64,000 bases of DNA from Bugula neritina (taxonomy: Eukaryota > Bryozoa > Gymnolaemata > Cheilostomatida > Bugulidae), in contig OZ037765.1 of the NCBI GenBank assembly GCA_964035545.1, positions 22,700,495-22,764,494 on the forward strand. The letters run 5' to 3'. Below, piece after piece: positions 1-64,000 of this stretch (the stretch's first letter is position 1; the number at the start of each line of letters is the position of its first letter). The notes under the pieces were generated by a model. The model made no database searches, was not told the DNA's origin, and worked only from the letters and a program-made list of their open reading frames with translations. Both the position numbers and the translations under genes were made by a program.

Positions 1-263
1 AAAGAGTAAATAAAAATATATCACATTCTCACAATGCACTTTTATTAAATTACCAGATAATAAAGATTCAAAATCTTAGCTAGTGGATTTACACAAATAA
101 AAACAAGTTTTCTTTAACAATACTTGGGAATGGTCACACAATCAGCATTAAAAGATATGACAACCTCAGTAGATTGACGTTATGATGCAACACACTTTAT
201 ATATCATTCACCTCATTACCGTATTTTGAAAGCAACGGCTGATCTTAGTTTAACAGCACTTAG
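1..263. other. No gene seen at left edge
   Basis: AT-rich sequence without an open frame or exon-like segment that I can support. It may be intron of the minus-strand gene whose first two exons lie at 6091-11989, because that gene's remaining exons would lie in this direction. Confidence 0.4.
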
Positions 264-605
264 CCTAGGGCCACACGGTGCGTATTTTCGCATGCGAAAA
301 TTGAAACCACAAGTAGCAAAGGCGTCCACTGTAGCGTCAGTGATGCGTGATAAATAAAGCTTTCATTTTTAAATCGCACTCGCTTTCAATAAAACGCAAT
401 TTACTGGAATTTAGCACTAAAATAACGAAATTGGGCTCGCTTAATCACTACCAGCCAATTAGGTGACGACGACAGAGACGATTCGCACTTGCGTTGAAAA
501 TGCAGAGCGACAAGTGCGAACGTTTTCTCAACTCGCACAGTGGACACCTTTGCTACTTGTGATTTCAATTTTCGCATGCGAAAATACGCACAGTGTGGCC
601 CTAGG
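264..605. mobile_element. MITE, 342 bp, long terminal inverted repeats, CTTAG target duplication
   Basis: The two ends are reverse complements over about 70 bp with a few mismatches. The left end starts CCTAGGGCCACAC, and both arms contain TTTTCGCATGCGAAAA followed by a matching stretch ending near GTCCACTG. CTTAG flanks both ends (259-263 and 606-610), consistent with a 5-bp target-site duplication. There is no coding capacity inside, so this is a non-autonomous DNA transposon; the superfamily is not assigned. Confidence 0.8.
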
Positions 606-3600
606 CTTAGGCTAGAAATACAACGACTACTACTATTTAAATCATGTTATGTGAAACACCATGTCATCTGGAAAATTGGCAAGATTGCAATTTATTTATG
701 TAGAACATTTGAACAGATGAGTATTAATGCTTTATATAACTTTTAATAAAATAAAATTTTCATTTCGGTGTTGTGTCATCATGCCAATGATTCAAGCATC
801 TATCAAGCACCAGCTCACATATGTCATGATACAGCATGACACCATTCCACTACTGAAGCAATAAAGCACTACGCAATCGACAGGAAGCATTCTGCTCTAC
901 TGCCCAAGATCTCTACTGATTGTCAACTTCACTTTCACTGAATCAAAACTTTCACTGAATCACATAAAAAACTGTAGTCTCCAAAGATTTTGAAACGAAA
1001 TTCCATAAACGATTGCACTTAAACTACCTGCACATTAAAAGAACTGGTGAATCAATTATGGAGTATATGCTAATATTGATACTTTTATGCTTGCGAAATT
1101 AAAAGGTGATGCAATGAATTTCAGCAACCAGAGTTGATGATTGCAACCTACTTTGTCAAGACAGAAAAAAGGATTGAAGTTTGAAACTAAAATTAAATCA
1201 ATATTATATAATATTTTCTAAAAAACGTGATGAAACCTAATCTAAAAATGGAATTAAATTAGAAAACTAAAAAAGAAAATCCCCAGGATATTAGCATACA
1301 TTAAGTAACAGCAAAAAACCTGATTAAAAAGAAACAAAAAAGCGCAGATTAATTTAAATGCCAGTACAAATCAAATCACATTAATTCTACATTTTCATGC
1401 AAATTAATTTTTTGTGTAATTAAGTTGAGTAATGGCAGATTACTCAACTTTTTTAAAGCAAGGAAAAGAGCATATGCAATCATTTCCATTAAAAACTGGA
1501 CATTGATCAAATTTCAGTAAAATATTCCATAGCCCTTCATACTCCCACAAACCATTAATCTTCGCAGATATTCATCAAATCCCCCCTCAATATAGGAAAG
1601 TTGTTTAGCTCAGCTATTGAAGGAAAAAAGTAGTCAAAGGTAAGCAAGAATAAACTACAGAACTTTGTTCACATATGAAAAAATGGACATTAACAGTTCA
1701 CCTAACAATTCGAATAACCATTCGTCTACTGACTGTATACTTTAATGAAAGTTCTATTGGTGTATATTACTAGGAGCCACAGGAGGATCTTGCAAGACTG
1801 GAATATGCTTCCAGTTTTAATTTTGTCATTAACTAAGTATGTTAAATTATCTTACAAGACAAGAAAATCGCCTATACACCCAGAATCATGAAACTTACAT
1901 CCTGTCATTATGTATTGATGCAAAAAAAGTTATATAATAGTAGTAATAACTATCATAAATGTTATATATAAAGCAAATTATTAAAATACATCAATTTTAA
2001 ATTTTACTTACACTTGAAATAGACCAGAAAAGACACACTCGAAGTATAGAGTACAGCATGTGATGAAAAGTAATTTAAATTTACTTCCAAGAAACTTCAC
2101 TGATTATTTGTTTAGATATTTATAAGCGATATAATTGGAAGCCAAGCCTGCCATACAGCTAGTTCGCCATAAATCACTCGATTCACTATCACGTGGTATA
2201 AAAGACAGCCTGCAGTAAAATGTTTACTGTATGTAATTAGTCTAATTCCTAGTTTATATTTAAGTAAATATCTATTGTCAATAATAACTAAATGTATTTT
2301 ACTCAGACTTTTGTAACAGGTCAAAGAGTTGTTGTAGATTATCAAACCAAATAAATGAAACTCTTAGTTGTGTATTCAAAGCTGGCAAAAAATTACTTAC
2401 AAAATTATATTAATATGAAACTAGGTTACGATTATTTAGAATGCTAGAATACAAGTATCAAAGTACAACCATAGCAACTTGTGAAAAAATATTTATTAGA
2501 TCAAACTGTAATTAATATTCATCAAGATCTTCAGTTGGAATAATGAGGAAGCTAGAGAAAGGCAGTACACGGTCATGCACTATATTGCAAAGTTTCTTGT
2601 ACAGTTTTACATAATATGAAAAGTACAGTATGTTTTGATCTATAATACACAGAAACAATAATATATGGTGATGCCATCGTTGTTATAGCTTTCCTTTGGT
2701 TGCAGAATTGTGCTGTAGAAAATAATAGGTTTTACAATTTTAAAATGATAAGCTAATAATTGTACAAGTTTGCTTATATATGATAAAACTCTTTTCCAAC
2801 ATACTACTGTATTACTTATAACCGATGCAATGCTCAGTAACATTTTAGCTTTTTTATATCTTGTACAATGTTGGCACCAAGTTAACAGAAATGGCCATGG
2901 CTACCTATGCTTCCAAAACATTTTTTATAAACCAAGGTTATAGTTTGCGTAACAACTTTGCATTGAATCTTCCTATTCATTATTTCTATTATTCTTTTAA
3001 AAACAGCATACGCTAACTTATGAATAAGAAAAGCTAGTAATAAAATAAATGAAAACATAAGTTATTATAGCAAATGGAGACATGGAAAAAATAGGAGTTG
3101 TCATAGCCTAGTAAATCAAGTAAACAGAAGATAACTCAAAATCAAATGAGTTTTACAAATTTAGGCGTTTCTTAAATCATAAGAATACAACACGAAGAGT
3201 TACTTACAAGTTGATCAACTGCTGAGATGTTTTTTTACAGCTGCAATGTGTATGAGAACCTAGTGCTAAATTTTTTTAAGGCTATGGCCTTCTTTTGCCT
3301 CAACCCATGCTAGCAACTGAAGAACTTTAAAGTAGAAAAAGAGTGATTTCAACTGAAAGTGTATTTCAAATTCACCAGTGACTCTTGTGGGATTGAAAAT
3401 ATCAATCTAGTACAATGTATGTAAAACTAGACCAGCACACCTATCCACTAGAATTACAGTTCAACCACAATACTCGTGTAATAATGCTGCACATTACATA
3501 TTAATAATACTATTGGAGTATTAGAGTATAATAATACTGTACGTAATACATGTATCTAATAAAATTAGAGTTTAACAACCCGACTTTCAATACAATACGT

Positions 3601-3677
3601 AAAATATAGCAGAAAACAATCATTGTAGTAAAGTTAAATACCCAACAGGGTCACTCAATGTCAATACAAGAGACAAT
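606..3677. other. Non-coding AT-rich stretch, no gene recognised
   Basis: Both strands were read for exon-like segments and no protein family was recognised. Short open frames here have no splice context or compositional signal. The stretch may be intron or 3' flank of the minus-strand seipin-like gene; I looked for a cysteine-containing second seipin exon and did not find it. Confidence 0.45.
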
Positions 3678-4461
3678 CACCGGCTTTCCATGTACCGATC
3701 TCAGATCGATCTCAGGGAGATCGATCCATGGAAAGACGTCAAAGATCGATCTCAGTCGTTCTGAGCTGGTCGGTCTGTAGAGCTCGAACTCAGATCGATC
3801 TCAAGGTAATAAGACCATGGAAAGACGAAAGATCGATCCGAGAAGTAGAAAAATGACTGCTCGCTAAAATGTCGTCTGCTAATAAAAATGATAACTTATT
3901 GTTAATTACTAAGCAAAGTACTTAATAATTAAGATAGCCACCTTTTCAAGTGGCAAAATTTTGACTTTCAGTAAAATGATTAAGAAAACTTGATTATGTA
4001 AAATTATAGACGGTAGAAGATACAAAAAGTGAGAGCATTTAAATTGAATTTAAACGACTAGTATAACGCACTGTCATTAGTTATTTGCTGCGTAATTTTA
4101 AGCCTAAAAGTCCCATAAGTTTATGAATAAGCTGCACAACAGCTATTAATTTTATATAAGCTGTCAAGCTAAAATATTAAAATTAATTATCTTAAATTGG
4201 CCAAATTACTCCATACTAAAAGCTTTACTGCGTAGAGTTTATAGCTGACGTTAAATTTTAGACTATGAAAATTTTGTTTTTCACCAGCAGTAACTTTTAT
4301 CACTCAGGTGGGTGAAAAAATTATACTATTAGTCTTCACCTAAGAGGAGGCAACTCCGAGAGATCGATCTGACACTCTCATGGAAAAACGATCGATCTGA
4401 GCACATTACTCAGATCGATCTCAGCGAGATCGATCTGAGATCGGTACATGGAAAGCCCGTG
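3678..4461 (+). mobile_element. GATCGATCT-rich element, copy 1 (784 bp)
   Basis: The ends are inverted repeats of about 36 bp: the left starts CACCGGCTTTCCATG and continues into CCGATCTCAGATCGATCTC; the right end is its complement, finishing GGAAAGCCCGTG. Subterminal regions are packed with AGATCGATCT and CCATGGAAAGACG motifs. No open frame of note. AAT precedes the left end and follows the right end, a possible 3-bp duplication. Best read as a non-autonomous DNA element. Confidence 0.7.
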
Positions 4462-4464
4462 AAT

Positions 4465-5240
4465 CACCGGCTTTCCATGGATCGATCTCAGATCGATCTC
4501 GGCGAGATCGATCTGAGAAATGTGCTCAGATCGATCGTTTTTCCATGAGAGTGTCAGATCGATCTCGCGAAGTTGTCTCCTCTTAAGTGAAGGATACTTT
4601 AAAATTATAATTTGTTCACCTATTTGAGTGATTAAAGCTACTACTGTTGAAAACAAGATGGTAGTAGTCTAAAATTTAATCCCAGCTATAAACTATACGC
4701 AGCAAAGCTTTCAGTGTATGGTAATTTGGCCAGTTTAAAATAATTAATTTTAATTTTTTAGCTTGGCAGTTTATATAAAATTAATGGATGTCTTGCAGAT
4801 TATTAATAAACTTACAGGACTGTTAGGCTTAAAATTACAAAGAAAATAGCTAATGAAACTAAGTTTTGAAAGTCATTTAAACTCAATTTAAATTTTCCCA
4901 TTTTTTTACCTTCTACTGCATATAATCGAGTTTTCCTAATCATTGTACTGAAAGTCAAAGTTTTGGCATCTGAAAAAGTGGCTATTATGATTATTTAATA
5001 CTTTGTTTAGTAATTATCAATAAGTTATCATTTTTATTAGCAGACAACATTGTAGCGCGCAGTCTTTTTCTACTTCTCAGAACGATCTGGCTTCTTTCCA
5101 TGGTCTTATTGACATGAGATCGATCTGAGTTCAAGCTCCACAGACCGACCAGCTCAGATCGACGGAGATCGATCTTTGGCGTCTTTCCATGGATCGATCT
5201 CACTGAGATCTATCTGAGATCGGTACGTGGAAAGCCGGTG
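4465..5240 (-). mobile_element. GATCGATCT-rich element, copy 2, inverted
   Basis: This is a near-complete reverse complement of copy 1: the internal segments around 4990-5090 match 3840-3930 on the opposite strand, and the element again ends in CACCGGCTTTCCATG-type termini. Together with copy 1 it forms a head-to-head inverted repeat of about 1.56 kb with only 3 bp between the copies. Confidence 0.7.
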
Positions 5241-5880
5241 AAGGCAATAGGACCATGGAAAGACGAAAAATCGATCCGAGAAGTAGAAAAATGACTGCTC
5301 GTTAAAATGTTGTCTGCTAATAAAAATGATAAATTATTGTTAATTACCAAGCAAAGTATTTAATAATTACGATAGCTACCTTTTCAGGTAGCAAAACTTT
5401 GACTTTCATCAAAATGATTAAGAAAACTCAATTATGTAAAATTATAGACGGTAGAAGATAGGAAAAGTGGGAGCATTCAAGTTGAATTTAAATTACTAGT
5501 AAAACTTACTTTTACTAGTTGTTTGCTGCGTAATTTTAAGCGTCATAGTCTCGTAAGTTTATGAATAATCTGCAAGACAGCTATTAATTTTATATAAGCT
5601 GTCAAGCTGAAATATTAAAATCAATTATCTTAAATTGGCCAAATTACTTCATACTAAAAGCTTTACTGTGCAGAGTTTATAGCTGGCGTTAAATTTTAGA
5701 CTATGGAATTTTTTGATTTTCAACAGCAGTAGCTTTTATCACTCAGATGGGCGAAAAAATTATACTATTAAAGTGCTCTTCACTTAAGAGGAGGCAACTC
5801 CCCGAGATCGATATGACCCTCTCATGGAAAAACAATCAATCTGAGCACATGTCTCAGATCGATCCATGGAAAGCCCGCGA
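5241..5880 (+). mobile_element. GATCGATCT-rich element, copy 3, truncated at one end
   Basis: Direct repeat of copy 1 starting at an internal position (the GACCATGGAAAGACG segment) and running to the CATGGAAAGCCCGCG right end. The left terminal 100 bp or so is missing. It abuts the end of copy 2 directly, which suggests rearrangement rather than independent insertion. Confidence 0.65.
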
Positions 5881-6090
5881 CTGTCTACAATTATTCTTAA
5901 ACACTCTATCATAATGTAATTGAGGTTACAGTAAGCTATGTCAAGAATGGATATTTTTATATCTGTAATTCTAGTAGTTTTACAAAATGTTGTTTCAAAC
6001 ATATTTTTTAATTAGTTCAACATTCACATATAAAGTAAGTTTGTTCAGGAAAGAAGCATCTGATTAAAACAAACTTATGAAGAGACATAC

Positions 6091-9000
6091 CTTAACAACT
6101 TGACTCTTTTGAAAGTAAAGTTGGCGTACAAGTGATGTTTGTGGGATATACACATAGTAGAATGTTCCATATATGAATGCTGCTATTATACTGACAAGTG
6201 TAATCAATATTATTATTATAGTAGCATTCCATGTTATTACAGTTGCTCGGTCTTTTGTGAACCATCCACGCAAGTTCTTGTAATACTGTGATAACGTACC
6301 ACCACCTTCATCAGGTAAGGTCTATAATAACAATATACAGTACATACACATGATAACTAAGAATGTGTTCCCATAATTGAAAGTGTTATAAACAATAATT
6401 TAAAACTATTAGGTAGACCACAACATATATATGATAACTGTTATTTTGAGATTAACAAAATTTAACTAACGAATTGATTCAAGCAAGTATCTAGAGCTGC
6501 AGAATAAAATTTACACAATTTCGTTTTTATATATTAAACCATGTTGGAAATTAAAAGCTAAATTAACACAATTAGTTGGTAGCTAAGGATATTTTTAGAA
6601 AAAACTTGTTCACAATAGACCCTTTTCCAATATCTCTATTACTCAGTTTGTAATTAAGAGTTGTGTCTCCATAGCAGGTATATACTTTAACCTTATTACA
6701 TAGCACTGGTCTTATTAATAATTTAAAGTTTGACTGCTACATAAAATCCAAACTATGCTATAAGCTAGTTCTTTCAGAAAAAAAAATATTTTGGTAGTAG
6801 CAAACATATTAGTATCTCAAAAATATATTCAATAGTATTTCTTCAAAGTAAATTTTTAAAAAATGAACTTGAAAGAATTTTTGTGGTCATTTGTTTATTG
6901 AGAAGTGCTGCAGTGGGAGCCAGGATATAAATTTCATCAATTCTTCAGTGTGCTAACAGTCACCAATCTGAATAACCGAAGCTTGCTTAAAGAATTCCTG
7001 ACACACTTTACTTATATAGCATGAAAATATTCATCTATGTCTTAGCTATTATTTTAACACTCTTTTAGGGTTTCAGGTTTAAACAATTTTGTTTTATAAC
7101 AATTTTAGTGCATGCATGTCCAAAAAACTTTGAGAATTTTTTTCGCCTTTCTGTGACGTATTACACCGCAGTTGCGAGAAATAGATGGAAATGCCGCCTG
7201 TAAGACATTCGGAAAATAAGTATAGGCTATATTTTCCGTTGCATGTAACCTTAGTTTTAGCATTTTTAATTTATCGGACGTCTGTCTAGCCCCCCAATTA
7301 GTGTTTTTTTGTGGAATTTAGGTTTTATTTCATAAACAAATTTCGCGGCAATAAATACATAGCTACCAACTTTAACTTACCGTGTCCGAGTCTGTGCAGT
7401 GTAATTGTGATAAAGTTAAACCTAATACAGAAATAACATAAATACGATATCAATATGAACATATCTGGCTCTGACGAAGAATACTTAGAGCACAGTGAGA
7501 ATCGCAATAAGTATGACTATGACAATCACACTCACGCTGTCACTGAGATTTCTGAAGTAATGCCTAACGGGCTAATGGGCTATCAGTTTGAGCCGTTTAC
7601 GTATCAAGATGAAAATGGAGATGATAGTCATGACAAGGATTTTAATTTTACTGATGAGCAACAGGTGATAATATTTATAATTTTACAGTACCAGTACGAT
7701 TTAATTTTATAAACTATAGTGTTACTAATAGTAGTACTAATACCGTAATACTAATAGTAATACTAATAGTAATACTTTAACTTTAAGTTTATAAGTATAA
7801 GCTAGTATAAGTTATAAATTATTATAATTATAATATTGAATTTTCATTTTGTAATCGTAATGCCAATGCTCAATGCCAATGCTCGTATTGATCCTGGCTT
7901 AATTAGTTAATATAGCTGAGTTTTGTGCTACTAAAGCTTTAGAGCAAGCATGATATCAAATTACAAGCTAAATATTTGATGATTGCTATCAGTTTATATA
8001 ATATTATTAATAATAAAGTGATAATCATTAAATTTAATGATTACAAATTCCAGTCAAGTAATTAAATATTTGATCAATACTAATTTTGTTATTACTACTA
8101 CCAATACAAGTATTAGTATTAATTATTTGTAGTTAGATTTACCTGATAATTTAAGTCAAGGGAAAGACTGTATTTTTATAAATGCATAATAATGATAATT
8201 ATTATTCACTTTTATTGTAATTGTGGTTATACCGATCCTTAACAAAATAAGTTAATCACATACATAATCATATCAAACTTGCATTCACGATGATAGTATT
8301 TAGTATTTTATTTCTAAGCCCCCTATTTCTCTGAATTTCTGCTTTTATAGTATAACATATAGTACTAACAACAATAAAATATTTTAAAATTCCTGAAAAT
8401 TAGTTTATTTCATAGCAAAAATTATGAGTTTGTTTTAATATAAAAAATCTAATTAATTTTTAACTATAAATATAAAAATAGTTTGAACAGTAATGCAAAC
8501 TTGGAATATTTTAAAACCCATGATTTTAAAGTATTTTCAAACTTCAGCCTCATTGGACTCAATTTTCAATACAAAGAAAAATACAGGAAACAAATTTAGA
8601 CACAGTAATTAATGGACTTAATGTGGATGATACTGGTAATAACGTTTTTAGAAAAGCTTGTTTGTTTTGTAGAAAAATATAAGGCCAGCCACGGAGTGGT
8701 GCACTTGCCACCGCTGCCAAAATCAGCCTACAGTGGAACAGTCTGTTTGTTGCCGTGATCATGCTGCAAACCTTCGATTAGATAGCAGCATGGAATGTAT
8801 AACACAGCACCCGGGAGTACAGCAATTGACGCAACCAGCTGTATTAGAAGTTGCATACAGCAGCTACCTGAGATATCATGGTTAGTCAATTGCTACTGTA
8901 TATTAGTAACTGTCATTGTTAGTTTTTCTAGATAGTCTTACTTGATTATTTAGCCAATCATTTATTTTGGTAGATGATTTGTTTGATGAGAAGGCCCATT

Positions 9001-11989
9001 CTCTCAACACTAAAAATAGGTTCTGCAGCTACCGGTTTTTGGTGTTCTGGCTGTTTCCAGATGTTAAAAAAGGTGAGAGACGCCCTTTACCAGCTTGCTT
9101 ATATGATTGGGTGCAAGCTACATTCCCCCCAACTGATGATGAGGAAGAATTTGCTGAATGGATGTTCAGCAAATTCGTGTACAATGAAGATTTATGAACA
9201 TTAACACTCTGGTGATTTTTAGTAGCAGTCAGTTGCTACTGCCTCTTGTAGTGTGTACAGCTTACTATGAGAATAAACCTCATTATTTGCAATCTCCCTG
9301 ACCTTTGAAATTAATTTACCGTTGAGTTTGAGTTGCAATAATGGTGAATATACTTCAATATGGTGACTATTTTTGCGCTGAACTTTTCAAGTGACTCTAA
9401 GATCATATTCTACAATGCTTGAATTTTGATTCAACAAATAGAATTTACTTCACTACTTAGTTATGTAGAGCAATCAGGTATTGCAATATTCCTAGTACAC
9501 TAGAATACCTTATGCAATGTAATATAATATAATATAACAATATTGTTTTTATGAAACTTTGTGACATAGTATAACTTTTTACATATTTTTACCAATATAT
9601 TGTTTTATTTATTGCTATTTATTGTTTTCACATTGCTATTTATGGCTCTAATAAAGTACCAACAAAACCAAATATACAGCTGCTCTACAGTGAAAACGAA
9701 TATCTACATTTCAATGGAAACTGAGACTACAAGTAGATATATTGTCCAAATTTATTTTTGACACACCTTGAGGTGGAAAATTAAAAATATTATTTCCATT
9801 ACACAAAAATATTTGTTTTTTTGTTGCATTAGAACATGCATTTTAAATAAAAATAAATATGGAGAAAAGCTATGAATTCAGTTTTTGAGCTAAGTGAACA
9901 ATACTATTTCGCCATATTTCTATATACCAGCATTGAACAGCTTTGCTTCTAATCTTTTTCTGCATCCTTTTAGGTGTTTGCACATATTTATTGTGTCCTA
10001 TTCCTTTCTGTAGGCCCTTCTTTTCTGGCTTAAGATTGAGAGCTGGTTTTTTAGTTTGACTTGGCAAAGCTCTAAAATATTATTATATATGAAGGTAAAT
10101 GGAAAAGTATTATTGAAACAGCTGCAGAAAATCTCAATTGCTATCTATATCATATTTCAATTTCATTGCTCAAGATCGCATTTTCAATATTATAATCCTT
10201 ACAGAAAACCAGGGTCTGATCTTTTTAACCAACGAGCTTCTTTAGGTGTGATAGTGGCCGCCTGCTGACTTTGTTTCGGAGGAGTTAATGGAGTGCATCC
10301 AGTTGCACCCTCAGTTTCCACTAAATGAATAGTTGGGACTGCTGTTTTCTCTAAATGCAATCTAAAGAGTAAATCAAAGACAATGAATTTTTATTCTTTC
10401 AATAAGCTAAGTGAACAATATTTACCATTAATTTTTACTGGTATTGATGATGGGCACCATTACCAGTATCATACTCATAGCATGAGTATCAGTGCGTATG
10501 AATCATAATATTAATGGTATGTATCCAAGTGACTATGACACATTCTGATAATCATAAGTCTTTCATATTATCGCCATTATAAATGAATTTCCTTACAATA
10601 ATGGTTATCGTGTAAATCATAAATGCAAACTTGTACTTGCAAGTTTATGTCATAGTCACATGAAATTGAATCAACACGGTCATGACAATCTTATTGACTT
10701 ATACCAACTTGTAGTAATACTTAATAGTTATAGTTATACTTATTGTTGAAAATCAACATTAAAAAAACTATCATTATCGTCTAATTCTATCACAATCACT
10801 AAGTCAGTATCACTATGAGTTTGAGTGAGTTATTCACTTACATGTTAATGAGTTTTGCTTTATACATGCCCATATTTGTAAATTGTTCATCACCAAAATG
10901 CTGAAAACACAAACGAGAGTTGTTATCAGGCAGAAAGTTTTTTCTTTTTGTATTGACAAACTTGGTCTATTTTTCACCACACACAGTATCAGCAGGCCAT
11001 TTAAACATGTGTTTTTCCTTGTACGAACACATTGCAGCTTCACACACTCTTCTTTTGCATTTGCCTTTAGAACTTGAAGCCATTCGTGTAGTCATGTCGA
11101 CAGTAAGTGCAAGTGTAACTAGTAATATAGGTAGTAAGTTTGTTCATTAGAGTCCAATGGCAATATGAATATGAAATCGAATTTATATAGATAGCAAGCG
11201 ACTACTACTAGTAGTAGTACTACTAGGCACAGGTTATATTGGTAATATCCGGTTACGGTAATGATAATCTATTTGGAAGCGTAATAATTTACATAATTGA
11301 ATATGCAATTATTTGTCATGTTTTATAGAAAAGTTTGCCACTCGTTGGATTTAGCTAATTTCTTTTTTAACAATATCGTGTTATCACCGTACTTAGCCAC
11401 CCGTTCTAATTACATCGTGAGGGTGAGGCTATTTCATTTTTCCGATGCTCAAAATTTCTAACGGAAGTAACTTTAGCTCCTAATATCAATAATAAAATGG
11501 TATCATTTGTTTTTTTCATTGAGCATTAGTTGTACTCTGTGTTTTAAAATTTATGTCAGTGTAGTGATTTATCTGTGTGTTGCAGTGGCTAAAAATAACA
11601 CGCTGCGAAAGTATGCAATTATTACTATTAGTTATATAGTAACTAGGACTCGAAGCAGACCGGAAACCGGCGTAATACGTGTGCACTGAGAGCTTAGAAA
11701 TTCGAAAGTTTTTTGGACATGCATGCACTAAACTTGTTATAAAATGAAATAGTATAGCCATCCACCCTTAAAGGGATGCTTAATTGATAGCTAAGATATA
11801 GATGAATATTTTTATGCTATATAAGTAAAGTGTGTCAGGGATTCTTTAAGGTATGTACCTGCTAAAGAGGCACAACTCTCAATTATAAATTGAATACTAG
11901 AGACATTAGAAAAAATATTGCTAACAATTCAATTGCTTCAGTTGTGAAAGTTGCCTCATACCAACCTGTAGAGTGGAGTCTGATGACAT
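6091..11989 (-). CDS. Probable seipin-like ER membrane protein, first two exons only
   Basis: Exons on the minus strand: 11989-11966 (ATG plus eight codons, donor GTTGGT) and 6321-6091 (77 codons, donor GTATGT). Both junctions are phase 0. The 85 residues contain a soluble N-terminus (TLPDEGGGTLSQYYKNLRGW), then a hydrophobic membrane segment of about 24 residues ending IYGTFYYVYIP, followed by a VRQLYFQ stretch. The motif 'YG-FYY-YxP...V..(V/L)(H/Y)FQ' right after the first membrane helix is typical of seipin, the ER protein that organises lipid-droplet formation. The rest of the protein was not found between 1 and 6090, so the gene probably continues past the window edge. Intron 1 (5.6 kb) contains a whole transposon. 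Family call rests on one exon; exon 1 rests on phase, ATG and donor only. Confidence 0.45.
6620..6885 (-). repeat. Dispersed repeat, copy in seipin-like intron
   Basis: About 265 bp matching the reverse complement of 25035-25295 through several blocks (for example TATTTTGGTAGTAGCA and ATAAAATCCAAACTATGCTATA-like sequence). A short stretch just right of the transposon (about 11860-11925) matches one end of the same repeat in the other orientation. No coding capacity; class unknown. Confidence 0.6.
6991..7160 (+). repeat. Left terminal inverted repeat of the Kolobok-like element
   Basis: Pairs with about 11690-11845. The strongest blocks are the outer 75 bp and the segment around 7108-7140. 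Confidence 0.7.
7455..9197 (+). CDS. P2X7-type zinc-ballast domain protein (no channel), 213 aa, transposon-borne
   Basis: Three exons: 7455-7664, 8673-8880 and 8974-9197, all with GT-AG boundaries and compatible phases (0, then 1). The N-terminal 70 residues are acidic and include GYQFEPF. Exon 2 gives the cysteine pattern WCTCHRC, then SVCCRDH, then MECITQHPG; exon 3 gives NTKNRFCSYRFLVFWLF and LPACLYDWVQATFP. These correspond in order to the intracellular ballast domain of P2X7 receptors, which binds zinc and guanine nucleotide. There are no P2X transmembrane helices or ATP-binding ectodomain, so it is not a receptor. Stand-alone ballast proteins are common in invertebrates. The gene is intact, lies between the transposon repeats, and has AATAAA 75 bp after the stop. 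Function unknown. Confidence 0.75.
9272..9277 (+). terminator. Poly(A) signal of the P2X7-ballast gene
   Basis: AATAAA located 75 bp after the TGA stop at 9197, the first such hexamer downstream. Confidence 0.5.
9870..11095 (-). pseudogene. THAP zinc-finger protein with an internal stop codon
   Basis: Minus-strand exons 11095-10842, 10361-10203 and 10071-9870 join in one frame (205 codons) with GT-AG boundaries. Exon 1 encodes a THAP C2CH zinc finger: two N-terminal cysteines (KCKRRVCEAAMC region), HMFKWP, TKFVNTKRKNF, and LCFQHFGDEQF supplying the C-x2-H pair. A TAG at 10969-10967 (codon 43) falls where the family usually has the conserved Trp before KFV; a single G-to-A change explains it. 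Exons 2-3 are basic and proline-rich (TPLTPPKQS, then KKPALNLKPEKKG). THAP fingers bind DNA, and in transposons bind element ends. Frames are otherwise intact, so inactivation is recent, or the stop is a polymorphism or sequencing error. Confidence 0.7.
11690..11845 (-). repeat. Right terminal inverted repeat of the Kolobok-like element
   Basis: Reverse complement of 6991-7160 with moderate divergence; ends next to TTAA at 11846-11849. Confidence 0.7.
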
Positions 11990-12239
11990 CACTTGCAGGG
12001 TTTTGTCTAATGACAGAATATATTATCACCTGAAAAAAATAAGTGACAATAATATCTGTGAGATATCTGGCAGCAACTTATCATGTAAATAGTGATGGAA
12101 AACTAAGTAATTCAATAGTGTTAAACTATTATTAATAAAAAGTCTCAGATATCTACTGTAAAGTTAGAAATAAAAAGCAAACTTGCGTCATAAATTAATT
12201 TCACTTATTATAAAGACCTTGACATAATATTTAAAATAA

Positions 12240-13030
12240 ATATAATAATTATTATTATAATATGAGAATTTTGATAATCATTATATTATTATTAGCAATA
12301 CTCAGACTGATAATGGCACTCTCAATCTGATAGCAAGACAAATACTAATAGTAATAAAAATCATTACATGTGAAAATAATTATTATAGTTATAACTATAA
12401 GTTACAGCAATACCTATAGGCTATACTTTATACTTATACTAGAACTAAAAGTAAAAGTAATACTAAATATAATACTAACAGTAATAGGCATAGTTATACC
12501 AATTAAAGTATATTAATATACTAATAGTAATATACTAATAGTAATATACTAATAGATAATAGTTATAGTAATTATAGTTATAAAGTTATATTGCTAATAT
12601 TACTATTACACTCACCAAATTAATAAATTATAGTGATAGTCATAGTTATAACTTATACTTATAGTTATAGTAATACTAATAGTACTAATGCCTACTAATA
12701 CTCTTAGTCTTACTGTACAACTAAAACTAAAAGTGTTACACTTGTGACTTACACTTAGTCTTAGTCTTACTCGTACTCTTACAGTTACAGGTAATGTAAC
12801 ACTTACTCATACGAAGCAACCCTTACTGTTGGCAATTAATCAACTTTAATAGTTACACGTAGTCTTACTCTTACTATTAGTAATACTGTATTATTATTAT
12901 TATTACTAGTATTAATATTACTATTACTATTAGTATTAGTAAGAGTAAGACTAACACTAACAGTAACACTAACACTAACAGTATGAGTAACTCAAACTGT
13001 AAGTCCAACAGTAAGTGTAACTGAAAATAA
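12240..13030. repeat. Degenerate TAGTAATACTAA-type low-complexity tract
   Basis: Runs of imperfect AGTAATACTAAT, TATAGTTATAGTAA and AACACTAACAGT units, interrupted and drifted. Similar tracts occur at about 7730-7800 and 28210-28340. No gene in it. Confidence 0.7.
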
Positions 13031-14600
13031 AAAGAATAAATGAGCATAAATTAAAATGATACCGTAGAACTAGACAGCAGTATGCAAAAGCAGCATTTTA
13101 AATATCAGCCGTTCAAAGGCTGGCTTAAAAGTAATCATTCATGAGTGACTTGCAACCATCAGTTTGAGTTTTGCGACTGAGCGACCAGTTGTGTACAAAG
13201 GGTTAAAGGTTAATAAATAATTATTATTATCACTCCGACACTGGTACGATACGGTACGCCGTACGGACCGACAAATTTAGTGTGAACTTTAACCCTTTGG
13301 CAAATTGAAACGCTATGTGTAAAAAAAGGTGGAGTTTTCATTTGCGTAGTGGGATTTTCCAGAACTTTTAGCACGAATTTCAACTTGCATCATAGGAAAT
13401 TAGAGGCCCAACTAATAACCTTCGCATAAAAGCTAAGTTATTTTGCTAAACTTAGCTACGATTTACTGTCGAGTGTTTACTCATACTGATTGCAAATTTT
13501 CTTCTATTTCAGTATTTAGTTTTACAACTTGTTGTTTTGTGCAAGAATTAAAAGCTGTGCTGTATGAGCAAGTCTGTTTAAGAATTGATTAAAAATCTTG
13601 TTAACAAGTTGTGTAGTGAACGGCGTTTCTTACTTTCTGAGGTAAAACTCACTAAAAGTAAAACTCCAATTACTTGAAGTTGAATAATAATTAACTCCTA
13701 AGTATTCATTTTGAATATTGCTTACTGTTGCGGTCCTTGATTTTTAAAGTACTTTGCTAAAAAATATTCTAAAAACTAGTTATTTTAATTCATCAAAAAT
13801 TATCAAAGGCATCAAATTCAATGAATTTATTCACTGTGAATAATTGTGTCAATTATTTATAATACGCCTACAAATTCTTAAAAAAAGTTACAAAGGTTTC
13901 CAGTTTTTAACCTTGTAGATATGACACGACTCTACACAATAAGTTGGTTTACTTGAAGCTGCATGTATAGTTTAGTCTGACAAGAATGACTGCATAATTA
14001 AACTAGTTTAAAAATCTGACTTGAGAGAGTGTTTAATAAAAATAATATGATACATGTACTGCAATATTAGTAATTAAACTAAATCAAGTCATACTGTTGT
14101 AAAGGAAATTTGTTGTGAACTAATAAAGAGGCATACAATGAAAAGTTGTTAAAAGCCGCCATAAAATATGAAACAAAAACAGTGTCCTAGTCTGTAGCCC
14201 ATGGCATTGATTCAACTAGCTAGGAAGACGAGGAAAATTAGTCTACTGCAGCCAAATATAAGAGTAATATAAGAATTGTTAGATAAGACCTCGAATTATA
14301 ATAAAGTTTCTACTAGTAAACAAAAGCAAAGCAAAACAATAGCATAAAAATTGAAATTCTGATGCAGGAAGCAATGATGATACCATATGATGTGATGTCA
14401 AAATGAAGCATTGAGTTCACTACCTTGCAGTGTCATTCACAAAGACACATCGCAACGTCATATCACGACGACACATCGCAATAACACACTGAAAGGACAT
14501 GTCATAATAACGTATCTAAAATGGAAAAACTGCATACATTAGTTATTAGTATATAAAACAGAGATTTTACGAATGTGTGTCACTTTCTGCATCGACTAAT
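13031..14600. other. 3' flank of the LRR-Roc-COR-caspase gene, no other gene seen
   Basis: Downstream of the minus-strand stop at 14601. It contains two close copies of GACACATCGCAA (around 14443-14485) and an otherwise featureless AT-rich sequence. Probably includes the 3' UTR; a minus-strand AATAAA lies near 13826, but the cleavage site is not determined. Confidence 0.35.
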
Positions 14601-17077
14601 CTAGGAGTCATAATCCCTCTGAATACCATTAAACCTTGGAAACAGGTAAAGTTTTCTCATATGAGTGAGAGTATCCCAGACTACAACCAACTGTCCTCCA
14701 CTCTCTAGATTTCTATCTATACACAATTTTCTCACTTTAGTCTGTACCTGAACAAAGAGGAAAATCTCACTATTTATACCTCACTATACTATTTATATTC
14801 TCCCTCTACCCGAACAGGACGGAGCGGAGATAGGTGAGAAAAAAAAATCAAATTATATTCTGAATGACCAACGCCTAACACAAAAACATCTTTACTATGA
14901 CTCATAAAAATGGTGAACATTTTTAAACGAATTATCCATAAAGTCACATATAAAACTTGGTGTTGACAAAAAGAAAGCAGACACAATCTAACCGGCAAGT
15001 AAAAGTTATATCACATGACTGATAATAGAGACGGGTAACACCTCTATTATTAATACATTATTACAAAAACAAATTAAAAGTTAGATAATTGAAGAGAGTT
15101 AATCATAAAATCAATCCTTTGCAAGCAGCAGATATTACTTTGAGCCATTTTCAATTTGATGGACACTTCACTTTTTCATGTCTATAATTCTAATAAAAGG
15201 TAACCAAATTATTAATGTTAGACTTACCTGCTTGAATAGAGTGTGAAGATCATGGTGACAGGCATGTTTATACATAGAAGATACAAGAGCTCTAATCATT
15301 AGAGATCCATACCCAGGGTGAATCTTTGATATGAATGCTACAAAAAAACACAGAGTATCGTATGGCATATTCCAAACAGTATATAACTGTACATTACACA
15401 CAGTATAGTACTGTATATTACGCACAATATAATATTGTACTGGATTTTAACGCTCTAGTAGTTATATCGTGTCATTATTATAATTGACTTAGCGTAACTT
15501 TCTAAATACTGATTAGCTGTTGTAATTATAACTAAGCTCTTAGCGTAATGATTTTGAATTGCCTTCCTATTTTTATTGTTTGTTTTTAAGTTACTGTAAT
15601 AGTTTTTGGAGTTATGTTATGTTGAGATATATAAATAAGTATGTGAGCCGAAGCTCGTCCGAAGTCGGAGCCGAAGGCACGATGTCGGAAGGACTCTGTC
15701 CGAGATCGGGCAGAGTCCTTCCGACATCGTGCCTTCGGCTCTGAACTTCGTACGAGCTTCGGACCCCCACCAGTGGCAGGAATTTTTGCAGTATATAAGT
15801 GCGAGTTTTTCCAGTCTAAATCAGTACTGCACTGGAGCTGATACATGAAGGAACCAATAAAGACTACTAATTACAATTTATCAAAGACTCTTTATTCAAG
15901 AATAATAATTGGCATGCAGACTACTTAGTCTATTTTCATACAACCCGCAAAATCATAACAATATTGTATTGTGTTACTTACACTCCATGCTAGATTTCAC
16001 TACCAGCAGGTCATCATAATTCAGTCTAGTCATAGCCTTAGCATCTTTGTCTCCGGGAACTTTAGCAAGTTGAAGTGAGATACTTTGCGTCTCTTTCTTT
16101 TGAGGTTCCCCGATATCAAATCTGTCTACACCTCTTTCACCGTAATCACTCCTCTCTGTAACATAGATTGCACAACTTTTTGTTTACTTGAAATAATGAG
16201 TAGTCAATAATGTCTAATATGAAAAAATTAGACTACTAAAAATTGAATATAAGTTACCTAACATACTTTGAATGCCAACTATCAGAACAGGCAACTATAG
16301 GGTAACCACAAATAATCTTTAAAATATTACCTCCACTACACACTTCCAGTATAACAACCTTTGGTTTGCCAGCCATTCCTGTGAAGTTCAAAGGGGTCAG
16401 AAGGTCATACACATCTGTTAGTTTGACTCGTTTCAGGTCTGTACCACATATGTGGTTGTCCAGCCCTCCATGAGTCATTATAACCAACACATGACACCCC
16501 AGATCTTTGTGTTCCTCCTTTTCTACCTCAGATTTCACAGCAGACAGCATTTCCTACAAATTACCAGAAAGCAAAATATTGAAGAAAGAAGTCATATATT
16601 CTAGTCCTATTTCTATATCCTGAATTCATTTCAATAAACCACTATTAATGCTGATAGTAATAATAATACTGTTTTGATTTGTTTACTTTAGAAACTTGGT
16701 ATGCTAGCTAATGTTTATTCAAAATGTTAAACAACGCAGTTTAGTGTTGTTGGATTAACTTTCCTTAAGTTGAGACCTCAAAATGTAGAAAATAGTAAAC
16801 CCCAAAACATTACTTTGATATTATATAGCCAGATATTTTGATGTACTTTTTAACCTCTAGCAGAGAGAGTCACACTTAATTTAAGTAAAGCAGCAGCAAA
16901 AAATACCTCTGCCTTCAGGTCTGTGTGTGTCACAACATCAAACTTAAGAGTTTTCAACATGGCAGACATATTCTCAACGTCCACATCTGAACCTTTCCTA
17001 CACAAATCTGGTCTCTTAACAAAGTTCATGTTGTTTATTATCAGAGCTCTTCCTCTCTTTCTAGTCATATTAAACAC
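14601..17077 (-). other. Caspase module of the fusion gene (p20 and p10 exons)
   Basis: Exons 17077-16907 (RGRALIINNMNF, then GSDVDVENMSAML and DVVTHTDLKAE), 16553-16331 (HVLVIMTHGGLDNHICGTD and KPKVVILEVCSGG), 16155-15982 (interdomain linker with several Asp, then NYDDLLVVKSSM), 15337-15228 (FISKIHPGYGSLMIRALVSS, then HHDLHTLFKQ) and 14702-14601 (DTLTHMRKLYLFP, stop). This is a complete caspase fold in the usual order. The active-site pentapeptide is EVCSG instead of QACxG, and the position of the p10 S1-pocket Arg reads Ile if FISKIH is aligned with the usual YVSWRN. Catalytic His and Cys are present. Substrate preference is therefore uncertain. Confidence 0.8.
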
Positions 17078-20000
17078 CTATATAACAGAGAAATACTTGT
17101 AACTTCTGAACTGTGCGCTAAAACTACACATAGTAAAAGAAACTCACGCAAGAGAACCCTTGATGGAAAAGATTTTTGTAAAATCGGGCTAAGGACTTAT
17201 TCAGATGAGACACAGGAGCAATTACGACTGGATGCTCTTCTTAAAATTAGCAATGGCATTTCTTGTGGGGTTCGAACCCATGACTTGGTGTTTACTAAGC
17301 AAGCACGCCATGGTCTAGGGGTCTAAACTACAGATAGTAAAATTAGGGAATACTACCATTAGATAGGATCACCTTATCAGTGTTTGAGAACAGCTGTTTT
17401 ATTTTTGGGTTAATTGTTGGATTTAGTCTAAGTCTTATAAACTTCATTTCTTCAACTTCCTTTTCATCAGGGTACAGATTGTCATCATTATCAGAGAGAT
17501 CACTCAGATCATCATTGGCTGCTCCAGTGGTAGTTGCAAGATCTGATTGGCTACTGTTGCTAACTACAAAATACAAATTCATACACATTATTACTTAGTT
17601 ACAAAGGATAAAAAAGAAATATTATGTAATAAAGGTCAGCAGGTTGGTAGTTAGCTGTAATGCAGGCATTTTTGTGGTAAAATCAGTAATTATTTGGATT
17701 GATTACTTAACCAGTTCCAAGTTGTTTTTTTAGCAGCATTTAAAGAACACATGCTTGCAAAAACAGGTCATTTTGTATTTACCAGAACTAGTTGAGATTT
17801 CTTCAGCCCTGCGGGTATTCAGTTTATCCACAAATTCCTCCAACCTATCAGCTTCTCTATCAGACAGTGTTTCACCTGAAACAGCGAAATATTTCAGTTG
17901 AGTGCCGTGCAATTGTCCTTATTATTCTGAATATATTATTAAGAAATTAGGAGAATTAACTTAACTACTCTCTATAAAACAGACATGCAGTAAATTGCAG
18001 TCATGGATTTATTCTACAGACACTGCAACACAATGTAAGCAAACATACATGGGTAAAGCAAAGCACTGGGTATCTCCTCATCACCACACAGAGTTTTTGA
18101 AGATCCGCTACACAGCCTGGCCTTTTTTGGCAGAATTTTTAAAGAACGGAGGCACCACTGAGGCCGTGACACTTTCTTAGGACAAGGAAGTCCTAGCAGC
18201 AAGCAGTGAGCACAGTAGCATGTAGGAACTGGTCTACTTGCTTTCCAGATTTCTAGAACATGTCTGAGGATGTTGTTGCTGGTGGTGATAAGTCTCTCCC
18301 ACATTCTGCTGACCTTGGCAGCATTAGATGACACATAGAGCAACACCTTTCTAGATTTGTAGTCATGAACCAGCTGTGTGCAGATTTCATCTTGATAGAC
18401 ATTGGCTCCATTTCTCTTCACTTTAATAACAGCAGGGTCATCTGGAAACATCTCCAACAAGCCAACAGTCATCTGGTGGAAGACATAGTGTGGCAGAGCT
18501 AGACCATTGAATTGTGTCTCAATGCAGAGGAACAGGTTTTTAGGTGAAGAGTAGGAAATGTTGTAGAAATTTCTAGCAAACTGAGGTACAATAAACCATG
18601 GCTCTTCAAACTCGACATGTATTGGACCATACAGCAAACGGAATGTTTTAAGTAAGCAGACTGCGACTTCAACATCCTGAAAGCTGTTAAATAGTGTTTC
18701 TTTCTCAATCAAATAAAAAAGAAGACATTCCATCATCAAGCCAGTGTCAGTAAAACGACTAACCGAATCCTCGAAGTCCTGCTTCTCAACACCCATTCCA
18801 GTCTTTGAATAGTATGGCTGGAACTTGTCAACTCTACTCTGCCATATGTCGGGATCATGATGATACAGGACACATAGAAGTTTAGTGACTTCTGTAATCT
18901 TGTGGAATATGTATGGCTGGAGAGAATTGATATCTTTATACCACAAGACTTTGCCACAGTCATGCATGTATGTGAGAATTATGTCCAGCTGACTTGATTC
19001 AATGTGCTGAAGTTCTGTCTGTACGACTTTCAGTATTTCATCAAAAGTGCTGAACACAGAGGGGATAGAGAGAACTTTTTCATTCACTTCCTCCCAGACT
19101 GAAGGCAGATCTTTGACAAAATGTTTACTGTTTTGAAGAAGAGAATCTTTGATCAGGTCATAAACTTCATACTTGTCATCTTTCCCCACGCCATAAATGC
19201 CCTCCTCAAGAAAAACTTTGCCAGCTGATTCACTGAAATGTTTGATTTGAGCGAATTCTCCACCCAATGCCTTCTCTTCCCTAATAATCTCTTCACACAG
19301 CTGATTCGAAGTTTCCAGAAAGTTCTTGCGAATCCTCTGAAATTCTGCATCTTGAAACTTATCTTTATGAGTAAAGATAAGTTTTGATGAACCCAGATTT
19401 GGATTAGAGAGATAGAGGTGAGACATGTAATCAAAAGCCAATCTTCTAACAGCCTCTCTGTGTGTAGATTCCTTTGAAATTTTGCTATACTGTTCCATGT
19501 TGACTACAATGACTGGAATGCAATTCTGTCTTAGTGTTAGTTGATAGGTTATATGGTAGACCTCCTGGCCTCCCATATCAATGAGACGGAGTACTGTACC
19601 ATCCACCTCAACCTCCTCAACATTAAACACCTTTGTTGTCTCATCTATCACAGCATTTGGATCTCTGTTGGTCAACACTCTTCTTCTGTCAGCATTCTGT
19701 AATGTTCTGATTAGACTTGTTTTCCCAGCCATCGTATTACCCAGCACAGCTATTGTGGCAAATGGAATGTTTTTACCAGCACCTTTAGCCAAGTCTGTGT
19801 AATATTGTCTCACAGCATCTACTCCTCTCTTGCATACTTCTAGTGGAGGGGATGTGAGAGCATTACAACCTTTCACCACCAGGTTAAAAAGTTGAGTTAA
19901 TTGGAATATTTTAGAATCTAAGGATGCCAGAGAGTGATTGCTGGATATATTCAGTTCTCGCAGACTACTCAATGTGTACACTGAAGGTGGTAAACTGGTG

Positions 20001-23000
20001 AAGTTATTGTATGATATGTGAAGTGTTTCTAACTTCTGTAGACTTTGTATGCTGAAAAATATGAAATATAATTGGAGTTGTATAAATGGTTTCACACAAA
20101 AATAAATATTAAAATTCCATCAATTACATTATAATAAACTGCTACAATGCATATACGTACATAGCTGAGCAATGCATAATAAAATAATCATAATTCATAA
20201 TTAGGAGTTATACTTCCAGTTACTGAGTACAGCATAGCATGTAAATAAGAGAATGCATTACATAACAGTAACAGTAGAACTAAATTTTATTGGTGCAGCA
20301 TTAGAATACATCTCAGTATAGCAACCCTGTGAGATCATGTATTAAATAAACACGGTTGAAATTGATTGTTTTGGTAGTTGTTTTCCAGTCAAAACATTAC
20401 TAAAAAAATTTAATATTATTCAACATTATATTATATAATATTTAGATGAGTTTTAGTATAACTCATTTATTAAAGAAATAATTTATTAAAGACACGAGTT
20501 TCTATCAGAATACACCTACTACTAGGTTTCGTACTGTTTATATTATGACTCATTACCTACTAGCAACTCAGATTCCACTCGTAAATACTCTAACTGTAAA
20601 TTCAGCAGACTACAGTAGTTTTCTTATGACAAGGAATCTAGTCGACTGAGTCAAGTAAAAAAAAAGGCAGATAACCCTGTAACATATCATAGTACTGCAC
20701 CTGTTTGATAGAGTTTTTAATAGAGTTACATTATAACAGAAACATTTTGAACTATAATATAACACGCACCTGTTTGGTAGAGTCACCAGTTCACAGTCCC
20801 TCATGTCCAACTCTTTCAGTGATACTAAGGATGTGAATGTATTGTCAGGTAGACCTTCAGGTAGCTTAATATCTGATATATCCAACACCTCAAGATTCTT
20901 CAGTAAGGATATGCTGTAATGTAGCATAGTGCATACACATATGAAATTGTGCATATTATCATACTTTATAGGAATATAATTATTTGATACAACGTATTAA
21001 ACACTATGTGGGGCACACATGCACTACACAAGATACTTCAAGTATTAAAAATTTGTACTATAGGTCACTGTATACTGCAATATAATAATTTATTTATGGC
21101 CTGTAATATTTGTTACAGTACAATACTGCACTATATTATGATACACACCTGTTTGGTAGTGTTGGTAAGTTACAGTGACCTATGTTCAACTCTCTCAGTA
21201 ATAGTAAGGATGTGAATATATTGTCAGGTAGACCTTCGGATAAGTGATTCCCCAATAGACCCAATACCTCCAGATTTTTCAGTAAAGATATACTGTAACA
21301 TAACATGTATATGGAAATAAAATCATGTATAATTTTCAAGTAAGAATATAGCGACGGCATGCAACTGACTGAACTTCTAATCAAATCTATTTATACGGGC
21401 AATATTTTGAGCATTTTCATCCATCTTAATGTCACGCACACATAGACTGCACAATATTTCTCAGAGATGGTTAAAAAAACATGGGAAATGAAAAAAACCG
21501 GTGGCTGAAAAAGTCAGACGAACTTCAGAATTTTGCAAATCAAAACATGAATATATAGAGTTCTTCGCTGTGAATAAGAAGCTATATGGACTGTTTAACA
21601 AGGAGATAAGAACTATAAGGTGCAAGGACAAAGAAAGGATCAAGAAGGTTGATTGTCAAAAATTAGACTTTATTAAAACAAATTTAATGGAATAAACATA
21701 TATCTTACTCATTTTTGGAGGAACTGACATGCAAAGTACACATGTATTGTAAAATCTACTCCAACTATATTGTTCTAGCAATTATGTAGGTTATGAATTA
21801 CTACTGTATAGTAAGCATTGTCTTGCCTTATTCTATAACATACATATGTAATTGTATTCATACTTGTTTGGTAGAGTTTTCAGTTTACAGTACCACATGT
21901 TTAACTTTCTCAATGACAGTAAGGATGTGAATATATTGTCAGGTAGACCTTCGGATAGGTCATTGCCATATATATTCAATACCTCAAGATCCTTCAGTGA
22001 AGATAGGCTGTAATATAACATAAAGGTATATTACAATGATTTAAATAAATATAATCATTTGATACTATACATGTAATAAATGCTGATAGCAAAATGTGTA
22101 CAATTCAAGTCACTTCAAATATATGAAAGTACATTATAAGCTTCCACGCAGTTATATTAACAACACTTATAACTTATATTTGTTACAGTATTATTATGGA
22201 GTCCAGGGCGGTCCAACAGTTGGCTCCAGGGCCGGATGCAGCCCCAGACTAAATCTATGTGGACTCTAGGGATCTAGAAAATAAAATTATTTTGCCTGAG
22301 TGTGTATATATAAATTGGAGTGGAAAATCCACTATTTAGATTTTTTATTCATATGCATGAAATAAAAGATGGGACTTCATTGTGTAATTATTCATAGAAA
22401 TTTGAAATAAAGTATATTGGAAAATGCTGATGTCATGGCCCTAGCTAAAGCTAAATTTTAAATTAAAGGGGCCCTTGCCACTGAACTAATCCATTTCAGT
22501 GACCCTCGTTCTGAAAAGGCTGGACACCCTTGTTCTACAATTTAATACAATACACACCTGTTTGGTAAAGTTACCAGTTTACAGTTTTCCATGTCCAACT
22601 TTTTTAGAGATAATAATGATGCGAATATATTGTCAAGCGGTTTCCAGCAGAGGTCATTTCCCGATATATCCAATACTTCAAGATTCTTCAGCGAAGATAT
22701 GCTGTAATACAACATAAAAATTAATACTTTTAGAGCTTTATAGTATATATTTATCATTCTACACTATAATATAACACACGCCTGTTTGGTAGAGTTAAGA
22801 GTTGACAATCCTGCATGTGCAACTCTATCAATGATGGTAAAGATGTGAATATATTGTCAGGTAGACCTTCAGATAGGTTATTCTCTGATATATTCAATAT
22901 CGCAAGATTCTCCAGAGAGAAGATGCTGCAACCAACATATAACATACAGGTATAAAATAATTGTAATCAATTTAATTACCAAATATTATTTTGGTTGAAG

Positions 23001-25452
23001 GAGATTAATCAACTTGAAATTAAATTGATCGTAAATTAAAATACAATGAATCAGATAAATAACACATTTGTTACTAAAGCTAGTGTTATTGTGAAGGGAG
23101 ATGACATTACATTCCATCTAATACTAATAGCACCTTCTATGATTATAGCTTTATATTACAACTGGTCAAGTCAAGACCAGTTCTGTTCCTGCTATCGGTA
23201 AGTATACATGTAAACTGGTACCACCCGTGGCATGCCCTCCCCTGTTTTAATTTGAGAGGCTTTAAGGGTGCTGAGACACCCTTGGATTGATGTTGCTTGT
23301 AGACAATAGAGCAAGACACAGATTGATAGAAAACCAACAATTTAGTTACTTTCCAACAGAAAAAATCCAGCCACAACCCACATAGATTCATCACACCTCT
23401 GTGGTAAATAAGGTCACACATGCTTCTCCTGCTAATTAGCAACCAATACCCATACCAAACCAACAAAACTGTGTGATGTACATTTTGGGACTTTCTGCTT
23501 TTTATCGCTCTCAACATGCTTTTGTTTATTAGTTTATTACTTTGTTAACTTTCTTGAGTACATTTTATCTGTTATATCTTTGGTTACAAAGTTTTGCTTT
23601 GCAATATAACAACATTATACCTGGCCCAGTCAGCTTTACTGTCTACTTCATATAGTCTTAGATGTGTCAGGTGGGGAAACAGAGTGTTGATATTTGGAGG
23701 AATGTCGTACTTCAGTATAACATGAGTAACTGTATGATGTCTACTTATATCATTGATCTCTTCTATAGTGTAGTGCCTAGTGTCATTCTCCATCCACTCA
23801 CCCTCGTCAGCTTCATCTATACTGGACGTGTTGAACCACATCCTGAACTTCTCTACAAAATAATATGTACCAGTTTAAAAATAACAATTTTGATAACCTA
23901 TAACAGAATTTTTAACACTATATACAGTATTAGCTTTATCTATGATGGAAGTGGTAAACTATAACATAATAGTAATAATTTTCTAAAAGTTATGCTACTT
24001 TTTATGTTGTAAATACTTAAGAATAAATTGTTGAACAAATTGAAATCCTGTGACATATTTGAGTGTATTTTCAGATTTTATCCACTTTGTCAAACTATGT
24101 ATAACCTAGCAGCATGACTCAACCTTGTAACTGGTGCAGCAGTAGCATACTACAGCAGCTGAGAGGGTAGCCATGTTGTTCATAATTCTGTACAGAATGT
24201 GTTGTATTACAAAATATTAGGCAAAACAATAATAATATATATTACAATATAGGTCAGTGTGATAATATAACACAAAATAATATAATATAGATGGGTAGAA
24301 CAACTATATTGCAATATAATATAGGCAAGTACAATAATATAACATTATATAATACATTATAATGTATGTCAGTATAATGATTTTATTATAATGTCGGTCA
24401 CTATGATATAACATAACAAGCACTAACAAATATGTAATACAACCAATAGCTGTAGTCAGAACACAACTCTAAGGAAAGTATCTATATTTCCTATTCCACA
24501 GATATTTACTAGAGCTAGACCCTATTGAAAAACAAGCAATTCAACAGCTAGCTCGCTGATACTAAACCACAACACCCTATGATGCCTTTCTTTAAGACTT
24601 TTATCTTGTGTCATACACACATAACATAAAAATTAATAGATTGGTTAGAAGTGACAACGGTACTAAGTGGTGTTAATCACGCTCACTGTCGTGATCTTTG
24701 CTGCCTTTTGATTGGCTGGTTCAGCCGAATATTGGGGAGAAATTGACCATGCTCAATTGTGAAAATCGGGCGAAAATTCAGCAAAAAGCAAAATCGGCCA
24801 ATAAATCTTGTGACCTAACAAATTTGGCCGACAGTTTTTCGGCAGATTTTGTTGCAAAATCAGCCTACGTACATGCAGCTTGAAAGATAGTACTTTTAGC
24901 AGAAGCATAGAGCTATCTATGTAAAGCTGTAAAACATTCATAGCCAAGAAATGTAGCACCAAAGCTTCAATATACAATTACCAGAACATACAAATACAAC
25001 TAAGCGATTGCATCAAACATAACATACATGACTAGTCATAAAAGTGTCTTCAAGTTTCTTTTTTCCAAAGTTTACTATGAGGAAATGTTTTTAAAAAAAT
25101 TACTGAAACACAAATACATGTGCTACTACCAAAATATATCTCTCCTAGAATAAGAATTTCATAGCATAGTTTGGATTTTAAGCAGCAGTAAAATTTTGAG
25201 ATGTTAATGAACTATTTCTATATGATTAGGTCAAAGGCTATACCTGCTAATGGAATACAACTCCTAATTATAAAATAAGTATAAGGGACATGGGAAACCA
25301 GTCTCTAAAAGTATCAGATCAAGGTTCACTCATATAATTTCTATAGTTACTGGTTGAAGTATTTTTATATTTTACTAACTTATCACGGATTTCTCTGGAG
25401 GTGGAGTTGGAGGTGAAGTTTGAGGTTGAGGCACAGATTTATGTTGACTCAT
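14601..25452 (-). CDS. LRR-Roc-COR GTPase fused to a caspase domain, 1363 aa
   Basis: Fifteen minus-strand exons: 25452-25380, 23852-23621, 22925-22782, 22701-22558, 22007-21864, 21292-21149, 20913-20770, 20051-18049, 17875-17783, 17563-17373, 17077-16907, 16553-16331, 16155-15982, 15337-15228, 14702-14601. Every junction keeps phase and the total is 4092 nt. Domains: proline-rich start (MSQHKSVPQPQTSPPTPPP, aa 1-24); leucine-rich repeats about aa 70-415; Roc GTPase with Walker A GNTMAGKT (446-453), DMGG (500-503) and THKD (569-572); COR region about 620-960 ending in a Cys-rich CYCAHCLLLGLPC segment; acidic linker; caspase p20 from about 1105 with His1189 (MTHGG) and Cys1233 (EVCSGG); p10 ending KLYLFP. 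Roc-COR modules act as GTP-dependent dimer switches; caspases are Asp-specific proteases activated by proximity. Inference: ligand or stress sensing by LRR, switching by Roc-COR, proteolysis by the caspase. Weakest junctions: the first intron and 17373/17077. Confidence 0.8.
15648..15762. repeat. GC-rich foldback element, 51-bp arms
   Basis: Arms 15648-15698 and 15711-15762 are almost perfect reverse complements (CCGAAGCTCG...GGACTCTG and CAGAGTCC...CGAGCTTCGG) around a 12-nt loop. It lies in the intron between the last two p10-region introns (15982/15337) and is far richer in GC than its surroundings. Likely a small foldback transposon. Confidence 0.8.
17145..17330 (-). mobile_element. tRNA-Thr-derived SINE in an intron
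   Basis: On the minus strand the head reads like a tRNA: CTTGCTTAGTAAACA (anticodon-loop AGT) followed by the B-box GGGTTCGAACCCC. The body then contains AGAGCATCCAGTCGTAATTG, CTCCTGTGTC and CTTAGCCCG, the part shared with 44632-44716. Sits in the intron between the linker exon (17373) and the first caspase exon (17077). Confidence 0.65.
18049..20051 (-). other. Single 2003-nt exon encoding last LRRs, Roc and COR
   Basis: One uninterrupted exon, far longer than any other in the window. It starts in an LRR (SLQKLETLHISYNNFTSLPP), passes through the full Roc P-loop, DxGG and TKxD-type motifs, the COR region, and ends after IPSALLYP at a GTATGT donor. An intronless GTPase-COR exon next to finely split LRR exons suggests these parts had different origins or histories of intron loss. 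Confidence 0.85.
20698..20728 (-). pseudogene. Remnant of an LRR exon 3' end
   Basis: Plus-strand GCACCTGTTTGATAGAGT matches the donor-end signature shared by the five LRR exons (CACCTGTTTGGTAGAGT), but the rest of the exon is not recognisable. Lies just 3' of LRR exon 5 in the intron before the Roc exon. Short, so could be chance. Confidence 0.4.
20770..22925 (-). repeat. Tandem array of five 144-nt LRR exons
   Basis: Exons 22925-22782, 22701-22558, 22007-21864, 21292-21149 and 20913-20770 are each exactly 144 nt, each starts with the third base of a Ser/Asn codon and ends with its first two bases, and each encodes two LRRs built on S-x-LKNLEVL-x-I-x-N-x-L, EGLPDNIFTSL, L-x-ELxM and LxTLPN. 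Because all are symmetric (phase 2 in and out), any number can be included or skipped without frame change. Clear tandem exon duplication. Confidence 0.9.
22204..22532. mobile_element. hAT-like non-autonomous element
   Basis: The left end CAGGGCGGTCCAAC and the reverse complement of the right end CAAGGGTGTCCAGC resemble hAT termini; the right part reads, on the minus strand, as GTGTCCAGCCTTTTCAGAACG. Terminal match is imperfect and no 8-bp target duplication was found. Lies in an intron between LRR exons 2 and 3. Confidence 0.45.
24230..24400. repeat. Degenerate AATATAATATAGGTCAGT-type repeats
   Basis: Several drifted copies of a roughly 60-bp unit containing ATAATATAGG(T/C)A(G/A)T and GATAATATAACA, in intron 2 region of the fusion gene (between 23852 and 25380). 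Confidence 0.5.
25035..25295 (+). repeat. Dispersed repeat, copy in intron 1 of the fusion gene
   Basis: Inverted partner of 6620-6885. Includes GCTACTACCAAAATA, CATAGCATAGTTTGGATTTT and the ACCTGCTAATGGAATACAAC end that also appears next to the transposon near 11862. Confidence 0.6.
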
Positions 25453-26299
25453 CTTGTGATCACTAGTTAGAGCTAAAATCATATTCAATAGTCTTAATTT
25501 TAACCTTTAAAATACATATTGATGAGCGTATTCCAAAGTAGTTATAAAAATATGCAAAGGCAAGTATCACTTAAAAGGCTGTGCTGTTGAAAAATGTATT
25601 GCAATAATAAAGAGGAGAGAATATAGCAATTCAAAAAATGCTGTTAAGTAGAGTAGATTGTAACCAACAAAAGGTTATCAATCAAAATCCACTGTATTTC
25701 ACAAACGTGTCTTTTTTAATTTGTCAATAATTGTGAGTATCTCCAAGACGCTCACGTTGCAAACATAAATTTTTAACCCTGTTTTCTGTGACAAATCAGC
25801 CTACTATTGCCTTGTGTGGAATAGAGTAATCTCTATTAAATAAACTTTGCTGATTAACAAACTAATTCTTGTTGGTTATTGAAGATATGCAGTAATAGCA
25901 AATATAGTTATGACATTAACTCCAAAGTTTTTTCTTCACTGATGGCAGCAGTAAAATAAATCTAGAATAAAACTAGAAACCCATTTGTAATAATGGAAGA
26001 CATGAAGAAGAGCACGAGAGGTTCTAGCAGCAAAATCAGAGGCTACAAGAGGTGCACTGTTGAAGGTGGCTGCAGTAATAGGACCCATGACTCAAGAAAC
26101 AACAGCAATGCTCAATTAAAAGTAATTTCCACAGTTACTCCTACCCACATTCGAGGGTATATATTTTGAGGCTGGCCAATTAAAAAGTCATTGAAGAAAA
26201 GGGAAATTTTGATTTAGTTGGTTAGATTTTCCAGCACAAATTGGTAGACCAGTTGAGGCATCAAAACATGCCTAAGCTGTTGTTAGACTATACAAGACC

Positions 26300-26912
26300 T
26301 GTCAGACAAATCAAGTTGACTTCTATAAGCCATTACTGCTTTCACAACTTTCAGAGTATCCATGGCAACATCTAGCTTCAAACCTGGTCCACTATACAAA
26401 CTATCACCACTTACTCATTGTACATTATTACACCCAGTATGTTGAAATCTTCAAGCTCACTTCTTTTACCAACAGCGCTATGATCATAATGAAATCTATT
26501 TTTTGCTGCCACAGTGTCCCAGAATGCTGACAAGCAACAATCAATCTCAGTAAGCTGCACAAGAGTTTCAAGAGTTTGCTTTGGACTGTCATTTCTCCCA
26601 AGTGGTTAGATCGTGATTAGCTAGTGTGAAATTGAAGGCAGTGTACACGCCAAAGATCTATTGCCATATCATAGCACGCCATTAAAAATGGAAACTCAAC
26701 TGCCAAGCTATTTATGGTGAGAAAATTTTGAACAATAGTATTTACCATACTGTCTATTCTGGTACCAGCAACACTTGGCTCAGACATTATTGCGAAGAGG
26801 GAGCACAGCTACAAACAAAACATGAAATTCAACCAATTTACCACTGTCCGAGAAATCCCGCAAGACTTTCCTCAAATAAAAATGTGTTTGTAAAAGACAT
26901 AAAATGGAACTA
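26300..26912 (+). pseudogene. Decayed Ty3/Gypsy integrase fragment
   Basis: Translated pieces recall a Gypsy pol integrase: a Cys then PLLLSQLSEYPWQHLASNL, YHHLLIVHYYTQYVEIFKLT, then after a disruption IIMKSIF, and further on LLPYHSTPL. The order matches the integrase core of Ty3/Gypsy elements, but catalytic Asp positions are changed and the frame is broken by stops. No LTRs were seen. Confidence 0.55.
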
Positions 26913-29900
26913 ACAGTCACCAACTCACTTCCTTACAAATCACAGAGCATCTAGTTATCGAAAGGTGATACTGATAGCATACAATACAACAGGCATTCTC
27001 TGTGTCTAACGGGTCTATCAATCGAATGTGATCAGAATAAACCAATTAACGACTGGCAGAGTCCGTAGTTCGCCTCAACACCGGGTAATTCTACCTGATC
27101 TGATATATGTGGCTTCTAATTTTTGTTAATTTTTCAAACAAAATAAGTTTCGGTTTTAAAAGTTCTCGTGACAATTTTAATTCAAATCAGCATATACTAA
27201 TAGCAATAATTAATACATACTAATAATTTATTTAAAGATAAATAATGTGTTTGGTACGGTTGATAATTTTTGTAATTTACTTAGAGTTAGTTGACTTTTT
27301 TAATTTGAAAACTCCGTGAATAGCATTCATAAACGGATCCAGTGTTATTACTATTATACTGTCAATGATAATGTAAATTTTAGACGTGCTTCATGCTTGC
27401 TGCAAAGTCAAATCAAATTTATAATTTTGAGTGTTTTCAAGTGTTCTATGTCTTCAAAGGTATTCGAAGGTATTAAGTTTACTTTTAGACTTGTTTAACT
27501 TTAAGTTTCACTTTCAGGTTGCAATCAGAAAACTTGTCGCAGGAGGGCGCTCTGCCGACCCTCTTGCACCTACCCAAGCAATCTGCTAGGCGGGCTAACT
27601 GTTTTACCTTTTTCTCCCAGAGTACATGTTGATAATTTTTACCCATACACCTCTGTCATCTGTGACTGACAGACATAATCTGACTGAAGACTGCAAAGCG
27701 TAACTTTATTTTGGATATGCTCACGAGAAGTTAGCGAAACAAAGATAAAATGGTATGGCTATAGCAGTTAGTAGTTTACAATAACCGATAGCTAAATTAT
27801 CCGCCACTAGCCGATAATGTGTGATAAAAAAACTTTTATATTGGGAACTGAGGCTTGCGCAGAAAATTGCAGACCACCATTGGTCTCCTCATAAGCTTCA
27901 GCTCTTTAGTAAGTGTCGAGACTAGTAACTGCTTATCACTTTTTTTGTAAAACTTGCAGATTCTGCGCTAAACAGTTTTTTAACTTGTCGCATCTGAAAC
28001 AACTCTTCAAGGTTTGTATAAGTGAAAAGATCCAAGCCAATGGTGCTAGTTAGTCAGTGACTGGCCGTGTCTTTTCGATTCTAGGTAGGGCTGTTATTTT
28101 CAAAGCATAATTTTAATTTTTTTGTAGACTAAGTAATCTATTGTTACCATGGTATTGTGAGTTTCTTTTTAGAATGAAATAATATTTAAATAGACAAGAA
28201 TTTTATCAACGTTAGTAATAGTTATACCAAGTCTAATAGTAATACTAATAGTAATAGTAATACTAATAGTAATAGTATTCTCATTCTGTATTACTATTAC
28301 TATTAGTAATATTAATACTAATAAGTAATAGTTATAGTAATGGCTAGCAAACGCAGCTGTACTCTAGTAGTAGTAGTAGTATTAATACGTCTACTAGTAG
28401 ACACTCGCAGTTTGAGAGTCAGAGTGAGCCGCACTGGCAGTAAACGAGTGTCAGTGGAAAACAGAAGTAATTCATAACAAAACAAAATTATATTGATATT
28501 GATATTATAATTTGTGGTTGCAATTGCTTATTTCTTTTTTTTATATTTATATTTATACTTTTTGCAAATGATGAAATTGTTATACTAGTTACTATTAATT
28601 TTACCTAAAGTTAGTATCTGTACAGGTACCCGTACTACTACTAAACTTACCTGAGTAGTTGGTTAAAATAAAGCCCAAAGCGTGACAGTGGAACTAATTA
28701 AAAATTGAAAAATTAAAAAGATCATCATGTTCATATTCATATGTTCATTTGTTGTTTTCAATTTTATTTAGTTATTTATTAACTTTGCCTTTAAATCAAA
28801 ATGTTAATTGTAGATATTCCTGTTTAATCACAATGTCAATATAAGTATGAATATCAATATGACAGGTTCACAATCATATTCATAGTAACAGTGCATTATT
28901 TATGCCAACTAAACTGTTTTGATTTTTACTAAAACTCAATAATTATATATCATATGTGCCATATGACTAATCTGAAATGCATATAGTAATTATTACATTT
29001 CACCCTAATTGGTTATTACATTAACTAGTATTAGTATAACTATATCAGACAGATTTTGTTTTTATTGTATTTGTATATAAATGAGTTGAGAAATTTTGAC
29101 ATCGTGTTGTGATTACTTTATGGTTTGTTATTGTTTATGCTTTATTAGTTATGCGATAACACCAAGTGGTATGATTTAATTTTTATTACAGAGTTTTATC
29201 TAACTGATATCAAAAGTGTTGTTTTTTCCAAATAAATGTTGTATGTAAAGTTTTAGTTTTATATACTTCAACAGTAAATTTCCTTAATTCAAAGTATACT
29301 AATAATGGTTTTTAAATTTTCTGCAAATAGTATTTTGAATATTTTAAACTTATTTTTTAACTTGTTGCTATCACAATTAGTGTTATATGTGCAAATGCTT
29401 TTGCTTTAAAATCAACTGTGTCTGTAACCAAAGCACGTAGATAGTGGTATAAATTTTTTATTTGATCACAAATTAATTATATAGATGGAATGATTTTATT
29501 GTAAAACTGTTTTATTTTTCTGTATTGTCTATTTTATGTTTAAGGTATGTAATTTATTACATTTGATTAGAATATGGCATGTAATAAATTCTCTTGGGCT
29601 TTAGTTTTGAAGAAATTTACAAAATCTTTATTTAAGAAACGGTGCTTTATCTACAGATGCCTGTTGAAACTGTGTGTTAGCAGTGTTTCTATCTGAAGAT
29701 AGTATGATAAGTAATAAAATATTTTGAATATTCAATGTTGTGAGTGCTTACTATTATTTTCTAAAGCTGTTGTGTGAACATTAGTTACAAATTATAGCAC
29801 TCGATGTTCTTTAACAAAAAAATCTATTTTTATATCTTCACTACCACTCCACTACTATATACATGGCATTGTGAACTCGTAGAACATGTTTAAGTTGTTG

Positions 29901-30578
29901 TTTACATATTACAATATGGTTTCAAATCATAGAAGATATTGTAAAATTTCTCTGTTGATTTTATTTATCTTCACACTGAGATTATTCATTAGCAATCTAT
30001 TGTACACCAGCTTTACACAAATTCTTATCATATACCAAAAGAAGTTATGCCCATCTTTAGCTAATAAAACTGTTAATAGTGTTTAAAGTGATAGCTCCTG
30101 GCACTATTACATGGTAATCTTCTATTATGTAATTAGAAAAGAACTTGCCCCCAGCAAAAGCCGAACTTGCATAGTATAGTTATAATCTGTTTAACATCCA
30201 TTAGCACAATAATTAATATAAATATTATTAATACATCTGTTTAAGGTTTTAGCTGAACGTTGAATAGCTTGCTGTAACTTGCAAATGTACTAAAAATAAC
30301 AGTACAAGCTAAGAAACATTGAGTCAGCTCTTTTATATTTTGCAACGGTAAATAAGACAGTTACTGCACATAAAAATTGAACTACAATATTACTAGAGAG
30401 TTAACTATATAGTATTGAATAATAATAATTTCAACCATGATGAGTTTATGCTTGACCTGAGTAAACTAAGTTACTAAGGTGTTCTGCTTGTAGATGTGTC
30501 TGGTACATTGATCTAGGGGAGTAATGGCCGGTCAACTTTGATGCATCTATTGTGAAGTATTGCATTAGCAAGGTACTG
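26913..30578. other. Intergenic DNA upstream of DGKQ, no gene seen
   Basis: AT-rich. The more complex stretch around 27530-27600 has higher GC, and 28210-28340 is a degenerate AGTAATACTAAT tract. Should include the DGKQ promoter and any 5' non-coding exon, and on the other side regulatory DNA of the fusion gene starting at 25452. No core promoter motif can be defended. Confidence 0.4.
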
Positions 30579-32384
30579 ATGGCAAATGAGAGCACCCAGG
30601 TGGTTCATCATGGCCATTATTTTACTAAGAAGAACTGTCACAAGCTAACTTACTGTCACCATTGTACAGATATATTGTGGGGAATCATTGGTCATGGACT
30701 TGCATGCAAAGGTTAGCTTGTAAACTCCACAATTAATACCGAGTCGCTTCTTTAAAGCACAAGATTCGATCACAGTATAAATATATTCATCGATATCTTT
30801 TTAATTTTCCTGAAACAGTTTTGTTATGGAGTAATTTGCTGGGTTTACTTTCATTTTAAAATAGTTCAAGTTACAATAGCAGTTTTGCTATTTAATTTTG
30901 AATTATTTATAACTATTTGTACTTGAAAAAGTAAGGAGAAAGATGCTGTAGTATAATTTGATTTGTATATTAATTGCATGCTATGTCATGTCAGGGCATT
31001 TTGCGTAGGTGGTCTGCGCTTGTCTGCTTAAAATTTTAAGTTAGTTTTATATACAAATAGTATTTAATTAGTTTCTGCACTTCATAAGCCAACAGCTCAA
31101 CAATCAATACTCAACCCAGCCAATATTTTTAAGTCCTATAAAAGCCATTTTAATTATATGGCAGCCTACACTTACCTGAATGCCAATATTGTAAAACACT
31201 GTTTGCTTGAAAATGTCAATTGGTTTTTAGATTATGAGGTTTAAAAATAGCTGCAGTATATATACTGTTACTTGTAGTTATAAATTATTGTATTTTGTAG
31301 TATGTAGATACGTCATACATGAAAGGTGTTTGAAGCAAGTATCAACCCCATGTACCAGCTACCTCACCGACCACATAAAGGTGCATATACTCTTTCACTT
31401 GTATTTCTCGTACCTTCAATAATACACCACAATGCTTACGTATTGCGTCTCTCAAATGCTCAGTTTCACACAGTGTTATGTGCGCAGTAGAACTAGCTAC
31501 AGCTCATTGCCCAGTTGCAGGTCTGGATATGCCTACTTAGTAACAGACAGTTCCCTGGGGTACCAGTCTAGTTTACATAATCTACTATTAACAGGAACAT
31601 CAACACTGAGTTTATACATTCAGCTTGTTTATCATCTTGTATACTTATATTAAACAATATACAACAGTGTTGTGTATGTTCTGTATATACAGCTGGCTAT
31701 TCACCTCCCTGCTTCATACACTATGCCTCAAACAATCAGCCTGCAATACTCACTGTATGCTATGCGTATATCCAATTAAACTATACAATGTTTATTATAA
31801 TTACTGTAATCAACTGGGAAAACTAAGTTGCTACTTGCAAATAGGTTTGTCATACGCAGCTGCTTAATCGTGACACTTTTCTCTAGATAACTCATGCTCA
31901 GCATACTCGATCATGCCATATGCATGTCTTAGAAAGGTATTGATGCCGATTACAAACATGTGAGAGAAAGCTAGCACTTTCTTCTAGATTGCATGTCATT
32001 CACTAGCTCTGTTATACTATGCAGTTTGCAATGAGTTACTTCCTAGTGTTGGACTTAGGAGATCGCTGATGTAGCCCTTGAAATATGTCCATGTGTCTTT
32101 AGAACCCAAGTGCGCACTGCTGGTCAGATAGAAAGACATACAAGAAGAAATTCTGTAATGTGTGTCGCAGGAAACTAGAGGATTCCCAGGCATTCCGATG
32201 CGAAGGTAGACCATTTATTTGCTTCTAGTTTTTTTGGTAAGAATTATCTGCCACAAAAAAGAGTTAAAAGAGATCGGAAAAGGAAGTGTATAACCTATAC
32301 CTCTGAATAAATGCTCATACTTGTAGAGTACATGTGATTGAACCACTACAGAGGTCTAAGTGTTGAATATCTAGATGCCTTATC

Positions 32385-32420
<36 letters not shown>

Positions 32421-35400
32421 TCTATAATTAAAAAATGAATCAATTTTGGATATAAAAATAAACTTATATATTCATTTTATCGATAAAATGAATATATAAG
32501 TTTATTTTTATATCCAAAATTGTATCAGTACCAAATATATATATATATATATATATGAATTCTTGAAAATGATAAAATAACTAAAAATAGGAAGTGTGTA
32601 TATGAAATTAGATAATTGTAATCAACGCACTTGCTCCTGAGGTCTAGTTGAGCCAATTAGCTGTATTTAATAAAATAATTGTGATACGAATTATTTTCTG
32701 CAGGTTTTGTGCATTTTAGCAAATTTCTACATATTGAGTCATCCAGCTGCGGTCCTTATATCTAGCAACTAATGGAAACTCATTAAACAATTGCAAGCTG
32801 TTGCAGACTCTACTTGTTAGAATATTGACTGTCAGAACGCCATTCAACTCGAAGCAATAGATGCTATACAGCATTGATTTCTAGCTACAAGAATAAACTA
32901 TAATAAATTTTGGCCTGTTCAGATCAATTTGCAGCAACGTCTGACTATAATGCATTCATTTATTTGCTGACTAGCTGACTGACTCACTCACTCACTCACT
33001 AACTGACTCACTCACTCACTCACTCACTAACTGGCTGACTGACTCACTAACTGGCTGACTGACCCACTAGCTGACTGACTAACTGACTCACTCACTCACT
33101 AACTGACTCACTCACTCACTCACTAACTGGCTGACTGACTCACTAACTGGCTGACTGACTCACTAGCTGACTGACTCACTAACTGACTGACTTAAGTGAC
33201 TGACTTGACTGGTTGACTGACTGAGTCACTAGCTGAGTGACTCACTAGCTGACTGACTGACTCACTAGCTGACTGATGGTACAAAGTCTTCAAAACAAAA
33301 AATATAAGTTTGTTATTTTTTCACCAAGTTATGGTTTTGTATTAAAAGATGCACTGTTATCTAACATAAAACCCGTGAGATTTTCCAGTAGCCCCTATAG
33401 TGTATGGGGTAGCACACTGGCTTGCAAGTTAGAAGTCAAGGTTCAACTCCCTGTAGAGGCAGAAGTTTTTACATAGGACATCTTGTCTGTACCTTGTTCC
33501 ATAGTATATAGTTTATAGCTAGCCTAGTTTATGTATTTTTATTTAGAGTTGTTCTTTGATTGATAATACTAGGACGTATAGGTATATAGAGATAGATATT
33601 GATATCAATCAGTTCCCAGTTGATTCATTCCACTCTTGCTGTGTCATGTTGTTGTCCATCATTTCTGCAACAGTAATCTGTTCCTGGATCTTTGATTTAT
33701 TAAAGAGCTCTGTACCAAGATTGTGTTTCACCTCTAGAAGTAAAGTAATAAAAATTGTATAAACATTCTAGAGTGACAAGTTTAAAGTATGTTCCAGTGT
33801 GTCGAAATATACTAGGAAACATGAGTTTGGTGTCACAGTTTGCATAGTAACAGCTTACCCATACTTTCTCTGGTCTCTGTAGTTGTTATAATTCGATTTA
33901 GCAAACATTTAGCAGGCAGGCATGATTAGTAATGTTAGATATTGATTTTTAGTTAGTTTAGTGTTAGTTTAGTGAACTTTGTGTCTAGCAGTCTAAATGG
34001 CCTGTGATTAGTGTTTTACTAAAGTGCAATTAGCTCTCCATTTATATAATTGGACCCATCAGTTTATTAAGTGTAAAACTTTAAATAACCCACTCATGGC
34101 CATATTGTCAGGCAGCAAGATGGCAGCAACCCTTAGGCAATGTAAAGTTACTCGGATTATCTCCAGAGTCATCGCTAAGCACACACATATCTTAACCTAG
34201 TTTTACTATACTTAAGAAGTAGTCAAACTCTATGCTATATTGTCTAATATGTTTATATCAGATATTCATTGAGATACTGACTTGTAGTTTGAATAGTTTT
34301 AATCTATGGAACTAATATGATACTATTATGCTGGCTGTTTTTAGGTCTATTTATAATACAAACCTGTGGATACTATTTATAGTCCAAGAACCCATGGAGT
34401 AGATGCAGTTTCAGGCTATTATTTTTATACGCTAGTTTTGGGAAGAAAGTCAACTTTGCCAGATAAAACCAGATATTATCTGTATTCTGCTGGCAGTTTT
34501 GGAAACAAGTAGCAAGTAATGGGCAAATTAGTGTTCTTCTGGTACCACATACAGCATTATTTGAAAATTAAAAGCTTATTAGTTAGAGTGTCTGAAAGTG
34601 AAGAAAATTGCAGTCTCCAGAGTATGCCATGGTTCATGTATGTTAACTGGGGACAGCGTGAGACTTGCATTGACATTTTAACTTCTTGAGTTATGTGGTC
34701 ATGCTGCCTGGTATTTATTTTGTGGTAAATTGTTACACTATGTTTTGCAAGGTTAGGTAATTTATATGACTGGATTTTTCTAGTAAATTCCTGAAGTTAT
34801 AATTGATATCGAAGCAGTTTATTGATTGCTCACAAAGAATTTTCTTCAATGGAGTTGCTAAAAATATTTTTAATTTTCAATTTTTTCTTGTCATCTAAAA
34901 GAATCTGAATTCGAGCTGGTCTTTTTATGTAACCTTTGCTAACCTAGCAGCAATACATGTTCTTGTCTGGTTGAAAATTTAAAAATAATTTTTGAATCAC
35001 TCGAAATATAGATCAAATAAGTTGCAATACTACTAAATAATATTTGTACTACTGCTTAGCAGTCACATGACCATGAAAACAGCATAGTATCAACTTGCAA
35101 CTGTTGCTATAGCTGCAATAGTTTATAGCAATAAACAGCTTTGTGTAGACATTAAAATAGTACTCAATGTATGTAACTTCAAGATGCAAGTAAATAATTA
35201 ACTCAGGCTGCTCTGGGGTTGAAAGTATTTTCAGCGAAGACAACCCTGTTTGGCTGTTAAAAACTACTTTACTTGATGCCTACAATATGCTTATATGATT
35301 ACATTTCACATTTAGTCATATGGGCTGCTCTCCGTGGCATTGTTATGGTAGAACACTATTGACTTGGTTTTTTCATCATCTTGCAGAAAAAATTTTGAAG

Positions 35401-38400
35401 CTCTAAAATTTGTAGATATTGAAAATGCTGCAGCCCATTTTAGTAAACCATTGAGATGGAAAGTTAATGTTTATGTGACCGTCTATGTACCTTCTTTCTA
35501 TTGAGATATTGTATTTTAGTCTGCGAGTATTATACACACGTGGAGTGCAAAGACTTCGTAGTGAGCAACTGCAAGCAGTGTGCCACTTACACTCCCAATA
35601 TAGATCAGGTTAGTTAAGTACTTCCTTCTACTGCTGTATGTTGTAACGTGATGATTGCATTTAGTATGTTATTTATCACAATAGAGCATAGCCTCAGTTC
35701 TGCATGCTCTGTACTGAAGGACTACTCTACTTCATTGCGTATCTAGAAAATGATGCTTTAGCTTAGGTTTTTCTAACAAGTTCTGACAAGAAACCTTTTG
35801 TTTTTGAGCAATTAATTTCTTACCCAGCAACTTTTTGCTAAAAAATAGCCTGATTTGCACCTACTTGCAGATAGCTGGTAGAATATAGTTTGCTGTTTGA
35901 TCAATAATATAAATATCTAGAGAGACTACTAGCAATGTCCTTGTAGGTTGTACTTGCTATCAAGGAACTTGTTACTAGTATAGATGCTTTAGTTCATAAC
36001 CTGGTTATTGCAATACTTCAGAATACTGTTGTTCACTTACACCACTGGCGGGAAGGCAACTTACCGAGTAGCTCCAAGTGTTCAGTATGCAAGAAGACCT
36101 GCTGGTCGGGTGACTGTCTTACAGGGTACAGATGTGAATGGTGTGGAGTCACTGTAAGTCTGCTACACTACAGTTTTATTGTTCTTCTTTCCAACTCTAA
36201 TGCAGTCCTTACTTTATACTGGAAGCACCATCAAGTGGTGTAGGCAACTCCTGATTTATCAGTATTTATACCCCTCTATAAAATGTTTCACTTTTTTAGC
36301 AAAACTGCTGCCGAGCTGCTGCTTAAAATACCTTGCGAGGCTCAATAATAACGTTTTCTTGACTACATAACCTCCAAAATTACCTGTAAATTCTTCACTT
36401 CAATAATTGTAGTAAAACATTTCCATGAAATATATATTGCAAGGTATAGTCTAAAGAAGATTGTAAATTTTCGAGCCGTTGCTATAACTATATATCCTTA
36501 AGCTCAGTATCATTCATAAATAAACCAATATTTTGCATTTTCAATTAAATGTAACTGAAGAGTGAAGAGTAAAAGGCAGATAGCAGTGTTATCATTTAGA
36601 GTCAGTTTGGCTACATGCTGCCGCTGCTGCCTCCAATCTATCGGGCTGCAGCCCTGATATGGACATAATTAGCCTGGGCTGATGGGAAGCACACATGATT
36701 ATAGATAAGGAGTCCAGTTAGCAATTATTACTGCGTAATTGTTATTAATTTATATATTTCAACAATGTGTTACATGGAAATCCATGTTAATGGCTGGGAG
36801 TTATTTTTAAAGGTTTGATTGCATTCCTGCATTACAACCGCATGCTTTGTGGTCAATGAAATGAGCGTTGCTTCATTACTGCTTTCCAATTAGCTACCTG
36901 GGGTTATGTGGACCCCTTCTCTTTCTTTATACACACAATTATGCATACTTAGCAGCAATGATTGTTGCATCAACATTTGCAAATTGTTAGGTATTTAGCT
37001 TAAGAGTTTTCAGGATATTACTGGTGGGACATAGCAGGTGTTTTCATGTTTTAGACTGAGCTCCATTTTTTCAGAAGCAGGAAGAAGGAATTTTTGTCAC
37101 TTGCATACTTTGAATATTTTTAAATTAATGCGCTGTGATTTTGAATGGTCTTTGCATAAAAGGCTATTCATATTTATTTGCCTTTATTGTTACTCAATGT
37201 TTACTCAGCAAAATTCTGTCTTTCATTTTAATGTGCTTTACAAATGCTACAATTTCCTGCTTGTACCTTATTTCAGTAGATTGTAAATAAAAATTGCGTA
37301 GATTTGTAAAGTAAATCTGAAATGTAGTTAAGTCAGAAGTAGTAAACTAGAGCAGTTGCTATACCTTATAGCAGATATTTTTAACCTTGTTCTTTCATAG
37401 TCATTTGTAAGTTTCAACAGCTTCTTGAGCATCATACTTCTTAAAGAATCATTGGTTTTTATACCAACATTACCGCATAATATGTGAGCCTATATACTAG
37501 TCATACTAAAGCTACATACTAGTCATATTATAGCTATATACTAGTCATACTATAGCTATATACTAGTCATACTATAGCTATATACTAGTCATACTATAGC
37601 TATATACTAGTCATACTATAGCTATATACTAGTCATACTAAAGCTATATACTAGTCATACTATAGCTATATACTAGTCATATTATAGCTATATACTAGTC
37701 ATACTATAGCTATATACTAGTCATACTATAGCTATATACTAGTCATACTATAGCTGTATACTAGTCATACTATAGCTATATACTAGTCATACTATAGCTA
37801 TATACTAGTCATACTATGGCTATATACTAGTCATACTATAGCTATATACTAGTCATACTATAGCTATATACTAGTCATACTATAGCTATATACTAGTCAT
37901 ACTAAAGCTATATACTAGTCATACTATAGCTATATACTAGTCATATTATAGCTATATACTAGTCATACTATAGCTATATACTAGTCATACTATAGCTATA
38001 TACTAGTCATACTATAGCTATATACTAGTCATACTATGGCTATATACTAGTCATACTATAGCTATATACTAGTCATACTATAGCTTTATACTAGTCATAC
38101 TATAGCTATATACTAGTCATACTATAGCTACATACTAGTCATACTATAGCTACATACTAGTCATACTATAGCTATATACTAGTCATACTATGGCTATATA
38201 CTAGTCATACTATAGCTACATACTAGTCATACTATAGCTATATACTAGTCATACTATGGCTATATACTAGTCATATTATCTGCAGTGTGTGTTTAATGTA
38301 GGCTCATTCATACTGCCAGAAGATGCTCTCCGCTGAATGCTCTTTTGGAGACTTGAAACAGATCTTCCTTCCACCATACTGTGTCACAGTGCCAAGACTC

Positions 38401-39021
38401 GACTTCACCATAGAGACTGTGCTGAGCTTCACTAAAACCTCCGCTCCTGGTAGGCTGAGTGACTAGTGGTAGAGTTGTTGTGGTAACTTGTTTATTCTCC
38501 GTCAGTATCCCTCACAGCTGTTATAGATAAAGATGTTGAAGTAAATGTGTTATAGTAGTCATTGTTTACCTCTCCGCTTATTCTAAGACCAATCTATTTA
38601 TTTTTCATGTCTTTTAAAATTTAAGACTCCCAGTTTAACTCAAGACAAATGTGAAAAGTTGAAAATGTGTAATAATGAAATGTTGAGGGTTGGTTGTAGC
38701 TAGGCTACAGGTGGGACTAGGCTTGTTGTCAGTCACACTGTATTCTGCAGCAAGGAGTATATCTGATGAGTGGTCTAGCGGTGACTCCAAACAAGACGAA
38801 GAGAATAACCTGGTGGGTCAGTCTTCTCTTATGGTTGCTGCCGGGGCCTCCAATAGATCAAGTCCCTCTACTTCGTACAGCTCTCCCACTTCCCCACCCG
38901 TCACGAGTCCAACCACTCTACCAACTTATCCTTCCTCTAAGCTCAGCAAAGACAAAAATGACAAAGACGAAAAAAGTAAGCAGTCACTGGTTTGGACTTA
39001 ACAACTATTGCAATATATATA

Positions 39022-39058
<37 letters not shown>

Positions 39059-42000
39059 AGCTGGTGATAGATGTATAAGGACTTTCATTTCAGCCACAGT
39101 CTGCACTACGTTATGTGTTACTGAGCTGTAAACATTAAGTGGTTCAATAATGTTGCCATGATGAATATAATTATGTATTTAAACTGTTAGCAAAATCTTG
39201 TTATATGCATGTTGACTGCAGGTAAAGTGTTTGTGTACGATGGTGATGTTGCCTACCGGGATGGACTATATCGAGTAGTCATAGCAGCTAAGAACGCTAC
39301 AGTGGGAGTTATTCTAGTGAGTTGGTAAATGTATCATATAGCAACAGGCATTTTAGGATTAAATGTTTTTCTGCAATGCTCTGCGCAGGGGTTAAAGTGT
39401 TGGTCTAAAAATCAAAGGTTTTGGAAATACGTTATATTCTATGGCTTACTTTTGAAGCTGTACTGTGATTGCTGTCTATATATTATATATATATATTATA
39501 TTATTATATATGATTATATGATTATATATATGGGTATCTATTATAGAGCAATAACTGGTGAATAAATTATTCTTCAAAAAATATACATTAGCAGCTAGTT
39601 TGTTTTGTGTTGTACTGAATATTTACTGTATCTAATAATCAAATCCACTACTTTTTGTATCAAACTTTATTGTTGGTTTCAGGAAGAAGTTCTTAGAGTG
39701 TTCTACATGCCACCTGAACCTCACAAATTCTATCTCTCTTTCATAACAAATAATGCAGGTAACTTTTTTGCTGCTTGTAGATAGGCACTTAGGCTATTTA
39801 GCTTTGGTACTTGTTAGCTCACATTAAAGTATTGTACACCAATGATTATAGGGCAGTGCAGTTGTACCCATATCTGCATATAGATTGGTTTAACCTGACA
39901 ATTGTATACTTCTGCTTCAATGTATAGTGAATGTAGGATCTGGATACCAATTTATCTTTCTTTAATTAAGTCATGCTAGATATATAAATACTCGGCGATT
40001 GATTGTGGAAATTTTATTTAAAGAAACTTTTTTATTGCTATTGATTTACTTAAGCCAGGCAAGGACAAAAAATTTTTAGGTTGCTAGAAAATTTGGTGTA
40101 AAATGATTTTAATTTGTTAAATATGTCTCACTGCTGCTATGTAATTAAGAGGAAAATTATCCTGGAAATATTAAAATACTGTAACAAAACTATTTGTTCT
40201 GAAAAGAAACTATAGAACTTATGTCCATACATTTTTTGCAAATTTTAGAGGAAATTAGACTTGATGAACGTTATCCAATTAGGCATCAGTTGGATACTAA
40301 AATTCAAATATTTGACACAATACCGAGTTTATATCTGAGAGGTAAAGAAAAGGAACGGGGAGAGCTCACGATATATATAGATAGTCTGCTGTAAGTAGAA
40401 AACTTGCCAATCCCATCTTCTAGCTCGATAAAGAATAAAATGTTTTGACATGAACAATCTGCAGATATAACCTACAGTGCTAAAAAGCTAAAGACACATC
40501 AACTGTTAATATTATGGTTAAAAAAAATGTTTCTTGTGATAACGTTGTGTTCAGCTACGGACAACTTATTTAATACTTTTGGATTAGGTTGTGTTGAAAT
40601 TTGTTATAGATTTGTTTTTGTACCAGAAATTTGATGAGGTTATTTGATGATGGGATCACAAAGGGCAACTTTCATTTATATTTATTTTTAGCAAATAATT
40701 TAGTGTTTTTTTTGCTTTTTTAACATTTTAACATAATGTAGCACATGGTTAATAACATGAAAATTTTTGATCAGTAACTATGTTTGATTAACACTTTTAA
40801 ATCATTCATCAGAAACCTTTGTAAGAATTCATGTTGTTGGTCAAAGTTTTTAAAGTTAAATTTTTTGTAGACTTTATAAAACCATTGAACTTTTATATGT
40901 TTTGCTACATTATTTGTAATAATTTAGTTATTTTAGATCTTTGTAAATAATTTTATGCAGTAGTCCCTGAACTATAATAAGATAAATCTCAATGGCTATT
41001 GCAGACGCTCATTTGAAAAATGTTGTGTGTACATGCAAAACCACAAATAATTCATTTTCTATTGTTAAACTAAATGCTCTGTGTTTCCAGGCCCGTGCGA
41101 GCATCGGCCAGAACATCTGTAAGTAATTGTGAAGACATTGCAGTGACGAGGGAGACTCTGGTACACGACTGTATGAAGGCAGCTCTTACCAAGTTTGACT
41201 TGAACCCTGAAGATATTGATGACTACGTTATGATTACTGTACTGATGGACAAAGCAGTGATACACAGAAAACTCCAGCCTACTGAATGTCCATTTAGCAT
41301 AATTCAAACGCTTGCAAAGGTTTGTTATCAGTTGTCATACTTTTCATGATTTAAGTCACACATTCTCACCTTCTGGTTGCATAGGTTGTTACTAATTTAG
41401 ATTGTACTTTGTAGATTAGGTTTTTTAGGAAAAAATTATTGTGCAATAATGCCAAGGGTCATCATTTTAAACATTGTCAACACTTTTGTTCGCTAGCAAC
41501 GGCCATAATTCCCCTGTTGTATATGGTAGAACTTGGCAAAATAAATGGCACAATTTTGCAATACCTTGTATAATTGGGTAGTCAAACATTTTTTATGAAA
41601 CAACTGGAAAATGTATTGTAATACTCAAAGTAAACAACAGCTATGTATGTATATATTTATGAAGTGGTAGTTGGGATATTTTTTTTTTTCTAAACAACAT
41701 TGAACACTATAATTTATAACCCATGTTCACTTAGCAGCTTTATAGAATAAATATGTGCACTTGGCCACATTGAAATCATATTATCCATCACACCACTCTC
41801 ACAAATGTAGATTACATAAGTTTACGAGTCCTAATTCTGTTATATGAAAAAAATTGTGCAAATGCATATACTCTTTGCTAAATGTATGTAAGACGGTAAT
41901 AATTCTATTGGATGGATTGGATGTACTTTTAACTTCCAGGAATCTCTGTGTCGAGCAAGAATGACTAGGTTTTACATACAGCTCAAAAACGATCCACATG

Positions 42001-45000
42001 GCTCAATGATTTCTTTATTTGTTGGAAATTTACCCACATATGTATCACAGCGTCAGTACAAGAAGATACTTTTAGACATCATTGGACCAGGTTAGTCCAT
42101 AATATGCGTTTTCAAATTTGTATCTGTTAAGCTGTTATTACTTGTATGCATACGAATTGATTTAATTTGAAAATTGAAAAATGGCAACGTGATTGCATGC
42201 TACATGCAACGTGTCCATAGGCAGTTTTAACTTTAAATATGCTGGTATATTGGTTCTATTACAATGAGCCAATTATTGAATAAACAAAGTTTCACTCAAT
42301 CTCTATTTTAGTCTCGAAACTTCAAAACTGTTAAAACTACTTGCAGTTGAAAGTTAAGCACTTTAGTTACTTATATTTGCTAGAACTATTTGAGGCTTTG
42401 ATGTTTTAATATAATATAGGTGTCACAATACTCTATTTTTGTTTTCATTTAATAAAATTTCATCCAATGTGTTCTTACAGTGTTAGAATATAATAGGATT
42501 TAGATTGTTGCTGTAGCTATGCTGTACACGCACATATAATATTTATACAGAGAATTTATGGACTCTATTGGAGGTTATATACTACGAATACGGGTCTTTA
42601 GTAATCATCTACAACTCCCGGGAGACTGCTACTCGCGTGTTTAAGTTACTGCAGAACGCATCTTATGATGACAAATCACTCTACGTTATGCTCTTACCCA
42701 ATATACAGGTAGTATTGTGATGTGATTATGCAGTATAATTACTAGCAAATTATACACATACACATATATGAGCAGGGAGATATAGAAGCATAGTTACCCG
42801 GCATGCAGTCTTTAGTATGCGCTATGTTCATTCAGCTGTAACATCAAATTTTATGGTCATTAAATTTTAACTTCAGTCTCCATAAGTTGATGTAAGAGTC
42901 ATTTTCTGGGTCAACATTCAACACTGTATGACTTTTCACTAGTAAAAAAGTTAGCTACTAGTAGGTCGTGCAAGTTAATAAATGAGTATTTACAATGTGA
43001 AGCTGGATTGTTGTAAATTTTGTTTTCATATGAATAGATTCAAGTTACTATAAGTTATATTGTTTACATCACTTTCTAATCACGTCTTTAAGTATATATG
43101 TTATCTATACGTAGTGTTACTTTTGTTCATAAATTATCAGATTACAAAATATTTTAACAACTAGTTGTGTTATTGGCATAAAACTATATATGATTTTATG
43201 TCTATGTATTGCTGTTATTTGTATTAACACCTTTATTTTGTGTTGACTGCAGCCACATATGCTCTCTGATAAAGAGACACCACTTCTGGTGTTTGTGAAC
43301 ACTCGGAGTGGCGGTTGTCAGGGAGGACAACTTATTACAGGATTCCGGAAAGTTCTCAACCCTCATCAAGTATTTGATCTCAGTAATGGTGGACCATTGC
43401 CTGGGTGAGTCATGTGCTCATATAGTCAATATCACTTCTTTCATACTGTCTGCCATATTGACTGGCAGTTAAGCTTACTTTGAGATATGTCTAATAGCGA
43501 ACTCCTAAAACTGAAAGGATTTGTCTTCTTTTTGGGATTTTAAAACTTGGAAGCACAACAAAAGTATATAGCTTGAAATTATCATAAAGAATAAAATACA
43601 TGTTAATTTTCAAAAAGTTTCTACAAAATTTGTTTAACACTTTTAATCAGCAGTTATGCTGAGTTAAAATGTTTATATGAGCCAATTTGAAATATTTGAC
43701 AAAAATTTGCTCATCATTATTTATCTAACATTTTTTACATTAAACATCTGTGTTTTATGGGATTATGAATATTTTCCACTTGCTGTTCTGTGTACTTTGG
43801 CATCAAAAAGAAGACAACTCCGAATAGACAATAAAATAATAACGTTGAAACAAAATTGCCTAATTGCAGGCCACATGCAATCCCCCTCTCTCCCACCCAC
43901 CCATTTTTACCTGTCTGTATTGGTGAATTATATTGTAGAAATGATGTCATGTATAATAGCATTGTTTAACAAAAGGCTTGTGTAACAAAATAATTTCTTC
44001 AAGTACTCCCGCCTTTTTGCTACGGTTATTTAGTTATTATTAAAATAAAACCGTTACATTTCTAAGAAAGTATGGAGGCCTGGTGGTGAAATCATGAAAC
44101 ACTTATAAATAGCCTTGTGTTAAATGTTGTTGAGCCTCTCTGCTCCATGCCTCTCTCTACTGCCAGCTTATAAACTTTAAATTATATGAAATACTTCATT
44201 CATCAACTGAACCCCGGTATCTAGTTAGTGGGGAGGGGGGGGGGGGGTAACCGGAACTTATTACACATTTGTTCTTTCTGTGATTATGGCTCAGTCTACT
44301 CTGCGTGCCTAGAGTTGTAAAGTTGTTGGCTGTAAAAATTGGAAAGTTATACATTTGTAAAACTTTCTAAGTTGCTTAGCAACTCACAAAACTTTTCACA
44401 ACTAATAGGGGCCTAAGTGTGTTCTCTCACTCTCAACACCTTCTGAAACCGCGCTAGAGGGTTTTTTTTTCTTCACCTCGTGTTTTGTGTTTTTTTGAAG
44501 TTATTTGAACTTCATTTTACGTAAACCACATAGCTTTTTGTTGCAAATTTAGACTTTAAACAGTTGCATAATAAAGTATGTGGCTATACTTGTCTTATAT
44601 AAAACTCGCACAAGTTTATAGTCGCCATCCCTGTGAGAGCCCCTGGTGAAAAAGTTTTTTAAGCGGGCTAAGAACTTATTCATTTGTGGCACAGGAGCAA
44701 TTATGACTGGATGCTCATATGTTTCAGCTTGTATGTGTTCCGTAATATCAAGAATTACAAGATGCTTGTTTGTGGTGGTGATGGGACAATAGGCTGGGTT
44801 CTTCAATGTTTGGACAATGTTGGTCAAGATGCTGTGTGTGACGCCCCGCCAATTGCTATATTTCCCTTAGGAACTGGTTAGTAGAATATGTAACAACATA
44901 AGTTTTATTGAAAAATCGTTAGTAGGCAGACTGTAAAAATAATACATTTATTACAATCCAGGCTTAAATACTTATCTTTACTGACTGTTTATAGATTTTG

Positions 45001-48000
45001 TGACATTTATTCTTGTATTATGTTAAGAAATTTATTTTTTTCAAGTTGATTTTGTTGTATTAAATTATGAGCTGTTCACTTGTTTGTTATATGGCTATCA
45101 GCATACAATAAAGTGAACCTCTTCACCATTGTGTAAAGTTTTGTTTTGTGTTTATTGATTGTTTCCTGGGTTTGTAATCAGGTAACGACTTGGCTAGAGT
45201 TTTGAGGTGGGGTCCAGGTTTCACGGGTGGCACGGAAGATTTGACTGCACTGCTGAATGATATAATCGTGGCAGAAGATATTCAGTTAGACAGGTCAGAG
45301 AGAAACTGAAGCTTAGCTAGACTAGCAAATATAATTATATTATAGTAAAATATTTAACATTTTATACCATTCTAAGCTTCCTTCTTACATATATTATCTG
45401 ATTCATGCTGACACTTTTCACACTTGACTGCTCACTAAATTGCTTCTTACTGAAACTTTTATCAGTTACTATTGAGTGTTCTTTTTGATAACTAAAACCA
45501 AAATTATCATTGTTACTCTGGAGTGCTCGACAGGCCACCATTTATACTGGCTGTTGCTGCTCAGAGCTGCGTATAACCATGGTTCTACATTTGTTGTGGG
45601 TGGACAGGTGGACGGTGATCTTCTACTGTGATAAAGAGCCCGATGACCCGGCAGCTATTCTCGACAGCGATTGTCAGATAGCAGACACGAATGAAGAGAA
45701 CACACAGATGTATGTTATGAACAACTACATGGGTGTTGGTATTGACGCTGAACTATCCCTTAGCTTTCATAATGCCAGACAGAAAAACCCAGATAAATTC
45801 AACAGCAGGTTTGTACCTATCAGTCCTGTATTTTGCTGCATTTTCTTCAGTTCATGAAATCTGGCATTGTTTATTCTAGATCAGTTTTTTTATATTAGCA
45901 CCTCAAGTTTTTTTCAAATGGCAGTTTCCTAGAGTTAAAATGAGTTTTCTCTTAATGTTTCTGTTTAGAAAGAAAAAAATTATTTTTTCATTTAAATAAT
46001 CGACTGTTAAAACAATTTGAAACTTATAACGGAAAAACTCAATAATAATTCATATATTTTCAATTATTTGAATTTAGAGTTCCAGTATTTATGACTATAC
46101 AAGTGTGTATGCACTGGTGTTCTAGTTGTAGTCTTTACACATTGACTTTATTCTAGTTATCTGCCATTCTACTGCAGTTAAAATTTCATCTCAATTATGC
46201 TAGAGGCAGATATGTTTTAATTTGTTTTGCTAACAAATGTATATTTATATTTATTGTTTTTTTACAGGATACATAATAAAGGTGTTTACTTTAAAGTTAG
46301 TTTGAAAAAGATGACCAATAGAGAGAATAGACTACTCAACAATATTGTTATTCTAGAAGTTGATGGGCGGGTTGTAGACCTTCCTCCATTAGAGGGCCTT
46401 ATAGTTCTCAACATTCTTAGGTAAAGATTCTCCCGTTGTTGTAAAATTGCATATTCATGTTTTCTTGCTTACCATTTTATAACGAAAACTTACTAATGTA
46501 TTATTATATTTGGTTGTATAATTTGCCATATAGTTTGCTAAATTCTGAACAGTTTCTTTCATGTTGCAGAGCTGTTAATTTGAATTTATAGAAATGATTA
46601 AGGCTCACTCTATGTTTTATTTGTAATAGTTTTATGTAATGCACAGTATAGCTCACGTTGCATTACATAACTGTATTGTTACTATGGTGTATGTTAAACA
46701 GCTGGGGTTCTGGCTCACACCCCTGGGGTATTGAGAAGGATCCCGTGTTTAGTACCCCAAACCATTGGGACGGTCTGCTGGAGGTCGTTGGTGTGACTGG
46801 AGTGGTTCATATGGGGAAGATTACAGGGGGACTGAGTAATGCTAAGCGCTTGGCTCAAGGAGCGCATGTGAGTCAGTCACGTGTAAATGTGCTGTTACCA
46901 CTTCTTATATCTTACTAGAGTTAACTCTTATTGCTTTAAATTTAATGAGTGACCAGCTGGTTGTATCAGGCATGATTAAAAGTTGAAACTAAAAGGTTCA
47001 CAATCATATTTTGAGCCATTTTTTAGTGATGAAATGCAAAGAAGGGAATGGTTTTATTTATCTGTGTAGCTTCTTCCAATTTAGATATAAAAGTGCACTG
47101 AAAAAGAATTTATCTCAACAAGGCTGACTGTCTAAGTTGATGTGTTAGTAGCACCTCTGCTATCTGGAGTGAATATTTTAAGATAAGAGCTTAGCTGAGC
47201 TAGATTTTGTATGTAACACGATTTCCCAACATTTGGAAGAAACTAAAAAAGTTCAGTTATATTGTAGAAATAATAAATAAGCAAAACTAAGCAGATTTTT
47301 GTGTCTTTTATCTGAAAAAATAGCCTCAAAAACATAGCTATAATTTTCTTCATTTTACTTTTGGATTTCATTCGTCAAACCCATTTTTTAGTAGGTCATG
47401 GTATATTAATTCTGTGTTGTCTTTAAATATTTTTTTTTAAGTTTTGTTGCTCATCTTTTATATTTTCTTTCATTCAAAAATTCTTCCTTTCTGTTGCTAT
47501 TGTCTCATAAAAAGTTAGTAGTTCCAAACAATTAAAGTTTCCGTTGCTTGTCTGTGAAAAAAATGCTTTCGACTTATTAAAACTTGGCATCAAATATCAC
47601 CCTGCAAAGTTAATATAACTGTTGTTGTTTGATAGATAAAGTTGACTCTGTTAGACACGGTGCCTATACATATAGACGGCGAACCCTGGAATCAACCCAA
47701 AGGCTCCTGTACCATCATAAAGTCAGCCCTTAAGGTAATGTCGGCATCGTACTGGCTCTGCTGTCGTACAGTGTTTACTATGGTTTATATATACACTTAC
47801 TTCTTATATCTATATTCAGTATAACAAATTTTGAACATGTGCCTTTTACGTTAATACTACTGTATATATGCTAGTTACTAGAGGAATACTAGTAATATAA
47901 TGTATGCATTTATGTGCTCACAGGCAACTATGATGAAGAAGGCTAAGAATAAAGTTAAAAGAAGAGATACGGAGCCAAATCTATTATCAATGGATGACGG

Positions 48001-48037
48001 GGCCGCTGCTCTACCTCCCCCTCATACGGTTGATTGA
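30579..48037 (+). CDS. DGKQ: Diacylglycerol kinase theta, 974 aa, 21 exons
   Basis: Exons: 30579-30711, 31301-31380, 32103-32205, 35520-35608, 36022-36153, 38302-38449, 38733-38975, 39222-39316, 39683-39758, 40249-40390, 41091-41319, 41940-42090, 42551-42708, 43253-43404, 44728-44876, 45182-45293, 45608-45808, 46268-46420, 46702-46867, 47636-47734, 47924-48037. All phases agree; 2925 nt. The enzyme phosphorylates diacylglycerol to phosphatidic acid. Three C1 zinc domains: the first has the exact H-x12-C-x2-C-x13-C-x2-C-x4-H-x2-C-x7-C spacing (aa 13-62), the second [18 protein letters not shown], the third HHWREGNLP...GYRCEWCG. A Ser/Pro-rich linker, the RA-type region (aa about 310-590, with ISLFVGNLP), then the catalytic domain with GGDGT (660-664), [15 protein letters not shown] and the accessory domain ([25 protein letters not shown]). 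Three C1 domains plus RA are specific to the theta type. Start: only ATG after an in-frame stop at 30522; an upstream exon is not excluded. Confidence 0.93.
32391..32556. repeat. (TA)n tracts flanking an 82-bp perfect palindrome
   Basis: Positions 32441-32522 are a perfect inverted repeat (CAATTTTGGATATAAAAATA... to ...CCAAAATTG) centred on ATCGAT, with (TA)n runs on both sides (about 32391-32417 and 32537-32556). In DGKQ intron 3. Confidence 0.9.
32960..33275 (+). repeat. Tetranucleotide-type array (ACTG/ACTC)
   Basis: Alternating runs of CTCA and CTGA tetramers with CTAACTGG and CTAGCTGA interruptions that recur in blocks, for example CACTAACTGGCTGACTGA several times. In DGKQ intron 3. Confidence 0.9.
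33391..33461 (+). other. tRNA-like sequence, probably a SINE head or tRNA pseudogene
   Basis: Starts GCCCCTA and ends TAGAGGCA (six of seven acceptor-stem pairs), has a D-arm-like GTGTATGGGGTAGCAC, an anticodon-arm CTGGC/GTTAG with loop TTGCAA (one nucleotide short), and a B-box GGTTCAACTCC. The short loop argues against a functional tRNA. Confidence 0.4.
37489..38279 (+). repeat. 22-bp minisatellite, about 36 copies
   Basis: Unit ATAGCTATATACTAGTCATACT repeated head to tail across DGKQ intron 5. The unit contains the palindromes ATAGCTAT and ACTAGT. Variant units ACTAAAGC (37637, 37901) and ATTAT (37681, 37945) each recur exactly 264 bp (12 units) apart, indicating block duplication within the array. 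Confidence 0.95.
39018..39052 (+). repeat. (GT)n microsatellite
   Basis: ATATGTATATG followed by about 11 GT dinucleotides, immediately after DGKQ exon 7 in the intron. Confidence 0.9.
44235..44247 (+). repeat. Poly-G run of 13
   Basis: GTGGGGAG followed by 13 consecutive G in DGKQ intron 14, striking in AT-rich DNA; part of a purine run beginning at 44228. Confidence 0.9.
44632..44716 (-). mobile_element. SINE fragment abutting a DGKQ splice acceptor
   Basis: Matches the body of the SINE at 17145-17330 (shared CACAGGAGCAATTA, GACTGGATGCTC, CGGGCTAAG and ACTTATTCA). The tRNA head is absent: the match stops at GATGCTC, and the splice acceptor TTTCAG of exon 15 follows within 11 nt (exon starts 44728). 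Confidence 0.7.
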
Positions 48038-48196
48038 TATTTAACTAGTTCAAATGATGTATCTTCTAAATATAGATACAGTGATATTTATAGAATTATT
48101 TTATAGCCTGTGTTCTGTTATTTTATCTTGGTGGCTGTGGTCTAAAATAGCCTACTTGTTTCCCTCCTACTTTTCTTCCCTGTTTCAAAGCAAATG

Positions 48197-48288
<92 letters not shown>

Positions 48289-49887
48289 AGTATTATCTTA
48301 ATATATTATCTATTACTTGTACATTTAATGTATCTATTTTCTTTTTCGTGTCTAGTTAATTCATGCTGTAAATTACACAGTTTTATTTTTAAAACACTTG
48401 CCTTTGTAATATCCTAGTAGCGATATGAAAGGCGTGCTGGACACCAGTAACATTCTCTAATATGCTGCACTACATAGTATTTTTATTTTCACATCTAGTC
48501 ACCTGTTGCAGGCAATCACACACATGCTTTTAAACTCGCTGGTCGCTTTAGTTTAACTCATGTGTCGTTCTTTACACAAATTATCTGCATAATGTTGTAT
48601 TACTTTTTATTTTCTATTTCTTCCATGTTCTTATTATTTGTAGTTGTGCGTACTATTATCTTTATATAGTAGTTTATCTGTGTTACTGCTGCTAGATTTT
48701 TTAAGCTTGTTTAATGTTTTGGGTAACTATGTTGAAACTGTCCATTACAATTCATTTTTAATGACGTTTACTCTGTAGCTTATATCCATGTTTAAAATTG
48801 GTATTGTTGACATATGCTAGTTAGAATTTTCAAGTTTTTAGGATCTTTTAAGCTATTAGAAAGTTGTAGAAAATGGCGGGCCATAAAATTTTTTAATCAT
48901 GAAAAAATATCCTGAATGTCTAGAATAATTCAACTGCCTGTAAATCATAATAATTTGTTATATGAGAAAATAAAAGCAGAAATATGTCAGACGTGCTGTG
49001 TTTTGATTTTAGCTCAAACAAAGCATGAAATGCTAGATTTGCGATACTTATTATGTTTTTATGGCAAAAGTGCATAAACTCTGTTACAATAACCCTTAAA
49101 TTTAATATTTTTAAAAAAATTGGTGCATCAAATATGTAAGACATAATAAATGAACTAGAAATGGTAGTACTAATCATTTGAATGCATATAATACAAACTT
49201 TATAATAAATATTATGCAGGAAGTTTTATTGCAGATTTTGAAGTTACATGAAGCTTATTTTAAGTTTCAGATTCTGCACATCTATACTGGAAATATTTTG
49301 TTACATTATTGACAATTCAAGCTAATTCACTAGTCATATAATATTTCAAAGATAATTTGAAACAGAGCAAATAGTCTGCTCAAACAAAAAAAATAGCATC
49401 ATACCGTATGAGGAGTATAAGAATTTAGCAGGTGGATGTTTAAAAAACACTGCAAGTGATACATGATTGACTGCTAAGGTATATTGAGTGTTGTTACATC
49501 ATTAAGGTTAAACGTGTAAATTTTATCAGCACTTACTAATCAGATATACTGGCTGATGTTATGCAGATATGGATCAACTGTCTTTTCGGAAGGTCCTTTA
49601 CTAGGCCAGGTTATTGTAACGAGTAAAGATAAGGATAATTTATCATCTGTTTATCTCCCTATTTGAATAGATATGATTGTTTTGAAAACTTGCATTTGCA
49701 GATAGCAAAAAGTTTGGTGCTTGTAGAAGATAATTGTGAAGCCAATTGGGAAATACATTGATATATCCTCTGCAAAATAGACTACAATTTGTGGAGCACA
49801 TGCTACTACCAAGACGATAATAGAACCATACATAAGGCTACGTTTCAGATTAGTTGCTTAAGGGTCCAAGTAGCCTAGCAATTCAGG
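48038..49887. other. DGKQ 3' flank and intergenic DNA
   Basis: No gene recognised between the DGKQ stop and the peroxidase start. Contains the DGKQ 3' UTR, a long (TA)n tract and otherwise AT-rich sequence. A candidate AATAAA lies near 49203, too far to be assigned with confidence. Confidence 0.45.
48202..48285 (+). repeat. (TA)n microsatellite, about 84 bp
   Basis: Uninterrupted TA dinucleotides 165 bp after the DGKQ stop. Confidence 0.95.
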
Positions 49888-50522
49888 ATGGTGGCTGCTG
49901 CAAAGTTGCTTGTGACAGCAATATTAATACTTTTCATAGTTAATACGGTAATTATAACAAATCTGGTTTCAAATTTATGCTTAATTTGTCCAAGTTCTCT
50001 TAAAGCTGGCATTTCAGCAGCAAGCATCTTTGTTGAAATACAGTTTGTGTTTATATTAAATATGGATCAACATAAATAATGCGATATGTAACCACACCTA
50101 CTACTAATTTAAAAGTTTTCATAGCAAAAGCATTTTCTATAAACTTAAACTTAGAGTTTTCATTTAACAAAAATAATAAGTTTAAAATTCGTAACTTTTC
50201 TGTATAGTAGAATAAAAATGTTAGTTTACTTAGTTTAGTTCAGATGTCTCTGCAAAGTAATTTATACTACTGCTTCATAGCAAGCTTTGAACAAAGCAGA
50301 GGAATATGACTTGAGAGGAAAAATAAGAAAAATGATAACCGAAGATGGTGACATTCCGGAACTGACCCCTGGTGGCGGAGGACCCATGGAGCTTAAGATG
50401 GTGGCTGGGCTGGTGAGATTAGCCTTCCATGATTGTGTTGGGAAAAAGTGTGATGGCTGTATTAATAAGAAGAACCCAGAAAATGCAGGTTAGATGCTTC
50501 TAATAAACAGATCTAGCATTAT

Positions 50523-50598
<76 letters not shown>

Positions 50599-51476
50599 AG
50601 GACTGTGAAGGAAGTGGAATTGTTTTGTCGTATTGGTTTTCAAAACCTTTACTTGCCTAATATTTTTGAATTTTTCAACTATAAGCAGAGTCTTGGACTT
50701 GACTTAGAACTTATCCTAGTCAGCATCTATTATTGCTACATCAAATAATGTCTGATTTATAATGTTAAACGATGAACCTGCCCATTAGGTCTTGAGTTCT
50801 ACATTGAGAAGACTGAAAAGTTGTACCAGAAAGTCAAAAATACTGTAACACCCAAAATATCAAGAGCAGACTTCTGGGCCCTCGCCGCTTTAGAAGCCAT
50901 TGACTTTGCAGTAGACCGTGCCACATGCAGAAGATGCAAGAGAGTAGGTCCAGTTATCAAGTAAGTATTCAGGTGTTTGGAGATTACAAACTTACTATAC
51001 AATTCTATTATTCCACAGTCATTTTTCTGCATTCAAAAAGTTTGGAATCTGCAAATTCTTAAAACTTGCTTTGTTACTCTAATCTAAACAGATTGGACTA
51101 ACACCTAGAGACTTAAGACAATTGCTATTTAGAAACCAGGTCTTCAAATGACATTGATCATGTTTTACCCAGGATGCATTAGCTATGAAATGTCTACAGC
51201 TTTGTTATGAAATTACACAAATATCTATTATAACATCACAGGATGAAAACTGGCCGTAAAGACTGTGCAGGAAGCCCAAAAGGATCTCCCTGGACAAATG
51301 ATTGGCACGAGTTCCCAGACCCTCTTGGGACAACTAAAGATACAACATCGTATTTTAAGAAAATGTTTGATTTTGGAGACATGGAGACTGTTGCTATTTT
51401 AGGTAAAATTATCCTGTTCCCAAAGTGGTTTTAACTCTTTCACCAAGATTAGATACATTGTCATAAATGTACAGTG

Positions 51477-51575
<99 letters not shown>

Positions 51576-52745
51576 TATAATATATATATAGTATATATAT
51601 AGTATATCTAGTATATATATAGTATATCTAGTATATATATATATGTATATGCTTATAAATGTTTTCATTTCAATGAAAATATTTATATAATTAGCTCATA
51701 TATCTTATGCAGTAAAGCCTGTCATAATAAGCCGTAGCAACATAAAAAATGTGTACAATAGTCTGTGTCCTATAAAATAAAAGTCCTGTAACCTAAAATC
51801 CAAGCCAACAGTTAAAAACTTGAGCTAGGATGTAGACAGCTTCTTTTGCACATAAACGACTAGGCTGTGATATCTCAAAATACTAATACTGTGTCAGTTT
51901 CAGTGTTAATTTGTGTTATCATATAAAGGAAATGTAGTTCAGTTATATATTTCAGTCTAGCAAAATTATAAATTCATAGCCTGCGGTTTCAGTTTTAATA
52001 AGAGATTTTTTAAAAAAAACTTAATGGCTTAACTTGTCAGTTTTCATCTTTGACAAATTAAAATAAGTACTAAAATTTCAGGCGCTCATACCCTGGGCCA
52101 AGCTCACCCATCAGCCTCAGGGTTCAGCCGGCCATGGGTACCGCAGAAGAACAGATTCAACAATGATTACTACAAGGCACTGTTGAAGAAGCAGTGGACT
52201 CAGGTCAGTGTGAGACGGAGACCTCGCCAGCCTCAAAAATGGCAATGGGTAAGAAGGCTATTTTACTGCATTCTAATAAATTGGAATGTTCATGATATAT
52301 TGTGCATGCTTGTATATTAGGTCTGTAAATAGTTTAAAGCAATGACGTCAGTTAACAAGTAGTAATTTGAATACTTTATATGTGACAGAGATATAAGGTC
52401 TGTGCAGGTGTAACTACTTTAAAGATCCAATATCTAACTAACACCATTTATCTTGAATGCACACAGGAAAATAATGATGAGCGGAGAGGAACAATGATGC
52501 TAAACTGTGACATGAGCATGCTCAAGAATTTGACAGATGTGTCAAAATACGGAGAGGTGAGAGGTTGTACCTATAAAACATGCAAGACTGTCACCCCAGG
52601 CGAGTCCAACACAGCCGTGTGGGTGAAGAAGTTTGCGGCAGACAATGAACTGTTTATGGAGAAGTTTGGCAAAGCATTCCAGAAAATGATTCGTCACGGA
52701 TATACCAACCTTCAAGATGTTGACCCTTACAAGGGATTCGGTTAA
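49888..52745 (+). CDS. Secreted plant-type haem peroxidase, 348 aa
   Basis: Exons 49888-49947, 50281-50488, 50789-50960, 51242-51402, 52082-52248 and 52467-52745; phases agree and total 1047 nt. The enzyme should use H2O2 to oxidise a donor through a b-type haem. Exon 1 gives a signal peptide ([20 protein letters not shown], cleavage likely soon after). Distal haem side: LVRLAFHDC with Arg66, Phe69 and His70. Proximal side: [14 protein letters not shown] with His203. Several Cys ([16 protein letters not shown]) suggest disulphides. This belongs to the plant/fungal/bacterial peroxidase superfamily, not to animal myeloperoxidase-type enzymes; related proteins, often labelled putative ascorbate peroxidases, are known in Hydra and molluscs. 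The introns and (TA)n tracts match the neighbouring animal genes, so it is not contamination. Donor substrate unknown. Confidence 0.88.
50528..50595 (+). repeat. (TA)n microsatellite in peroxidase intron 2
   Basis: Pure TA run of about 68 bp between exons 2 and 3. Confidence 0.95.
51481..51650 (+). repeat. (TA)n tract grading into TATAGTATATC repeats, peroxidase intron 4
   Basis: About 85 bp of TA dinucleotides followed by ATATATAATAT and repeated AGTATATCTAGTATATATAT units. Confidence 0.95.
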
Positions 52746-53589
52746 TTAATATTTCATGTCGCTAACATTTACTACAAAATAGCTTTAAAACCTACCCATC
52801 AACAATTATATTACTGTATTATTAATTTGACTCATTTTCAGCAAAAAAATAAATAAAATTTAAAGTACAACAGCCATTAGCACTATTGGTAATTTACTTG
52901 GAACAGCTGAAGTTCTAATTACAATGCACCGACAAAATTCATCTTGATTGAGATTTCAAAGTTTCTTTGGTACCAGCAGCAATATAACTTGCATGGTGAG
53001 TGAGCTTGCAAGATTAGAGCTAACTTTCTTGAACTTTGGTACGACAACAAAAGCATCATTGACATCAGATACTAACTTTTCCAGTATTCAAATAAGAGCA
53101 TGCCATGCATTTAATGATTAAATTTCAAGTAAGTTAAATTATTATCTAATCAAGGTTTTATTTAGCTCAACTGAATGCCCAAAGAATATTTCAATCAATA
53201 TAACTTATGCCCTAAACAGATAACACTGATATATAGTAAAGTCATAACACAGCATTGCTGCCTATTGTTGAAACACAATATAGTCATTTTAACAGCCACA
53301 AGAAAAATATATTCCATCAATATCAGTAATAACTTAATAAAAAAGCAAGTACAAGTCAGCCCAAAATCTTCACAAGATTATGAGATAAAATAACAACACA
53401 ATAGTGGATCTCATGTAATACTAAAGCCACAGGTTTTAAAGTCCATAATAATAGTACCATTAATTTAATGGTAGTATAAAAGTAATGAGATAGAAAATCA
53501 GTAGTTCCACAGTGACAGCTTGTAAACGGCACTGCTAGACGCGAGTGTTGAGAAGATAATCCCCAACATCACACATTAATATTGTTCCA
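52746..53589. other. Convergent intergenic region, peroxidase and FAM193 3' ends
   Basis: Short AT-rich spacer between two converging genes. It should hold both 3' UTRs: overlapping AATAAA on the plus strand at 52848-52857 and a minus-strand AATAAA near 53156. Nothing else recognised. Confidence 0.5.
52848..52857 (+). terminator. Poly(A) signal of the peroxidase gene
   Basis: Two overlapping AATAAA hexamers about 105 bp after the TAA stop. Confidence 0.55.
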
Positions 53590-56500
53590 TCAGCAAGTTA
53601 GTCCTTTCCTCTTCACTACCTGCACATCCTTCATGTTCAGGTTAACAGATATCTTAGGAGCTTCAGGAGCCGGTTCGGTCATGACAAACCTGACAAACAC
53701 CACAAGATGCATGCATAAAATTGATTGATGCGAGCCAACGCCAAAATTATATAATGTTTACGGCATCAAAATGAAATGAAACCTGCTGTACCAAATACTA
53801 GCACACTGGCTAATTTCATATCAAGTATTTTTAGTTCCAACACCGAAATACGATACAAATGTTATCTCTAATATATGATTACATGCATAAGTTTGAAAAA
53901 GAGAATTTCTTGCATTTAACCTGATTAATATTGACATCTCAACAAAGATTATATAAAGTGCTTTGTTTCACCCAACACAATTGTTTGCACTACACTTTGC
54001 GGAGTTGCCAACCCTTTGCGTACACAGCTCAAATTTACTAGATCTTGCTGATTACATACTACAAAGAAAAGCTGCAATACCTTTTAAAGTCATTGAGCTC
54101 TTTAGCAAACTGATCATGCTCCTCAACCTCTTCATCATCCATGGGTAAGAATATATCATCCTCAAACTTTTCCTTCTTCCCAGATTTCTTCCTTCCCATC
54201 TGCTGCTCCTGTAGCACAACATTAGTTACTTGTAAACAAAACTCACTGAAGGAAAATATCTGAACAATAATATTGATTCATATTTACAGCAATAAAACAT
54301 AACATAAAACATATCTGAAGAACATGGTTCTGCATTTGATACAAATAAACAGCTGATTATACCTGATGAGACCGGATTGAATGATTCCTTTGACCACGGC
54401 CACACGTGACATTGTATACATCACCATTGTGGGTGTGAGAGGACTGCTGGGATGGCGTAGACTCCTGACCTTCTGGTTGTAGTCTCTGAGAGTTTGGTGC
54501 ACGTTTAGCAGGAGCCTGTAACATGTTATGACACAACTTTTACAGGAAGCACTAAACCTCTACAGATAAACACTGTGTGGTTATTCAACTATTCATAAGA
54601 TTTCTTGACCCACAATTTAATAAATTAATGCAGTACCTTGCTAATAGCGTGATTAAGTTTTCTATCATCAATACTGGTGGCTAGTGTAGGGGAGACGTTC
54701 TCAATCAGCCTTTTCCTTTTATCAGAGACATTCAGTTGCTTTTTTGTGTTTGCAGGATATCTGAATATTCATAGCATATTATATTGTAGATATTATATTG
54801 TAGCTACTATATTGTAGATACTATATTGTAGATATTATGAAAGTAATGATATTATCGATAGCAAGATTTCAGAAACATAGTATATATTATGAACTATTTA
54901 GCATACCTAGTATTAACACTTATAGCAAATTTAGGACAAATTATCACAACAAATTCCATGATTGGATGCTACTAATAATTGGTAGTTATTATATAACTTT
55001 TATTGGAGTTGTTCACTTTATCAGAAAAAAATTTCATCTCTTGAAAACTGCACATATTAACAGAGTAGCACACTTTATAATGGCTGTGAAAAACTTCAGG
55101 TTATTATTCTAATTTTGTACAATACATGTTTTTAAAAAGAGGCCAAATGTTGATGTTCATGTAGCAAAGTTTCATGAAAGAAAAGAAAATTTTCATCTCT
55201 CAAATTTTACCATTTCTTTGCAGTCTTTAATGAGTAAATCACCGTAGTGAGCAAAATTTAGTTGAAAGAAAAAAATGTGTTACTTTATGCGTATACATGA
55301 AAAATATAGCAAATGTAAGCCTTACAACTGATCTAAATAGACACTGGTATAGTGATGGCATTGTTAGTTATTGTGTCACATATTACCTGTTGTTGCTACA
55401 ACGAGACAGATGCGAGTCTTGCAGTGTGTTATATCCTGCACCACCTGTGCTCTGGTCATTCTGCGTGAGATTTTGGTTGCAGCCAGAGTTGCCTGTCCTG
55501 GCCTGACTTGACTTAGCATTGTTGGGTAACGTGTTACGATGGGCGGGCTCGCTGTGACTGCTGATGTTGGATATGGACTTGGATGACTTCAACGCGTCAT
55601 TCGGCTGAGTTTTTGGTAGTGAGGCCTGCGCGGATTTAGCTCTTTCATTGTCTGGAGATGATGACGTGACACGCTTTTGATTATCCTTTCTGTAAACCAA
55701 TAAGAAAAGCTGTTAGAAGAGAAAATTATGGTACAAAGAAAAGCTGTTACGTCTTGCAAACCTCAGCTAATAAATAGGTTGGAGAAGTTTTGAAAGTCTG
55801 GAAAAATATGTCAAGGCTGATGTAAAAGCATTAATGATAGAATAGTGAAAAAAGCTGGAAGAAATGCAATATTTCAGACTGATCAATGAAACTGTTTCGT
55901 TAAATTTTTATGACATTGTAAAATAAATCCATAGCAAGCTTTTTTGTTATCATTTTATAAGTTATTCATTACTGAAGTTTTTTTAGACAACACAGCCCAC
56001 TAAACATGTAAAATTCTTTCATCCCATAGAAAATATGCAAATAATCAACATTTTCATCGCTTGCAATTTGTAGAAATAACCTGCTTTGTTTAGACTTATA
56101 CTTTCAGAAATCTTTGCCAGCTGTTGGCACAGATTATACCTGCCCAGAGTGATGAGTATTAACTCGCTGACATCCACAGAAACGTGACATACAAATTCTA
56201 CTGCTTACAGTACAACTCGCTTCAAATTCAAAAACTTCTCAAGTGACAATCACTAAAATATGAGAAGATGCAAGCATAGGTCAAACTGATCAGATCAGTA
56301 AAGAAAAACTCGACAAAGTAAACATACTTGGCATTTGGCTGTTTCTTGGACTGGCGCTGCTGAGAGTTGTGTCTGTCTGCTGCATTCTCGGTTTTAGCAG
56401 ACGTCTGGTGCCGGGAGGACATGTTCTGCGTCTGAGCTGTTATCTTCTCAGAGTCGCTGTCGGCATCACTATCTGAGTTGGCAGCTGACTTGCTGTCCAC

Positions 56501-59500
56501 TCTGGGCAGCTGCTTCACCTGCTGCATACGCCTCGCTTTCCTCTCCGCCTGCATAAAATCACATTTAAAGAGATCCAAACATGCCAACATATGCCACAGT
56601 GTCATAACGCCGCCAATTTAGAATCATTCCAAATTCTTAAGCCATTTAAATTTCTTTTAACAACTTTAACCAAGAATTCTGAAGAGATGACAACTCTGAA
56701 ACACAACACAATGAGCTATGAGTGAGAAATAAACCTTTTTCAGCTTTCTTCTCTGCTTTTTATCCAGCTTTTGCGAGTCCCAGGTGTTGATTTCCTCCCC
56801 GGTGATGTATTTGAGCAGTTCGCTGAGATCTCGGTTTCCTATGGTCCCTTCAGCTGGTTGAGTGGTGGCTGACGCGGATGACTAAACATAACAGGAAGTA
56901 AAACATTAGCTGGCTATACAGAGGCAGCGAGTAGCTGTACTCAAAGTAGTCATTACATAATGTCACAACTAGCAATGCTGTAAATGGCAAACCTTATTTG
57001 TGTTGACTGGCAGACTGGGGGAAGCAGCCAATATGGCCGCTGACTTTAGACTTGGCGTTGCGGCAGCTGTTACCGCTTCAAGCGTACTGATTGGCACCAG
57101 GTCATGACCTTTCGAACAGGGAGTCAACTTCTGATTCTTCTTTTTCAGGCGCGACCTCAACCTCTCCCTAATCTCGGCGTAGTTCTTACTGGTGGGCAAA
57201 GGGGTGGGCTACCAGAACACACCGTACAGTGAGACACAAGAGAGAAGTGGAGCAGCGACTATTGTGCATTCAATGCAAGACTCAACAAAATTATGCAATT
57301 AGCTCTAGCTAAGAAACTCATGTGTCTAAATACTAAGTTATGCGGGTGGAGTTATATTAGCAACCACTTCCTGTTTCAGGAACAATGCAGTACAGAAGGT
57401 AACAGCCACTGTTATCAACAAATCAGAACAAAATGTAAAACAGGTTAAAAGGCAGCAACACGGCGCACTAAGTTACCTTAGGCAGTGACAACTGAAAGCA
57501 TACATATCACTTCATATTATAATGTTGCAAGTCGCATAAGCAAACAAATTAGAAATCGTACATCAGTAGTACATACAGCTGTGAGACAGGTAAAAAACTA
57601 GTTTGAAATGCCATTATAATGATACCCAGCAACGACTCTACAACAAGTGACCAATATTTGCCAACATTATTAGGACTGTAAACTAGACTTTAGAGCATTT
57701 GTTCTCCAACTCACCAAAAACAGTGACTCTAATTAAAACCTTACGCGTTGACAATCCTTTTTAATAATGCCGTCAAAATCGTGAGTACAAAGTCAACCAC
57801 AATGTCTACGTTTCACTAAAGTCCACCAGTTACACATATACTGAGCCCTTACCTGGCCATGTCCAAAGAATTCACAGTAGCAGCAGTCGCAGTATTTACT
57901 GTCTTTTTGATTGGACGTGGAAGTGGATGAACTTTGACCTGAACAACTATCACCATCCTCGTCCTCCGAATGAGCCAAACAACCACCACCATCCGTCTCT
58001 CCTGATTGTTGACTGTTTAACAAGATAAATAGAATATACTACCGTCACTACTGTATAGTAAATAGTATATACTACTATCACTACTGCATAGTACATACTA
58101 CATAGTATGTGGTACTGTCACTACTATGTACCTATGCAGGGCTACAAATGATAACCTTGACACGTGGTGTGTAACTCTGTAAAACTGGTAGCGAGGCACT
58201 TTAGTTTTAAAACATACTAAAACAACTAAAAAACTCTCCTAAAGTTACTAAAGTTGAATAAAAGAGACATTAACAAACCTGACAGGCAAAACTGTTTGAT
58301 GAGCGGATTTGTTGGTAGGTTTAGTCGAGTTGATGTTGTTAGCAGTGGCAGTGGTCTTAGTTTTCTGGGGAGTTGTGTGGTGACAAGAAGTTTTGACCTT
58401 GGCATTGTTAATCAGTGTGCTCACGGGCTAAAGTGTATTATAAACTAGAGTTAAAGTGACATTTACATAACAAAAGATGTGTGTATAGAATGAAGAGTAC
58501 AGGTTACATGTACGGAATATAAGCTAGGTGCATATCGCTAGTATTATAACATAATGTAAGATGAGAAACACTAGGCAATATATATTAACAATTTTATTTT
58601 CTAAGAGTTTTGAAAGTTGTGCAATCCGTAAAACCTTATAATATCTACACAGAGTAGCGGGCTACCTGTTGTTGTATTGAATTAGTGCCACAGTTGGTAA
58701 CTGGGTACAGGGTAGGTTGCGGGGGCACACACATACGCTCCGTACCAGAAAGGTGAGCTGCAGAGGCCGAGGTAGAAGTTTTGGTGGTGGATTCTGATTG
58801 AACAATTCTATCAGCCTGAAAACCAATCATACAATATCACAGAGAACAAACATGATACAAAGTGTTCACTTCATCTAAACCTGTGGCAGTGACTTGATAG
58901 GAGATAACTCCTAAAGTTAATATCAGAGAATATATTATTAGACCCTACATGCTCATGGAATGGTAGAATGTAGAATTTACTAGTTTATTGCAGTAACAAC
59001 ATATATATCTACAAGAAGCTGTGATACCACGCAACTAGATATGGCTGAAGTACACAGCAATCACAGTTATTGAAATAATAGGTAAGACTACACCAAGTGT
59101 TAACAGTAACTGAAGACAGGAAATTTGACCAGTAAATTCACTCACTAGCTCCGACTTGACCGTAGACTGAGATCTTGTTTTCAAGTGGTTGAAGGGGCCG
59201 GGCAGGTTCTTAAAGCACTCCTCAGTGTGTTCATGCGGCGTGTCGGAGTCTGTGACGTGAGGATAAGCCTGGCGACAGGAGGGGTGCACTTGCTGTTTCA
59301 TCAGCTGCCAGGGGTGGAGGGTGGAGGCGCGAGATGCCAGGTTGCTTATCAGAGGCACGTTAGCAGTAACCATGGGATCGAATGAGAATGCTACAGATAC
59401 AGAGCTGAGTGTATCACGTGCAACATTGATTGTGACAAGTCAGTTTATTGGTTTAACAAACGTTTCTATTTCAACATGTTTTCCAACTAAATTTGTATTC

Positions 59501-62500
59501 AGGAGTGTTGCCTGTTAGCTTATCTATTTTATCATGCCTCTAGTTTTCAGCACCCTCAAAATGTCTACCTTTGCCGCAGGTTTAATCGTGTTTTGCTATG
59601 TTAGCTGACATAGAATACCCATGTAGATGCCACACAACTCTAAGAAACTAAATTAATTCAACCATAGTGACAGTTAATACAGAGTATGTATCTCTAGCAC
59701 TCACCACTTGGGTTGAAGACGGGTGGTGGGGGAGCCAGAAGGAGGTCTGACTGGTTGACTCGGGTTGTGCTGTAGTTGGAGAAGCTGGTGCAGGCAGGAA
59801 ATGACTGGCCAATATTAACGCCGTCTAAGAAGATGCGAATATTTAGTATATCAGTGTATTTACATATTATATGCTGCTCTGGACAATAGCGAGGCATGTA
59901 CATCACAGATGACAGCATCAGCTGATTAGAGAGTATTGCAAACTAAATCTATATAGTAATAGAATATAAAACTCGGAATATTCCAGCAGGTTCCACACTA
60001 CTATAAACATCAAGCGTGTATACACTAAGTTGCAGGAGTTGTCCTTCACATATCAAAGTTGATCAAACATCACAGCAGCTAATACTAAATACAAGGTAAG
60101 TAAATGATGTGGAGATGCAGAAGTAGATTAGTATAGTTCTGGTGGCTTGTCAGACTTACTCAGAGATGAGAAGGTAGAAGCGGACGAATCGCTCGAAGAG
60201 CAGCTGCGAGATGTTTTAATCTGATCTCTGAGACACGGCGGAGAGACGGGCGAGCTGTCGCTGAATGGTGGGTTGAAGGCAGAGTTGCTTCTTTTCTGTT
60301 TCAACTGAATAATTGTACAAATTATTGTTGCAACAATCCGGCACACTTAAAAGATATCATCAGCTAATTATATAGGTTACAGTTGATTGGGTTCAACAAT
60401 GAGATGTCAAGAGAGTAGACACTAATATGTTTATTAAATCGAAATAAATAATCATTCAACACAAAATAGATGTATAGGCTATTGAGTTTACTATGCTGAT
60501 ATTTAGTAGCGAGACACACCTTTTCTAGCTGTTTGACAAGTTCTGGGTTCTGATTATGTAAGTTGTAGAGGTGTGGTTGTATGAGTGATTGAGCCGAGGA
60601 CAATCTTGCTGCTCCTAGGCGGGCCGGATCCATGCCCCCTACTCGGGACCCGTGTATGTGTGGGTAAAGGTGGAGAGCTGCAGGTTTTGGTATATGAGAT
60701 ACAGGAACCTGGGAAGAGAATACCTTACAGTCAAGTAGTGAACATAGTAGAGCCATGTCAACACTGAGCAGTCACTGAGCATAAGCATAGCACTAACAGA
60801 GGCGGTTAACAAATGAAGGGAGTTTGTTAGATCAATTGATGATATGAGACAATAAAGGCTATTAGCAGAGTCAGTATTCAAATAAAAGGGCCTGTCTTTT
60901 GTTGCTTTGTTGACCTATTTGTTTTGATTAGCTTTCATTAGGTTGGATACAAGTGAGAACACAACTGACAAATATACACAAGCCGAGTTATACTAGCAGC
61001 ATAGCAACACACAAACTATTTCAAACAGATAAGGTTGCTCTTGGAAGACAATTTAATCCAACTAAAGTCCTGGCAATACAGTGCTCCCTCCGTATCTCAC
61101 TAACCTCAATTCAAAACATAGTAGAATACCGGATTCAACTCGTGGATTCTTTAAATTCAGCCATTTTGTCTCTATACACACATACATAAGCCACAAAACG
61201 GGGGTCCAAGCCCTTCTAGTGACTTATGGAATTTCAAAAGGAAGGTAACTGTGAGATACAGCGGGAACACTGTACTATAATTCCTATTTTGATGAGTGGT
61301 TTTAGAGGAAATGTAAAGGAGATTGGACTAACATCAGTTTATGAGAGTATAAGAACAAATCCGCAACATAATTGATAGAGTAGTGGTCAATTTTTGTCAA
61401 TAAAACAATGTGGTGTGAATATCAACTAGCAAGTGTCAAACTGCATGCAAATCCTCAACTGTTATGGCCAATCCAGGTAGGCAATGAATGATTTTAATAA
61501 ATTGGTTGGCGGAGGTGACAGACTCAAATGGTTGAGGTTTTTCATCAGTCAACTTTCCACTGAAACCTATTGGACCAAAATCGTTGTCCACCTGAACACA
61601 CATGACATCATGGTACAGCTATATGGTAGAGAACGGCAGCACAATGCTGCATGTTTCCGATGAGGAGGCAAACATAAATAACTCAAACCTATTCCCGTAT
61701 TCTGCACCCACGTGTTGAGAAGAAGGGATACTATTACAAGCAGGTAATCCAATGTTTCGCTGACTTACGTTGGCTGAGAAGGCAGAAGAGTGACCAGTAG
61801 TGATGACAGTGGTAGCAGGTGTAGCAGAGTTTGAGACAGGGCTGGCAGCGGGGATATTGTGAAGACAGGCTGCCGGTCGCTTGCACTCGTGGCACTGGCA
61901 GGAGGAGGGGTCTGAGAGATTGTTTGGAGCTGCATCCTGCAACTGGGCTTTAGCTGCTTCCGCCTTCAACTTGGCTTTCTCCTGCTCCTCCAGGAAGTGC
62001 TCAAAGAGGTTTAGTTGCGGGTCCCTACCATAATATTACTGTTAGTTAGCTTCGTTTGTATGTATATATACTGGGGAAATTTTGTTAGTCCAAGTACATT
62101 ATTTTCTATACACATTTTGGATAAAATCAACTGCCATGGGAGTATAACTTTTATGATACATATTTTACGAACAAACAGACTTGCTAAAATGTTTAGTTGT
62201 CAAATTATGAATCAGCAGTAATATTCACCTCCCTGTGAGGAGCTTTGCAATGAGAACAGACATGATAATAGTTACAGGAGCAGCAATGACAACTTTGTGT
62301 GTTCTTAAGTTCCAAGTATCTTTAGAGAGTTTTGAATTTTAAAGATAATCCGTTTAGTTTATTCTAGAGTTATAGCAGTAAGAATTTACAATAGGAATAA
62401 TAATAAAAAATACGCAATAAGAATTTGCAAGAGAAACTTGCACCCACAGTCGCGAGATTATTACAAACTAAAAAAGAAGAGCAATAGTGTCTGTATTAAC

Positions 62501-62742
62501 ATGACAGAGTAAAAAGCTTGCAGAACGTCTGCTATTCTGTACCTTCTGAGTTTCTCCTCCCAGGAATCTGGTGAATCACAATCACTACCCAGCTCATCGC
62601 TGCCAGCATCGCTGCTGGAATACGAGGAGGAGAATGACGGAGGTTTCACCGACATGTCAAAGCCCGTAGACGTGGGAGTGATGGAGAAGGGATTAGTGCT
62701 GGCGCTGCAGTTACCGTCAGTACCCATTGGCAGCAGAGTGTC
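53590..62742 (-). CDS. FAM193A: FAM193 family protein (FAM193A-like), 5' end missing
   Basis: Seventeen minus-strand exons: 62742-62543, 62024-61769, 60708-60520, 60304-60160, 59824-59705, 59390-59146, 58815-58666, 58427-58279, 58012-57853, 57208-56993, 56881-56735, 56548-56328, 55689-55387, 54760-54637, 54515-54363, 54208-54081, 53689-53590. Phases agree; 3006 nt, 1001 residues plus stop. Diagnostic motifs: DPQLNLFEHFLEEQEKAKLK with SCQCHECKR, then KYCDCCYCEFFGHG followed by PTSKNYAEIRERLRSRLKKK, RDLSELLKYITGEE, a basic KKQRRKLKKAERKARR helix, Ser-rich linkers, and the C-terminal FEDDIFLPMDDEEVEEHDQF with ISVNLNMKDVQVV. Family function is poorly known. The first exon found begins in phase 0 (DTLLPMGTDG) and has a TTTAG acceptor, so upstream exons exist; none was recognised in 62743-64000. 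Confidence 0.9.
54776..54838 (+). repeat. Short tandem repeat, about 17-bp unit
   Basis: Four copies of TAGATATTATATTGTAG-like units in a FAM193 intron. Confidence 0.8.
58025..58135 (+). repeat. Degenerate TACTACxxTCACTACTG repeats
   Basis: Three drifted copies of ACTAC(C/T)(G/A)TCACTACTG(T/C)ATAGTA in the FAM193 intron upstream of the exon at 57853-58012. Confidence 0.7.
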
Positions 62743-64000
62743 CTAAAGAGCCAGGTAAATATGAAAGTGAGGCTTGCCTACAAGCTACAGTTGCAGCGCA
62801 ATATGCTGTGTAATTAGTGAGTGAGAGTTGAGAAGACACGCGCCTAGTACTACTAGCTACTAGCAGACGCTACTATTGATTGAGTAGGCAGACTGAGCTT
62901 GTAATAAAATTACGATATGAAAGTCTGCAGCATACATCCAATCACTCAGCTCATTGATGTAGCAACTATAATAGTGCGTAGATATTACATAACACCTTAG
63001 CAATGCTGTCTATGAATACTCTACTCTATACTACGGCATTCATATTACTATATACCATACTACACACGTATACGCATCTACAGGTAGCTTATGTATATAT
63101 TATATATAGCTTGATACTCCACACATACTATTTATTACTTCCCAATCACGTGCTTACTATGTACTATTCATTACTAATTACTCTTATCTCCAAGTTTTTT
63201 CCATATCAAAACAAGGTCAATTATCTGCTATATATACATTTTAGGTGAAACAATTATATGTACATGAAAAACTCTACATATATGCAAGTATAGGTTTGAC
63301 TTGGAGGTTGAGAAACTTAATAATTTTTGTAAATTTTCAGCTACTGGTGTTCTGTTTTGTTGTCATTCTCGGTACTTTATACTTTCAGTGCATTATATAA
63401 CTGGTAAATGTGTTCCCTCAGCACTAGAACAAGCTTTGTACAATCTGAGTAACATGTGACACAGTACTGAAAACACTACTAGTGTGAGAAACACTATTGT
63501 ACAGCACCAAAGGAACCAGGAACTTGTTCTGATACAGGGGATAGACTGAATACCACAGTACAAGCTCAAATAAAAAAAAACTTTCTAATAAAACTGTTTT
63601 GACAATTAAAATCCTAAAGAGACAATTTCAGTTGTTTACAAATGTTGACTTCACCTTTAGCTGCAAAGTATAAGATAACATGCAAACTTAGGATTTATTT
63701 TAATTGATATTAGAAGCTAATTTCTTCTTACAAGCATTCGCTGTGATTTATATTTAATTATTAGGCAAACAAAAGAACCTTAAAATTTTTTGATTAGTAC
63801 CAATATTAACCATACTTGACTTAAATTCCATAAAAATGTATTCAAAAGATTTGGAATATATTTTAAAGACAAATCAACTAAGAAAATTGACATAATTTTC
63901 ACAAATATATTAATACATACTGCCAGACAGCACATTATCTAGTGAGCCTTTATTGATTAAAAATACAGTTTTTCTTGCAACACTAGAGTATATATTACTT
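62743..64000. other. FAM193 intron to window edge
   Basis: Must be intron (or contain unrecognised exons) of the minus-strand FAM193 gene, whose first exon found starts at 62742 with a splice acceptor. I saw no supportable exon on either strand. Confidence 0.5.

Follow-up and report, generated by a model that had tools for sequence, protein, structure and literature searches.

A gene encoding LRRs, a Roc-COR GTPase, and a caspase in Bugula neritina

The stretch of Bugula neritina DNA that we analyzed (here, the window) is 64,000 nucleotides (nt) long and carries, between 25452 and 14601, a gene of 15 minus-strand exons. When re-derived from the DNA, these exons splice into a single open frame of 1378 amino acids, with a start ATG at 25452 and a stop codon ending at 14601 on the minus strand. 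All 14 introns end in AG; 13 of them begin with GT, and the one after exon 3 begins with GC. The domain order runs from LRRs through Roc-COR and the linker exons to a complete caspase, laid out as a short N terminus, a cap, five 144-nt LRR exons, a 2-kb LRR/Roc/COR exon, two linkers, and five caspase exons. The exons and the evidence for each are as follows.

25380..25452, minus strand: exon 1, start codon, MSQHKSVP... (pattern match and nucleotide similarity to a paralog)
23621..23852, minus strand: exon 2, N-terminal cap preceding the LRRs (exon of paralog L054 70% identical)
22782..22925, minus strand: exon 3, LRR cassette, 144 nt, GC donor (gene model and cassette set)
22558..22701, minus strand: exon 4, LRR cassette, 144 nt (gene model and cassette set)
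21864..22007, minus strand: exon 5, LRR cassette, 144 nt (gene model and cassette set)
21149..21292, minus strand: exon 6, LRR cassette, 144 nt (gene model and cassette set)
20770..20913, minus strand: exon 7, LRR cassette, 144 nt (gene model and cassette set)
18049..20051, minus strand: exon 8, last LRRs, Roc GTPase, and COR, with the 3' donor to the caspase part (Pfam, PDB, Foldseek)
17783..17875, minus strand: exon 9, linker (gene model, paralogs)
17373..17563, minus strand: exon 10, linker, acidic and serine rich, SDLSDxDxxLYPD (genome matches, dN/dS, Watersipora counterpart)
16907..17077, minus strand: exon 11, first part of the caspase large subunit, RGRALIINN and CRKGSD (Pfam, homology)
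16331..16553, minus strand: exon 12, caspase large subunit, containing MTHGG (catalytic His) and EVCSG (catalytic Cys) (133 genome matches)
15982..16155, minus strand: exon 13, linker between the caspase subunits (gene model, homology)
15228..15337, minus strand: exon 14, caspase small subunit, HPGYGSLMI, with Ile at the S1 Arg position (homology)
14601..14747, minus strand: exon 15, end of the caspase small subunit and stop (gene model, homology)

A single fused LRR-Roc-COR-caspase gene had been proposed in an earlier note on this DNA and is borne out by these 15 exons in one open frame. Each of the three junctions that the note had named between COR and caspase (18049/17875, 17783/17563, and 17373/17077) was reproduced exactly. 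Its length of 1363 residues is replaced by 1378, so one or more junctions beyond these three must differ between the two models. The Roc motifs that it had called intact can be read directly as the P-loop GNTMAGKTS, DMGGQ, and THKD, and those of the caspase as MTHGG and EVCSG. We rejected a pseudogene reading of the window copy because the 1378-amino-acid frame is open. Three features described below go beyond the earlier note: LRR cassettes that show signs of diversifying selection, a changed S1 pocket, and a myristoylation-like N terminus in relatives.

The intron between exons 13 and 14 contains a long hairpin (15648-15762) with 39-nt arms that are 95% complementary and 2 nt apart. It also has outer arms of 18 nt and resembles a small mobile element.

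Domain assignments in the window protein

Pfam searches with the joined 1378-amino-acid chain identified LRR_8 (7.6e-23), Roc (PF08477; 9.8e-7, at 29.5 bits above the cutoff of 27), and Peptidase_C14 (PF00656; 9e-37). At E values up to 0.01, the chain has no Pfam match to a NACHT or NB-ARC ATPase, and its switch is Roc; at the same threshold there is none to a CARD, PYD, or Death adaptor domain, which are effector domains in many NLRs, though not in all. The Roc columns GKTS, DxGG, and T-H-x-D are invariant across eight aligned sequences.

The COR domain falls under the cutoff of the profile PF16095 (COR-A) in the window copy (15.8 versus 35.3 bits). It is backed by sequence similarity to PDB chain 4wnr, a Methanosarcina Roc-COR (8e-5), and by structure prediction for exon 8, which gave a model of moderate confidence (mean pLDDT, 63). 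The best 22 Foldseek matches of this model in the PDB are Roco proteins throughout (query TM-scores, 0.22 to 0.45) and include LRRK1, LRRK2, the C. tepidum structures 6hlu, 3dpu, and 3dpt, and 4wnr. Similarity and model thus support a predicted COR domain directly after Roc.

The caspase of the window copy is present at full length with both p20 and p10, exons 14 and 15 having been identified by homology. Among the best 60 of 180 matches, its nearest PDB relatives are ancestral caspase-3/6/7, CED-3, caspase-9, and other caspases.

The fusion recurs in a large gene family

What had been described as a single gene belongs instead to a very large family, with at least 84 Roc-COR loci in the B. 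neritina genome. A genome search with the window Roc-COR exon gave at least 75 matches (75 of 117 candidates scored), and one with a Roc-COR from the cheilostome bryozoan Watersipora subatra gave at least 74 (74 of 112 candidates scored). The latter included nine that were absent from the first list; these extra loci were found by comparing both match lists by eye and were then paired with caspase exons.

Of the 84 Roc-COR exons, 81 are followed, less than 8 kb downstream and on the same strand, by a caspase exon. Among the first 75, caspase exon 12 occupies this position in 72, compared with one in the upstream control and none in the other-strand control; this colinearity rules out that Roc-COR and caspase genes are neighbors by chance. 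All nine extra loci have their caspase exon 1.2 to 2.5 kb downstream, and in the remaining three loci it lies 10.6 to 15.4 kb downstream, again on the same strand. Linker exon 10, which has 75 genome matches with E values no higher than 0.1 (for 62 of these, no higher than 0.001), lies within 8 kb in 59 of the 75 genes, and it sits between COR and caspase in all 57 of the 75 in which both were found. The splice donor of the COR exon is identical in position in 30 of 30 loci, window copy included, and the last caspase exon could be located in 13 of the 15 caspase stretches examined. Two of the first 75 Roc-COR exons carry a single stop codon, whereas the 72 linked copies of caspase exon 12 are all free of stops. 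In one paralog, an apparent open frame of 2363 amino acids turned out to be a stretch of N and was discarded as a gene.

Two clusters hold 54 of the 84 loci: the one at C1:32.5-35.5 Mb has 24, and the one at C6:2.5-6.3 Mb has 30. The window copy stands apart from both, at C1:22.7 Mb.

Caspase exon 12 has 133 matches in the genome, 61 of which lie farther than 8 kb from every Roc-COR exon in the first list. These 61 comprise the nine extra loci, the three long-distance loci, and 49 others. Near these 49 there is no Roc-COR exon of either list; they may be more divergent members of the family or caspases without the fusion. Because Peptidase_C14 as a family gives 176 genome matches, caspases are expanded in this genome in general.

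A second subfamily (L007, L040, and L049), with HACSG or QACSG at the active site, is 76 to 82% identical to the window copy in Roc-COR and 43 to 47% identical in exon 12. The two halves of these genes thus have partly separate histories, and the sequences hint at a possible exchange of modules.

Relatives in Watersipora and variation at the N terminus

The fusion is also found in Watersipora subatra, in which seven annotated proteins have LRRs, Roc-COR, and a caspase in one chain. In P0001 to P0005, all parts were read letter by letter; in P0007 and P0008, the fusion is given by profile coverage and a listed C14 domain. P0006 ends early in the caspase, and no C14 domain is listed for P0009 or P0031. 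Several of these relatives are named by NCBI after MFHAS1. The Watersipora linker has in common with the window linker an acidic SDxSD motif and the residues preceding the caspase. A full-length predicted model of a Watersipora relative (pLDDT, 51) is too weak to show how the domains meet. The earlier note had held that absence of the fusion from all relatives would speak against it; such absence is contradicted by the 81 of 84 paralogous loci and by Watersipora.

Among the best 7993 candidates scored in a profile search, 48 matches had E values of 2.3e-127 or better, followed by P0055 at 5.7e-12. Within these candidates, and with the limited sensitivity of protein searches to other phyla, the full fusion was found outside B. 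neritina only in Watersipora. Roc-COR exons of the family are also carried by metagenome proteins (jgi, ena, and lgn), one of which, P0010, is 95% identical to the window copy.

A search with an N-terminal codon pattern, which restricts position 2 to Gly, Ser, or Arg and would miss other first exons, gave nine genome matches, and a reversed-pattern control gave none. Eight of the nine read MGQRKSVP; the window copy alone has Ser at position 2 and so lacks Gly2. The window start codon is supported because eight other ATGs share this N-terminal motif, and six of the eight MGQRKSVP starts lie upstream of listed Roc-COR exons. We take MGQRKSVP to be a myristoylation-like start, and the Watersipora proteins P0002 (MGAKSS) and P0004 (MGCSLS) begin likewise; the annotated starts of P0001, P0003, P0005, and P0006 are different. 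Some relatives are therefore likely to be anchored to a membrane, which is doubtful for the window copy.

Two MGQRKSVP first exons, at C1:34350104 and C1:34364156, have no listed Roc-COR within 30 kb downstream, and LRR cassettes follow the one at C1:34350104. Both may belong to incomplete genes.

The LRR face changes faster than the switch and the protease

We examined 32 distinct LRR cassettes, a set built from gap-free matches only, which favors 144-nt exons. All are 144-nt phase-2 exons with AG acceptors (32/32), and their donors are GT in 31 and GC in one. Cassette number varies by gene, from five in the window copy to nine or more ahead of the gene at C5:17.31 Mb (150 of 569 candidates). 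The divergent cassettes L036 and L038 were excluded from the entropy and dN/dS analyses. In the 30 cassettes that remained, mean entropy was 1.61 bits at positions expected on the concave face versus 0.39 bits at the others (permutation p, 1.5e-4).

Pooled over all pairs, which is not a likelihood or formal selection test and treats cassettes that are not independent within a gene, dN/dS was 1.71 (bootstrap, 1.22 to 2.53) at the expected concave (binding-face) LRR positions and 0.59 (0.46 to 0.84) elsewhere in the cassette. The corresponding values were 0.25 for Roc-COR (23 sequences), 0.24 for exon 11 (15 sequences), 0.33 for exon 12 (9 sequences), and 0.46 for linker exon 10 (15 sequences); linker exon 9 is weakly constrained at 0.78 (6 sequences). 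These parts were compared in loci numbered no higher than L037 that had the most frequent length and an ungapped identity of 55% or more with the window copy, which kept 23 of 29 for Roc-COR, 6 of 14 for exon 9, 15 of 15 each for exons 10 and 11, and 9 of 9 for exon 12; the second subfamily lies mostly outside the caspase figures. The LRR face is the sole tested part with dN/dS above 1. To judge from these sequence comparisons, a fast-changing recognition part joined to a constrained switch and protease is the pattern that an immune or recognition receptor would show.

The caspase active site and S1 pocket vary within the family

The catalytic His and Cys are both retained in 59 of the 72 Roc-COR-linked copies of exon 12, the window copy among them. 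The Cys is absent in 12 copies and the His in one; with one or the other missing in 13 of 72, protease activity appears to be dispensable in some members. The 12 Cys-less exons are possible pseudoproteases.

These exons (L043, L044, L070, L072 to L075, L077, L078, L095, L096, and L098) have open frames, and ten of the 12 are on contig C6.

The Asp-binding S1 pocket of caspases is formed by Arg, Gln, and Arg. Relative to CED-3, the window copy keeps the first Arg (CRKGSD), has Glu in place of Gln, and has Ile in place of the p10 Arg. Of the 60 Cys-bearing copies (of 72), 41 have Glu two residues before the Cys, 12 have His, and 7 have Gln. Small-subunit S1 residues were compared by eye in 15 copies, including that of the window. 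The S1 Arg position is Ile, Val, or Ser in all six EVCSG/ETCSG copies (window, L039, L041, L045, L051, and L053), and Arg is retained in all nine QACSG/HACSG/EACSG copies (L007, L040, L042, L046 to L050, and L052). QACSG occurs together with the S1 Arg in L040, L046, and L047. The Watersipora caspases have QACSG in five of five copies read, with Arg in four and Lys in one. Judged by these residues, the Asp-binding pocket is complete in L046, L047, and Watersipora P0001 to P0003 and P0005 and altered in the window copy.

This distribution suggests that substrate preference may have changed stepwise in part of the family, with the window copy at the derived end. Metacaspases and paracaspases prefer a basic P1 residue, and a similar preference in the altered copies would be a guess; cleavage specificity is not safely readable from sequence.

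A candidate receptor with its own protease

Caspases are activated by proximity, and animal immune caspases, as usually described, are switched on via separate sensors and adaptors. We consider it fairly probable that the family instead encodes single-chain receptors, in which the LRRs would sense, Roc-COR would switch, and the chain's own caspase would act, in immunity or in colony self/non-self recognition. The cassette LRRs would bind a ligand, and binding would alter the nucleotide state or dimerization of Roc-COR, a step modeled on Roco biochemistry as given in the available text of PMC6337361. Two C-terminal caspase domains would then meet and be activated by induced proximity, and the activated protease would cleave substrates; the outcome, directed at a pathogen or a foreign colony, would be death of the cell or a response of inflammatory type. 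N-Myristoylation would probably hold some members at the inner membrane. The link to immunity would follow from the expansion and diversification of the family and from analogy; allo-incompatibility in bryozoans is mentioned in the available part of PMC8195603.

A more specific version of this receptor model would make the family a repertoire of the bryozoans' own: dozens of genes, with varying and interchangeable 144-nt LRR cassettes, a GTPase switch, and a built-in caspase, would recognize pathogens or colony self and non-self, with mismatch leading to killing. Splicing or recombination could reassort the cassettes. We regard this version as speculative and, in its full form, rather unlikely.

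Other readings of these genes differ in what they make of the same evidence. Each locus could encode two proteins, with transcripts that stop in or after the COR exon and a separate caspase starting near 17.1 kb. An unspliced COR exon would indeed read on to a stop at 18014, and an early Met in exon 11 (VFNMTRK) could start a caspase. This is nevertheless very hard to reconcile with a COR-exon donor kept in 30 of 30 loci, with a linker exon 10 that has a dN/dS of 0.46 and lies in between in 57 of 57 genes with both found, and with the counterpart of that linker in single-chain Watersipora models, one of which (P0001) has no exon 11 Met; we think it highly improbable. An ordinary signaling or developmental Roco protein, multiplied by tandem duplication and with no role in recognition, would fit the varied functions of Dictyostelium Roco proteins (available text of PMC6337361) and the MFHAS1-derived names of several Watersipora proteins. 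At least 84 copies with unequal cassette numbers, and variation concentrated on an LRR face (p, 1.5e-4) that is the sole tested part with dN/dS above 1, make it improbable in our view.

The protease variation bears on a further alternative, in which the caspase would be a signaling protease of changed specificity, with few and perhaps non-Asp substrates, rather than a killer, and the inactive copies would serve as scaffolds or decoys. The preponderance of Glu (41) and His (12) over Gln (7) among the 60 Cys-bearing copies would agree with this, as would the Ile, Val, or Ser that replaces the S1 Arg in the window copy and five others and the loss of Cys in 12 and of His in one of 72 copies. Against it, QACSG and Arg persist together in L040, L046, and L047 and in Watersipora P0001, P0002, P0003, and P0005, and specificity cannot safely be read from such residues; we see it as possible but doubtful.

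If the single-chain receptor model is correct, the family would provide concrete candidate immunity or allorecognition genes for bryozoans, which are colonial animals, and its Roc-COR switch could be tested through a protease readout. The union of sensor, switch, and protease in one chain, at 84 or more loci and with a fast-changing recognition part, makes the family a strong candidate for a hitherto undescribed system of immunity or self-recognition in animals.

Comparison with known systems

In NLR inflammasomes and the PIDDosome, caspases are recruited via CARD or Death adaptors. The window family resembles these systems in LRR sensing (NLRs), a nucleotide switch, and caspase activation by proximity; it differs in having the protease in the same chain and in using Roc-COR rather than a STAND ATPase as the switch.

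The nearest architectural match is prokaryotic. According to the available text of PMC8195603, prokaryotic LRR-AP-GTPase-COR proteins carry a C-terminal effector of at least 24 kinds, caspase included, and are predicted to be counter-invader systems. The earlier note had put the gene forward as the best candidate for an undescribed system; as an architecture, this is not supported, given the publication of bacterial LRR-GTPase-COR proteins with a C-terminal caspase. Compared by description in the same partial source, both groups have the order LRR, GTPase, COR, effector and many paralogs per genome, whereas the bryozoan family lies in an animal genome and has a caspase in every member examined. 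That caspase is nearest to animal caspases (best 60 structures), and its LRRs come in 144-nt phase-2 cassettes, unlike in the prokaryotic systems.

Within the Roco proteins, MFHAS1/MASL1 and group 1 have the LRR-Roc-COR core in common with the window family (PMC6337361, available text). MFHAS1 consists of LRRs and Roc-COR only, and the window family adds a linker and a caspase. The same text states that COR mediates Roco dimerization and that Dictyostelium Roco proteins vary in cellular function; it gives a caspase to none of its three Roco groups and never uses the term. The TIR-ROCO proteins of Aplysia and sea anemones likewise join an animal Roc-COR to an immune domain, some of them with LRRs, but have TIR instead of a caspase, and few genes are described in the available portions of PMC9334734 and PMC5094078. 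A paper on bivalve caspases (PMC7836458) makes no mention of an LRR or COR domain in its available text. A search of mainly open-access literature brought up no animal LRR-Roc-COR-caspase. We therefore rate as new the animal family, its cassette LRRs, and its altered protease pocket, and as not new the domain logic.

Brown algal ROCO genes, proposed as immune receptors, also have phase-2 LRR cassettes, of 72 bp as opposed to 144 nt here, and are under diversifying selection (PMC11378527, as far as its text is available). They are LRR-ROC-COR only, and "caspase" has no occurrence in that text. The parallel of the bryozoan family with the bacterial LRR-GTPase-COR-effector proteins and with the cassette-LRR ROCOs of brown algae suggests that this design may have evolved or been reused more than once.
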